The translations under genes were made by a program, and so were the position numbers. A DNA stretch of 64,000 nt from Hyperoplus lanceolatus (lineage: Eukaryota > Chordata > Actinopteri > Uranoscopiformes > Ammodytidae): positions 21,175,001 through 21,239,000 of the forward strand of contig CM049396.1 in the NCBI GenBank assembly GCA_026929865.2, in the 5' to 3' direction. Each line of letters opens with the position of its first letter. Position 1 is the first letter of the stretch. Shown one piece after another: positions 1 to 64,000 of the stretch. The notes beneath the pieces were generated by a model. That model did no database searches. It had not been told where the DNA came from and saw nothing but the letters and a program-made list of their open reading frames with translations.

Positions 1-93
1 ACACCCCTGTTATCACATTAATGTATGTTTTTCTTATTTTTTTCTATTTTTACTGAATGTGTTTATGCTGTGTGTTTGTGTGTGTGTTGACAG

Positions 94-867
94 GTCAGGC
101 TGTAAAAGATGAAAGTGACAAAACAGTCAGAGTCTCAAACAAATCAGCCAGTGCTGATGTTAAGAAAACAGCAGCAGGTGCTGATCAGAAAGCAGTCAAA
201 GTTAAACCTTTGACAGCAGTCAAGCCCAAATCAGTCAGGTCCAAGAGGAGAGTCAAAGGGGAAGGTAAACCAGCTCATGTGCTGTCGTCCTGTTTGGGGG
301 ATTTATTATGGGTTAATTGTGTCACCATGGCTGCCTGGTGTTTTGCCCTCTCTGCATGTGTCAGGCTGCAATGGCTGTTTTGCTATTTACTTAAATGCAT
401 AATGTCAAATACAAAAATGGAAATAATGTATATGTGCTAATGAGATACTTTGCATCTAGAAAATTCCATTCAAATTCAGCTCAGTGGACATGTTAGCTGT
501 TTGCTGTCGATTGCTGCTCTGCCTTTGCTACTTTTTCCTGGTCTGCCCCTTTTCTCCTTGTGTGTGGTCAATACATTCATACTTTTGACATTTTTGTTTG
601 TATGTGTGTGTGTGTGTGCGTACGTGCGTGTGTGCGTGTGTGTGTGTGCGTGTGCAGCTCCAGCAGACCTGTGCTTGTTCCCCATGGAGGAGGGGAGCTG
701 TGGACGATACACTATGCGCTGGTACTTTAACAGTCGGGTTCAGGCCTGCAGACCCTTCATCTACAGCGGCTGTGAAGGAAACGAAAACCGCTTCATTGAG
801 CTGGAGGAGTGCGAGGAGGCCTGCCTTGGGGAGGCAGACGGTACAGAAACACACACACACACACACA

Positions 868-901
<34 letters not shown>

Positions 902-987
902 AACTAGTTAACATCAGCTATTGAATGTGTGCAGACTAATGATCGATCTGTTGTGCAGGTGCTCGTCCCCTGAAGATGCCACGATGA
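94..987 (+). CDS. C-terminal exons of a Kunitz-domain extracellular protein (collagen VI/XXVIII-like), 5' part outside window
   Basis: Three coding exons can be spliced in one frame: 94-264, 658-840 and 959-987 (stop TGA 985-987). All three introns that enter or leave them are phase 1. Exon 94-264 follows a TTGACAG acceptor and encodes a Lys/Val/Ala/Ser-rich linker of low complexity. Exon 658-840 encodes one complete Kunitz/BPTI domain with six cysteines spaced C-x8-C-x15-C-x7-C-x12-C-x3-C. The last exon adds only about nine residues. A basic linker followed by a C-terminal Kunitz domain is the plan of collagen alpha-3(VI) and collagen XXVIII; the Kunitz core resembles both from memory. The P1 position, right after the second cysteine, is Gly instead of Lys/Arg, so trypsin-type inhibition is unlikely. 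Family assignment to the Kunitz fold is firm; the exact gene is not, because the collagen and VWA part lies upstream of the window. Confidence 0.8.
658..840 (+). CDS. Kunitz domain exon (symmetric phase 1-1)
   Basis: The 183-base exon lies between a TGTGCAG acceptor and a GTACAG donor. It carries the whole Kunitz domain, including the conserved Tyr-Ser-Gly-Cys and Gly-Asn-Glu-Asn-Arg-Phe segments. Its length is a multiple of three and both flanking introns are phase 1, so it could be skipped without a frameshift. The upstream intron ends in a (TG)n tract (about 603-654) and the downstream intron starts with a (CA)n tract (about 849-899). Confidence 0.85.
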
Positions 988-2910
988 TCATGGCCAAAAC
1001 CTTCTCATCCATAGGAACATTAGCCTTGACTTTGCTTTAAAAGATCAATATTTTGTCAAATGTTTATGGTCAATATTTGTTTTTGTTTATTTATTGTGTC
1101 TGCAAACCCAACTGAACTTAACCAGAGTGCCTCCTTGCTATATTTTCTACAAATCAGACCTAAATAGAGACAATAGTGTTTATTAGGTTTTATCTCTGTT
1201 TAGTTGTGAAACAAAAAAATGTAATGCACACAAAAGCTTATTGACCTCACATTGGTTTTTGAGAACTTTGCCATAGTATCAATTTTCTCCAGTAACTTTA
1301 TCCATTTCACACAGAATCTAACACAGTGTGTTATCTTGTCTGTGTACAGAAAGGGAGTGAATAAATTAGCTGACTCACCTTACGGTGTAATGCAGTACTC
1401 TTGAATTAAATGCTTATATGGTGAAGCTCATGATGTTTCATTAAGTTAGTATAGTGTTGTTTAGTATATACGTACGTGCGTTAACATGGAGCCTATTCAT
1501 TTGTCTAAAAATCGGAGCGTGAAAATTGAAACAAATCTATTTCAGTTTAAAAGTGATGGTTAAATCTTTCATGTTTTGAAAATGAAAATACTCAACAACA
1601 CTCTCCTTCCTCAGTTCAACCAGATATGTTCCCTTTGCATCGTTGGTATTTCATATTTGCATAAATATTGTCTGATAAAATGATCAGATCAGTTCTTGAG
1701 AGTGTATAATATAATTTCATTTTTTAGTCGTTAAACTTTTTGAGAGTGGAAGATCTGATTAATTACATTAAGGACATAACATTTCTACATGTGAGCAGTG
1801 TTCCCCTTCGGTGATGAAGGTTTCTTGTGTTTGGTTTATGTCCTAATGATTTGCATTGGTGCACACAATCTAGAAAGTGTAGCCTGTTTCTACCTATGTG
1901 CCTCAAAAACACTTATAAAAATGGTGACACTAATAAAAAACATTTGAAATTTAAATCAAAAGACCTCTATTAAAGCTGACAGGTAGCTTAAGTAGAAACT
2001 CGGCAACACTGAATACAATTCACATAAACGTCAATGGACAACACAAACAACATCCTTTATGAGCTTCACCACACTGGTATTTTCTACTAGGATGCTGTGG
2101 TTTTATTATTTTGCTCACTCCTTGTACATAGAGACTGTGGCAATATTTTTAAGTGCATCATCATCTCTTGAAATCATGAAATGGCTGTACATACTATATA
2201 ATTGAATAGCATAAATTACTATAGAGAAGACAGAAACCAGAGCTTTAATACATATCAAAACACTGTCCGCACCGTGTGAATGCTGAATTCATCCAAAACG
2301 GAATCAATGAATCAATCCTTCCTTCAAACTTAATTTTTTTTTAAAGCATGAAAAACAATAAAGGTAGAATGTGTATTTAGACCAAAAGCAGGAAGAGAAA
2401 CTTAAATTAGTTTCCACAACAGGCTGATGAAAAACAGAAACAATAGAGTATTTTGTAACTACAGTGTGCCTTGGATGGATAAAATGAATTAATTATACCA
2501 GGAGATTTCCATCCCCAACCAAGCATCAAAAAGTGCTCAAAGTCCCTTGATGCTGCACTTTTACGTCCAGAACTGCAGATGCCTGAAATAACTCATCACA
2601 CATATAATAACTATTCAACACAAATATATTGGGTTTCGTATGATGGATATAATGTTATAATTTCTTTTTAATATGAAGAATATTTTGTACATAATGTTTT
2701 TTTATTTTTTGGTGAAAGTTGTGTTTTGAATCCAGACTGCATGTTTACCTGCCAGAGGAAAAAAGGTGCTATTTTTCAATGTATTTTTTTTTACCGTGTA
2801 TTGAAGATGGAAACTTGTGTGTTTCTGTAATATTATATATAAAAAAAGATTTAATAAGCATTTCTAACAAGCCAAATGCTTGAATAAAATAAGTTTTTTG
2901 TATTCTCTGA
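988..2910 (+). other. Probable 3'UTR of the Kunitz-domain gene
   Basis: AT-rich sequence without a convincing coding exon follows the stop codon. AATAAA-type signals occur several times; the one at 2883-2888 is a plausible distal poly(A) signal, and an earlier candidate lies near 1931. No other feature was seen. The end of the transcript is an inference. Confidence 0.4.
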
Positions 2911-4011
2911 CATGAGCTAATCATTTACAGCTTTTTGCTTGGAATGTGAGCAATATATAAGCAGGTTGCCAATCAACACTCAACACTTTAAAAACACCTG
3001 CTGCCATGACCCTCTCTTTAACTGAAATCAAATGATAAAGTCTTGATGATCTGTGTTCGAGGGAATTCACTCTTTCAGTGGAGGGGTTAATGGAGACTAT
3101 TACGAGATAAGAAATAGTCGAGTGTGTGTGTGTGTGTGTGCGTGCTTGTGTGTGAGTGGGGGGGGGGGGGGGGCTAATGTAGATGTTTTAATTTCCTCAG
3201 CAGATTTTATTAATGAGAGGATGTTCTGCTTGTTGGCCACCACTTATCCTCCCTTGGTTTTTCCATGCTCTCTGCCCTCAGTTGATTTCCCCTGGTGGAA
3301 GACACACTGACTCCACATCCACTTCACTCTGCTCCCAACAGGCCCTCACATAGCCATTTCACCCTCTTTTTTTACGTTTCTTCTACTGACTTACTGTAAT
3401 TTTCAAAAGTTAAGTTGTGTGACAGCTTTTTGTCTTTATTTTTATTTTTTTGACTGGGACATTTCTGTAAATATGCCAGATTTAGCTAGAAAGCTAGTGT
3501 CCATCTGCAGTCCTCGGCCAGATGTATGATGTACACTACTGTGACGTCAAGGACAGGCCCATGACACACTGATAGTGATTGTGGATGTCAAGATCAATAG
3601 GTGAAATAGGCTTCAAATTGCTCAGGTGATGGGAAAAGACAGGCCACCGTTTACTCTGCCTCAGTGTCACACTAAATGACCATCTACACTACTGAAATGT
3701 TATATTCTGAGTGAAGTCGGCATTTTAGTTTAAGGTGAGGTAATTGTTTAATATTCAGGTTACACGCTCCCTGATTTTCCCTCAATCTGCTCCATTCCTC
3801 TGGTCTGTTATGAGAGTCTCAAGTGTGTGTTCGCCTACTTGCACACACACACACGCAGACAAACATATTTCATCATGATCCATATGTTAGAGATGCTAAA
3901 AATAGCTGCCAGCTTTCAGATTTCAGTCGCCGTAAATCAGACAGCGTTACATAAAGCACCAAAGCCTTTAGAGCCATCTCACAAGTCTATCAAGGGACAT
4001 GTGAGGATAGT

Positions 4012-4015
<4 letters not shown>

Positions 4016-4083
<68 letters not shown>

Positions 4084-4108
4084 TGTGGTGTGTGTGTGTG
4101 TGTGTGTT
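4016..4108. repeat. (TG)n microsatellite, interrupted
   Basis: A long TG dinucleotide run with GTGG interruptions near 4082-4090, followed by a G-rich stretch. Confidence 0.95.
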
Positions 4109-4308
4109 TGGGGGTGGGGGTGGGGGACATGGGCTGGAATGTGACACACTGACTGCGTACTTGGGTATCTTTGAAACAAGGGGCACTTTAATAACCATAA
4201 CTAATTTGATATTCACTCTGCAACCTCCAAGGGCTCATTCTCTCTAAACACAAACACACACACAGTGATATGACTCAAGGTTGTCCTTCACAGCGCTATG
4301 CTAATCTA

Positions 4309-4343
<35 letters not shown>

Positions 4344-5226
4344 GTGTGTGTGTTTGAGTGTGTGTTTGAACGTTGGATACAACTGAATTGTAATTTAAGT
4401 TGAACTACGCCTCACTGCATTCATGTACTGAGCTATATTAGTGATTTAGCTTATTATTCCCTACAAAATAGCTGGACTGCTTGCACACGAGGTTAGCTCA
4501 TAATAATGTGATTATGAGCTTTCCCATACCGAATAAAAAAGCATGGTCAGGTCTATATGAAAAACAAAATAGGTATTAACGGTATCATTTTTCAACATAA
4601 AATTGAAAAAGTATCCAGACAGAGCTATTCAAATAAAGCAAAATGAGGATTAAGTTCCCCTTCTTTTTTTTCTTTTAATTTTAATTATTTCTTAGCTGTG
4701 ACCCTTCAAGGGTATTTGACAGCTTCCATGATCCTGGTGTAGTGGGTCTGGTGGAGGACAATCATGCTCATGCTGAGGTGGCTCCCTCTGTCAGTGTGAG
4801 CCAGAACTGCTTCTTGTCGCCACTCTCGGATGCAGAAACATGTTAAGGGGTTGTTAATTTTTTCCTCTTCGGTGACCTTGACTGTTTAAAGCCCCAGGGT
4901 CTTGAGTTGGCAGAGAGCTTGATTGGTAGAAGAGAGGGGAACAAGCCAATGACTCTACTGTTCTCTCTCTTTCTATCTTTCTCTCTCTCTCTCTCTCAGC
5001 CTCTCATCTCACGCTGCTCTTTTTTGTACCACCCACTTCCCTTTGCAAGTACAAAGGCTGTTGCTATAGCAATGAAACATGCTAGAAATGTGCTCAATAT
5101 CACTTCCCTCTCAGCCATATAAACATATGGTCTGTATTACTTCTCTAAATCTTTCTTCTTATATTCTCTTCATTTTCCATCCTTCTTGCTCACACATTTT
5201 GCATAAGGATCTAAACAGAGGAACCA

Positions 5227-5228
<2 letters not shown>

Positions 5229-5291
<63 letters not shown>
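5229..5291. repeat. (TG)n microsatellite
   Basis: An uninterrupted run of about 31 TG dinucleotides. Confidence 0.95.
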
Positions 5292-5293
<2 letters not shown>

Positions 5294-8200
5294 ATCCTAG
5301 GTGCATATACACTTACTCATCAATAGGCACGTGTGTAGGTGTCAAGCGGGGGGAAAGAAACATGCACTATAGGATAACTGTCAAGCTTGTGTGTGCTGTT
5401 TTCAGCAGATTCTCCAGATGATTTGACCCCTGGTTCTCTTCATTTTATATCATGGAGTCTGTGAGTGTGGCCGGGGCATCAGAAGTTCCTTTTGTCCTGT
5501 AAGTCTTTGACTTGAGCACTCACAGTTGTGCCAGCCTAAGCATTTATTCAGCCTACTGATCTGAGCATTCCAGTTAACCTCTCTGGGCTCCTGGCTGTAC
5601 TTATCGCTTTCACACTGAGACATATGAATTAGAAATGGCTACCAGCTTCACCTCATACTTTACTGACTTTGAGTTCAGATTTTTGTGCACGGTGGATTGG
5701 CCCAGGCTAATGACAAAACTATTGACAAAATCTACAGACACCTTTGAAAGAGCATGGATGAAGGTCACAGAGGCATTAGCTGAACATTTACCATGTGTAA
5801 TTTGAAAGATTTTGGAGCAACTCATTGCTAATGTCAGACAGCACCTCCTCACTCCATCCCCATCCATCTCTCTCCCTCTCTCTTCCTCCCCTGTCCATCT
5901 ACTCAATATGCTAACAGAGAGCGGCTAAGGTGTTGTTTACGTTGTTTAATTTTTCCTCCGGCAGACGAGTCAGCTATTAGCATATTCCCTTCATTATGGC
6001 AGTGATGAGCACGGGCCACCAGAGTGTCACAATGCCTCAGCATTATTAAAAGGCTCTCATGGGATATATCTCAGGCGCATAAATCCAAATTAGCATATGC
6101 CATTTCTCATCTGTCCCTGCCGTCATTCAGCAGCATAGAGTTTGCTCGCTTTCAACTTATGCTCAAACTACTGGTGGCAACACAGTTTTTAGTTTCTCAG
6201 CTCTCGCCGTCCGTTTCACTCACACACCCATCTTGCGCCTCTCTCCTTTAATCCTGCCCTCCAGCGTTCCACTTCCCTCTCTTCATGACTGTAGGCAAAT
6301 CTGTGGACTGTCATTTTGCAGCTGACTAGAGAGCAGTAAGGGCTGGATATGGTTGTTTTTTCAACACAGTCTCACTCCTAGAACGTCAAAGTGCGTCAAG
6401 TGTGGGCCAGGGCCTCTTACCGTCCGTCACTGACGTGAAATCAGACTTTGCCGCCGTCTGAGGACGGATTGGGGGTTCAATTCACTACAATGTAATGCCA
6501 CCCCGGGTGCTATTCATTTCTATTCATATTGTTTCATATTACTCCGTTCGTCCTTTTCTCAAGTTTACTGGCGAGTTGTTTTTTGTAAAAACAGTTGGAG
6601 TGAGCGCTCTTCTCAGCTGTATGTGTGTGTAACATCTTTGAGTGCAATCTCTGCTATCAACAAATGCACGTTGTTCAAGCAGCTGATCAAAGATAAACAA
6701 ACCTTGCTATGTCCAGAATAATATTCGTGATAACCATCAAACTAAATCGTACACATTCACTGAGTGAAGATTGTGAAAGTATGACACACATTTCTCACCA
6801 ACAATGTTATCAAAAACCCAATTAATAACTTATAAATCTTTTAAAAATCTGAATAAAAACTGTAGCAATGGCGGTCACAGCATGGATTTCATTTTCGCCT
6901 GGAGAAACTTGAAAGTCACGTGACATGTACGCTGTCCAATAGAAATGAGTAGCGCCCGGGGTGGCATTACATTGTAGTGAATTGAACCCCCAATCCGTCT
7001 TCAGACGGCGACAAAGTCTGATTTCACGTCAGTGACGGACGGTAAAGGCCAGGACACACCAGCCCGATAATCGCTGTCGTAGAGATTCGAGGGGGCGGGG
7101 ACACAAATCTGTTTGGTGTGTGCCGTGAAATCGGTGTCAATAGATGTCGTTGGGCTTCTTTTGAGCCGATTGATTGGTGGCGGGCAGTCTTTCAGTTGGA
7201 GCAATTTGATTTGTGGAGGGCTAGCGAATCAGTGAAGCCCGGAAGTGAGGCGGGTAGCACAAACAGCTAACAACAGTTAGCCATCGTTTTAATGTGTTTG
7301 TTTGTTTCGTTCAGCGAGTACTCACATGCATCAACCCCTGTTGACTGCTCGACACCAATGACCATGCTCGACACTCTCTGCTAAAAATGGTGCTATTTAT
7401 GTTCCATAAATATAAATATGTATTTCTATCCATGTTTATGATCTAGAGAGCCATCCCATCATTTCCGGCTTCCGTATTTTTTCGGGACACAATACAGATT
7501 AGCGCCGCCTGCTGTTATGGAGACATTACGTCCCGCACAAGCGCAGAGCGTACGGAAAGTCAGCAGTCGGTTTGGTGTGTTCTTTGCACTTTTTCGGCCG
7601 CGATGGGAAGACTGGAGCTCCCTGAATCGGCAGTCTCCATTTTCGGGTAGTCGGACTAGTGTTGTTTTTGTCAACAAAATGCATGACAAAATATCGTCGT
7701 CAACGAACCTTTATCACGTGACAGAAACGAGACGAGACGCAACGTAAATGGTGGTCATGTGACGAAGACTATAATCAAATATATAATGCTTTATTGTTGA
7801 CGGATAAAAACGGGACTAAATGTAGTTTACAAAAACGAAAACTCTGCTTAAATATCTCTTTATGTTCATTGACAAAAACGAGAGGACACAAAATGTTATA
7901 AGGCTATTTTGTCTCGCCATTATTATTATTTTGGAATATTTCTGTTTCCTGAGTTTCAGGGCTGCAAACAGGCAACGATTTCAGATTAAAAGCATTTCAC
8001 TGGCTTAACATGAGCATTTAACTAGACAAACGTGAGTTCGCTTTTATTTTGAAATAGCAGGAAGTTAGCAGGTGATGTTACTTCCTCAATCCCCACTCGC
8101 GGCAATATGGAAGCTAACAAAGCATTATCCCCCAAAATCAATAACACAATTCACGGAGAAAATGACTGCTGATCATTTACATTTCAGGCTGCAGCCTGAA

Positions 8201-9049
8201 GTTAGGCTAACTGTCAATATGTGGCCAAACGTACTCACGTCGTCTAGACTGGATACCATGACTCCTGTGTTCCCTGCTCTCCTGATACATGCAAAGTCAT
8301 GTTGAAAAAGTATTCCATTGTTTTCTGAACGAGTTGTAGCCCTGTTTGTGGACGTCTATCCATCAAAACTATGACGCAGGTCCTTAGCAACGGTCATTAT
8401 ACCCTTGACAGCGGTCTGTCTTGCTGGAAATAACGGACCTGTAGAATGCTGTGATTTTCAAAGTGCAATGTAATAAGTTCTGTCAACAAATTCCACTGTA
8501 TGCAGTCTGTGCTACCAATCGCATGGTTAAAACCATTTGTGTTATATCTTGTAATACAAAATCTGACTTCAGTTTACAACCAAGTCATACACAAACATTT
8601 TATTTGCACTTTGTTAATATGTTATTGTAGCTCTAGCATTCAAGCACCTTGTTTCTCTTAATTAAACTTGATGTACATTTTTTCTGGCATTGCCATTTGA
8701 AGCTATTTTATTTAGGCCTATTTATTTTATATAAATGTAGGCTATGTCATTAGACAGGAGATTTTGAAACGCAAAGAGAGGCTGTCTGAGTTCCACCAGA
8801 CTGCTGTTCAGGTTGAGGAATCCAGCATTCTTACATGTTTGGTAGCTCAAATAAATATGATGTAAATTAAATCAGAGCGTCTTCAGTGTCTGGAATTGCA
8901 TGTATTCTTGAGTCTATAAGGTAAAAATAATATAATAAGATAAGATAACCTTGTTTGACTTGTGAAATGGGGGACTTAAAGAACATTTTGATTTTGTCAG
9001 TACTATACTAGGTAATTGTACTATATTAACCCTCTGAACCCTGAGGCCT

Positions 9050-9990
9050 TTTTCTCGATTTTACATGCTTTTATAAATTACCATTTTAGAGGGCAAGTAG
9101 ATAACATAATACCCAGGTGATTCATATCAAAATGTTCAGAACACTCTCAGCTCTCAGTGTGGAAGGTTCAATGTTGCCCTAGTCCAATGTAAAAAAAAAA
9201 TATTTTGACATAAATGTTGAAATTTGAAGTCCGATTTTTGAAAAATTTCGAAATTTGTGTGAAATAATACCTTTATTCATCTGATTGAGTTATTTTGGCT
9301 CTTGAAATTGCTTCTCCAAAACATTAGCTTCTAAAATGTACTGGAATTTTTCCATAAAAAGCTTGGGAAGGGCAAAAAACATGACTAAAATTATCTTTTT
9401 GTCCAAACGTTTTTTGGGTTGAGATCTAAGGGCATTTTCTCGATTTTACATGCTTCTATAAATTACCATTTTAGAGGGCAAGTAGATCACATAATACCCA
9501 GGTGATTCATATCAAAATGTTCAGAACACTCTCAACTCTATATTAGGGAGTTTCAATTTTGTCCTAGACCAATGTGAAAAAAAATATTTTGACACAAAAG
9601 CTGCAATTTGAAGTAAGATTTTTGAAAAATTTGGAAACTTATGTGTAATAATACCTTTATTCCCCAGGACAAATTGTTTTGGCTCTTGAAATTGCCTCTC
9701 CAAAACATTAGCTTCTAAAATACACTGGAATTTTTCCAAAAAAAAGGTTGAGAAGTACAAAAAAACATGACAAAAATGATTTTTTGTCCCAACGTTTTAT
9801 GGGGTTAGGTTTAAGGGCATTTTCTCGATTTACATGCTTTTATAAATTACCATTTTAGAGGGCAAGTAGATAACATAATACCCAGGTGATTCATATCAAA
9901 ATGTTAAGAACACTCTCAGCTCTCAGTAAGGAAGGTTCAATATTGCCCTAGACCAATGTAAAAAAAATATATATTTTGCCAAATGCTGAA
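9050..9990. repeat. Subterminal tandem repeat inside piggyBac D, unit ~385 bases
   Basis: The phrase TTCTCGATTTTACATGCTT followed by a conserved ~150-base block recurs at about 9052, 9435 and 9822, with the rest of the unit similar between copies. The third copy is partial. Differences between copies are scattered substitutions and small indels. Confidence 0.85.
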
Positions 9991-10090
9991 ACTTGAAGTG
10001 CGATTTTTATAATAGATGTCACTTACAAAAAAATCATGAAGAAATACAATAATTGACTAATGTTAACATGCTAATACTAAAATAAAATAT

Positions 10091-10252
10091 GAATAGTGTG
10101 GATGCAGGAGGACTTCAGATGCTGCCAGAGGAAGGACCTGATCCACACCGTCTTGTCTCCACCAGGGAAAACTGGAAGAGAACAGACAGACAACAAATGA
10201 GCCAAGAGAAGTGAACAGGCATGAAAACAAAAAGAGTACTATCCTGCTGAGC
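10091..10252 (-). mobile_element. Fragment of the composite repeat also present at 60.5-60.8 kb
   Basis: Read on the minus strand, this stretch follows the same order as 60488-60815: a CAGGATAGTACT block, a TTGTTGTCTGT-like block, CTTCCAGTTTTCCCTGGTGG, GACGGTGTGGAT, CTCTGGCAGC and CTCCTGCATCCACACTATTC. It lacks the 28S-like 5' part and the 3' tail seen in the 60 kb copy. Its position inside D indicates either insertion into the piggyBac or capture by it. Confidence 0.65.
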
Positions 10253-10379
10253 GAAAGCATTATCCCCATTTACAAAGCATTAGCTTCTATAATGCACTGT
10301 CATTTTCCCAAAAAAAGTTGGGAAGTGCAAAAAAACATGACTAAAATCAAATTTGCCAAAATACAAATAGTCTCTTACT

Positions 10380-11827
10380 CTACTTTGACCACATATGAGG
10401 AATTAAGCAAAATGAGACTGAATAATGACTTGATACCACATATAAAAAGGTCCATGGGATGTGTAATGAAAGGGATGCATCACAATCCGTGTAAATGTGA
10501 TACCCTGTCCCTAGGTATGGCTGCACAAGTGACATTACAGCATCGTAAGAGAGGCCATGTCCGGAGGGGATGTCACTTTTCCCCGTGTAAATGTTAAAAT
10601 CTATGGTGTAGCCATTGCTTGAGTCCGCCAAAACGAACAATTTGAAACCCCACTTAGTAGGTTTGGCCTTCATGTATTGAGTCATTCCGGTTTTAACCTT
10701 TGAGGCAACCATCCTTTCATCCACAGCCAGGTTTTAGTGTGGATGAAAATAGGTCTTTGCTGCGGTTTTGATCGAATTGAGGAGAGGTTTGACCCTGAAG
10801 AGTTTGTCGAATTGTGGCGTTCCCTTCTTCCTATCATTGTTTACATCTTTATCTGGATCACTTATGTGTAAGTTCCAGGAGATGACACCAAATCTGTCCC
10901 TACTCATGACTGTTGCGGCAAATGGACAGGTTAAACTGTGGTTCTGCCTCCAGTAATCAGCAATGTGGTGTAGTCTAACCAGGGCCATGTAAAAGAGGAG
11001 TCCAATGTACTTGTAAAACTCCTCAACTGTCAAATCAGTGCATTTAAACTTTTTACCCATGGCAATTTTTTTGGCAGCCTGTTTGTTTGTGTTGCTACAG
11101 AGTGTGTGTACAGTGTGTGCAGTGAAACACAATTTGAAGAGCTCAATTGGTGTGTAGAAGTGTGTGCCTAGCTGTGGGCCAGGGGTGTGTGCAGGTTGAA
11201 ACCTGGAGACAGGAGGAGCGGTGTCCTGGTCTTCCTCAGTCTTTCAAGCCCGCTGCTGCGTAGGGGGTGCTGGTGGAGTTGGGACACGGGACCTCTTGCG
11301 GGTGGTTCTCCTCTTCTCCTGGACCTGGTGCTGCCACAGATTCACAGAAATCAGTCTCATTATCTCATAACAAAAATATTCAAACTTCACAACTTGTATT
11401 TGCAAACAACAGTGTAATAAAAGTCGATGCAAAAACATTTCCATTCTCTACTATTTGTAAATTGTAAAGGTAAATACTTTTACACAGAATACACACCTAT
11501 TACTATTATTTTCAAACAAAAGTAGTGCTATCAATAGAGAAATCAGTCCCTGTAATGTCAAGAATGCAAAATTCAAGCTATTTTACATTTACACACAGAG
11601 CTTCATTTGCAATTTCTAAAATAAATTATTATACCCGTTTATAAACAGCTGTATAGCCTACTACAATATGTTTGTTTCTCTCTCTCTCTCTCGTAACTTC
11701 TGTCTCCTCCCCTCAGCCAGACTAAATGACGACTTTCCATCTCCCACAACAGACAGCGCTGCACTGCCACCTATGCCTATGGTGGTTCATTCACCATTTT
11801 CGTAGGCTACTCATACGCAAATATATT

Positions 11828-11892
<65 letters not shown>

Positions 11893-12438
11893 GTGTCCAT
11901 TTATGCGAGACAGCTAGCAAACAAAATTGAGACACACGGGGAAGATTGTACTGTTTTGAATCTAGCCTGCATTGTTGCACCCACTAAATCAATAATGCAC
12001 AGACACTGCGGACGCGGAGAATAAAGTAAGACTATTGAAATATATTTCTATTCTCTACCTTTTGAAAACTATTACTTGTTTTCAAACAACAGAAGGCTGG
12101 CGACAAGAGTATACAGCTCTGTCACGTCAGTTCCAAAAAAAAAAATCGGTCATGTCACGGACGCAACATTCAAGCTATTTTACATGTTCACACTTAGCTT
12201 CCATTACAAAAACAGACGTTTTGTCAAATAAATGCTCTTACCCGTCTTCAAATGGATCCATGTCATCTTCATATTCCTCTTCGTCAAAGCCCCCAATGTC
12301 GGAATTGGCGTCTTCCTCATCACTGCTCCTCTGAATCTCGTCGCGGGCCTCAGCTGTCGAACATCCGCGCCATGGTGAGGTCGAAATAGGAGCATGAATA
12401 GGAGTCCTTTGTTCAGTGATTGCAAACATGTTTGACAA
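10380..12438 (-). pseudogene. piggyBac transposase (PGBD4-like), decayed
   Basis: A putative first exon, 12438 down to about 12242, encodes an acidic N-terminus rich in Asp/Glu and ends at a GTAAGA donor. The main exon runs from about 11330 to 10380 in one frame. It shows the family segments EEFYKYIGLLFYMAL, DYWRQN, and VDERMVASK followed by KPTKWGFKLFVLADS. The VDE motif holds the first catalytic Asp, and the later YTD the second. At least two in-frame stops are present: one upstream, near 11246, and a TAA just before the VDE block near 10731. After YTDC the frame loses similarity, and the third catalytic Asp and the C-terminal cysteine-rich domain are missing. It therefore cannot encode active enzyme. 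Family call firm; exon 1 assignment moderate. Confidence 0.85.
11829..11890. repeat. (CA)n microsatellite
   Basis: An uninterrupted CA run inside piggyBac D, within the presumed transposase intron. Confidence 0.95.
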
Positions 12439-13166
12439 GTAATGGGGAGGTCCTTAGTGATTACACCAAGTTGATTGGATGGTTTTTCACAAAATATGAC
12501 AGCAAGCAGCTCTACCAATCACGCAAGGGAAAGGGCCGATGACGTTTTCGCAAAATGTTGATTGACAAGCGGCTCAGCCAGTAGCGCAACGGAAAGGATT
12601 GATACATTTTCGCGCTTCTCAGCAACATATCTCTGGCTGTGAGTCACGTATACTATCGTGAGAATATGTCCCTGAAAGGGCAGAATCCCAGCTTTCCGGA
12701 GATATTTAAACCACATTGCTGCGATTTAATAATGTTAAATAATGTATTAAAACATAACGAAATCACCGATAGAACGCAGTACTGCGGGCTCCGGGTTCAG
12801 AGGGTTAACTGGGTATAATTGCATTACTAAAAAGACTAAAATACAAATGTCATTGACTAAGACTAGACTTAAATGTCATCAGATTTTGTTGACTAAGACT
12901 AGACAAAAATAGTCCCAGATAATTCTGACTAAGAGAAGACTAAAATGCTCAAGACTATTAGTCAACTGAAACTTGACTAGACTAAAAAGAGTTTAAACTG
13001 ACTAAGACTAATAAAAACTAAAATGACAATTTGACACAAAGACTGGACTAAAACTAAACTTAAAATAGGCCGCCAAAACCAACACTAAGTCGGACTGGTG
13101 TGTCCTGGCCTTTAGAGGCCCTGGCCCACAGTCGCACTTTGACGTTCTAGGAGTGAGACTGTGTTG

Positions 13167-15151
13167 TCTTTTTTGTGCAACACTACAACCAATTATTGAT
13201 ACTGTGTTGTTTAGCCTGACAGTAAAATGGACCCGGGTGTCGAGTGTTAGTTCCTGCAGCTTGTTACTTGTTATAAGCTATAATGGCCATGATGTACACC
13301 GATATGTTTATCACTGGATGTAACAAGTCAGCTATTATCCAATCAGTAGATAAATACATATGATAGTGAAGCATGAAAGAGTCTCTCTCAGCTCTCTAAT
13401 GTAAGGACAACGTCAGGGCTCTGTTCAAACTCCAAATGGAAAGCTTTATAAAAGCAGAGAGTTGTCATTGCTTTTCTTGCAATGTGGCTCTGGGGATGCA
13501 CGTTGATCATAGACTGTATATAAGCTGCTGATCTATCTGCTGTTCCAGACTGAAATAGCTCAACATCCATCGGATACATTGCTATTGCATATAGTACGGA
13601 TATGCATGACATTTTTGTTTTTTAGTGAATTATCTGATCAACTACAGGATGGATTGCCATTCAACTTTGGCACATACATCCATTTGCATCAGTGGAGGAA
13701 ATGTAATGACAACTCAGATTTCCTGACTTTTCATTAACACTATCATCAGGTCAAAGTTTACTATCTCTAAAATACCTACAACCTAATGATATTTCCATGT
13801 ACATAACTTGTACTTTTATTTCATATATCAAATGTTAGCATGCTTATGTAACATAATGTTATTAGAAACACAGCCAAAAAAACACAGAAAGATGCTGGGT
13901 AAAACAAACCCTTTACCCACTTTACTTTTGGTTATATTGGGTGGAAGAATAAATAACAGGATTTCTGTGTGCCTTTCTGCAATGCATTCACTCTATGGAT
14001 AGCAACAGAATATATAATACAGTTGGCACTCCACCGTTTGCTCAGTCAGTTATTTTAACCTAATTGAAACCATTGAAAGACCAATTTAGCTATGAGAAAT
14101 GAATCGTTCGTCACACCGCCTGGCTGGCAGCATTTTACAAGACTATGCCCATGCAGAGGACAAATTCATATGCACTAGCTATGCATTTGTACAGCCTACC
14201 CCGGGCATCCTGAATTGGCAAAGTTACACAGCTACCAGAAGGTGTAATCCTCCCATACTGTGTAAACCCTGTTGCACTAAACCAAAGATGATTCACATGG
14301 TGAACATACATGTTTCAGGTCAGCATTTGCTTTGGTTCAAAGCACTGCAGAGCCCACAAGTGTAGCATGCATGGCTGTAGACTTACTCTGTATAGCACAT
14401 TTATATGACACTCATAATTCCACAACCCTTCCTCAGTTTGTCATGGCATTATAGCAGCAATGTCACCCTGTTCTCTCAGACAGAGTTGGGGTTAAAGTTC
14501 AGAGCGCAGACCGTTGACCTCCAACCCCACTTAGCCAGTAGCCTGAGCTGCCAGACGTCTTTGTCAGTGAGACGCTGTACAGTGTCCTGCTCACGGTTCA
14601 GTTTTTGAAATTTGCATTAGTAAAGTTTTCCCTCGGATTTTAACTCTACTTCACTTGCACATCAAGTCGAGGTAATGGCTTTTAAAACACTATCTTTAAT
14701 TTAACTGTTCATTCCCTTGATGACTCAAATCGTTCTGTTGCTCTGCACCCACGGGATCATTACCTGAATGAATTTACCGCTCTGTGCTCCCTAACCCTCC
14801 TCGTGCGACCACTGCACCTGCTTCCCTAAGTAATTGTCTATTGAATGTCTCCAAGGTTTAAGGCTCCGTTTGGCCACATTTTGCAGCAACTAAACTTTAA
14901 GACACTGTAAGACCGGGATGACACACATGCAGAGAAAGTGTCATATGGAAGTGGAAATAGAAGGGGACTGGCGAAATGACACAGAGTATTTCTCCGTAGA
15001 TGAATGTATGGAAGCTGTCTGTGAGGAGGAATCAGTTTGGATTACCGGGGCTCCAGGGCTCAACAGCTCTCTTATTCCTGTATATTATCTCTGGCAGGTT
15101 TCAAGTAATATCTTCACTTTGAATCAAATACTATTCTAGGGCTTGGGTGTA

Positions 15152-15182
<31 letters not shown>

Positions 15183-16070
15183 CGATAACAGTTTGTGGTA
15201 GTAATGGCTCGTTTAAAAATGTTTCGGGATGATGACCATAGGCCATTATCAAGTTAATGCATGCAGGTGGGGTACAGGGAGGCCTGCTGTTGCACTGTTG
15301 GGGTGAAGTGAAGTGTGGCTGAGTGGTGAAGGGGAAGTGACAGGCTGTACGTGTGGACGGTGAACATAAGGGCTGTGCTGAAGACAAAGGCCGCGGATGT
15401 CAAGATGATGCCACCCAGGGAGAGCAGAGCTCACAGGCTTGGGTCAGGTGGGAAAGGGGCAGAGAATTGGAAGCCAGGGTGTTTTGAAGTGACAGGTTGG
15501 TGCGCGTCTCTTCCTCGTTCCATCACACAGTCCCTTTGTGGCTAAAAATCAAACCAGTAATGTCCTGACTGAGTTTGACTGCGTGAGCAGAGGTGAATTG
15601 AATTGCGAAGTCATGCGGACACCTGTGCCTACTCGTGCATGATGCCGGACAAAAATATCAACCAATCAAATTCAAAAGGCATGTTTCTTTCTTATTGAAA
15701 CCTATACATAGCTGGTCAAATACCTTTACTCAAATAGTGTATATGTTAACTTTAAATTTCAAGCATTTTTTTAAATGGCTAAACACTCTATGAAGGCTTA
15801 TTTAGAGTAGAGTGAAAATGCACATTCCACACCCACCCTTTTGGGTGAACTACAGAATTGTTGTTTAGCCATATTGTGTGCAGAGATAAAAACTCATTTC
15901 ACAGTCCATTAGGCTTATTTGATAAGCAGGAGCCAGTGGACTCACATTGAGCATACAGCATCAGAAAAAAAACTGTAGTTTACAATCACCACCAAATACT
16001 ATAGCTAAAGGTACTTGGCCAGCCATGACGGTTCACACAGTCACGGTGGGTCATGCAGTCATGGTGACAC
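13167..16070. other. Intergenic, nothing recognised
   Basis: No supported gene. Several short open frames (for example 14099-14365 and 14918-15139) lack family resemblance and splice context. A (CA)n tract lies at about 15155-15182. Confidence 0.5.
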
Positions 16071-16071
16071 G

Positions 16072-17455
16072 CTGGCTGTATCTCGATTCAGGGGTTGCGG
16101 TCTACGAAGGCTGCATTTGAAGACCGATTGCGTCATAGCGGCGCGCAAAGGTTGTTCCATTTGCAAGGCTCCTTGCAAGGCTCCTCATATGCGGCCGAGA
16201 AATGGAGCCTTCGTTTCACGGTTTTGAAGGCTGCATCAGATGTATCCTTCACAGCCCAACACATCCCATGATTCATTGCGTTTTTTTCAGAGATGGCATA
16301 CAATAAAATAAAAAATAACAAAACAGCAACGTGTTGCTCCATCTTCTTAACTTTTATCTTCCTTTCTTTTTTTCTTGTACTTTTTTTTCTTTTCGTCTGG
16401 TAGGCAACTTCTTTTTCTTTTTTCCTCTGTTGACAAGGCTGTTTCCGTTGGCAGCTATCAGGGTTGCTAGGCAGCACAGGAGCGGCGAGTCCTCACGCAA
16501 AGTAACAGCTTGTTACGCAAACCGGAAATGCTCGTAAACGGAGACCATCCCATTTAACAACGCTCGTTCGGCCCTGGTTCGGCCTTCGAATCGGCCTTCA
16601 TAGAGCTGTTAAGCGGAAGTGGCGGAATTACGGGGCATGGGACCTCTCGGCTGAAAAAAAATGAATGGGAGTCTATGGAAATAATCTATTATTACTACTA
16701 TTTTCTGGTCCTAGTCATTAAATGCCTTGGATTACATATGTTACATATGTTTTGTATGGGTCTAAATGATAATTTTTCATGTGAAGAGTTTGACGGTATG
16801 TTGTATGATTATTCGTCTAACGGCTTTTGAAAAAATGTTACGAGAACAACTACAAGTCTTGTCGCCTCTGTGACGTCACCTCAACACATTCCCTCCACTT
16901 CTCGACTGACAGTGCTAATGCTAATGCTAATGGCTGGCGTGGACAACGCCAACAATCTCCCCACTCGAGAAATTGAAACTCCCCACATGTCCACTTGTGT
17001 AGTGGTTTTCGCCACGCTGAAGACTTTTGTCTTGTCATTGAAAGAAGGCGGTAAAGTGCATTAAAGACACAGCCATGTTTCTGAGCTAAGCGGTGCGATG
17101 CGAGTGGTGGTGACGTATATCATAAGTGTCAAGAGCTGTAGTCCACAAAAGCGCTCTGCACAAAACCTGGCCGTATCCAGCTTCTACTCGCTAAATTGTT
17201 CCATTCTTTGCACGACAAAATACCATCTAAATCCATACAAAACATATGTGTAATTGAAGGCATTTCATGACTGGGACCAGAAAATAATAAATTTCTTTCC
17301 ATTGACTACCGTTGTAATTTTTCGAGCCGAGAGGTCCCATGTCCCATGAAGTAAGCCACTTCCGCTTAACAGCTCTATAGGCTATAGCCTTCATAGACCG
17401 CGAGACCGCGTCCTACCAAGGAGGCGGGCTCTGTAACGGGATACAGCTCCAGTGT
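16072..17455. mobile_element. MITE F, copy 1, split by MITE E
   Basis: The sequence 16072-16600 plus 17380-17455 matches, at high identity, 54617-55225. The ends are roughly inverted: GCTGTATCTCG at the left and CGGGATACAGC at the right. The copy at 54.6 kb reads straight through the point where E interrupts this one, so F is about 0.6 kb without E. No transposase is encoded; a 114-codon minus-strand frame (16133-16477) is shared with copy 2. No clear target duplication was found. Confidence 0.8.
16603..17375. mobile_element. MITE E inserted in F copy 1
   Basis: Inverted ends GAGCTGTTAAGCGGAAGTGG (16603 on) and CCACTTCCGCTTAACAGCTC (ending 17375), flanked by TA. Inverted similarity continues for about 170 bases: the TTTTCTGGTCC / GGGACCAGAAAA and ACATATGTTTTGTATGG / CCATACAAAACATATGT blocks face each other. 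About 0.77 kb, non-coding, snap-back type. The TA flank suggests a Tc1/mariner-type target, though one extra TA remains after removal. Confidence 0.8.
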
Positions 17456-18679
17456 GCAGGTCCAGGGCTACTTCCTGGGTACGCTAATGAGAGGGTAAAT
17501 CACACTGTCAGTATACCCCCTCCCTAGGCAGATCACCATGAGCTTATACAAATGCACTTCAGAGGTGGCATTTAGTGAACTTCTCTGCTTCCCCTTTCTT
17601 TATGCCAGCAAAAGGTACATTTGCTTCTCCTCGTTTAAAAATGCAGGATTGTAATTGGCTGCATTTTGATCAAACAGCTACTGGGGATCAGCTTCATTTT
17701 TTCCCTTTTCTTTCCAGCTCTCATCTTTGGCTGTCCCTCTCATCACCACCTTTCCCATAATCCTCTCTGTTTGCCCCCATGCCCCTGGCTCAGCGTTGGA
17801 CCCTCTCAAACCTCCGCTCAAGGTCATTTTGTCGAGCAACAATGCCTTCAAAAAGATGTTTTTTTTTTCTGTCCTTTTATGGTCTACTCTTCTTCCTCAT
17901 ACCATCTCCTGCATAGCGTTATCAGGATGCACCATTTGATGGTTCATTTTTTGCTCTCCTCTTGCATCATTATTATAATTTTTTTCTTGTCTGCGTCAAA
18001 GCACGTCAGACCGCTCATCTGTGTAACTTGGAACTCAGTGAACGTGAAATCCTTGTTCATGTTGCTCTAACCACTTCCTCTCCTCTAAGATCTACCTGTT
18101 TAATCTGGCCTCTTATCTTTGAGTGCCTTTCACTTGTGCAGGACTGTGTGGCTGAGTCATTGGGGTGAACATAGTGATGCATCGTGACATTTTTTATTTG
18201 TCTTAATTTTATAGGACACTCCAGCTGGCCACATTTCTGTCTATGACAGTAATAAGGTCAGCCACAAGTGTGTGTTCACAGCATGTTTCTGTTGCTTTCG
18301 AGGGCACGCATAACCGTTTCTAAATATAAATCAGTGCTTAAACATAACCCAATTATATTCTCAATGTATTCAATTCCTGTCCTAAGGGTTTAAGATTATG
18401 TTTTCAGACAATGGGAATATAATGGTGGTTGTTATTCACACTTACTCAAGGACGACTTTTGGTTCATTCTGAAATATCTCAACAACTTGTGGGTTTTCTT
18501 TGAAGTTTTTGACACATCCAGGCGAAAGTAGCCTCTGTATTGCATTGTGTTTATACTTACACATAGAGGGAGTCTAAAGTAAAATTATGTATATTTATAT
18601 TGTAATACTGTGCACTATGAAATATGGAATAAAAATGTATAGAAAGTACATAATGTATAACAATAATCAAACTATACTC

Positions 18680-18955
18680 AATAATCAATGGAATTCTTTC
18701 TTTTCTTTTCTGGTTTTGCTTTGTTTTACTGACTTCTGTTTTTCTGTTTTATAAATTCAGGATATTGTTTGGTCTTTGTTTTTTTTTTTCAAATATTCTT
18801 GTTTTTGTGATACACAATATGTAATGTCAAGAGGGTAGGCTCAATAAGCCTCGGCTTCTTCCTACACCCATTTCGGCCATTGTTTATTTTTTTAATATTT
18901 ATCATGTTTATATTATGTCTTTGTGGTCATGGACCGAAAATAAATGTTCTACTAC
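18680..18955 (+). mobile_element. Possible LINE 3' tail fragment (Rex1/Babar-like)
   Basis: A T-rich stretch followed by a GTAGGCTCAATAAGCC / CTTCTTCCTACACCCATTTC segment, then CATGGACCGAAAATAAA, resembles from memory the 3' ends of common teleost non-LTR elements. No reverse-transcriptase coding sequence is present. Confidence 0.4.
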
Positions 18956-19865
18956 TACATAGCATACAGGTGTAGAAAATAACATTGACGGCTTGGTATT
19001 GTAAGAATTGTAATGAGATGCACCTATTAAAAGTGTTAGTAGTTGCACCTGTGTGTACATTCTACTTTTTGAAAACCAGTCGGTTAAGATAACTTTACTT
19101 CGTTTTCTAAAGCAAAGCACAAATGGCGCAGTATTTAGAATTTATTTCCTTCTGTTGAGCAGTCAGTGGGGCTGAAGCCATGCTGGGTCTTAGGGTTTTG
19201 ACACGTGTCCAGGTTTACCAGAGGTTCTGTGGGCATCGTTGATGCTGCACCGTGCAGACAGAGTTGGACAGAGACACTGCCAGGGCATTCTGTTTAAAAT
19301 ATTTTAATTGTGGAAAATAGTCATCATCTTACAAAGCATCCACTTCAACATATTTCCCTTTTCTTTTTTGAAACAAACAGTAACATATAACATAATTAAC
19401 AACACAGCATATAGCAGCTGTGAAATGCAATACTTATGTCTTATCAGCTCTAGAATTCGTCTTCATATCACAGTGCCAAATGAACAGTAAAACTATAACA
19501 AGAAAGTTTTGAGAAGAAAACATATTCTTCCTAAATGCAGAGTTTCTGTCAAGTCTGCCAAGGCATTCTGTTAGGCATGACACAGCAAAGAACTCAACCC
19601 AGCCACCTCAGAGGCCCATGCGTATTATCACTCCAATGAATGTTTTATTCCCACATTGAACTGGAAATGTGGCCACAGACTGTTTACATTCACTTTCCTT
19701 CAAAGAAAATAAAGCCACAGGGAGAGAACAGATCCTGTGCTTTCTCGATGCCTCTCTCCAGGGACGAAACAGGGAGGTTACATCACTGTATGTTATTTGC
19801 GATGGAAAAATCCCTTTTAGGTATTTAGTCTTTACTTGACATACACAGTCAAATATTAACAACTA

Positions 19866-19960
19866 GGGATGGGCACGGATTGATCAATGATCCAAAAATT
19901 TCGATCACGTGAAATTTAACGATCTAAGTCTTGAAGCAATGCAATGAAATTTCACAAAGT
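19866..19960. mobile_element. Truncated hAT end related to element G
   Basis: Starts TAGGGATGGGCA and shares the ATCACGTGAAATT and GTGGC blocks with the reverse-complemented right end of element G (55263-56201). No matching second end was found nearby. Confidence 0.5.
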
Positions 19961-22734
19961 GGCCTCAGACATCTTGCCAACAAGGGCGATATTTAACTGG
20001 CTTTAGGAGACAGAGAAAACAGAACAGCCTACTCAGCTGCCTGCAAGCTGTAGATATTGAATGTAAACATGATGAGGTCAAGGTGAAGTTTGGCTAATGG
20101 TGTTTATACTCTACTCCACTATGCTCTACTCACACTCAGTATCAGGTACTTTTCTGTAGGTCGCTTTCAGTTACAAGACAGGAGCCATGATAGTATTGCC
20201 TCTGTGTGGCTGGTCGTCAAAGTGACGTTAGTGGCAAATGCTTTTCTACTCAGTCTTCATTAAGACTCATTTATTCAATTGCCCTTGTCACATCCTGTGG
20301 TTTGAATGTTTTTTTTCTCATTCCTGGCGATAACTAGCCAAATGCAGACACTTTGAGATGTATCCAGTGCAGCTACAATAAAGTGTGACAGAAAACTTTC
20401 CAGTGTGAACACATCAGAGAAAATAGTAATATTGAGTTATAACTCAAGGGCTTCCTTTTAGCCTTAGCATTGTGTTCTGAATCCTCTATAGAGGAAGCAG
20501 AGATATACTGTATGTGATCCCCCATCGACCCGGTCACATGTTGCATTTGGAATTTCCTTGAATGGAAAACCTTGTACTCTGCTGTTGCTCCTTAACCCAC
20601 GGCTGCTTGCATTGTGGGTAATAAAGGAAATCAGTTAAATGGATGGGGTGATGGAGTGAGTACACAAGGAAGAGGCAAGAGGAGATGAATACACTGTGTA
20701 CATTGTATAAATTAGATATAGAGCATTTATCAAGCGGTGCGAATCATAAATGGATGATGCATTAAAGGGAAGAAAGAAATCCTTTATGTTGCACATGATT
20801 CATGCTGTGATACATACAGTGTCATCTTGCTATACAGGCTGCAGTTTGTCTCAGCACATAGTATGTGTGTTTTGTATGCATTTTTGTGAGGGTATAGATG
20901 TGTGTTTTCTGTGCATGTGTCTCTCTTTGGACTTACTGTCGACATTGTGTGTTTTTATTTGTTTACTTGTATTCTGTATGCATGTTTAGATTTTTTCTGT
21001 ATTTTTTCCTTGGCTGAGTGACAAAGGCATATGGTATGTGGGTGTTTGGCAGATGCTTCTAATCTCTGGCTAGCTTTGCATTAGTATGTGACTGTTTTCA
21101 CAAGTGATTCAGATCAGAAGCAAGGGCAACTTTCCGCATTTTGGAGGTTTTAGATCAAAAAAAGAGGTTGCCGCGGGCTCAGAGGGGGGCCTCGGTGTCC
21201 TGTTAAATGTGTGGCTACAGAAAAATATGGTGACGCAGGGTGTGCAGTGTAGACCATGAGGTGTTGAGTACAATCTGTGAAGGTTCACACCAAGTCATCA
21301 TGTACCAATATCTCCTTCCCCGAAAAAATCTTACTACTTGCAGTCCCTACACGTAAACACATACTCTTGCTTAACACACACACACGCAAATGCACACACA
21401 CGCTCGCACGCGCACGCACACACACACAAAGGTATGATCAATTTACAGCAGTCAATCCACACTGAACCAGAACAGGGCAAGTTTGTAAAATATGTCAGAC
21501 AAATACCACTCTCATCATGTAACGATTGGCTCTAAAAAGCAGATTTCTCCAAAATGTCATTGTAAAACGTAGCGAGACACATCATCAAAAGACACTCTCA
21601 CAAGCCGGGGCCGTTTAAGGCTTTTCTTTTTTCCCTTGTTGGCTCGAGGCCACTTCACCCGACGGTGTTCCCATGTTGTGCGTGGGACGTGCGTCACTTG
21701 AAGGTTCCCAGCAATGTGGGGTGACTCCGGAGTCTGGACCTGGCCTCTCCCTTGTGCAAATGATTGTGTTCACAAAACTGAAAGAGCTATTATTCATAAA
21801 TCCTTGTTGACAATGCCACTGCTACCAACAAAGAAAATGCACAGTCAACATTAGAATGTACAATGAATTCCTAGGTATATGGTGGATGGAGGGGCAGGAG
21901 GGCCTACATCGATTCAGTTAGGTTTTTATGGGCATGACATTTCTTCCATTACATCCATTTGGGAAAAAGCTAATACTTAAAGTCTTAATGGAGGCACACA
22001 TTCCAACATGGGAGTGAACAGATGACCTGGCTTGGCTCTACTACACATATCCAATCACCCCCTCCTCCCCACACACACACACACACACATCCTCGCTTAA
22101 AGAACAGTGAATCAGTGTGAGAATGGAGGTGACAGGGACGTAATATTTATTGGGTACTCAAGGTCACAAATTGACCAGTCAGTGACCTTGGACACTGCAC
22201 ACAGCTCATACTGACATAGTAAGTGCCGATGGTACAGCATGTGCGTGGTACGAAGCACTCTACAATGAGATGATAATCCCAAGTAAAATATGGCTTCAAG
22301 CCTCATGAATCCGCTCTATTACCAGCTCATCCTGCAGCAGACATGAAGTCACCACATGGAAATTTAAAGTCTGACAGAAGCATGCCAGATACGCCTTGTA
22401 CAGCAGTGTGCTGCAAAGCATATGGAGACAGAGCACTCCATGGTGACTGATATTTTCATGTCAAGTCATTTTCCTTTGAGGGAGATCAGGTGAAGTGTGT
22501 GTAAGATGATTTAAGAAAGGGAAACACAGGTTATTTGGAAATCTTGTTGAATTGCCTACTAGAGGAGTGTTCACCCTTGAGGAATCTCAGGTCGTCCTTG
22601 TGAAAGGCTACCCATCACACACACCCCAGCCCCCCACTCCTTCTCCCGCATCCATATCTCCTCCCCCTTCCAACAACAACGAAAAAAACCCTCTCTTTGC
22701 CTCCCTTCCTCCCTACCCCCTCCGCTCGCAGATC

Positions 22735-22870
22735 ACAGTGTTGGTCGCCGGGATGGAGCAGACTGCGCTCCAGCGAGCGGTAGCGCGTAATCATGCGTTT
22801 GGCCGGTCCGTGTGTGGGATGCTGTGCAAGTCCGCTGCATAAAAGTGGACAGGTGTAGTACCGCCGAGCT
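22735..22870 (+). promoter_or_regulatory. gpr22: Candidate TATA-type promoter of gpr22
   Basis: Locally GC- and CpG-rich sequence with a TATA-like CATAAAAG at 22838-22845. This would place the start site near 22870. It is followed by a GC-rich leader ending in a strong splice donor at 23170. Assignment to gpr22 rests on strand, order and absence of another plus-strand gene between here and 35 kb; transcript data are needed. Confidence 0.45.
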
Positions 22871-22963
22871 GAGTGGGGAATTAAAAGAGAAACTGTGATT
22901 TTACCTTAATTGTGAGCGGGCACCAGCCACTGCTGCGCTGTGTATCTCTAGCCGTGGAGGGTG

Positions 22964-22995
<32 letters not shown>

Positions 22996-23169
22996 CCCTC
23001 CCGCTGTAATATTTATGACAAAACGGAGGCAAATTATTCTGGTCACGTTTTGGGCTGACAGCCGGCTGTCCTGGAGAGCGCTGAAGAGAATCGGGCTCCA
23101 CTGTTGGAGACAGCGCAGCGCACCGACACCTGCAGTAGGATGTAAAGGGAATTCCCACTCATCAAATTG
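22870..23169 (+). other. gpr22: Candidate 5' non-coding exon 1 of gpr22
   Basis: This GC-rich leader has no long open frame. It contains a C-run and CA stretch (about 22966-22995) and ends at CAAATTG|GTAAGTTT, a near-consensus donor. It would splice to the acceptor TTTTTTGCAG at 35145-35154, giving a leader intron of about 12 kb. The 5' border is inferred from the TATA-like box. Confidence 0.45.
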
Positions 23170-24037
23170 GTAAGTTTAACACACTTTTCATTTATTTTTT
23201 AATTCAAGTAGCTTTCAAATCCTCATCCGGAAGAACAAATTTTCTAATTGAGACAATTAGACTTATTAGGGATCCTGGCTTTCGAAGGGATACAGTCTTC
23301 TGCTAAATGAATAACATGCTGGGGTGGCGGGACAAGATAGTCCAAACCTGTTTGGATTCCGGAGGCAACAATAACATATACCCTCATTGTCAGATCGGCA
23401 CGCACGGGGGGGGGGGGGGGGGGGGCAGGAAAACCTCTTGTGACTTGTGATTTGAATCCCTTGTATGCACATGTCTGTGGGACAGATAATCCAGTTGCTG
23501 GCGTTCTCTTTCTGTGCAGTAACAATCAGACAGGGAGGAAAATTAAATCTTAATTAGATGATTAGAAAAAAATAGCCCTGTGGTGATCAAGTGGGGATCC
23601 AGGTGGGTTTACAGTCATTTCGATCCTCCAAGTCTTCCATTTTCCGGGGCGATTGTTGCTATGCTTAAGTCACATGGATGCGCCACGCTTGACATGGAGG
23701 TGGCCCATTTGATCATTATCAGCAATGGCAGTTCACAAACAATTTTTTTGACTTTTAATGTTTTAATCAAATACAATTATTCCACGCTGCACATGTAAAG
23801 TTGGTCTGGTACAACCCCACGAGACCATGATTTCAATGGATTGTTTACCATAGCTCATCTGCGTTTATTTGCCTTCCTTTGAATGACGAGCAGCCAGTAA
23901 TAGAAATGTATGTTTTTTTTAGCCTGACTGGAACCGTGCATTTTCTCTGCCTGAATTCTGCTATTTCGTATGCCTTAATCTTACATCTGAAATGTGATTG
24001 TTGTAACTGTGTAGCAAAGTGTAAATGACCCCCCCCC

Positions 24038-24072
<35 letters not shown>

Positions 24073-25679
24073 TTTATAGATACATCAAAACTAGTTTCGT
24101 CCGATATAACCTCAGGAATGGTTTTTAAAATGCACAAATACTGACTCCTGTATTATTTACAATCCAGCCCCTGACTTGCCATGTGACACAGTGTCTTTTT
24201 CGATAATGGCTGTATTGTTTATGAGAAGTGAATTACTGTGATGGGTCTGCTAAACAATAGAGCAGCATATTGTCCACATACGGTTATTTTGTTCCAATCG
24301 TTTAATGCTAACCTGCTGTTTGCGTTAGTCTATAAATATGAATGAAGTGGCCATGCTTTTCAATACCAGTGATCTTAGGAGCCGCAACATGCTTTGATCC
24401 CTGGCTTAAGGTTTCTGCTTTAGCCTATATGAAATACTTAACATTCATTCTCTGTAACACCCAGTGCTATGTCACAATAATGTTTTGACTAATTTGATTT
24501 TACCTCAAAGTTGGCCTAAAATAGCCCATGCAGTTAATGTTCAGTAAGTGAGGTATGCAATTTATGAACAACTGGAAGACTTTAGTGTAACTGTAAAATA
24601 AAGAAAAACGTTAATATGGAAGATATAGCTTTGTAACATTGTAAAAATGTAATATCATATTAAATATTGAAATAACAGCTATTGACTATCTCGTCTTGAT
24701 ATCAAGTTGCTTTCATTAGGGCCGTTTAACTCTAACTGAAGAGTTTTTAAAAAGGAGTACAAACATGCAAAAGATTAAAGAGAGCCAGTTAAATGCCACC
24801 TTCTCTGTGATGTTGGCTGTTTGTGTGTGTGTATGTGTGTGTGTTTTCTTCCCTTTTTCTGTGTTGAATCCCTGCTTTGAATCCCATTTTTACATTTCCA
24901 TTGAGGCATGGTGGCAGCCTGTGTGTTTGCTTTGTATTACAGTTGTTGTGTCTTTGCGTCTGTGCGTGTATTTTTAGAGAGAAGCTTTGATGCTGCTGGC
25001 GGGGGAAATATTCCACCACACATGTCACACTCCAGTTAAATGCTGTATCGCAGGTGAGGGGAGCGCTCATATGTAGTTTCTTTGGTTTTAGCGCAATGAG
25101 CAAAGGTGCACTGTACCTCTGATATGATGAGCTGATAGAGATTTCTTATTTAACTTTCATAACAACACTGGAGAAGGTGACAGTATTGCATTATAGGAAA
25201 ACAACAGTGTTGGAGGAGAACACAGGATTTATGTAAGACGTGTTCCATTTTCATTCAAAGTTTTAACAAAGCTTTTTTTCTGTGCCTTTGGTTAGGGCTA
25301 CATACATATAACGGACTTCACAGCTAAATTGATAATATTTTTAAAAGGAGTGCAATGTGTTTTCACATTTATGTAGTAAATTGAAATTTTCATTGACAAT
25401 TCAAATTATTCAAGCTGTTATGTTTTAATTGTATGATTATTTTGCCTGGTAAACAATTGGTGAGACTGTTTGGCATGGCAGACTTTGAATGATAGGAGCA
25501 AAATGTCACTGCAGTAGCTATAGGAACAATTGCCTATACAGTGAATGTATTGTTTTGAACAAGTCACCAAAACTGGTTGGAACCAATCTCTGGACTCAAA
25601 AAAGGCAGATGAAGTTAGAAAGGTTTATATTCTCAAAAAAACAGAATGTGCATGTGAGACTTGAGGAGTGTGAAGTCCA

Positions 25680-25748
25680 GTGCTAGGCTTCGGTGTCCTT
25701 GAGAATCGGGAAAGGCGCCTTTAAATAAAATGTATTATTATTATTAGG
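25680..25748 (+). mobile_element. L2-like LINE 3' tail
   Basis: The segment GGCGCCTTTAAATAAAATGT followed by a short (TTA)n repeat is the typical 3' end of fish L2-type elements, from memory. Only the tail is present. Confidence 0.5.
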
Positions 25749-25983
25749 CAGGCAAACAAAAGGCACCAGGGTCCAGAGTCAATACGTTAATAAGAGGCCT
25801 GAGCGTGTGCTTCACCAAGGAGGTTGACCGAACGATCTAGCAGACATGAAGGGGAAAAGCCTGGGTCTATATACTGAGCTTGAGGATGAGATAGATTCCA
25901 GGTGTACCAATTAGCCCAGGTGAGGAAGGCAAGAACAGAAGGAACGCCCTGCATTTTACAAGCCCTGCATATGGGGTAGAGCG

Positions 25984-25994
25984 TTCACACACAC

Positions 25995-26079
<85 letters not shown>
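25984..26079. repeat. (CA)n microsatellite
   Basis: A CA run of about 96 bases with a single CG interruption near 25999. Confidence 0.95.
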
Positions 26080-26082
<3 letters not shown>

Positions 26083-26149
26083 ACCAAGGAGAATAGGAGA
26101 AGGGACCCTTTACATTAATGGCATGTATTTATCTAAAGAAATTAAACAG

Positions 26150-26152
<3 letters not shown>

Positions 26153-26232
<80 letters not shown>
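26153..26232. repeat. (TA)n microsatellite
   Basis: An uninterrupted TA run of about 80 bases, 70 bases downstream of the (CA)n tract. Confidence 0.95.
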
Positions 26233-26235
<3 letters not shown>

Positions 26236-27884
26236 TCTTCCTTATTAGAAAAATATTTTGACTGCCAGCCTCTGAACGAGTTAAACATACATTTATTTAA
26301 AAAAACCAACACGTTACTGCTTGCACATAGATGTATTGATTACAAATGGCTGAGATAGTCTATCCTTCTTGTCAACACACACAAGTTTACCGTGTGAAGT
26401 TAAAGACTCACTTCACTATTTCACAAAGCTAATACAAGAAATAAGAAGGTTCATCGAAGAGTTCGTGAGTGAGTGCATGGAAACAAGGGGGGGGGGGGGG
26501 CTGGTATCAGTGCCAGGTGTATCAATGGCAGGAGGGTGATGGTGAAAAACTGAGACAAATGAAGAACAAATAGAGAGAATAAATGCAACAATAAATCATT
26601 AGAAGAGCAGAGTTGAGTGACCAGGGTGAAAGAGGATCCCAAGAGAAACATGGAAGAAAATACAAACACTGAAGCAGAGTTTAAACCAAGAAATAAAAAG
26701 CAGGAATAGAGCTGTTTCTTGTATATTTGTTGCATAATTTTGAAATACCAACACATTTCCATGCAGCATTAGTTAGTTGGAAGATTGTAGACATTAGATG
26801 TGTGGGTATTTTAGGAGCAAATATTAAGTATTTTTAGTAAAAGCTCTTCATGTGGGAATAGGAAATGAATCCATAATTTTTTGGGCAGTTGTGTGTATTT
26901 ATGTGTGTGTTGGTCTCCCAGCCCTCAGGTTGGTGCTGGGCCTGTCATAATGGTGTGATAGTACAGGTGAATGCATAGATGATATCCCCTGTTGGTCAAT
27001 GATGTTCTGTCTGCAGGAGATAAATGTAATTAATTGAGCTCTAATTGCTTTCTGGTGTGAAGTAGCTTAATCATTGTAACCTGCCAAAGACAACTTAAGT
27101 CTTTCTTTTTCTAGCACCCCATCAATTCCACTTTCTGCTCATTCCATTGCCCTCTAATCTGGTTCTAGTTTTGTGGGTTTGATTACATTTTTAACTAAAA
27201 CTGAACACCATACGAGTGCAAAATATTCCAGATTTGACTTGTTAAATGGCTCCTTCTGAATGACTAACCATAAGTAGCACTATGGGACAATATTTATATA
27301 GGTTGGTCCCTGTTTTGTTTTTCTTCACATGTACACACATTTCTACAAGATGGTTTCACGCTATTCCACTGACTGACAAGTTCAACAATGAATTGGATGC
27401 ATGCAATTTGAAATTTCAATACCCGGTTTGAACCCTAATTACATCAGCCGGGCAAATTTATGAAGTTAGTTAGAGTTACACTCCCTGTTCCAATTTAACT
27501 GATCTTAGTGTTTAAAATGGAAGGTTAAGAAATTTCCCCATTTTGAGTCTCCTGTTTGTGTAAGATTTTCAGTGCAGGTGTGTGCGGATATGTTCAGCAG
27601 CAGCATTTCACCTCTATGGGCACGGCTCAAAGCTTTTTCTTGCTGAAAGTCAGTCAGGCCTGTTATCACACAAACAGCTGTTGGTTTGGCCACCAGAGCA
27701 GCATCGAAGCAGACCACTGGGACGTGACTATGTATTAACTACACAGGTGGGTGCAGGATACTGACTGCAATCAGTCAATCCATGTTGCAGTTGGATATCC
27801 AACTCCTGATGTCAAGTGCTGTTGAAAAAGCTGGAGACGTAGAGGGAGACATAGCTGATAAGAACACTTCAAAACAGGAGGGGG

Positions 27885-28040
27885 GCGCTCGTGGTGTAGT
27901 GGTTTGAGCGTCCCCCTAGAGGTTCGAGTCCGACCCGGGTCAGTTCTATGCATGTCTTCCCCTCTTTGCCCCATTTCAACCCTGCCTCCCCAAATCTGTC
28001 GAATAAAGTAGGCCTAAAAAGTGCCAAAAAATAATATAAC
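27885..28040 (+). mobile_element. tRNA-derived SINE
   Basis: The head carries a pol III A-box-like TGGTGTAGTGGTT (27892-27904) and a B-box GGTTCGAGTCC (27921-27931) at tRNA-like spacing. A pyrimidine-rich body follows, then TCGAATAAAGTAGGCCTAAAAA and an A-rich end. The layout is that of a tRNA-headed SINE; no target duplication was resolved. Confidence 0.75.
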
Positions 28041-28050
28041 AAAAAAAAAA

Positions 28051-28353
28051 CACGTAAGAGATATAGGACTAATTGCTGGTATAAAATGATCACTGTTTTA
28101 GTCTTCATTTCATCCCCTTTTATTGTCTTATCATCATTGTGACTAATCATTGCTATTCTATTGGATGGGCCAGTGAACAGCCCTCTTAAACTCTGATTAA
28201 TAGAACAATCTCCAGTTGCTCTTAATCAGTCTTACTTCAGTTTACCAGGTCTCACACTTGATTTTGATTTCTTCTCGCTATACAAGAACTGTGATTGCAC
28301 GGCAGCCTTGATTATAGCGCTTATTGATGGGTGGTGAGTGTAATAAAAAAATT
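28051..28353. repeat. Duplicated block Y, copy 1
   Basis: About 300 bases, starting at ACGTAAGAGATATAGGAC, recur at 29395-29690 in the same orientation with only about five substitutions and one 2-base indel. Confidence 0.9.
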
Positions 28354-29238
28354 AGAGGCTTGAAACGTCATAGCTGGATATAGTATACCAAGGAATGTTA
28401 TCTGATGAGTGGTGGAGCAAAATAAAATACATTGAAGATGACAACGATGCCTCACACCCTGTGTGGACCAGAGCTGTCTTGACACCAAGGTTTCTGTACA
28501 GAGTGCTTTCTACAGGCTGTGATAATTAACCCACCTACTACAGTATATAGCTTCCTTATAGATGTTCTGGGAGCAGCCTGTCAGAATTGCGAGATAAAAA
28601 GTGACTGCACATATAAGCCCTTCTCATACCAGCGAGGTACAAAGCTCTAATGTGGTGACAGGAATCTTTGAGAAACTTCTTGGCTCGCTCTTTAATATTC
28701 AAAATAAATCACAGAATATTATATCCAGGCAATCTGGTCGGATTTCAGAAAGATAAAGCAAAAAAGCCATGTGCCGCTTTGGAAGATGGATGACGAGGAG
28801 GGGAGGCGAAGGAGGCACAACTGAGACTGTTCAAAAGAGAGATGGATTGAGGTAGTGTGCAGGGAACAAACATTCCCCTCCAGCGAGCACACGACTCAGC
28901 ATCCGTCTGCACACCCCTAAGCCTCCCTCCAATCCATCACGCCCTTGATGCACCTCTGCTTTCATCTTACCGCCCGACACCCCTGTCCCTTTCTCCCCAA
29001 CTTGTCTCAGGTAAAAAGTGAGGATGGGAGTCAGCAGTTTCTTAACCACACAAGATGTCATTCACCTCAGTTGGCAATCAATCTTTGGCTGTATCCGCAC
29101 AGAGCACACACGGGCAGTGTGCAGAGATGTGTGCTGGCAGTGGGTGGCTGTGTGTGGGTGGATGGCAGTTAGCGATACATTGTGCACTACATGGTGTTCT
29201 TTTGTATCTTCACAAGCTTAGCAGGGGTTATGAAAACC

Positions 29239-29838
29239 CATTTTTTTGAATTTCATAGAGTTAAAGATCTCCTATTAAACTACTTTTCTGGTCTTAATTT
29301 CTCATTAATGACTCCTATAGAGCAACCTGACACGAATCACAGCACAAAAACTATGTAGATTTTCGGGAAATGCTTCCTCTCAAAAAAAAATAAAACGTAA
29401 GAGATATAGGACTAATTGCTGGTATAAAAGGATCACTGTTTTAGTCTTCATTTCATCCCCTTTTATTGTCTTATCATCATTGTGACTAATCATTGCTATT
29501 CTATTGGATGGGCCAGTGAACAGCCCTCTTAAACTCTGATTAATAGAACAATCTCCAGTTGCTCTTAATCAGTCTTACTTCAGTTTACCAGGTCTCACAC
29601 TTGATTTTGATTTCTTCTCGCTGTACAAGAACTGTGATTGCACAGCAGCCTTGATTAGCGCTTATTGATGGGTAGTGAGTGTAATAAAAAAAAACATTTT
29701 TTTGAATTTCATAGAGTTAAAGATCTCCTATTAAACTACTTTTCTGGTCTTAATTTCTCATTAATGACTCCCATAGAGCAACCTGACTCGAATCACAGCA
29801 CAAAAACTATGTAGATTTTCGGGAAATGCTTCCTCTCA
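29239..29838. repeat. X-Y-X compound duplication
   Basis: Block X (29239-29382, 144 bases) is followed by Y copy 2 (about 29395-29690) and then by X again (29695-29838, also 144 bases). The two X copies differ at about two positions. Poly(A) runs lie at both junctions. No gene is affected; the block is within the presumed gpr22 leader intron. Confidence 0.9.
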
Positions 29839-32800
29839 TCTGGGGCTTTAAGCATTCTCTGAAATTTGAACAAGTGAATCGCGACCGGCTGCCCTAGTGT
29901 GCCCTAGCACTCAGCACAGCCACCCCAAATGGTCAGCAGGGAATACGTCTAAATGCATGTAAGTCATTATTTAACACTTAAGTATGGTTAAACATGGCTA
30001 TAAATCATTATAACAACGTTTATAGGTCATAAAAGTTGAAAAAGCATAATAGGTGCTCTTTAAGCATTGCTTTGCCCTTAAGGGGTTGGGCAGTGTGTGG
30101 GTTTTTAGCACTTTGGAAGCTACTCTTACACCTTTAATAAACAAAGTATTCAGGTTGTGTGTTCTCACATTCATTGTGCATTTCTCCTGAAGTCCCTGTC
30201 CTGATCAGAAATACATTCGATTGGACGGGATGTTGTTGCACCGCTGAGCGAGCTGTGTTGTTGGCCAGTACAGGCTGCTTTGTTGGGAGCCTGCCAGAGA
30301 TGCTGCTGCCCAGCTGGTGGCTGCTTGCTGTTAGCGCTGCTGGATGAATTGAGTGGGAAAATTAAGCCTTTGATCGATTGTCTCTCTGCGGACATTATGA
30401 ATACCTGAGACTGCCATGACTCAGTGTGCTGCATGCACCATCAACCTGTTTTCTTTCTCTTTTTCCTCCTTTTTCTCCATCAAAGGAGAAACAGATAACT
30501 ATATCTGCACAAATAGAAGCCTGAAAAAAAGCACTCTTGTAAACTTAGTTTTTGTTATCAGGTCAACCATTCACCACAACAATAAAACAAAATACAATTC
30601 CAAAAAGAGATGGAGTATTGTTATTGTAAGTTATTGTAACTCCTGCCTGACTTACTTGACTAACTTCAAGCAATCTATTGTATAGCTTAATCAAACCTGA
30701 GACTTTTCAAATAAAAACTATAGCATAGATGGCTTGAACACTATCTAATATCACTCTGGAGTGATCCTGTTCCTTATTCAAGCGATTACCCCCTCTCGTC
30801 TCACTGACAGCAGTACAAATAAAAGGGCGGTCACAGAGATTGAAAACAGGGAACCACAAAACAAGTCGCTGCACAAATGATTTACAACAGATCGAAATTC
30901 AGCAGACCTTGTCCTCTGTTAAAAGTTGTTACACCTTCAGAAATATGCAAAATCTGAATACAAAGTGAGCTAAGGGAGGGCACATATAATGCTTACATTT
31001 AAATAAGTAGCAAACTAAAGTATCACCTGTACCAACTTCCATCTAGATAGCACAGTATTGAGGGGAAAACGGCCTGGCTCAAGAACAGCACTTTCAACAC
31101 GACGAGCAGCAGTCAATTTAATCAACAGTTTTTGCTTCACTTCAGACGAGTGTGTGTTGTTTGTCAGACAGGTGCACTGGCCTGGAAGTGCAGTCATCAT
31201 CCGAAGTGCATCTTGAGTGAAATAAGTGCATCTATCCATTGAGGCGAGATTTCACCAAAGACATTTAAGTGTATTTACGACTACATGTGGTCCGTACATG
31301 TGGTCTGTGGGAGTCCATTTTGAGTAAAATGTTCTCTGATTCTGAAAAGCAGGTGCAATTTTGTGCTGGTGTGTATTAATAACATGAGATCACATTGTGC
31401 AGCAACTGAAAAGTATACAGCAACTCAACGTCTGATTGAGATTAAGGTACATAAAGTTGTGGCTGGGTCTTTTGTCTGTGCTGATTGCACTCTTTTGATA
31501 ACACTCTTGCAGTGTCTTTCTACAGCTATCTTTGGAGATCACAGAAACATCAGCCATATCAGTACCATCTACATGTATGTTTTTCTGTCCATGCCATTTT
31601 TCAATTTTTTCGTCTCTGTTTACCTACCATGTGAGTACTGCATGACTAAACCCTTATCCATCCTCTTCTTCTGACATGTCCCAAGAAGGAGGTAACGTTG
31701 TGTGGTATATCAGCAAGGCATACCTAAGCAATTTGCCAAGATAATGCAATGCCTTACACATATGTTAAAGACACTCTCTGGGCTGAAAAGCATGACTGCT
31801 GTTTTTCTTTGTTTTGGGAAGAAGTCATTTTAGCCTTTGGCAGGAAAACGTGTCGTCAGGAGAGAAAAAAACACATGAATAGTGTGTGCAAAGATTGCTT
31901 ACTCACAAGAGTGAGTAAGAAGTGAAAGAGAGAAACTGAACTATAGTCACACTGACAAAAAGATTGGCTTGCGCATTTACTCACTCATATTTTGAAAGGG
32001 GGCATGACAGCTTGCACCAAACCTATTATAACCCTGTAAATAACAGTAAATCATTTAATCTCATATTGAACTAACGAGGCACATTATCTAGTTTCTAATA
32101 CACAATTGTAAATTATGATGTTTATTGTTGACGGCAGAGAGACTACGAGTTTACAGGAAACCAATGTAAGACCCCTGGGACTGAAATGAAGCTAAAACAA
32201 ATCTTCAAAACAGCTTAAGATCTGTTAGTCTTCAACTACCAAAGCTGTCAGAGAGATTGGGAGGCTTTTTAGATGTTAGTGCCTGTTCGTTTAGGTCCTT
32301 TCCTAATATAACATTTAGCTCTTCTGCCTCCTTCTCCTCTGTCTGACATGTCAGTCAAAGGCTTTATTTAGTTTATGGTGTGGAAGTATCACAGGTTAAC
32401 ACAGCTGTTTCTACTCTTTTGTCTGTGTCATCTGCCAGTTCATCACACAGTACCCATTGGCAAAGGGCTGATTTGTTGCTCATTGTTCCTCTTAGTCATA
32501 TAATAGCATAAATGACTCCTGTTGAAAAGCCATTCAGCGTGCTCAGTTCACCAGCACACAGACATCCCCTTGTAATTATTTGGCAGATCTGTTAGGGGAA
32601 CAGATGATGGCCTGATGTTATACGAGACCGATCAAATCAGTGACTGCAGAAGAATCCCAAGCACCACTTTGCTCTTGTCAAAAAATTACAAGTAAATGAA
32701 CATGTCACTGTGTTGTTTTCACATCACCTGTGAAGATCACATGTTAGATCAGTTTATAGTTTCTATCATTGACTTTTCTCGTCAATCATAAGATTACATT

Positions 32801-34204
32801 TACAAAATTATTCATTCAGTTCTCTTTTCACAGACTCTGCCCGGACGATGAAATATTGACACACATGTTGCACTCTGTGATTGTTGCAAGTGATTGACTG
32901 CTAGATCTAAAGTGTGTATTGATTTCAGACTGTAAACACAATTTATTTATTTACATTATTCAATTTATTCGGGGACATCATAAGGTCATGAACCACTGTA
33001 TATTCTTGTACTATGTGCTCAGTGTGAAATAGTCTCCGATACGAGGTGGTTCTGCATTAATATGTTTCAATGTCAAATGCAACCCAAAATGTCAGCTAAC
33101 TTCTTCTTTGACAGATGTTGGATGAGAAAAAAGTGCTACAAATACTGAAGTTATATCCAACAAATCAAACACAATACCTTAGTCCAATACTTCATGATAC
33201 CGTGAGTTGTGCTTAAGTAAATAAATTACACATATTCTTGGCTGCAGTTGTTTTTTTTAAAAAAACATCAATAAAACACATTTGCTCAAAACTATTTAAG
33301 TCAGTGTTCGTCATGAGACCACAGGTACCCGGGGAAGGATATGATAGGGAGTTCTTGCTTGCCTCTGGCTTGTTGAATTGGCAGATCGATGATGCTTTAA
33401 ATCAATGTTCCAGCAGCATCGCAAACCCCATGGAACCCATTAGTGGATTAAGATGGACGATTCTTCCACACTGAGTCCTGTTCTGCCTGCAGAACAGGAC
33501 AAATGGGAGGGAAAGCTGAAATAGAAAAAAAAAATGGAAAACGGCAAGGGAGAGGTTTGGAACAACAACTGTGGCAGAAGAGAATGTATTGTGGCCAGGA
33601 GGGACACACCTGTAACTCTTCCATCAGGGACCGCAATAGATTCTTTCTTATTCTATATCAACAACAAATATTATAACTTATGAAACAACACTTGGTATGG
33701 TTCCTTCTCGGGCACATGAGAACATCCAGCCAGCCATGAATAACATGTCCAACATGCAAAGTAGTCTGTCTCCGCTAGTAAACTGAAAAGGGAACAGAGT
33801 GGGAAGGCATGTGAGCGATATAGGAGAGCAGATGAGATAGAGAGGGTGTCGCCAGGGGGAGGTGGTCTTTCTGGTCTAGCATTGTTTATGTGTTACTGTC
33901 TGTGGAACATTGATCCATTCTTTTTCATTATGTCTCCCTGTGAGAACTATTAACTGCTGCCACCCCATTGGGAGCCTTTCATGTTGATATGCACTGCACG
34001 GACTCTTTACCTGCCCAACAATGATCCTGACACCTCTACTCTTGGTTGTAGAAGCTGACAATGTTATACTGTTTGTGGTAAAAAAAAAAGAAACAGAGGA
34101 TTTAACAAGAGGGGCTTTTAAATTGGCATTCACTAGACTTGTGCAGGCATTCATTGTCTTGCAAAGTGGGTTGTCAATGATCTCTAAGGCCTCTGGTAGA
34201 AAAA

Positions 34205-34445
34205 TAGAAGAAGACATACTTTATTAATCCCCGGGGGATTCAATTTTCACTCCCAAATACAGACATGCAAACAGGACCTTTACGCATGCATGGAAGGAGA
34301 AATGTCAGAGTGATGGGCAGCCAGTCTCACAGAGACAGCACTCAGACCAGTTTTAGGGGCTCAGTGCCTTGCTCAAGTCACCTTGGCAGTGCCCAGGAGG
34401 TGAACTGGCACTTTTCTAGCAAGCAGTCCACACTCCAACATTGGT
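34205..34445. mobile_element. LINE-like repeat fragment
   Basis: The sequence TACTTTATTAATCCCCGGGG and the following block, through GCTCAGTGCCTTGCTCAAG, resemble a very common teleost non-LTR-derived repeat, from memory. No coding sequence remains. Confidence 0.45.
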
Positions 34446-35154
34446 ACGTGCTGGAACTAGCTCTGTAACCCAAATCCCCACAGACTGAGCTCCACCCCTA
34501 GACGATCGAGTTTGAAGGAAGAAAATAACAAGATATTGCCCAGAATGAAGCGAGTGGGAAATGTTATATACAGTATATGTGTGTGTCTCTTGTTACTGAC
34601 CCATATACTGTATGTTGCATATTGATGAATAAAGCATCTACCCACTCATGCTCATGAAAAGCATGATCACATCATTGTAACAGTATTCAAGTACAGTATT
34701 CATAGTCCTTGATCTGTAAGCACAGTCAGGAATAAATCCCCATTGGTTTGTTAAAATGTGTAGACTGCCTCTGGATCCACCGCTGAGTTCCTGCTTAGTG
34801 CACTCATACCTGCAAATGTGGCCCAAGAGACATGCTGCTCCAATTCCTGCCTGAACAGTTACCCATGTCTACGCGGAGCGTGTTGTTGTCTAACTGCCTG
34901 AGCTGCGTGAGACATCATGGGTCATCAGCAGCAGCTTGAACTGCACCACATGACTCTAATCGACAGCCAAAACCCCTTTCACTCCACTGTGTCAAATCAT
35001 AGTTTCTCTTCATTTGTAAAATTTGACTTATTATTTTTGAGTAAACAGGACAGACGCTGACTGCTTGATCTTTCTCTGTTATCTGTTTATCTTCCTCCTC
35101 CTCTTCTCCTTTCGATATCTCCTGTCTTTATACATGTTTTCCTTTTTTTTGCAG

Positions 35155-35276
35155 AATCTCCCACAGATCTGGCCATTGTCATCGCCTAGTTTGAGCCAGA
35201 GGAAAAACAGGAAAGACCGAGCATGGTCTGGTGTGGCGGGCGCTGTTGCTATGTGTGAAGGTGTGCTGTGGCGTCA
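35155..35276 (+). promoter_or_regulatory. gpr22: gpr22 5'UTR segment with upstream ORFs
   Basis: After the acceptor at 35154 the leader contains an ATG at 35223 opening a 12-codon frame including its stop (35223-35258). A second ATG at 35251 opens a frame that overlaps the main start codon. The receptor start at 35277 is the first ATG in its frame. Such upstream frames usually lower translation of the main frame. Confidence 0.55.
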
Positions 35277-36965
35277 ATGGAGACCGAAGGCTATCGTGAC
35301 CTCCTGGAGACCAGCGATGGTCGGGGGGTAGGCCTGATGGATGGAGGGGGCGAGGCGGGGGTGGAGGAGGGCTGGGGCACACCCTATCCTCTCGGCTTCC
35401 AAGTGTCCTTGACCACTGTGCTCATAGTGGAGTTGGTGTTGGGCTTCAGCAGCAACCTGACCGTCCTCGTGCTCTACTGTGCCCAGTCCAACCTGGTGGA
35501 TTCTGTCAGTAACCTGGTCACAGTCAACCTCCACGTGCTGGACATCCTGGTGTGTCTGCTGTGTCTGCCTCTGACTGTAGCCGTGATCCTGTTGCCGGCT
35601 AATGCCAGTGGAGTTGGCAGCCTGGCCACGCTGTGCTGCTTTCATGAGGCTTGTGTCACGTTCACTAGTGTGGCCACAGCAGTCAATGTACTGGTGATCA
35701 GTTTGGACAGATATGACATCTCCGTGCGTCCAGCCACTCGTCTGCTGACCCCGAGGCGTGCAGCAGTGCTCCTGGCAGCAGTGTGGGCCGTGTCTCTGGC
35801 TGTCTTCTTCCTGCCTTTCCTCGAGGGCGACTTTTTCTCTTCGAGGGCTGAGAATGGTGAGGAGGAGGAGCCGACTGGGCCGAACAATGACTCGGAGCTC
35901 ACCACTAGACTGACCCCCATTTTTTCCTCCTTCTCCCCTTCACACTTACCCCCGACTCATCATTCATCCCCTTCACACCACCAGCCTCCAGTATGGCAGA
36001 ACAGGACACTGCTGTGCATAGGAGGGCAGGGGTATTACACAGGCCTGGCTATGTACTACCACTTGTTACTCCAAGTGCCATGCTTCTTCATCGCTGTGGC
36101 TGTCATGTTTTTCACCTACTCCAAGATCCTGCAGGCCCTCAACATTCGCATCGGCTCCCACATGCTGAGGGCTAAACGGGCAAAGGACTCCACTTGCAGG
36201 ATTCGCTGCAGGAGGCGGAGGAAGAAGGAGCTGAGCCTGCCCACAGAGGTGGTGTCCTCCAACCAGAACCAGAATCTGACCCATCCTCCTCTCATCCCTT
36301 CCCCCATCCCGACACCAACATCACCCCCGCCTCTCTCCTCCATGCCCCAGGGGATGTCTGACAGTGGAGCAACAGTCACTACCATCAGTACTGCTGCCAA
36401 CACCCCTATCGCCACAACACCAGCCACCCCTGCTTCTCCGACCCCACCTACGGCCCCAGTCCGGACCCATGCCACCTTACCATTGCCTGCCTCCTCCTTG
36501 GGTGTACAGGCCTCAGTTTCGGCCATCATCGCCTTGCGACGGGCAGTGCGCAGACACAGGGATCGCCGAGAACGTCAACGGCGCGTCCTAAAAATGTCCC
36601 TGCTCATCATAACCTCCTTCCTAGGTTGTTGGGCCCCTCTGTCTGCAGTCAATGTCCTGATCCTGTGTTTGGGTCCCAGCGATGGCCTGGTTCGAGTGCG
36701 TCTCTGCTTCTTGGCAATGGCTTATGGAACCACTATTTTCCATCCCCTGCTCTACGCTTTCACCAGACAGAAACTACGCCGTGCCCTCAAAACACGTGTC
36801 AAAAAAAGGGTAGTGTCGCTCCTACAGGTGGACCCGGCTCCTAGCGGAGGGACAGTTATTCACAACTCCTGGGTGGAATGGGGAGTCCAAAGAAAGGCTC
36901 GCAAGTCACGGGTTGAAGCCAGTGATTGCACTGATCGATGCCTCACGGAAGCAGTGAGGGAATGA
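35277..36965 (+). CDS. gpr22: GPR22, orphan class A (rhodopsin-like) G-protein-coupled receptor
   Basis: One exon encodes 562 residues; the human protein has about 433. The start ATG was chosen because the open frame upstream has only a GTG. Landmarks: TM1 about 40-66 with SSNLTV; Asp89 in TM2 (NLHVLDIL); Cys near 120-126 at the top of TM3 and Cys247 in loop 2 as the likely disulfide; DRY at 144-146; TM5 about 260-281; CWAP at 451-454 in TM6; HPLLY at 489-493 replacing NPxxY in TM7; and the GPR22-typical AYGTTIFHPLLYAFTRQKL stretch. The C-tail has VIHNSW, also GPR22-typical. GPR22 is a plasma-membrane receptor known from brain and heart in mammals, reported to be Gi/o-coupled. Odd: the second extracellular loop is expanded by about 45 residues (Glu-, Ser-, His-, Pro-rich, about 190-240), and the third intracellular loop by about 60 (Thr/Pro/Ala-rich, about 315-408). 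Whether this is the a or b teleost paralogue cannot be told here. Confidence 0.95.
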   Translation: METEGYRDLLETSDGRGVGLMDGGGEAGVEEGWGTPYPLGFQVSLTTVLIVELVLGFSSNLTVLVLYCAQSNLVDSVSNLVTVNLHVLDILVCLLCLPLTVAVILLPANASGVGSLATLCCFHEACVTFTSVATAVNVLVISLDRYDISVRPATRLLTPRRAAVLLAAVWAVSLAVFFLPFLEGDFFSSRAENGEEEEPTGPNNDSELTTRLTPIFSSFSPSHLPPTHHSSPSHHQPPVWQNRTLLCIGGQGYYTGLAMYYHLLLQVPCFFIAVAVMFFTYSKILQALNIRIGSHMLRAKRAKDSTCRIRCRRRRKKELSLPTEVVSSNQNQNLTHPPLIPSPIPTPTSPPPLSSMPQGMSDSGATVTTISTAANTPIATTPATPASPTPPTAPVRTHATLPLPASSLGVQASVSAIIALRRAVRRHRDRRERQRRVLKMSLLIITSFLGCWAPLSAVNVLILCLGPSDGLVRVRLCFLAMAYGTTIFHPLLYAFTRQKLRRALKTRVKKRVVSLLQVDPAPSGGTVIHNSWVEWGVQRKARKSRVEASDCTDRCLTEAVRE

Positions 36966-36990
36966 GGCTGGTCTTCAGAGTGTGTTTGCA

Positions 36991-36992
<2 letters not shown>

Positions 36993-37068
<76 letters not shown>
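36993..37068. repeat. (TG)n microsatellite in gpr22 3'UTR
   Basis: About 38 uninterrupted TG dinucleotides directly downstream of the stop codon. Confidence 0.95.
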
Positions 37069-37072
<4 letters not shown>

Positions 37073-37473
37073 AATATGAAGAAATGTATGTATTTTCCCA
37101 ATTTTTGATTGATGGGTTGTATGTATATGTGTACACAGATGTGAGAAACATGACAACCAGTTAGTTTACAAAGGTCAGGACACATCAGAGGAACTCTGGT
37201 TGGATGCAGCTGTGGAGACAGGTCAATCCTGAGCCCTAATTAGAGCCTGTTTCCTGCTATCCTTACACAGGCCCTCATTAGTCCACCTGATGACTGATAA
37301 CGCAACCACTGTGTCGCTATGGCAACACTGGCTAAGGATTATGACAACTCCATAGCCATGGCTACTAAAATTACAAAAGTTCACCAAACGTGTAGGTTAA
37401 TGGATAGATCCATGGCAAATCTGTGCATGTGCATGATCATAATGCACAGGTAGATATAACACACAAACTCACA

Positions 37474-37476
<3 letters not shown>

Positions 37477-37549
<73 letters not shown>
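37477..37549. repeat. (CA)n microsatellite in gpr22 3'UTR
   Basis: About 36 uninterrupted AC/CA dinucleotides, 409 bases after the (TG)n tract and complementary to it. Confidence 0.95.
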
Positions 37550-37551
<2 letters not shown>

Positions 37552-38600
37552 TCACTTAATTCAAACCGATATATATTTAGTCATAATCTGTGAAAGCACA
37601 CCAATATCTACCTGCACAGATTTCTCAGTGAGAAAGATATAAGTGGAAGTCTATGTTTCTATTACTTTCCCTTATTTCTTCATGTCTTAATTAAGTTATT
37701 GATATATTAGTATGGTGCTGAATGTACTGCTGTATGTTTACAACAATATATCAGAAAGACAGTGTTTGCACATAGAATGTATGTATATGCTATAGTAAAT
37801 TAATGGCGAGTGAATGCAAGCATTCGGATTCAAAGTTTACAGACTAGCAAAAAAAAGAAAAAAAAAATCATTTTGCAGTAAGCACCACATTTGAGAAAAT
37901 TGTGTGAAAGGCATGACTTTATTTTGTTTATTTTAATAAACTTTAGTAACAGTCATGAGTAACAGACATGACAATGTAGACGAGGATGTGAGATTGGGTT
38001 AGTATGCATGTGTGCATCAATGTGTAAATGAGTAATGGAGTGTGCGTCCTTATGTGCAATAAATCATGATAAAAGCAATTTTCCCTAGGATGTGAACTAA
38101 GAGAATGTGAACAAATAATTGTTGGTTTTCTAATAATGGTTTATATTACAGGGGGGAAGAGAGAAGAAAGGGGACTTAATATTCTGAATAACAGCCAAAA
38201 GCTATTGGGCATAATATAAAAGCAACAACACAGGCTACCATGCTACTGAAATTGTATCACCTCTGTTCTCAAGTGAAAATCAAAGGGCAACATTTTGTGA
38301 AAACTGTATCTATGGTCACTGCAGGTAAATGCTCATCTTAGAGAAATCCCAACTTCTGACATGGGACCTCTCCTCATGTTAGCTTTTTGTTGCTCCGGAG
38401 GGCAGAGTCACTGCTTTTGGACAGCAGTTGAAAGGACTGCGGAGGCAGACAGGCCTCTGTCAGCTTCTGGACTGAGTCCTGGATATGTTACACTGTAACT
38501 GTGTCTCTCTTTCTCCTCAGGGCTTTATTTCTTATTTTCAAACATGCTGGACATAGAAACAATAAACCAGCCCTCAATCAGCTGTTGTATTATGGGTGTC

Positions 38601-41600
38601 ACATTAGGTAAAGATTTATGTCAGTAAATAGATAGAGTACACTTTCAACTTTGTATGGGTGCAAGTAGGAGAACTTTTTGGGCTATTTCCTTCATCCTCA
38701 ACCCTTTTACACTATTTGTGAGCCAGACAGGAGACAATAAGTCCTGTGTATCCATGTACATTTTTCAGGGATGTAAATATTGAAGTGTCTCTTTTGGTTT
38801 TAATTCAAAGAAAAAAGTTTTTCTTTTCTTTTACAATCATCTGCCGGACGGAAAATCAGCCATTGTGAGAAACTCTGAGCGAGTTGAAAAGTTACTGTAA
38901 AGAGAAATAAGTGTATTTGTGTTAAAACTGTATGTGTGTACACCGTACTGTACGCTTATGACCATGTGTATAGAGAAGTATTAGTATTGTATAAGATTTA
39001 TATTACGTGTTGTTATATAGAACAGAACACAATCTGTATTAAAAAAGTGATCTATCTAAAAAAATGATGTATCTCAATTCACTTTGTCACTTGATCTTTA
39101 CTTATCAGGGAATGTCAATATACACTAAAGTGTTTGTACACTTATTTTCATAGAGGTATTTTGTCTGCTTTATCATTGGAGAGAAGAACATTTTATACAT
39201 GTATTTGGGTGTCTTCTCCTTGTCAGACATTTAACAGAGAAGAAATTACAAAAAAAGAAATTATACAGAAGAAGAACTTAGTTGATAACAATGCCACATT
39301 TTTGGGATTCTTCTTTGAACCTGGAAGATTTTAGTCATCCAAATCACTTACAGAATGGTTTTACAGAAAAGTGTAGACTTCAAAGTCGTCCAACTTTTTT
39401 ATGTAAAAGTGTCGTCTCCAGTGATCAATAGAGAATTCACAAGAATCTGATCTGTAAATGGAGTCATACATGTGTTGTTGCTCTTTTACCTTGAGTAAGT
39501 CCTCTTTTAAAAACAAAGTTTAGTCTTATTGGGCTACAATCACAAGCACATCTGGGTTTCTACCGTCTTAGTAGAGCGCTGCTTGGATTCATCCTGCTCA
39601 TCATTGCAACCTGGGATTACCTCCACCCCTCTTCCTTTTGGACCTCACTGTCCGAATCTGTCTTTCTTTTTTCCAGCTGTCCCTCCCTTTTTACATCTCC
39701 TGCCCCCCCCCCATTTGTTTGATCCCTAAATTTTGAAACTCTGTCCCAGATACTTGAGGTATTTAATGCTGACTATAGTGAACCCTCAGTATGCCTCATT
39801 GTGGTGTGACAACTGTGCTGATCAAATGTACTAATGGAGATAAGGTAAGCACGTGATAAAGCATCTCAGCCTCTTAATGTTTATACTAAATTTTTTTTGT
39901 TTAACCAGAACAAATCTGTCCGCACATGTGGTGTGTGCGCGGCGGGTGTTTGTTGTCCTACTGATTTGTGTGTTGAATCAACACTCTAGACTCCTCCATC
40001 CTGCTTGAAAATCTCATCAGTCCCTTCCTCTTTCGCACCCTCCCTTAGATCTCCTTCTCTTTATTCCGCCGGTCTGCATCTCTCTCATTCACACACAGGC
40101 GTTCCAGGACAAAGCAAGGAGTGCTGCAGTGTCTGTGAAGGAAGGAAAGTCACCTTGGGGGATGAGAGGAACGCAAAACATGCAAGAGATGCAGAGAGAG
40201 AGAGAGGGAGAGAGAGAGAAAAAGAGAGAGAGAGAGAGAGAGAATGAGAATGAGAGGCATTATGGAGGGAGATTAGGGGGGAAAGAGAGAAGAGACAGGA
40301 GGCATAGATGCTGGCATTGGGACATCATATGACTAATAAAGTGACAGCTCTGAATCACTGCATAGCCCTAGATTTTTATTTTTTTTGGCAGAATGATACG
40401 ATTAGCAAGCTTTGCTATTTTCAACCGCTGTTGGCCCAGTATACAGTCTCACAATGTTGCTATACTGCCCATCACACTGCAAAAAAGTCCTGCCATTTGG
40501 TTACCATACAGATATCACATTAGTAGTATAGTCACAATGGCCCATAAATCTGAAAACCGACCGTCTTTTTTGTGATTTAAGTATCCCATCACTTGAAACT
40601 GTAAAAATCGCTTTGCCCCTGCTCAGGAAAGGGATAAAGAACAATAGACTGACCTGATGCTGAGATTTTTAATAGGCACAGCGTGTGTTCAAGGAGCACC
40701 CTACGTGAGGTGAAATGTACAGTTCAGAAGTAGCTGCAATTACATGCTGTTTGTTTGCAAAGCACAAATAACACAAGGTAATTCAATATTAATCCTTGAG
40801 AATAAGGAAACACTTCAAACACAATAGCGTATTTAAATAGTTTAACTTACACATGTCATGACACATCAACTTGATTTCCATCGCACAATTACAATTACTG
40901 AGATAACAAAATGCAATTCAAGATCCAACAAGAACTGCAAAAAAGCAGAAGGTCCCTCTCTATACATGTACATTACTCTGTGGCAAGTGCAGAGTAATGT
41001 TCATGTATAGAGGGAATACACAGTATGACCGGGTACAGTAGTTAGGCTACAGTAGCCTAGGCAGTGCAGGTGTGAGTGGGCCTAAATAGAGCTGGCTATA
41101 TTTGTCTAAATTATACAAATCAATAAAAATGCATGTAAATTCAACCCTTGTCCATCTACACAACATATCTCCTTAGCTACGACTGGTTGAAATAGATGCA
41201 GCCATAGTAGTACTACAGTGACAAAGGTGGAAACAGGAAATAAGACTGAAAAAACAAAACACATCATTTATTTCAGTTATATTGTCATTTTGCAGAGTAG
41301 CCAGTGTTTTCATGCTCAACAATGGTGCCATCTAGTGTGCAAATGTTAGAACATTTTCAGCTGAACATATGCTGAACATGTGTCTCTTTCTCTCCTCTGC
41401 TCTTCTGCTTAAGGTGCATTCCAGACAAGTCAGATAAGGTCAATTATTGTTGTAAAAATGAAATAAGGATTTTAACTTTGGCTATTTCCAACACGTAGTT
41501 TTGGGGGTTTAAAAAACAAATGTACGCATACAATTTGTAATATAAAAAATGATTGTTTAAATGTCAGTAATAAACTGTCACTAATCAATTGGCTCAATCA

Positions 41601-41955
41601 CCTCTTGTAGCACATTATAACTCTGCTGTAGCTGGATTCAAAATATATTTAAAGGCCTAAATGAATGTTGGTTACATTCAAGCCAGTGCCAGATGAGTTG
41701 ACACAAAGTTGATAAAGCCTATCAGCTCCACAAAACTCTTTCTGTATTGGTCAGTAGGCCTATGGTAGCGTTTAAAAACTGGTGTCGCTCAAGAAGCACC
41801 CACGAAATGTTTCAGTTGTTGATTCTATTGCTAAGAAAAAACCTGGATGTACAGCAGAAGGATCAAAATCCATGTGCGATCACCAAAGGCTTACGTCATG
41901 TAGACGTGCCAATTCCTCATGGGGGCGACAGAATGTATGCAATATAGCTTTAAAT
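38601..41955. other. Intergenic between gpr22 and elk4
   Basis: No supported gene. The region contains a GA-rich tract (about 40190-40242) and a strong short inverted repeat (40954-41014). Remaining open frames are short and unconvincing. Confidence 0.5.
40954..41014. repeat. Short hairpin, ~25 bp stem with 9-base loop
   Basis: Arm 40954-40980 pairs with 40990-41014. It shows a continuous 11-base match next to the loop (CATTACTCTG side), one mismatch, a further match of about 9, and a 2-base bulge. The loop is TGGCAAGTG. It could be a miRNA-like precursor or a tiny palindromic element; no known miRNA seed was recognised. Confidence 0.6.
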
Positions 41956-42320
41956 CAGGGGTGTCTTAAACTATGGTTAACCCGCAGCAAATTTTTAAAA
42001 AGGTATTTGTATTTAGCCCTTCAGTCCGAAGGGCACCATCACTGCTTCCACTGAGTGCAATACTATTGCTATTATAATGAGAACAGACGAGAGAAAACTC
42101 ACAATCTTCATTTCCAGAAAGTGTAGTGGATAATACCTTTGACTGTGGAGTAAAAGACTGTGGTTTGAGTCTTGGTCAAAGCAAGCAGTGATATTATTTT
42201 TTCCCCTCACAGTGGCCCTAATATGCCGTGGCATATTCATTTACCTTTAATACACAAAAAGTAAGGCGATATACTTCACCTCTAGTGAGTGGCCATGCTA
42301 ACTAAGTTTGGACACCCCTG
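41956..42320. mobile_element. hAT-type MITE I
   Basis: Ends CAGGGGTGTC (41956 on) and GACACCCCTG (ending 42320) are perfect inverted repeats, with similarity continuing a few bases inward. The flanks CTTTAAAT (41948-41955) and TTTTAAAT (42321-42328) are an 8-base target duplication with one difference. 365 bases, non-coding; CAGGGGTGTC ends are common among hAT elements. Confidence 0.8.
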
Positions 42321-42987
42321 TTTTAAATGGTAAAGTATTGCCTTTTCTTGAGCGAATATGAATGTGAATGTAAAAGTGTTGTGTCTCAGCTCTGTTTAGG
42401 TCAACATATCTGCAGCATATTTGGTGGCTACAGTTAATATATAACTCATACCAGTATGTGGAGTGTGGAAGTCCTACTGCTGTTACCTGGTGTTTCAATT
42501 ATTAACAACACATGAGGCGGTGACAGATCACAGATACGTAGATAGTGAGTTAAGAGATCTTTTATTATTGGTCTCACCTATAATCTCTTCCATTCTATAA
42601 AGACTTCCTCTACTCCGCTCACACATATCAATCGGCCACTTAAGACAAGCAGCTTGTAAACATTTGATAACGCCTCAAACAAATAGAAAACTGGACAGAA
42701 CAAAGCAAGTACTGTGTCGTGTCTTTTTAAAACAAGATTTTTTTTACATTTGAAGGTAGGTTGAAGAAACATCATCAGACGATACAAATTAAGAAATAAG
42801 CAAAAAAAAGTCTTAAAAGACTTTATGGAGGAAGGTTTCAAATGGGCTTTGGGGTTATTATCCAGCTAATACATAGTTGTTGTTTTTTTTTTATCAAAGT
42901 TACTGCAAAAATGCAATAAAGGCTACCATTGGGCTCTGGTATTAATTCAAATAAATAAATATTTTTTGTTAGTGCCTAATCACAAAT

Positions 42988-43135
<148 letters not shown>

Positions 43136-44627
43136 AAAGATTAGATTTTACTGTATAAAAAATACGAAGTGCATAATTTTATCCTCCCGTTGGGAAAATA
43201 TAAATTTTTCAGTAAGCAATCGCCATCGACATTTCACGTCAAAGAGGAAATCCGAGTCATAGAAAAGAGCGACAGAATCCAATATTACAGGAACCCCCGA
43301 AAAGCTTAAGTGCAAACGTTCCATCACAACATCTGCATGTACAATATCAACACCATATCAAATCACTTTAAACATATAAAACATTGATTTAGATTTCTCC
43401 CCCATAAGGCTTTGATTCCTACAACTAGCTAATGCCACTATAGGGTAGCTGCCTCCCTAATACACACAGGAGGAAAACAACATGAAGAAAACACATAAGC
43501 AAAGGGAACATTAAATCAGAGCACGCAACAACAACAAAAAAGCAGACATCTAACTATCTGGCCATTACAAAAATAGAAATGGATCTTAAAATGCTATTGG
43601 TGGTCCAGGAAAATAAAAGAAGATTACACAAAACATAATTAACAGGGTTCATATTATATATATGTATATACTTTGAGTAATTTCTATTATCAGAAACATT
43701 AATAGGCAGGTTGGAAAGTGTCATTGCCACCAACTCTAAAACTTGGCCTGATTAGGTTGACATGCTGTTGTGCATATTCCATGTGGATGTCTGTATATGT
43801 ACAGTAATGCATCCTGAAGAAACACCACAACACATCCACAGTCCTTAGCTGTAGCAGTCCCATCACATGAGCTGCAGGGTACTCGCAAATAAGACTTCCC
43901 TTGGAAGTTTGACTCCAAACTTCTGTATTTCTGGTTTGGTCTAGGATATAGAATAGTATGGCAAAGAAAAGAAACAGGGAACGCTGTCGTACACTGTTAG
44001 ATCTATACCAACTTTTAAACGAGAGAACTCCATCCACTTTTGGGAGATAAACTTGGGCTTAGCTGTGGTAAGGCACCTAGTGTATCAATTTGATGGGCAG
44101 CAGGCTGAGGGGGGAGGACATCTGTGAGTTGAGTAAAAATATACAAGATTCACTGGTCATCCATCCCTGGGTTAGAAAAGAGACACTTAGGTAAAGAAAC
44201 ACTTTCATGTGTTCTATTCCAAGTATTGTGTAAACACATGTGATGTACAATTTCTACATCTAAAAGCATAGCAAATGTGGGATCCACCTCTGGAGTCTGT
44301 GTTTCAGACTTATGGCTTCAAAAGGCATTTACAAAACCTTTTATGGCAGGTGATCTAGAGCAGTCCAGGGGTTTCATGATGGCTTCTACTGTCCTCAAGA
44401 TAAAAGGATGATTTGATTTTCAGATGGCTAAAGCCAGACAATGGTTCAAGCTGCACTGTTACAAGTCCAGCCACTAAGATTGGGAGAGTCAATCGGAAAT
44501 TATTTAACTACTGCAAGCAGCATTAATCATTTACCCCGTTCATTACCACAAACAGAGCTGACCTGTTAATCAACACTGTTTGAAATTCTGCTATGAGTCT
44601 GCTTTATGAGGATACATTTTGCCTGGC

Positions 44628-45115
44628 TTTAAAGGAATAGTTCTACATTTTGGGAAATATACTTATTGTCATTCTTGCCAAAAGTTACCACTCATGTGAC
44701 TGTATGGTAAATAAGGAGCCGGAGTCAGAAGCCAGTTAGATTACCTTAGTGAAACGGGAGCAAACAGACAGAACCAGACTGGCTAGTTAGCGAGAAAATC
44801 TTCATGAGCAGTAATTCATAAATTACATCCCCTAAAAAATGTATAATAAAATAAATTCTTGACCAGGGGGAGCTGCCATGCAACCACAAGTAAACCTCAG
44901 AGACTGGGGGGGATTGTGTGACTTTTGGTCAGAGCCATGTCAGCCATTTCCCCCCACATTTACAGTCTTAATGCTTAGCTAACTAAACTAGCTGCTGGCT
45001 CAAGGTATGCATTTACAAAACAGACATGAGAGTGGCATTGATATACTTTCTATCTAACTCATTACAAGAGAGCAATTAAGTGTATTTCCCAAAATGTCAA
45101 ACTGTCTCTTTAAAA
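44628..45115. mobile_element. MITE-like element K
   Basis: The left end TTTAAAGGAATAGTTCTACA with TTTTGGGAAATA faces the inverted right end TATTTCCCAAAATGTCAAAC ... CTCTTTAAA. Inverted ends of about 30 bases with a few mismatches enclose about 490 bases. It resembles a widespread teleost non-autonomous repeat, from memory. No coding sequence. Confidence 0.65.
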
Positions 45116-46052
45116 CATATTTACATTACTATGCCTGTCTCAAGGTTGATACATAGAGGGTTATGGCTTCACTTTTTAAATCCTGAAAGCTTAACGTCTG
45201 GAGGCAGACCAGACGACACTGGCTTTGGGGGCTATTCTATTGTATATATGTATTATAACAGCTACAATGAGATGATTGGAGGTTGTATTTGGGCTATGTC
45301 CACATGTCACAATAAGACAGTCTTTGTAAAAGTCCCGTTGGATATGGCTATATTAGTTTGTCAACATTTCAGAGCAGCAAACAGAACACACTCAGGCAGG
45401 CGAGGCGAGGTTGAGAGCTGCAGGTCAATGTGCATGTTAACAGGTTAAAGCACTACCCTTTAACAGAAAAAAAGTTAGTGACAGAGACGGATCAGTCACT
45501 GTCAGCAGAGGAGAGTACAGGCTAGAAACTGATAAACATAAAACTTGTATTTTCTTTTGGCAGTAACACTGTTGCACAAGATAAGACGGGAATTCTATAA
45601 AAAGGAAAGATTCAGATATCTGCAATTCCCACTGGTTTTGTGTCCAAAGTATGAAGCAGATTGTCGCTTCCAATGGTCCCAATCCACATGCAGCAACTGT
45701 TGCCATGGAAATGTCCTCCCTCCTCTGCATTTTTGTGACTGAGGGATCCAAAAAAGTTTTCAGACAAAATAAATCCAGAAGTGCATTAGGAAACCATGGC
45801 ACCATTGTGCGTGAGTTCAGGATGTCATGGGCAGGGTGTAAATTCTGAATGTATTGCCCTCTGTACCCAATCCTAGACAATGGCCAACATCTGTCCAGAT
45901 CCACTTGTTATTGTAGTGTGACTTTGCTGGCGGTAAACTTTAAAAGCACCGGAGCTATGAGGAATGGCAATGACTGTGCTCCCACAAAACTGTCCTGGAT
46001 GTGGGAGCAGGATGGGGTGAGGTTTCTGTCTGTGTGTGATGCTGTGTTACCC

Positions 46053-46151
46053 CTATGTCTTCTGAGGGTCTGGGGAAATAGGGCCCGGTGTGTTGGTCCC
46101 ATCCATACTGTGTACAGGGATCTGGAACTGAGGGGTGAGGACCGACGGAAA
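46053..46151 (-). CDS. elk4: elk4 coding exon 5 (C-terminus)
   Basis: The acceptor TGCTCTGTTCTAG is followed by 32 codons beginning FPSVL and ending SPDPQKT, then TAG. The FPSVL start and [11 protein letters not shown] end match the mammalian ELK4 C-terminus closely. This exon was missed by simple long-frame searching because it is short. Confidence 0.95.
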   Translation of the reverse strand, partial: FPSVLTPQFQIPVHSMDGTNTPGPISPDPQKT

Positions 46152-49100
46152 CTAGAACAGAGCACAGTGGGAATGTTAGGACCATTAAGAGAAAATCTAG
46201 AGCAGTGAAACGATACGAGATGAGCAGGAAGAAGATGTGTACTAGGGCTGACAGCATTAAGGTGCTAATCGCGATTGATTCAAGTTAGAGCATAACAAGT
46301 TTTTTTTGTAATCGCGTAAAGCATGTGTTGTCGATTTGATGCACCCTTTAACTTGCAGTCAAGCCGCATATTTCTAAATGTAGAACAGTGTCATACTTAC
46401 CAAAAGATTATTTCACAGAATAAGCACTTTAAGGTTTCTCATATCTCCGGACCACACTGTTGGGAGCATTTCTTTTTTCTATATTTTTTGAGGTAGACAG
46501 TGTGTTACCTCAGGCACAATGCACTCCATTTTGATTTGAAATCAACCTAAATGTTGAGTTCATAAAGTAACTTTCTTTGCCATGATTTGATTAGAAATCA
46601 AGATACACTGGTAGAAATTGCTTTCCATTGTTAATATGGACTCTAAGACGGTTTTGAAAAGCAAAAAATCTTTTTTTAAAAACATGCAATAAAAATTGAT
46701 TAACCACGATTAAATACTGAAATTCTGCGATAAAAAAAAAAAAAAAAAATTATAAACAGTTTGATAGCCATAGTTTATAGTCGGCTATACTGACTTGGAA
46801 CAGGTGGGCTCCCTGGCGCCGTGTGGCCGGGCTGAGGGGAGCCACTGGACTGAGCGTGCTCCAGAAGTGGATGTTGGACAGCAGAGGACTGGGAGTCAGC
46901 AACAGAGTGGGAGTCTGAGGACAAAGACACACAAGGAAGAGTCAATGGAATTGCACTAAAGCTGGTAGAAATATGGTTGATTTTGTATCAGCATATATGT
47001 ATGACAGCGAGTATTGAGAAACTGCAGTAGAAAAATGTCAAAGATAATATGTTTGAGGTCATTTACAAACAGTGTCTCCTTTACATACGTTGTTTGTCCA
47101 TTGGAGAGAACTGGAAAGTTTACTTTTTAACTGATAACTCTTCCGCTCAGTATCTTGGTCAAATTTCTTTAAATACCAATGTTGAAGGATACTTTACAAA
47201 CATGACTGTGTTAAATGTTAATGTTTCAATTAAAATCTGTATGACATTGGAATTTCAACTCTCAAATATCGACATCGGTATCAACCTCCAAAATCCGGTA
47301 CAGGTCAGGTTCCAGCATCTGTAAGACATTTCAAGACCACTATGAGACTGGTTCCAGACTGGTGAATTTTGGCCAACAGAAGCAAAATGTTTATGATGTT
47401 GCAGTTGCTTGTCAATGTGTATGTGTTGGTAAAAGTATATCATGATCCTTAAGAGTGCTCTCGTGTATAGCACGTGCTCACAGGGTTTGTATTATTATGA
47501 GGAACTTTGAAACTATGAAACAGTCTCATTTTTCCTCTGATAATCATAAATGACCTGTAGCAGCAAACTCTCTAACTCGCTTCCTAAACAAAAGCTCTGG
47601 TGTCCAATTAACACTAACGCTTTTATCTAAAAGGTGCTGCTAAAAATAAAAAAAGCGGAATGTCCCTGGTAGCTGCAGTAATATAGTGTAAGGACCTGTT
47701 GCACATCCCTGGCCTTTAGTCGACTCACTTCCGACAACAAACAAAACGCTGGATTGTTTGTTTATTTATTCATTCATTTTGTGAATGAATTGTGAGATCA
47801 AACTTAAAGATACTTAAAACGGGGCAGTTTACAGGCTGCTGTTTATCAGCAGTTTAATTCATATGCACCTCCATCAAGATTTTAGCCTGACACTGGATGT
47901 CACGATCAAACCTGAGCTGACTGCTGGGCAGGAGCTAAATTAAAAGCTACTAGAACTAGCAAATGTAATAACCTCCTCAATGATATACAGTAGCACACAG
48001 CCATGTGTTCAGCAAACAGCATCATGTTGGGAACAATTATACAACACAAAAAAAACAAGTTAAAAGAGCCAGGCGTTTAAGAGATTACTGATGCATTGCT
48101 GCAACCTGCTGGTCAGAAATAGGAAATGCTACAGGTTCTCTGTGATATGGCAATGTGTTGTGCAACCAATGCATTACTTGATAACTAAATTATCTCAACA
48201 CATTATTGGACATTCTCACCATACAATAACAATTTGAAGAAAAGACTGTAGACACAAAATTCATTTATGTAAATAGGTATGTCTTGAAAGGATGAAAATA
48301 ATTGTTGTTGTGGTTGTTCAATGTTGGAGCCTGAACCCAAGTCAAAAATAACGGGCTACAATTAGAGAACAATTCACATGGACATACTGGTTAATGCAAC
48401 ACTATAGCTCCATTACATTATCCTAGCAAACTCTGATCTATTTAGAAGCTCAGTGGCAGTCCAAATACAGTATGTGTAAAGGTTATGCTCTCTTCACAAT
48501 CACTGTGAACTGTGACTGTTAAGTTGATCAATCCCCCTATTATTACTCAAAAATCAGCCTGTCGCTTCAGATTTGTTTAAGTTGTTAATTGTATAAATGT
48601 TTTGAGCTCAATACATCAACACTAAATGGAGGATGGATCCATGCTCTCACCTGAAGCATTGCTGGTGTGAGCGAGGCGGTGGGTAGCGAGGGGCTGCAGA
48701 GGTTCATAGGGGAGAAGTCGGAGGCGGTGACCAGCAGGGTAGGCGGGCTGATGTGCAGGACCTTTGGGGGCCGGCGGGCCTTTCCTGAGCTCAGAGTGCT
48801 GACTGTGGTGCTGCTGCTCACCGACGACGAACTGGTCTCTGCATCCACCAAACTCATCTCCTCTCCGGACAGAGCCATGCCACTGTCCACCTGGAAGACA
48901 AGAGACCATAGAAAACCATTTATACATTTGTTTTCATATAACTGTTTATGTCGTTTAAATGTTTTACACTGGTAAGAATCTTAAATATGTGGGTGAACTG
49001 GTGTGTGTGTGTGTGTGTTTTATGTTAACACACAGCTCATTTGATATGTTCACACAGTGATCCATGGGCACTTCCAATCTAATGATGTTCAATCAGGAGG

Positions 49101-52100
49101 ATGTACCTACACAGCTGTCAATGGCTTCACTTCAATTGAGTCAAATTAGTTTGTGAGTAATTTACTTCCTATTAATTCCTTCTGTGCTGGTAGCCAGATG
49201 TATTGAATATTGTAGAACGTATTTATATGACAGGATACAATGTGTTTCAATGCCTATGAAATTTAAAAGGTGTAGTGATTCGGGAGAAAGCTTGTCCGTG
49301 TGAGCGGAAAATAATCCAGGGTTAATACGAAGCCTAGGCTCTGTAAACGGGCATATTGTTAGCTTTGGTAGACCCTTTTCTTTCATACCCTTAGTTTTAT
49401 GTTCTGGTAGGCAGTGTATTAACATCAGATTTTTTTTTTCAGTGCACACACAGTACAGACAGGTAGCGGATCGTGATTTTCACAACAATTATTTATTTTT
49501 ATATAACAAGCGTTCTCCAGAATCACATACTCCACCTTTCATTTCCCTGTTATTTCAATCATCCAACTAGCCCTGTGGGAGATGTGCTTGTATTGATACT
49601 AGCCTTCTCTTGTGTCTGAGAAGACCCAGACTCCATGTCGCTGTCGATCACCAGCTCCTGGGAGGAGTCAGGCACTAGGTTAGGTGAGGCGCTGGCCGAG
49701 CTGAGGTCTGGTAGGCTGAACGTTGGCTCTGACGGGCGGATGTGTTCAAATGAGTACATGGCCTGTGTGGGCAGGGAGGAGGAGTGTGTGCTGAGAGGCT
49801 CGGCCCTTGGGAGTGCAGTATGCAGAGGATCCATCATTGTAGGCTCTAAAGCAACCTGAGGCGGTGCTGCTGGTCCAGGCTTCGGAGGGCTGTTTCCAAA
49901 CTTGATGACGGATGGCGAAGCAGTTTGTGGCTGTGACAAATGCTCCTGACTCTGTGTGGCGACAGTAAGACCTCTCTTGTCCGCCATCTTCTCCGCCGGG
50001 TTCTCCATTTTGATGGACTTGAAGAGCTGGCGTCCATTTTGCAGGGAGTTGAGGGTGAAGGAGGTGTACAGGCCCGAGTGGATGTAGTCGTTGCGGTTGG
50101 ACTGCTTGCTGCTGAAGCTCAGAGCCGCTGCGCTAGCTCCTAGCTTGCTGCGGTCCCCGGGCTCGCTGTCCTGCTGCAGGGCGCCGTCTCCTCTCTTTGC
50201 CAGGGGCGGGAGGCCTTCAGCATTCACATCCCCACCCTCTGTTCGGTTAGCAACGTCTCCTTTAAGGATGTCAGGATAGGACACGAAGCGATAGACAAAC
50301 TTCTGACCATTCACCTTCTTTATGATGTTCTGTTAAGACACACAAAAAAGCGTTTGTATGGCACTTTTCAAGAGCAGATGCAAAAAACATATGAAAAAGA
50401 AAAGAGCAGCAGAAATGACGTGCAAAAATAAGCTAAAAAGGCAGAACACAGGGAGAATGATTTAAACAAAATACAATAAAAGATAAAACAGGTTAGGTAA
50501 AAGCAAGTCTAAAAAGGTGTGTCTTAAGCTGTTTATTTTAAACTTCCACAGACTCGGAGGAGCATTCCAAACTGTAGGAGCCACCGCCTCCAAAGCATAG
50601 TCTCCCTTAATAAACGGTCCATCACTACCACTCCAGCTAAAAGCCCAGAAAGAGCAGGAACAAGACTTTGTCTCATGTCAGTGCCTATGCTAAAGAGGCA
50701 AAAAATAGAAGGGTGAGACCACAGCAAAGCCTTGTGCGAAGGGGCAGCTTTGTTCTTCCAGTCTACCCATCTAGCAGCCAAACATACCAGAGCAGCCATA
50801 GTGAGAACGCCCACAGGGTTAGGCTGTGCTTCTGCCAGACCACAGGCAGCAATCGCCCCCTCAACCGCATGTCACTGAGTCGTTCTGAGGTGCAATTAAC
50901 TCGTGTTTGGCTATTTGCTGATGTCCTCTTTGGTGCAGCTGTCTGGAGTAAAATGGTCCACTCTGAGTTTTCAGCTGCTTTTTCAAATCATGTGTGGTTA
51001 TATAACATTGCCATCATGTTATTGGTTTGATCACAACTGGAAAATATCTGATCAAGTACATCTCAGGATACAACACAATCTGATCAAAATCATGTACTTT
51101 TCCATTTTTTTTTTGGAATTCGAGAGTGGGGCAAAAATATTGAGATGTTGAAGACCGTAAGCACCCTTAAAAAGGTGGAGTCTGCAATTCTGTAGAATGT
51201 TTGTTGTCAAAATGTCACTTTGAGTGGGTTCTCTGGCAAGATTGTGAATTTCCTGGCAATAGGAAGTCTCATCATTCTTTGAAATCTGGCAGATGAAGGT
51301 AGCATCATCCGCAAACGTAACAAAGGAATTCCCTTCATGTCAGGGTCCGCTGTCATGGGGGTACAGCATCATCATCAGGCGACTAAACATCCCTGGGGTG
51401 TCTGTTCAACACTAGAAATGAGTAGGTGTGAACGCCAAGTCAAACTATCTTTGGTCTGTTTGTGAGGAAAATTCAATTGAGCCACGGATTGTGTTGAATT
51501 CTAAGTGGAGGGCAATGGAGGCCATCTTTTTGATCACCAACACATTTGCTGATGTATAATGTCATAGTGATTCCCAACTTTTGATGTGGTTGTCTTGGGT
51601 GGCAGCTCCTCTGCCCCTACTTCAACTGTTTCTTCTGATAGTTCGACCTGATTAATCATCTGGAAGCAAGGTGGCAGGAGAAGCAGATGATAATTGTAGT
51701 CTTAAAGGGATAGTTAAGTATTTTTGAAGTGTGGTTGTATAAGGTATCAATTGTACACTTAAATCTAAGATTTTTTTCACTTCTGAATTTGAACACCTTA
51801 AAATGACTGCACTGCCCGCTATCGCCATAATATAAGGTAACAGACTAACTATCCAAAGTACTTCATAGAACCCCACTTCATCATCCAGCGACTCAAGGGG
51901 GAGCTGAACATCAACAACAGTTTAACCTGCCAAAGATAATGATGGGGCACTTCTAAACTGCCATTATTGAGTCCATCCTCACCTACTCCATTACTAGGAC
52001 CCTATGATTTCCATGATAACGAAAACACGGACGGAATCAAGGATCGGGTAATAAAAACGGAATCTACTGTTAACACGGAATGCAGTGGAATTTGCCATTA

Positions 52101-53073
52101 TTTGAGTGAAATTCAGTTTGCAAGGGAAAGGGAAACAACACGGGTGAAATTAAAGCAGAACTAGGGAGGAATTTTGGTTTGGCGACATCTAAAGGCCAAA
52201 ACACTGCCGTGAACAGTAGAGGCTGCAGTACCCCCCCCCCCCATAGACACTTGAAAAGACAAAGAAATGCTCAAACTTAACCAAAAATAATATCATATTG
52301 GACACACACAATTATCTAAATCATTTTCTGCTCCCCCTAAGAGGATTGTACCTTTGTTTATGGATGGCAAATGGAGTAAATTTAAAAAGTAGAAACATAT
52401 AACTCAATTAAAGGCTCTGGCCTAACAGACTGCATTGTGACCAGGAAGAACATTTTGGCCAACCGTATATGCGGACATCATTCTTCCCACAGAGGCAGAG
52501 ATATTCAGCTGAACAACAGACATTAATCGGGTCAAATCTTTGACAGAGTTGACGGACAACACATGCTTATGGTTTGGGTCAGGGTTATGGAGTATAGAAG
52601 AGTTAAGGAGTATGTCTAATCCAGTATACTGTGGGAATGACAAGGCTGGGAGATGTGAGAAAAACACAATGTGTGGGGAACAGACAGCCAACAGCTGACT
52701 GTTGGTTGACCCAATATTGGTCTTGTGGTGATAGAGCAATTGTGTTATGTAAAACTTAAAACACTGACAAACTTGAGTTGAAGCAGAAAGTACAGGGCTG
52801 TGACTTCCAATCACCAAAAGCATACCTCTATATTCTACAGGAATATTAAGATAATGTTGAACTTACCTTATCGTAATAATATCTGAGGGCTCTGCTGAGT
52901 TTGTCATAATTCATGTTGGGCTTGTTCTTGCGGGCTCCCCAAAGCCGGGCCACCTCCTCAGCCTGCAGCAGTTTGAACTCCCCTTCCTCATTGGTCCAGC
53001 AGATCAGCTGCTCATTACTGGAGTCCAATAGGAGCTGGAGAAGGAACTGCCACAGGGTGACAGAGTTGTCCAT
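46053..53073 (-). CDS. elk4: ELK4 (SAP-1), ETS-family ternary complex factor
   Basis: Five coding exons read 53073-52867, 50329-~49568, 48890-48651, 46914-46795 and 46151-46053, giving about 475 residues (human about 431). ELK4 is a nuclear transcription factor that binds GGAA sites next to SRF and activates immediate-early genes when ERK phosphorylates its C-domain. Visible: the N-terminal ETS domain (residues 1-86) with SRALRYYY; the SRF-binding B-box near 147-165 ([20 protein letters not shown]); a SUMO-type IKME motif near 175-178; a D-type MAPK docking site ([11 protein letters not shown]); the [12 protein letters not shown] and [14 protein letters not shown] phosphorylation blocks; and the ERK docking motif FQFP. 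The protein ends SPDPQKT, very like the mammalian SPDLQKT. The B-box and C-terminus fit ELK4 better than ELK1 or ELK3. All introns are phase 0 as modelled. The only uncertain border is the donor at the end of the second coding exon. Confidence 0.95.
46245..46740. mobile_element. hAT-like fragment in elk4 intron 4
   Basis: Begins TAGGGCTGACAG, continues with GCTAATCGCGATTGATT and near the far end has GATTAACCACGATTAAAT, then a run of A. These are the features of a common teleost hAT-related repeat with ATCGCGATT-type subterminal motifs. The right terminus is missing or eroded and no target duplication was found. Confidence 0.5.
46795..46914 (-). CDS. elk4: elk4 coding exon 4 (core transactivation block)
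   Basis: The acceptor TTTGTCCTCAG and donor CAA|GTCAGT enclose 40 codons. They begin [12 protein letters not shown] and contain [17 protein letters not shown], the block whose serines are the main ERK targets in the family. It ends Leu-Phe-Gln, the first half of the FQFP motif. Read-through into the intron would add 14 codons before a stop. Confidence 0.95.
46915..48650 (-). other. elk4: elk4 intron between coding exons 3 and 4
   Basis: About 1.7 kb. No additional exon, RNA gene or complete mobile element was recognised. Confidence 0.6.
48651..48890 (-). CDS. elk4: elk4 coding exon 3 (D-site and first phosphorylation block)
   Basis: The acceptor CTTGTCTTCCAG and donor CAG|GTGAGA enclose 80 codons. 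The exon starts [14 protein letters not shown], includes a Ser/Thr-rich stretch, the docking segment [12 protein letters not shown] and the conserved LVTASD and [12 protein letters not shown]. Confidence 0.9.
48891..49567 (-). other. elk4: elk4 intron between coding exons 2 and 3
   Basis: About 0.7 kb, nothing recognised apart from a short TG run near 49001-49020. Confidence 0.6.
49568..50329 (-). CDS. elk4: elk4 coding exon 2 (end of ETS domain, B-box, middle)
   Basis: The acceptor CTTAACAG precedes AACATCATAAAG ([20 protein letters not shown]), completing the ETS domain. The B-box and the IKME motif lie here. The 3' border is uncertain: the next exon needs phase 0. GTT after CTA (49568) and GTG after GAG-CTG (further upstream, in ...SSQEL|V) are the possible donors and neither is strong. 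A stop TGA follows in frame just beyond 49568, so the exon cannot extend past it. Confidence 0.85.
50330..52866 (-). other. elk4: elk4 intron between coding exons 1 and 2
   Basis: No additional exon. At about 50505-50790 there is a repeat-like block (AAAAAGGTGTGTCTTAAGCTG ... ACAAGACTTTGTCTCATGTCAG) resembling a common teleost LINE-derived sequence. At 51702-51890 there is a block (AAAGGGATAGTTAAGTATTT ...) resembling a fish MITE end. A C-run lies at 52211-52222. Confidence 0.45.
52867..53073 (-). CDS. elk4: elk4 coding exon 1 (start and most of ETS domain)
   Basis: The ATG at 53073-53071 follows an acceptor (TTTTTTCAG, exon from 53081), so the 5'UTR continues in an upstream exon. The exon encodes 69 residues, [15 protein letters not shown] to LRYYYDK, including [12 protein letters not shown] and [14 protein letters not shown]. 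It ends at AAG|GTAAGT, a perfect donor, phase 0. Confidence 0.95.
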
Positions 53074-53358
53074 GTCTCTCACTGAAAAAAAAATTGTAGA
53101 GGAGAAAAATCATCAGTCACATGAACCACAGAATAAATGCTCACTGAATAACAACATGGGGTTACATAAACCTTTGGAGAATATCACCTCTGGGCTAACT
53201 ACAGTAGGTCACTTGAGTAAAAGTTATGTGATGAATGGCTGCAAATTAGTTCTTGTTGAACTGTGCTCTTTCTGCACACAAAAAGCCAAAGAAACAACAT
53301 GCACAGTACTAACCGACTGAACTTTCAAAAGAACTGAGGCTGTTTTCACAGTAAAGAG

Positions 53359-54019
53359 TAGGGCTGTGTCAAAAAATCGAAATATCGATATATCGCGATA
53401 CTTAGTTTCCCGATATCAGTATCGATTTTTATATCAAAATATCGATTTTTTTTTAATTAATTTTTTTATGTTTTTTTTTTTTTTTTTGCTTTTCAAGGCT
53501 TTATTGACAGTGCAGAGATACAGATATGAAGTGGGCAGAGAGGGAATGAAACAACCACGGGTCAGATTCAAACCCATGTCTGCTGTCAGGCCTGAGCCTC
53601 TAGGATACTGACTATTGAAGTTAGATCAGTTTTGTTTATAAAAATACTTAAGATTCACTGTGTCACAAAAGCACACTGATGTGTTTTCATTTTCATTGTG
53701 TCCTGTAGAGTTAGTACAAGAGTGAATTGGATTTGTTATTTTGATGTTATGGCAGCAGCAGCAGTGTTTGATAATTTGCCAAAACCAAAAAAAGGAAGAA
53801 AAATAGTAAAGGAAGTTGTGAATGAAATAGTTTTGACCTCATTTGTCTGTACAATTATCACTATATTGTGCTGTTATGTTTGACAAGGCAACTTGTTTAT
53901 GGAATATCCCAATATATTGTGATATATCAAGATTCGTGATATATCGTGATATATCGTATCGTGACCAGTGTATCGTGATACATATCGTATCGCGAAGTCC
54001 TTGACGATACCCAGCCCTA
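53359..54019. mobile_element. hAT-type element H
   Basis: The ends TAGGGCTG and CAGCCCTA are inverted, and the element is flanked by a perfect 8-base target duplication GTAAAGAG (53351-53358 and 54020-54027). The subterminal sequence is packed with ATATCGATAT / TATCGTGATA motifs on both sides. 661 bases, no transposase. It lies about 280 bases upstream of the first elk4 coding exon, within the presumed leader intron. Confidence 0.9.
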
Positions 54020-54616
54020 GTAAAGAGACACTGTTTTTACTTAGACATTGTTCAAGTTAGGCCAATTACTAGGAAATAAGGAAGTTACACCCAATCTGCC
54101 ATTTTTTTCATTTAAGAACACCTATAGAACGTGGCATTGTTAAGTGGCTACTGCTGACTAGTCCAAGTGAAGGCCAAACATCTTGTTCACATGTGGCTTT
54201 CAAAGCGCTGCAGAACACCACGTCCATGAAATGAAGTGCCCCTCAGTGAGGTAAAGAAAGAACCAGGAAGAAGTTAACAATGAGGCCCAAGGTTATTCAA
54301 GCAAGGACAGTAGTAACCCTGACGTAATAAGGGCAAGGGTACAGTATAGTGAACGTAATGTATTTTTCAACAGTGCGTTAATATATCAACATTAAAATGT
54401 TTCCTGTGTAAATTTAAAATGGATGTATGATTATGACCTACAGATTTCAGCCCTATGGGGACCTTTATTTGATATCAGCTTACATGTTTATTTACACCTA
54501 CACTAGACCGGCTAACCGGATATAGACCACTAGTATTGCACTCGCGATAATGCCTTCCTCTTACCGCTGTAGCCTACCTTTTATGCTCCACTCAGAACGG
54601 GAGACAACAAACCGGC

Positions 54617-55225
54617 TGTGTCTTGATTCAGGGGTTGCAGCCTACGTAGGCTGCATTTGAAGACCGATTGCGTCATAGCGGCGCACAAAGGCTGTCCCAT
54701 TTGCAAGGCTCCTTGCAAGGCTCCTCATATGCGGCCGAGAAATGCAGCCTTTGTTTCACGGTTTTGAAGGCTGCATCAGATGTATCCTTCGTGGCCCAAC
54801 ATATCCCAAGATTCATTGCGTTTTTTTCAGAGATTGCATAAAATAAAATAAAAAATAACAGAACAGCAACGTGTTGCTCCATCTTCTTAACTTTTATCTT
54901 CCTTTCTTTTTTTCTTGTACTTTTTTTTCTTTTCGTCTGGTAGGCAACTTCTTTTTCTTTTTTCCTCCATTGACAAGGCTGTCTCCGTTGGCAGCAATCA
55001 GGGTTGCTAGGCAGCACAGGAGTGGCGAGTCGTCACGCAAGGTAACGGCTTGTTACGTAAAACGGAAATACTCGTAAACGGAGGCCTGCGGAGACCGTCT
55101 CATTTAACAAGGCTTGTTGGCCTTGGAATCGGCCTTAAAATCGGCCTTCATAGGCTATAGCCTTCATAGACCGCGAGACTGCGCCCTACCAAGTGCGTGG
55201 TCTCTGTAATGGGACATAGCTACAG
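54617..55225. mobile_element. MITE F, copy 2 (uninterrupted)
   Basis: Matches 16072-16600 plus 17380-17455 in the same orientation. It provides the empty-site sequence for element E (reads CGGCCTTCATAGGCTATAG). The 114-codon minus-strand frame seen in copy 1 is intact here too (54673-55017), with about a dozen amino-acid differences. Confidence 0.85.
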
Positions 55226-55262
55226 TGTGCGCGTGTGTTTGATACGGTTTGATAGTATCCAG

Positions 55263-56201
55263 TAGGGATGGGCATTTTAAGAAATTCAACTGATCGATCA
55301 TCGGGAAAATTAACGAGCAATTATCGAGCAATCGTTATCTTTTTTTACATATTAAAAAATGCCAACAGAACATCCAAAATACAGCGTTTTTACCATAGAC
55401 TGTATACAAGAGGTTTTTACTCAATTACATCTTTATTCCAAGATATTCTAGGCAAACAACAATCTATTAAGACAAGGCAACTTTTTAAAATAAAATAATA
55501 ATAAAATGCGGCGCTGGTGAAAGCCCGAGGCTATGAGCCAACAAGGAGCCTATGCTACGATACCTTTAAAGTTTAAACACATATGCGCCTCCTAAGATGC
55601 TGCCAAAGACTGCATAAGGGCACGACACGTTTCTCTGAGTGATAAAGGACCTAACGTTACTTCATCTAATAGACAAAATGTGCAAATTATTTCCCTGATG
55701 AAGGCGAAGTAGGAAAGCATAGACGCTAATGTTAGCTGCTAATGCTAGCAGCGCTAACGTGACACGTTTAACAGGGTCGGATGTAGGCTTCAATGTACAA
55801 GTGGTACATAATTCGGTTTGTTTAAGTGTTGTACTTATAGAAGGTTTCACAATGCTTAATGAACTTAGTTATTTTCGGTTCTAAAGCTGTCCGGTCCGAT
55901 GCCAAACTTCTCCTTAACTTTTTCCTGTTTATGTTTTGAGATCTACGGCAGCTCGCAGGCTGCTGCCTGAGCCTGTTCTGTTGTCTCCTACTACTAGTTA
56001 AGTATCTCTCCCTGCTGATTGGATGTTTAATTGCTGCCCATACAGTCTTTGGTGCTGCCTGCCACATAGTGAAACTAATTGCTGTGCTGCCGGACTCACA
56101 CTGCGCAACACAACGGCTATATGATCGATAACAATTTCACGTGATTGACAATATTCTTAACGAGCAATGATCGATTAATCGATTAATTATGCCCATCCCT
56201 A
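55263..56201. mobile_element. hAT-type element G
   Basis: Starts TAGGGATGGGCAT and ends ATGCCCATCCCTA (perfect inverted ends), flanked by a perfect 8-base duplication GTATCCAG (55255-55262 and 56202-56209). GATCGAT-rich subterminal sequence occurs on both sides. 939 bases and no transposase frame, hence non-autonomous. It lies about 40 bases beyond MITE F copy 2. Confidence 0.9.
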
Positions 56202-56391
56202 GTATCCAGCTCATAATGTTGCTGCACACACGGCACGTGTCATTTACGGTGTTGGTCAGCATCTTTTATAATAATGGTCGATACCAAATTGCACTATTTT
56301 GAAAGGACACATTGCGGCTTCCTGTGCTTTGTGCCGATCAAGACAATTGTGATTGGTTTAAAGAAATGAAAACATGCAAGCCCAGTTTTCC

Positions 56392-56962
56392 TAGTCTGGA
56401 AATCCAGACCCTGACATCTTGAACAATAGAGGGTCTGGCCACGATCAATAGTAATTTCCAACTCAAGGGGCGGCACCTACTCGTGCATTTCAAATGCCAC
56501 TGCACGCAGTTGGAAAGCACTACAACCAATCAGAGCGATGCACAAGGTGACGTAAGCCCCGTTCGTTTAGCGAACAGCTGTTAAACTGTTAAATTAAATG
56601 TTTGCCGTGGTCGGTCGGCAAAACAGAACAGTCCACTTACTTGCTAATGAAATATTTGAGTGCCGTCTTCCAAATCGTAAAGGGTCGAGGCCAAAGCAGT
56701 CTCAAACTCACACAACATATCTGCAGCCATCTTTGATGTTTACTATCACGGCTTCGACGTCGCATGCACGTCACTGTCGTCATTCGGCTATGTCCGCCCC
56801 ATACAAAGGGCTCTGGCGCGCCCATATTAGATAAAACCAATTGAAACATGAGCCCAGATTTCTGGTCTTTTTGTAAAAGCTTCAACGGAGAGTTTCCAGA
56901 CCAACAGGCGCAGCAAATTTAATTTGCCAGCGCCTAGTGGCAGGTCTGGGAATGCCAGGCTA
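56392..56962. mobile_element. Element J (TAGTCTGG/CCAGGCTA ends)
   Basis: The left end TAGTCTGGAAATCCAGACC and the right end GGTCTGGGAATGCCAGGCTA are inverted with mismatches. They are flanked by an identical 9-base direct repeat CAGTTTTCC (56383-56391 and 56963-56971). 571 bases, non-coding. An 8-base hAT duplication plus a chance base, or a true 9-base duplication, are both possible. Confidence 0.8.
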
Positions 56963-56971
56963 CAGTTTTCC

Positions 56972-58452
56972 CCCTAATAATATAGCGTGTGTCCAGACCA
57001 TACTACTATAGATGTAGTTTGGTCTGGATGTGCAAGACTACACCTACACTGGATCACTAATTAAATGATTGTGATTTTGACTGTAAATGTGCTGTGAGGA
57101 CGTAACGTTGACAGCTTCCTTGTGCGGAGTCTTTTAGCATCCTGAGAGCCTGCAGTAAGTTTGAGACATGAAAGAAGAGGAAACCCTCTTGAATCTCAGT
57201 AGTTTTTGGATTTAGTGGTTAGAGGCCATGAACATCGAGTATCTTAGAATGTCGTACCTATCTAACAAATCCCATACATTGATGCTATTAGCTCCATTAT
57301 GGGATTTTAATTTGTACCTATTTGCAGTATAAGGAAAATGTGTTGCCTCAAGCCTAGAGATCTAAACAGGTCTTGGTGCAGTGCAGTTTATCTGCATTAT
57401 AATTGTGATAACAACAACACGATTGTGATGCAGTATTTAACTCACTGATACGACTCACAACGTTTGTATATCAAATATGTGCTTTCCCTGAGATACTGCA
57501 ATTTTCTTAAGCCATTTGCAAAGTTTAAAAAATGTGAGCTCACTAGGGTATAATTTGAAATGTTTTATACTAGAAGGGCAAAAACAATACTTTCTGTAAT
57601 TAATTAGCGATACCAGTACCACATTGATGTTATTTTTATTAATTTTAATGTACTTTTTATATTAGTTGTATATTATATATTAGTTGGTTTCTCCGTCCAG
57701 ATTTTTGACGGGTCCAATCAGCAAATAGAAGGAGTGGCTGAGAACAATGACGTTGAGTTTCAATCATAGATAGTAGGTTTCAGTTGTAGTCAGAAGCCGG
57801 CGTATGACATACGTCCCGACCAAACGTTATGCCATAGGTTGGCAGATCCAGAGAGGCACTGGGCAGATCCAATAATTTTAAACTTCAACAGACACCCGCC
57901 TTCAAGAGAGTTAACGTTTGTCAATCGAGCGATTCCAGACCGCCTGTATAAATGAAATGAAGTACGATGGTCTGGTAGGACCAGGCTTATGTTATCTCAT
58001 ACTGCAGCTTGAACATTACTGCAAATGTCCAGAGCCGAACCAAAGTTACCCATGGCCATCCAAGAAGGGCGGCCTCCCACATGACAGCTGTTCTGATGAG
58101 GTGTCTTGTGTTCTGGTCCAGTTTATGTAACGTGGAGTTTGGAAAATGCCCAGCATCTTTCACTGTGATGTAAAAACCAGAGCTTCTCTACGACTATGCT
58201 ACTGCCGGCTACGTGTGCATTTGTTTAGTAAGCGAGTGAAGGAGAGATGCACCACACTAAGGTACTGTATGTAAATGTTACTATATGGTATTGGTAATAT
58301 AACGATGGTGAAGCAAAGTAAACTTTGATTTAGTACCTTTTCAGGTACTTTTCTGGTCTAAAAAATCTGACCTGTGCAAAGGCATTAAAAATAACGAAAT
58401 TAAAATAGCGTTTCTTTCAATGATCTCATTTGCTGCAGTGCTGCTCTATGTA
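56972..58452. other. elk4 leader-intron sequence, little recognised
   Basis: A 14 bp hairpin at about 56995-57028 (CCAGACCA ... TGGTCTGG). The block at about 57690-57990, ending GGTCTGGTAGGACCAGGCTT, resembles the end of another fish repeat, but no second end was found. No gene. Confidence 0.4.
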
Positions 58453-58967
58453 CAGTCATGCTCGAAATGATTCACCCTGGCAAATTTTTACATAAACTTA
58501 CTTTTATTCAACCAGCAAGTTTTTTTCTTAATTGGAAATGACACAGGCTTCTCCCAGAAGATAATAAGACGATGTACAAGAGGCATCATTGTGAAAAACA
58601 TTTTTCTTCAGCTTTTATTTGTATTTGAACAAAAAGTGGCATGTCAAATTATTCATACCCTTCTCAATAATCAAAAGAAAAAGCCTTTATTAGCTATTAT
58701 AGCAATCAAATGCTTCCTATGATTGCTGACCAGCTTTTTGTATGTCTCCACTAGTTTTTTTGCCCATTCATCTTTAGCATAGAGCTCAAACTCTTTCAGT
58801 TTGGAGGGTCTCATTGCCATCACCCTGATCTTTAGCTCCCTCCAAAGAGTCTCAATTGAATTCAAGTCAGGACTATGGCTTGGCCTTAAAACGTTAATGT
58901 GTTTGTCCGCTAACCATTTCTTCACCACTCTTGCTAAGCGTTTTGGGACGTTGTAAGTGGAAAACAC
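58453..58967 (-). pseudogene. Tc1-like transposase fragment and one terminal end
   Basis: The minus-strand frame 58967-58671 encodes 98 residues of the C-terminal part of a Tc1/mariner transposase. The block SPDLNSIETLWRELK contains the third acidic catalytic residue (Glu). The N-terminal DNA-binding part and the first two Asp are missing. Beyond the stop the sequence continues to a terminal-repeat-like end starting CAGTCATGCTCGAAATGATT at 58453, preceded by TA. It is a 5'-truncated remnant. Confidence 0.85.
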
Positions 58968-59054
58968 AATCTATTGATTATTTCAATTATCAAGTTATTT
59001 TGAAAACAGAATGCCTACAAGATTTATTTTATGTTTTAAACGACCAATAACCTC

Positions 59055-59059
<5 letters not shown>

Positions 59060-59097
<38 letters not shown>
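59060..59097. repeat. Poly(T) run
   Basis: About 38 consecutive T, with A-rich sequence downstream; it could mark an eroded retroelement end on the minus strand. Confidence 0.9.
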
Positions 59098-59102
<5 letters not shown>

Positions 59103-60210
59103 TCTTTTAAAAAAAACACCACCTTACCTAACAAATTTCCTGGGGGAAACACTGAAGATGATCAGAGGATATCACATTTCAAAGTTCCTCGTTTGTTAGA
59201 AAAAATAAACTCTAATTTGTGATATTATGCCCCCCCATTAATATGCATTTACTCTTGTATAATCAATTTAAACAAGTTGTTTATTTTACACATTTGACTT
59301 TAGTAAATGTTCTCACTCAACATTTCTTGGTGCTTTGGAAACGAAGAGGTGAAACAGCTATAAAACTTAACCTGATTCTCCCATTTACTAAGCAACATTC
59401 CTGAGGCCCGCTGGTCAAGCAAGTTGTAAACACTCTTATCAGGCTGGGAAGCTTAGCCCGGTCAGTAAAAAGTTCAGCAGAGGACGTCCAGAGATGTGGA
59501 AGAGGATGATCCCAGAAACCAGATAACAGCAATAAAAACCAATCATTGTCCTTTGTTTAGGGATAATAAAGCCCCTTGCTGGAGAGAAGGGTCTTCACTT
59601 TTTTAACCTTTCCTGTCCCGAGAGGCTGCATAACCTGTTCTGTGATATCAGTTCATTAAACCTCCTCTGATAACTTGGAAACTTTTCTCCATTTCATTCT
59701 TTATTTTTGCCTCCCATATTTCCATTAAACGAACACGTAATTTAACAATCCTGTTACGTTGGCATGGGTTTCAAGGTATACCACGCTATGAAAAAGTCAA
59801 GGTTTCAATACCGCCATTATCTCCGTCATACCGTTCAAAGTAGAACACCCAGGATGTTAACATACAAGTGTATTAATGTTCCGAATATTCCTGCATCATC
59901 ATAACCACTTTCACTAAAAGAGAAATGTGTAAAAAGTGAGTCTCTAAAAACCTTGTTGAGCTGCTCACTTAAAACGAGGCGTGCTTTTATGTCAATTGTG
60001 ACTGAAATAATTAAATTATTGTTATCGTACAAGTTCCTTAATGTTCAGAATATTATGTTGTTTAAAAAAATATAAAGATTGTGTTCGGGCGGACAATTTT
60101 TGGTTTGTTTTTTCCCAGACATGTGTTTGGACTCCTGTTGTTCTGGTTAGTATTGTAAGGTATTGTACCTTGCAAGTTCTGTGTACAATGCTCCTATAAT
60201 TCACATCCCA

Positions 60211-60226
60211 ACTGCTAAACTCAAGA

Positions 60227-60259
<33 letters not shown>

Positions 60260-60377
60260 TATTCCCTCGGTAGTGGCGAGCAAAGAGGAAAGAGCCCTGC
60301 ACCGAATCCCCGTCCGACAGGCGGACATGGGAAATATGGTGTACGGAAGACCGCTTGCCCGGTGCCACTCGGGGGCC
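60211..60377 (+). pseudogene. 28S rRNA 5'-region fragment
   Basis: Recognised from memory of the highly conserved start of 28S rRNA. About one base in eight to ten differs, so it is not a functional rRNA gene, and no flanking ITS or 5.8S sequence is present. Confidence 0.8.
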
Positions 60378-61135
60378 TTAAGCACTCCCCATGCTACACG
60401 ACTGACTGAGTTCTGTGCGGAATCAGCCATCCTAGGAACGGACCCTCCCTGCCTACTGCTGCCTCACACCAGCACTGATTCATCGTCCATCAGGATAGTA
60501 CTATTTCTACTCGCATGCTTGTTCAATCTTTAAATCTTTAAATTCATTTTGCTTCACTCATTGGTTGTCTGTCCTCTTCCAGTTTTCCCTGGTGGAGAAG
60601 AGACGGTGTGGATTCGGTCCCCACCCTCCCCTCTGGCAGCAGCTGAGAATGGATCATCAACGTGTAAGATGTTACAGTGGTTAAGGACGCCGCCTGGAGA
60701 TGTTGGATGTAATCCTGGCACTGGAAACCTTAGATTTCCCTGGTGAAACGAGACGGTGTGGATCAGGCTCCCCCTCTGGCAGCTTCTGAAGTCCTCCTGC
60801 ATCCACACTATTCGCGCTTTACTTTAGTAAACATTATGTAAACATCTGGTCAATGATCAAAATCCTTCGTGATTTTCCCTACTTATGACATCTATTGCAG
60901 CATGTCCGTCCTGGGAGAGGGATCCCTTACTTTGTCAACTCTCCCTGAGATTTCTTCAAACTTTTTTTGTAATCCCGGTAAAGGGTTTTTTACTGGGAGT
61001 TTTTTCTCAGCCAAGCTAAGGGTGTAAGGGCAGGGTGTCATATTGTATCATATTGTATGGAATGTAAAGACCACTGAGGCAAATGTCAATTTGTGATATT
61101 GGGCTATACAAATAAAACTGATTTGATTTGATTTC
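60211..61135 (+). mobile_element. Composite retroelement with 28S rRNA-derived head and LINE-like tail
   Basis: Positions 60211-60377 follow the conserved 5' region of vertebrate 28S rRNA, with scattered substitutions: GCGGAGGAAAAGAAACTAAC, GAGCCC-GC-CCGAATCCCC, GTACGGAAGACCGCTTGCC and CTCGGGGGCC in the correct order and spacing. After GGGGCC similarity stops. A middle follows with two related CCCTGGTG...GACGGTGTGGAT...CTCTGGCAGC modules (about 60590 and 60735). Then comes a CCTGGGAGAGGGATCCCTTA / AAAGGGTTTTTTACTGGGAG block, and finally ATTGGGCTATACAAATAAAA plus a short (TGATT)n run. Head, body and LINE-like repeated tail is the plan of a SINE. It could instead be two adjacent repeats. The middle recurs inside piggyBac D. 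Confidence 0.65.
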
Positions 61136-61441
61136 ATCATGCCCTGAATAATCACGCAGAAAGTTGACAGATGCTGCAGCGATAGTCCATAACTCTGCTG
61201 CCTCAAATGTATATGTTTTATGATTTCTAGTCTTTACTGACTGTTTGTTTTATTCTGAGTACCAAAATGCCAAAGTAAACTTTTAATTTTGTCTTATCTA
61301 TGTGACATTAATCCTAATAATGACTGGTATGTATGTGCTGCAGGATTGTCATTGTAATTTTTTTTTTTTTTTTGCCATTTTGACTACTCCATGTTACAGC
61401 CGCTGAATGTGACTTGTTATCTCCCTATCAGTATTTGTCAA

Positions 61442-61444
<3 letters not shown>

Positions 61445-61537
<93 letters not shown>
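61445..61537. repeat. (TG)n microsatellite
   Basis: About 46 uninterrupted TG dinucleotides. Confidence 0.95.
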
Positions 61538-61538
<1 letters not shown>

Positions 61539-62104
61539 TATAAGCGTCTTATTGAGACGAATAAATCTGTTTGACTCATCCAGACCTGCTGGCTGGGAGA
61601 CACACCCCCCCTCACACACAATCTTTTCCGAACTGTCACGTTAAAACCAGTGGTATCCGAGCAAATAAATAATAAATAAAGAAATAGGACCGTATCAAAA
61701 CTGCTGCCAGTGAAAAAGATTACCGGTTATGTAACGCTTGGCATTAGATGCTAGATGCGATCTACGGGGCACTGAGATAATGAAAGCTAGGTCAAATCAG
61801 TCATATAACATTATGCGCTATCAATGTTTGGACTGGAGTGACTGGTTTCTACTGTCAGATAGCCAGGCACGAAGAAAATACCACTTGTTGATGCATAACG
61901 ATAGTTTCGTTATTGTCAAGACAGGCTACCAGTTACTTCCTTACAGATTGAGGACAACGTGTGGAACTCTAATGCTAGCCTACTGTCGTTTTAAGATCGC
62001 GTGTAAACAATCCAGGAAATAAACAAAGCAAGGCAGTCACCTTAGTTTGCTAACTGTAAGTTAGCTGTTAGCTAGCGTCACGTTAGCTTGTCTGCTAACA
62101 TTAC

Positions 62105-62310
62105 CTCGCTCGTAGAGCCCGCTGAATTTCCAAGTCGTCGAGCCGCGTCGAAATATTCCCAAAACATCGCTGGAAAGCTTTCTATTGTGCCATGGGTCAG
62201 GAAACAAGTTTCGAGTGAAGTGTCAAGGAAATGCCTCAACATAAAATACATCAAACTGCCTTGGACTTGCACAGACGATATATCCTCTGAACAGGAAAAA
62301 TGTTGCATTC
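62105..62310 (-). other. elk4: Tentative 5' non-coding exon of elk4
   Basis: The minus strand reads ...CTCTACGAGCGAG|GTAATGTTAG, a usable donor (intron from 62104), preceded by locally CpG-rich sequence. Splicing to the acceptor before 53081 would give a 9 kb leader intron. No start site or other promoter element is clear. The real first exon could lie elsewhere, including outside the window. Confidence 0.3.
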
Positions 62311-64000
62311 AATGTTCCTCGTTCACTAGATAATTGTCTTTACTCAGCAAGCAACATAAGAGATGTGTGTATTAAGTGGAAATGTTCTAGGTCTTCCTTT
62401 GGTTTATGAATTTTAATTATTTTTCTCCTCACTGAAAAAAGTAAAGTCTAGTAAAATTGCAAGAAAAATGTGTAAATATATGCAATCCTATTTTTTTTCC
62501 TATAGCCTTTTTGCTTTCGACTTTCATTTACCCCTGTTTGTTATTTGTTTTTTTGTGACTTTTATTTTCATTCAGACTGACATTTGTATTGTAGCCTACC
62601 TGATAGATGTATGTTTTCCCATTACGAGCGTTTTGTATTTTGTTCAATAAATAAATAAAAACATAGGAATTTGTTTATTGGTGTGTATTGGTAGCTCTTT
62701 TTTTTGTACCGCAGAGAAAATTCAAAACATTAGATGTTATGCATTATAGGCCTACATAACATTCACCGTTCCCCTCGTTGACCCCTTTCTAGGTCCATGG
62801 GTAACGCCCGTATTTCCTGTAGTAGGCCTACTAAACGTGTTACCTGTTTGCTCATTTGTTTATGCCTTTCGCATTTCCGACGGTCCCGAAAGCACATAAA
62901 CGTGCCATTTAACTCATGCTGAGATCACTTCCTCTCTTGTCTCTCAGCTTGATTGTTGTTACTGTAACACACAGGTACGGATTTCCTCCAAATAAAATGA
63001 GCAGTGTGCCGTGTGTGTGTCTCTCACTACACAACCTCCCGTGTATTTCCCTATCTATGGTATTTCCCCAGTATAGGCGTGTGCTTTACAACGTGTTGCC
63101 AAACAAACGGAACTTCTAGTCTGAAATAAGCCTACAATTAACGGGTAAAAACATCTTAGGCTACTGTCTATTGTAAATACACAATTTGCTATTTAATATT
63201 AGAGTTTACTTTAGAGACTACTTCAGGTGGTAAAAAATGAATGCAAAATTTCCTTGTCAAATAATTGGTTTTGGTGGCATCAAATGATAGAAAAAGGCTA
63301 TCTCAATTTGAATTTATTTTTTAAAATGTGTTACCTTGTTTATTCATTGTGGTGGATTAAACATGTTTGCACACGTTGATAATTTAAGAAATGAAAAGAA
63401 CAAAACCAAAGAGGTGTGTGGGGAAGCAACCTAATCAGGGGCGTAGCACCAAATTCTGGGCCCCTATACAAAAAGTCTTGATGGGCCCCCTGAAAGGCGG
63501 TCTTACAATACACACGGCTCTCTGAGCCAGACAACTCCACAATATTTAATTTGATGAATGACCAAATCATTACTTTTAGCAGTGTTTCTCCCAGAAAATG
63601 TCTTAATGAAGGTGGTCACTGGCCAGTGTCACAGGAGGCGCGGCGCAGCGCAAAAATGCTGGGGGTATTTTGCTCAAAGATGCCAATGCGCACTATAAAA
63701 ATAAACAACTGTTTATTTGAATACGAAAATACAACACACACTGACCTTACAGTTGTGCATGGCCATCACTCTCATGCATTCATCAGACTTTTCTCTGCGC
63801 TGTCTGAGCTGATAGATAGGTTGTGTTGCCACAGTGATATGGAGTCTTAAACTGTTCTAGCTTTGCCAGCACTTATTTCTGTACAGCTAAATATCCCCAT
63901 AGAAACATCGCTGCGTTTATTTTCGCCACCAGTTCAATTCATTGTCGGCTTGTTCCTGCTTATTCTCCCGCACACAAGCCTTAGTAATGCGCAGGCCCCT
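62311..64000. other. Right end of window, no supported gene
   Basis: Fragments resembling hAT-type repeat ends occur at about 63437-63490 (CAGGGGCGTAGCACC ... TGGGCCCC) and about 63580-63660 (CAGTGTTTCTCCC ...). Neither has a partner end. No coding exon was recognised. Confidence 0.4.

Follow-up and report, generated by a model that had tools for sequence, protein, structure and literature searches.

Four DNA transposons nested in 6.8 kb of fish DNA, and unequal target copies in one of their families

Structure of the four elements

Within the window (i.e., the whole 64,000-nucleotide stretch that was analyzed), a 6.8-kb stretch of fish DNA contains four cut-and-paste DNA transposons (A, B, C, and D), each inside another (Table 1). 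The boundaries given for all four in the original prediction were exact at every edge. Element A ends in a perfect 34-nt inverted repeat (6362-6395/13133-13166), and its arms, with B removed, are paired over 163 columns (155 identical, 5 mismatches, and 3 gap columns). Element B (7046-13111 including its inserts) has 17/17 paired end bases, C extends over 7657-13087 including D, and the ends of D have 12/12 paired bases.

Table 1. Coordinates of the nested elements and their target copies in the window.
Feature	Position	Strand	Basis or remark
Left portion of element A (left TIR, 1-163, followed by right-end body)	6362..7045	+	Alignment of arms, family relatives
CTATT, 5-bp microhomology at A's private internal-deletion junction	6520..6524	+	Larger relatives
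TAA, B's left target copy, identical to the empty site of A relatives	7043..7045	+	32/32 spanning ends
Element B, left 611 bp (putative Harbinger-type MITE, ~627 bp without C)	7046..7656	+	Ends, relatives
AGTCGGAC, C's left target copy (8 bp), within B's right TIR	7649..7656	+
Element C, left part (putative hAT type, 1652 bp without D)	7657..9029	+	Ends, relatives
TTAA, left target copy of D	9026..9029	+	TTAA in 10/10 D-less C relatives
Element D (piggyBac superfamily, 3775 bp, broken transposase gene)	9030..12804	-	Ends, transposase similarity
384-bp tandem repeat, 2.5 copies, D's left side	9044..10008	+
Captured repeat fragment in D, resembles 60476-60896	10011..10259	-
piggyBac transposase remains	10383..11243	-	One in-frame stop (10734-10736)
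TTAA, right target copy of D	12805..12808	+	Same 10 C relatives
Right part of element C, containing 36-bp tandem repeats	12809..13087	+	Ends, relatives
AGTCGGAC, C's right target copy (8 bp)	13088..13095	+
Right-hand 16 bp of element B, past the right target copy of C	13096..13111	+	Ends, relatives
TTA, B's right target copy, unlike the empty site at the middle base	13112..13114	+	Comparison with A relatives
Right end of element A (outer portion of its right TIR)	13115..13166	+	Inverted ends

Chance expectations were obtained from 20 window-sized first-order Markov sequences, with low-complexity words excluded except in the TTAA test. Neither perfect 34-nt inverted pairs nor TTAA+12-nt pairs occurred in any of the 20 simulated sequences, while 17-nt inverted pairs (mean, 0.05; maximum, 1) and 8-nt TIRs with identical 8-nt flanks (mean, 0.15; maximum, 1) were rare. 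The real window held five matches to the last test, including C; two of the other four resemble further hAT-type ends, one lies within long inverted arms, and one begins in a T run.

Elements of the A family are 1.3 to 8.8 kb long with mostly 7-bp TSDs (of the eight elements in which both ends are present, six have a 7-bp TSD, one has an 8-bp TSD, and one has none). The family occupied 97 rows of the host-genome search, among which the window copy alone spans 1-684. CTATT is present in both joined stretches in 5/6 larger relatives, and the sixth (L027) has TTATT in one. Judged from these alignments, the window copy is a 736-bp element derived by a private internal deletion from a larger long-TIR family; the original prediction thus had the ends of A right (6362-13166), but took for a whole element what is an internally deleted remnant. 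The flanks of A, TGTTTTTT and TCTTTTTT, agree at 7/8 positions in a T run, or at 5/7 over the family's usual 7 bp; they do not form a clean TSD and may be a decayed duplication. A transposase was sought in six ORFs of two A relatives (L022 and L023), where only a reverse transcriptase (RVT_1) in L023 scored above the cutoff. Smaller ORFs are also present in three further relatives (L021, L024, and L026). One further layer, a separate TA-target element (6417-7045) at the center of a palindromic A, was considered because the 108-nt arms 6417-6524 and 6938-7045 form an inverted repeat on their own; it was ruled out, since the same 163 bp make up one continuous TIR in other family members.

Element B is predicted to be a Harbinger-type MITE, and no coding was found in it. 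Its family has at least 2,326 exact ends in the host genome (1,984 first-look candidates, 40 scored). With so many ends, and with 611 contiguous bases on its left side, B is not hard to detect, contrary to what had been suggested. A near-match to the end of B at 37172 was judged by eye to be no B copy. A 2-bp TA target for B was also rejected, as it demands a 1-base loss relative to the empty site of 32 A ends and clashes with the TTA-flanked copies.

Element C has the features expected of a nonautonomous hAT-type element. Its family (1,798 host-genome candidates, 40 scored) shows 8-bp TSDs in 9 of 10 relatives, the tenth being without a readable right end. No hAT transposase was seen in the two ORFs searched, each of which is contained in C or overlaps it.

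In D, two adjoining fragments matched DDE_Tnp_1_7 (E, 4.2e-22 and 7.8e-18), and the best sequence relatives of the transposase in the PDB are piggyBac-type transposase chains. The similarity stops at Pfam position 212 of 349, and the final third was not found; D is a nonautonomous piggyBac member without a complete C-terminal transposase part. The D family is abundant in the host genome (1,983 candidates, 40 scored), and TTAA follows the right end in all eight relatives read (the fetched stretches ended short of the left ends). In these eight relatives, the 384-bp repeat runs further left with more copies. All eight also carry the captured fragment, which is thus older than the insertion of D here; a fifth layer inside D at 10011-10259 was ruled out for the same reason.

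Empty sites and the order of insertion

We searched the host genome (806.7 Mb); the copies examined per family were the best-scoring 40 or fewer rather than a random sample. A, B, C, and D each occur apart from one another. The original prediction had made itself depend on whether the four pairs of ends exist as separate elements elsewhere, and this search identified all four as separate host-genome repeat families.

Each inner step has an empty site in other copies of the host element. In the A family, all 32 ends readable across the site (23 loci) keep an uninterrupted TAA without an insert; one more match in these loci runs off the fetched sequence and is not among the 32. The sequence that excision of B had been predicted to restore, ACGGTAAGAGGCCCT, is found exactly in 26 of these 32 ends. 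The B family lacks C in 38/38 copies with a readable right end, including 23/23 that are unbroken through the site and 15/15 in which the right end directly follows the 611-base match. A 39th copy (L055) stops at base 608; what follows is different sequence and lacks C. The D-free site in the C family is TTAA in 10/10 copies.

Because other copies of each host element show empty sites, the insertions are ordered from A (oldest) through B and C to D (youngest), as originally proposed. We conclude, with a probability of about 95%, that the elements, from four unrelated families of class II transposons, inserted successively, each into the preceding one. In this history, A, a long-TIR element, inserted here and was deleted internally between two CTATT repeats, either before or after the other insertions. 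B inserted at TAA within the right TIR of A, C in the right TIR of B with duplication of AGTCGGAC, and D at TTAA in C, with its captured fragment and truncated transposase gene already aboard. All three inner insertions were apparently made at this locus. A composite that moved as one unit could in principle have delivered the layers together, but the empty B, C, and D sites in other copies of the respective host elements argue against it, and we infer that each insertion took place here. The moving was presumably done by transposases encoded elsewhere in the genome.

The best long matches to the window copies in the host genome (A, 96% identity; B, 94%; C, 97%; D, 98%) are consistent with D having arrived last and leave A and B unseparated. 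The families have different integration signatures (A, 7 bp; B, TWA; C, 8 bp; D, TTAA), as had been stated, but the accompanying idea that they can be dated against each other does not hold, since nesting gives the order of events and no dates. The target duplications claimed for B (TAA/TTA), C, and D were all confirmed, while the flanks of A that resemble a decayed duplication had been missed.

Unequal target copies in the B family

The exact target of B (TAA) is known because B landed in a multicopy element. Since TAA is the target in 32/32 A relatives read, the right TTA of B is not target derived, and its recognition as such led to a family-wide pattern. Among 36 B copies with both ends, picked by body similarity to B and not by TSD, 31 have equal TWA copies and 5 have TWA on both sides but unequal. 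All five differ at the middle base by T/A, while 0/72 outer-base pairs differ. On a single contig (C1), 8/51 B copies have unequal target copies, again at the middle base alone and by T/A alone. Unequal TAA/TTA copies are a trait of the B family. TAA/TTA exceeds TTA/TAA among mismatched copies by 10:2 over the two sets, which is of marginal significance (P = 0.04).

Mutation of once-equal TAA/TAA copies would need only a single substitution, and B copies are ~1 to 7% diverged from their consensus. However, besides the confinement of the differences to T/A at the middle base, C or G occupies this base at only 50 of 2,376 exact ends (14 of the 50 in matched TGA or TCA pairs), and this rarity means that decay does not explain the pattern. 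Nor do TSD positions differ in the hAT-type family C (0/72; 9 copies × 8 positions), and on C1 divergence was not higher in the mismatched copies (8/8) than in the matched copies compared (the first 12 of 43; P = 0.85, small sample). Mutation is accordingly disfavored for the B family, for which we consider it quite unlikely, and is possible for the single B copy in the window.

The second explanation, to which we give an even chance, is carry-over from the donor: an excised B would keep the 3-nt TWA overhangs of its donor site, these would anneal to the target TWA despite a W:W mismatch in the middle, and ligation in a share of events would leave one target copy donor derived. It would account for T/A differences at the middle base of 14 to 16% of B copies and for a right TTA in the window that did not come from the target, and the published model for mPing involves staggered cleavage at the TSD with 5-prime overhangs (PMC4561436). 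On the other side, 45 of 46 insertions of TCA-flanked mPing were in TTA or TAA, and the section describing them reports no retained donor bases (PMC4561436). At L053, the second mismatched B copy for which an empty site can be read, 5 bp of the flank are missing in comparison with ten relatives; this case is not clean, as a later deletion could be the source of its mismatch. At another copy (L044), the flank is the end of another repeat, and the target there is unreadable.

Gene conversion between B copies could also exchange the middle W if it reached the last shared bases. The family is very large, and nearly all copies share the outer T and A, so a tract could stop just past W. We nevertheless regard this as unlikely: older copies should have more mismatches, which was not so in the small sample, and the excess of TAA/TTA is left without a reason.

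Tentatively, and at somewhat less than even odds, we extend donor carry-over to a general proposal: a vertebrate Harbinger-type MITE may routinely bring one base of the target copy at its donor site to the new site, with about one in seven insertions bearing unequal TWA copies from the outset, and target duplication in the superfamily may be partly ligation of donor overhangs and not pure gap filling. If unequal copies do arise at insertion, annotation that demands identical TSDs overlooks ~15% of the genuine copies of such families, and the integration step of Harbinger elements becomes testable from sequence alone.

Comparison with known systems

Nesting itself is commonplace; maize, for example, reportedly has nested retrotransposons. 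It has been used to order insertions, as in TinT dating of nested retroposons (PMC2910653), and nested transposable elements are known from fish libraries (PMC6404401). The present nest resembles others in having a younger element within an older one, so that nesting gives the order, and differs in its four layers of DNA transposons, four target signatures, and paralogous empty sites at the inner steps. It offers a clean teaching case, in which other copies of the outer elements show the site before the inner element arrived.

A scan of viral and prokaryotic contigs with the A end, the B end, the repeat tail of the window, and the transposase found nothing; it was uninformative, as the fish-DNA control (the repeat tail) was equally empty. 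A literature search with the TIR letters returned titles unrelated to transposons.

Element B is like PIF/Harbinger (Tourist-like) MITEs such as mPing in its 3-bp TWA target copies, short TIR, and very high copy number (PMC4561436 and PMC2836001). Unlike mPing, about one in seven B copies has unequal TAA/TTA copies, whereas the pairs of this kind described in PMC4561436 were built deliberately. Element C shares with the hAT superfamily, as characterized in PMC2874221, a heterogeneous 8-bp TSD (9/10 copies) and a short TIR beginning TAGTGTTG, and differs in that no transposase was seen in the two ORFs searched. Element D has the TTAA target and DDE_Tnp_1_7 transposase described for the piggyBac superfamily (PMC2874221); its amplified family differs in sharing 384-bp subterminal repeats and a transposase gene that is truncated.

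Nested elements and their host-genome copies

The boundaries predicted for the four nested DNA transposons, namely, the outermost element (A), a Harbinger-type element with TWA targets (B; W, A or T), a hAT-type element (C), and a piggyBac element (D), were each exact to the base. With B removed, the arms of A paired across 163 columns, of which 155 were identical, 5 were mismatched, and 3 held gaps. Pairing held for 17 of 17 bases at the ends of B, for the first 8 bases of C (with exact 8-bp target copies), and for 12 of 12 bases of D, adjoining TTAA; comparable end pairs were absent or rare in 20 simulated sequences, each window sized. In the host genome (806.7 Mb; 527 contigs), each of the four elements was found on its own, in agreement with the original prediction of separate elements (A, 97 matching rows; B, C, and D, 1,984, 1,798, and 1,983 first-look candidates). 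Given that only 40 candidates were scored per search, the copy numbers are minimum values and the examined copies rank among the best scoring.

The B site was empty in all 32 A-family ends readable across it (23 loci). Excision of B had been expected to restore the sequence of A, and 26 of these 32 ends read ACGGTAAGAGGCCCT letter for letter. All 32 kept TAA at the site; the target of B was therefore TAA, and the right TTA at the window locus departs from it. This count took in unbroken matches only, and a recheck of the 23 loci yielded a single nonspanning match, truncated where the retrieved sequence stops. TTAA was intact at the site of D in 10 of 10 C relatives, nine of which had exact 8-bp target copies (the tenth had no readable right end). 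At none of the three inner steps did any other examined copy carry the inner element at the matching site, which makes stepwise insertion at this locus appear the simplest reading. The best long matches among the best-scoring copies were 96% (A), 94% (B), 97% (C), and 98% (D). By match identity, D looks the youngest of the four, as predicted, but A and B, which had also been placed in order, were not separated. Nested transposons have been used for relative dating (PMC2910653) and are treated as routine in fish (PMC6404401). Such nests are commonplace, and this one adds a further case to a known kind; the part worth following is the unequal target copies of B.

D matches piggyBac transposase, but a single in-frame stop interrupts the match and the last third of the transposase was not found in D. 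Over the searched part (10360 to 12804), 30 of the 43 other D rows were full length (94 to 98% identity); thus, the truncated form is what amplified. A captured repeat fragment in D, which resembles 60476 to 60896, was found in all eight D relatives read, so its capture is older than the insertion of D here.

No other of the 97 A rows spanned the first 684 bases of A in full. Eight relatives had both ends (1.3 to 8.8 kb), which matched the right 420 to 583 columns of A and its first 163 bases. The stretches fused in the window copy were separate in all six relatives compared at the junction, with CTATT on both stretches in five and TTATT on one stretch in the sixth. The window copy of A is thus an internally deleted form private to this locus, with microhomology of 5 bp. 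Target copies of the eight relatives were exact and 7 bp in six, 8 bp in one, and lacking in one; a ninth relative with a truncated end (L028) was excluded. Three relatives (L022, L023, and L027; 5.8 to 8.8 kb) had additional DNA at one common interior point. A Pfam search of six ORFs from two A relatives gave a single match above the cut-off, a reverse transcriptase in L023.

Unequal target copies across the B family

Unequal target copies are a trait of the B family, whose window member is MITE-like and 627 bp long without C. In a first set, 38 of the 39 other scored B copies were read (L055, in which the match stops at base 608, was excluded), and the left end was broken in two of these. 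The other 36 carried TAA/TAA (16), TTA/TTA (15), TAA/TTA (4), or TTA/TAA (1). All five differences were at the middle base, compared with 0 of 72 outer-base pairs (Fisher test, P = 0.003; P = 0.0003 after adding 72 target positions from nine C copies), and C or G was the middle base in none of the 36. A second set, comprising all exact B-end pairs 400 to 720 bp apart on contig C1 (n = 51), contained 43 equal and 8 unequal copies (7 TAA/TTA and 1 TTA/TAA); the sets share one unequal and one equal copy. Over both sets, TAA/TTA outnumbered TTA/TAA by 10 to 2, a marginal excess (P = 0.04).

Exact 18-base B ends adjoined TAA or TTA in 2,326 cases (626 + 617 and 533 + 550) and TGA or TCA in 50 (32 + 18). 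At G000:C5:150533-152118, two B-end pairs with the rare TCA target, alike in orientation and spacing and 960 bp apart, look like a local duplication of a single insertion.

Decay and a proposed donor origin of target bases

If unequal copies arose by decay, T/A swaps should be no commoner than changes from W to C or G, which account for at most 36 of 2,376 B ends (1.5%) after removal of matched pairs (14 of the 50 TGA or TCA ends formed seven such pairs, one with 1,352-bp spacing). Mean divergence on C1 was 0.043 for mismatched copies (all 8) versus 0.051 for matched copies (first 12 of 43; P = 0.85). Since middle C/G is rare and mismatched copies are not older, decay is disfavored as the main cause.

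Excision of mPing was concluded to proceed through staggered cleavage of the target copies, for which 5' overhangs were proposed (PMC4561436). By this geometry, excised B would carry one strand of the donor TWA at either end. Were this overhang ligated at the new site instead of gap filling, a donor TWA differing from the target TWA would form a W:W heteroduplex, the resolution of which might leave one target copy donor derived. Donor-overhang ligation could thus produce the unequal copies of B. The TAA/TTA excess, itself marginal, would require the donor base to be retained at the A:A end; T:T was the better tolerated in mPing excision repair (PMC4561436), so the direction does not simply derive from that study. 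For a TCA-flanked element in the same study, 45 of the 46 new insertion sites were TTA or TAA, and the section describing them says nothing of retained TCA. L053, the second mismatched B copy with readable empty sites (ten relatives read), has an off-target TAA at its left end and lost 5 bp of flank, and therefore shows no clean middle-base swap. The flank of another copy, L044, belongs to the end of a different repeat and gave no readable target. Among the literature matches listed, only PMC4561436 was clearly on unequal target copies, engineered in that case; absence in print is unproven.

Other features of the window

In a second nest, a repeat copy is interrupted by an element roughly 0.8 kb long, the inverted arms of which span about 189 bp (76% alike); the uninterrupted counterpart provides an empty site within the window (compared with 55120 to 55190). 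Two further elements with hAT-like ends (TAGGGCTG and TAGGGATGGGCAT) are flanked by exact target copies of 8 bp (GTAAAGAG and GTATCCAG).

Positions of features in the window
Feature	Position	Strand	Basis
Kunitz domain ORF	444-899	+	Pfam
Captured repeat fragment in D	10011-10259		
Second-nest element	16600-17378		
Direct-repeat pair, 311 bp	28041-28351 / 29384-29692		
Direct-repeat pair, 150 bp	29233-29382 / 29689-29838		
7tm_1 receptor ORF	35259-36962	+	Pfam
Elements with hAT-like ends	53359-54019; 55263-56201		
Counterpart of second nest	54614-55230		
DDE_3 transposase fragment	58674-58970	-	Slightly below Pfam cut-off
28S rRNA fragment	60211-60290		Rfam LSU_rRNA_eukarya, 55.2 bits

The 7tm_1 receptor and the Kunitz domain fit animal DNA, and the repeats suggest that the host is a teleost. 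The two interleaved direct-repeat pairs (97% identical) are either a duplication or retroelement remains. The eukaryotic 28S rRNA fragment, unreported in the whole-window scan, lies directly upstream of a repeat whose tail we take to resemble those of fish LINEs or SINEs; the two together are possibly an rRNA-containing retroposon.
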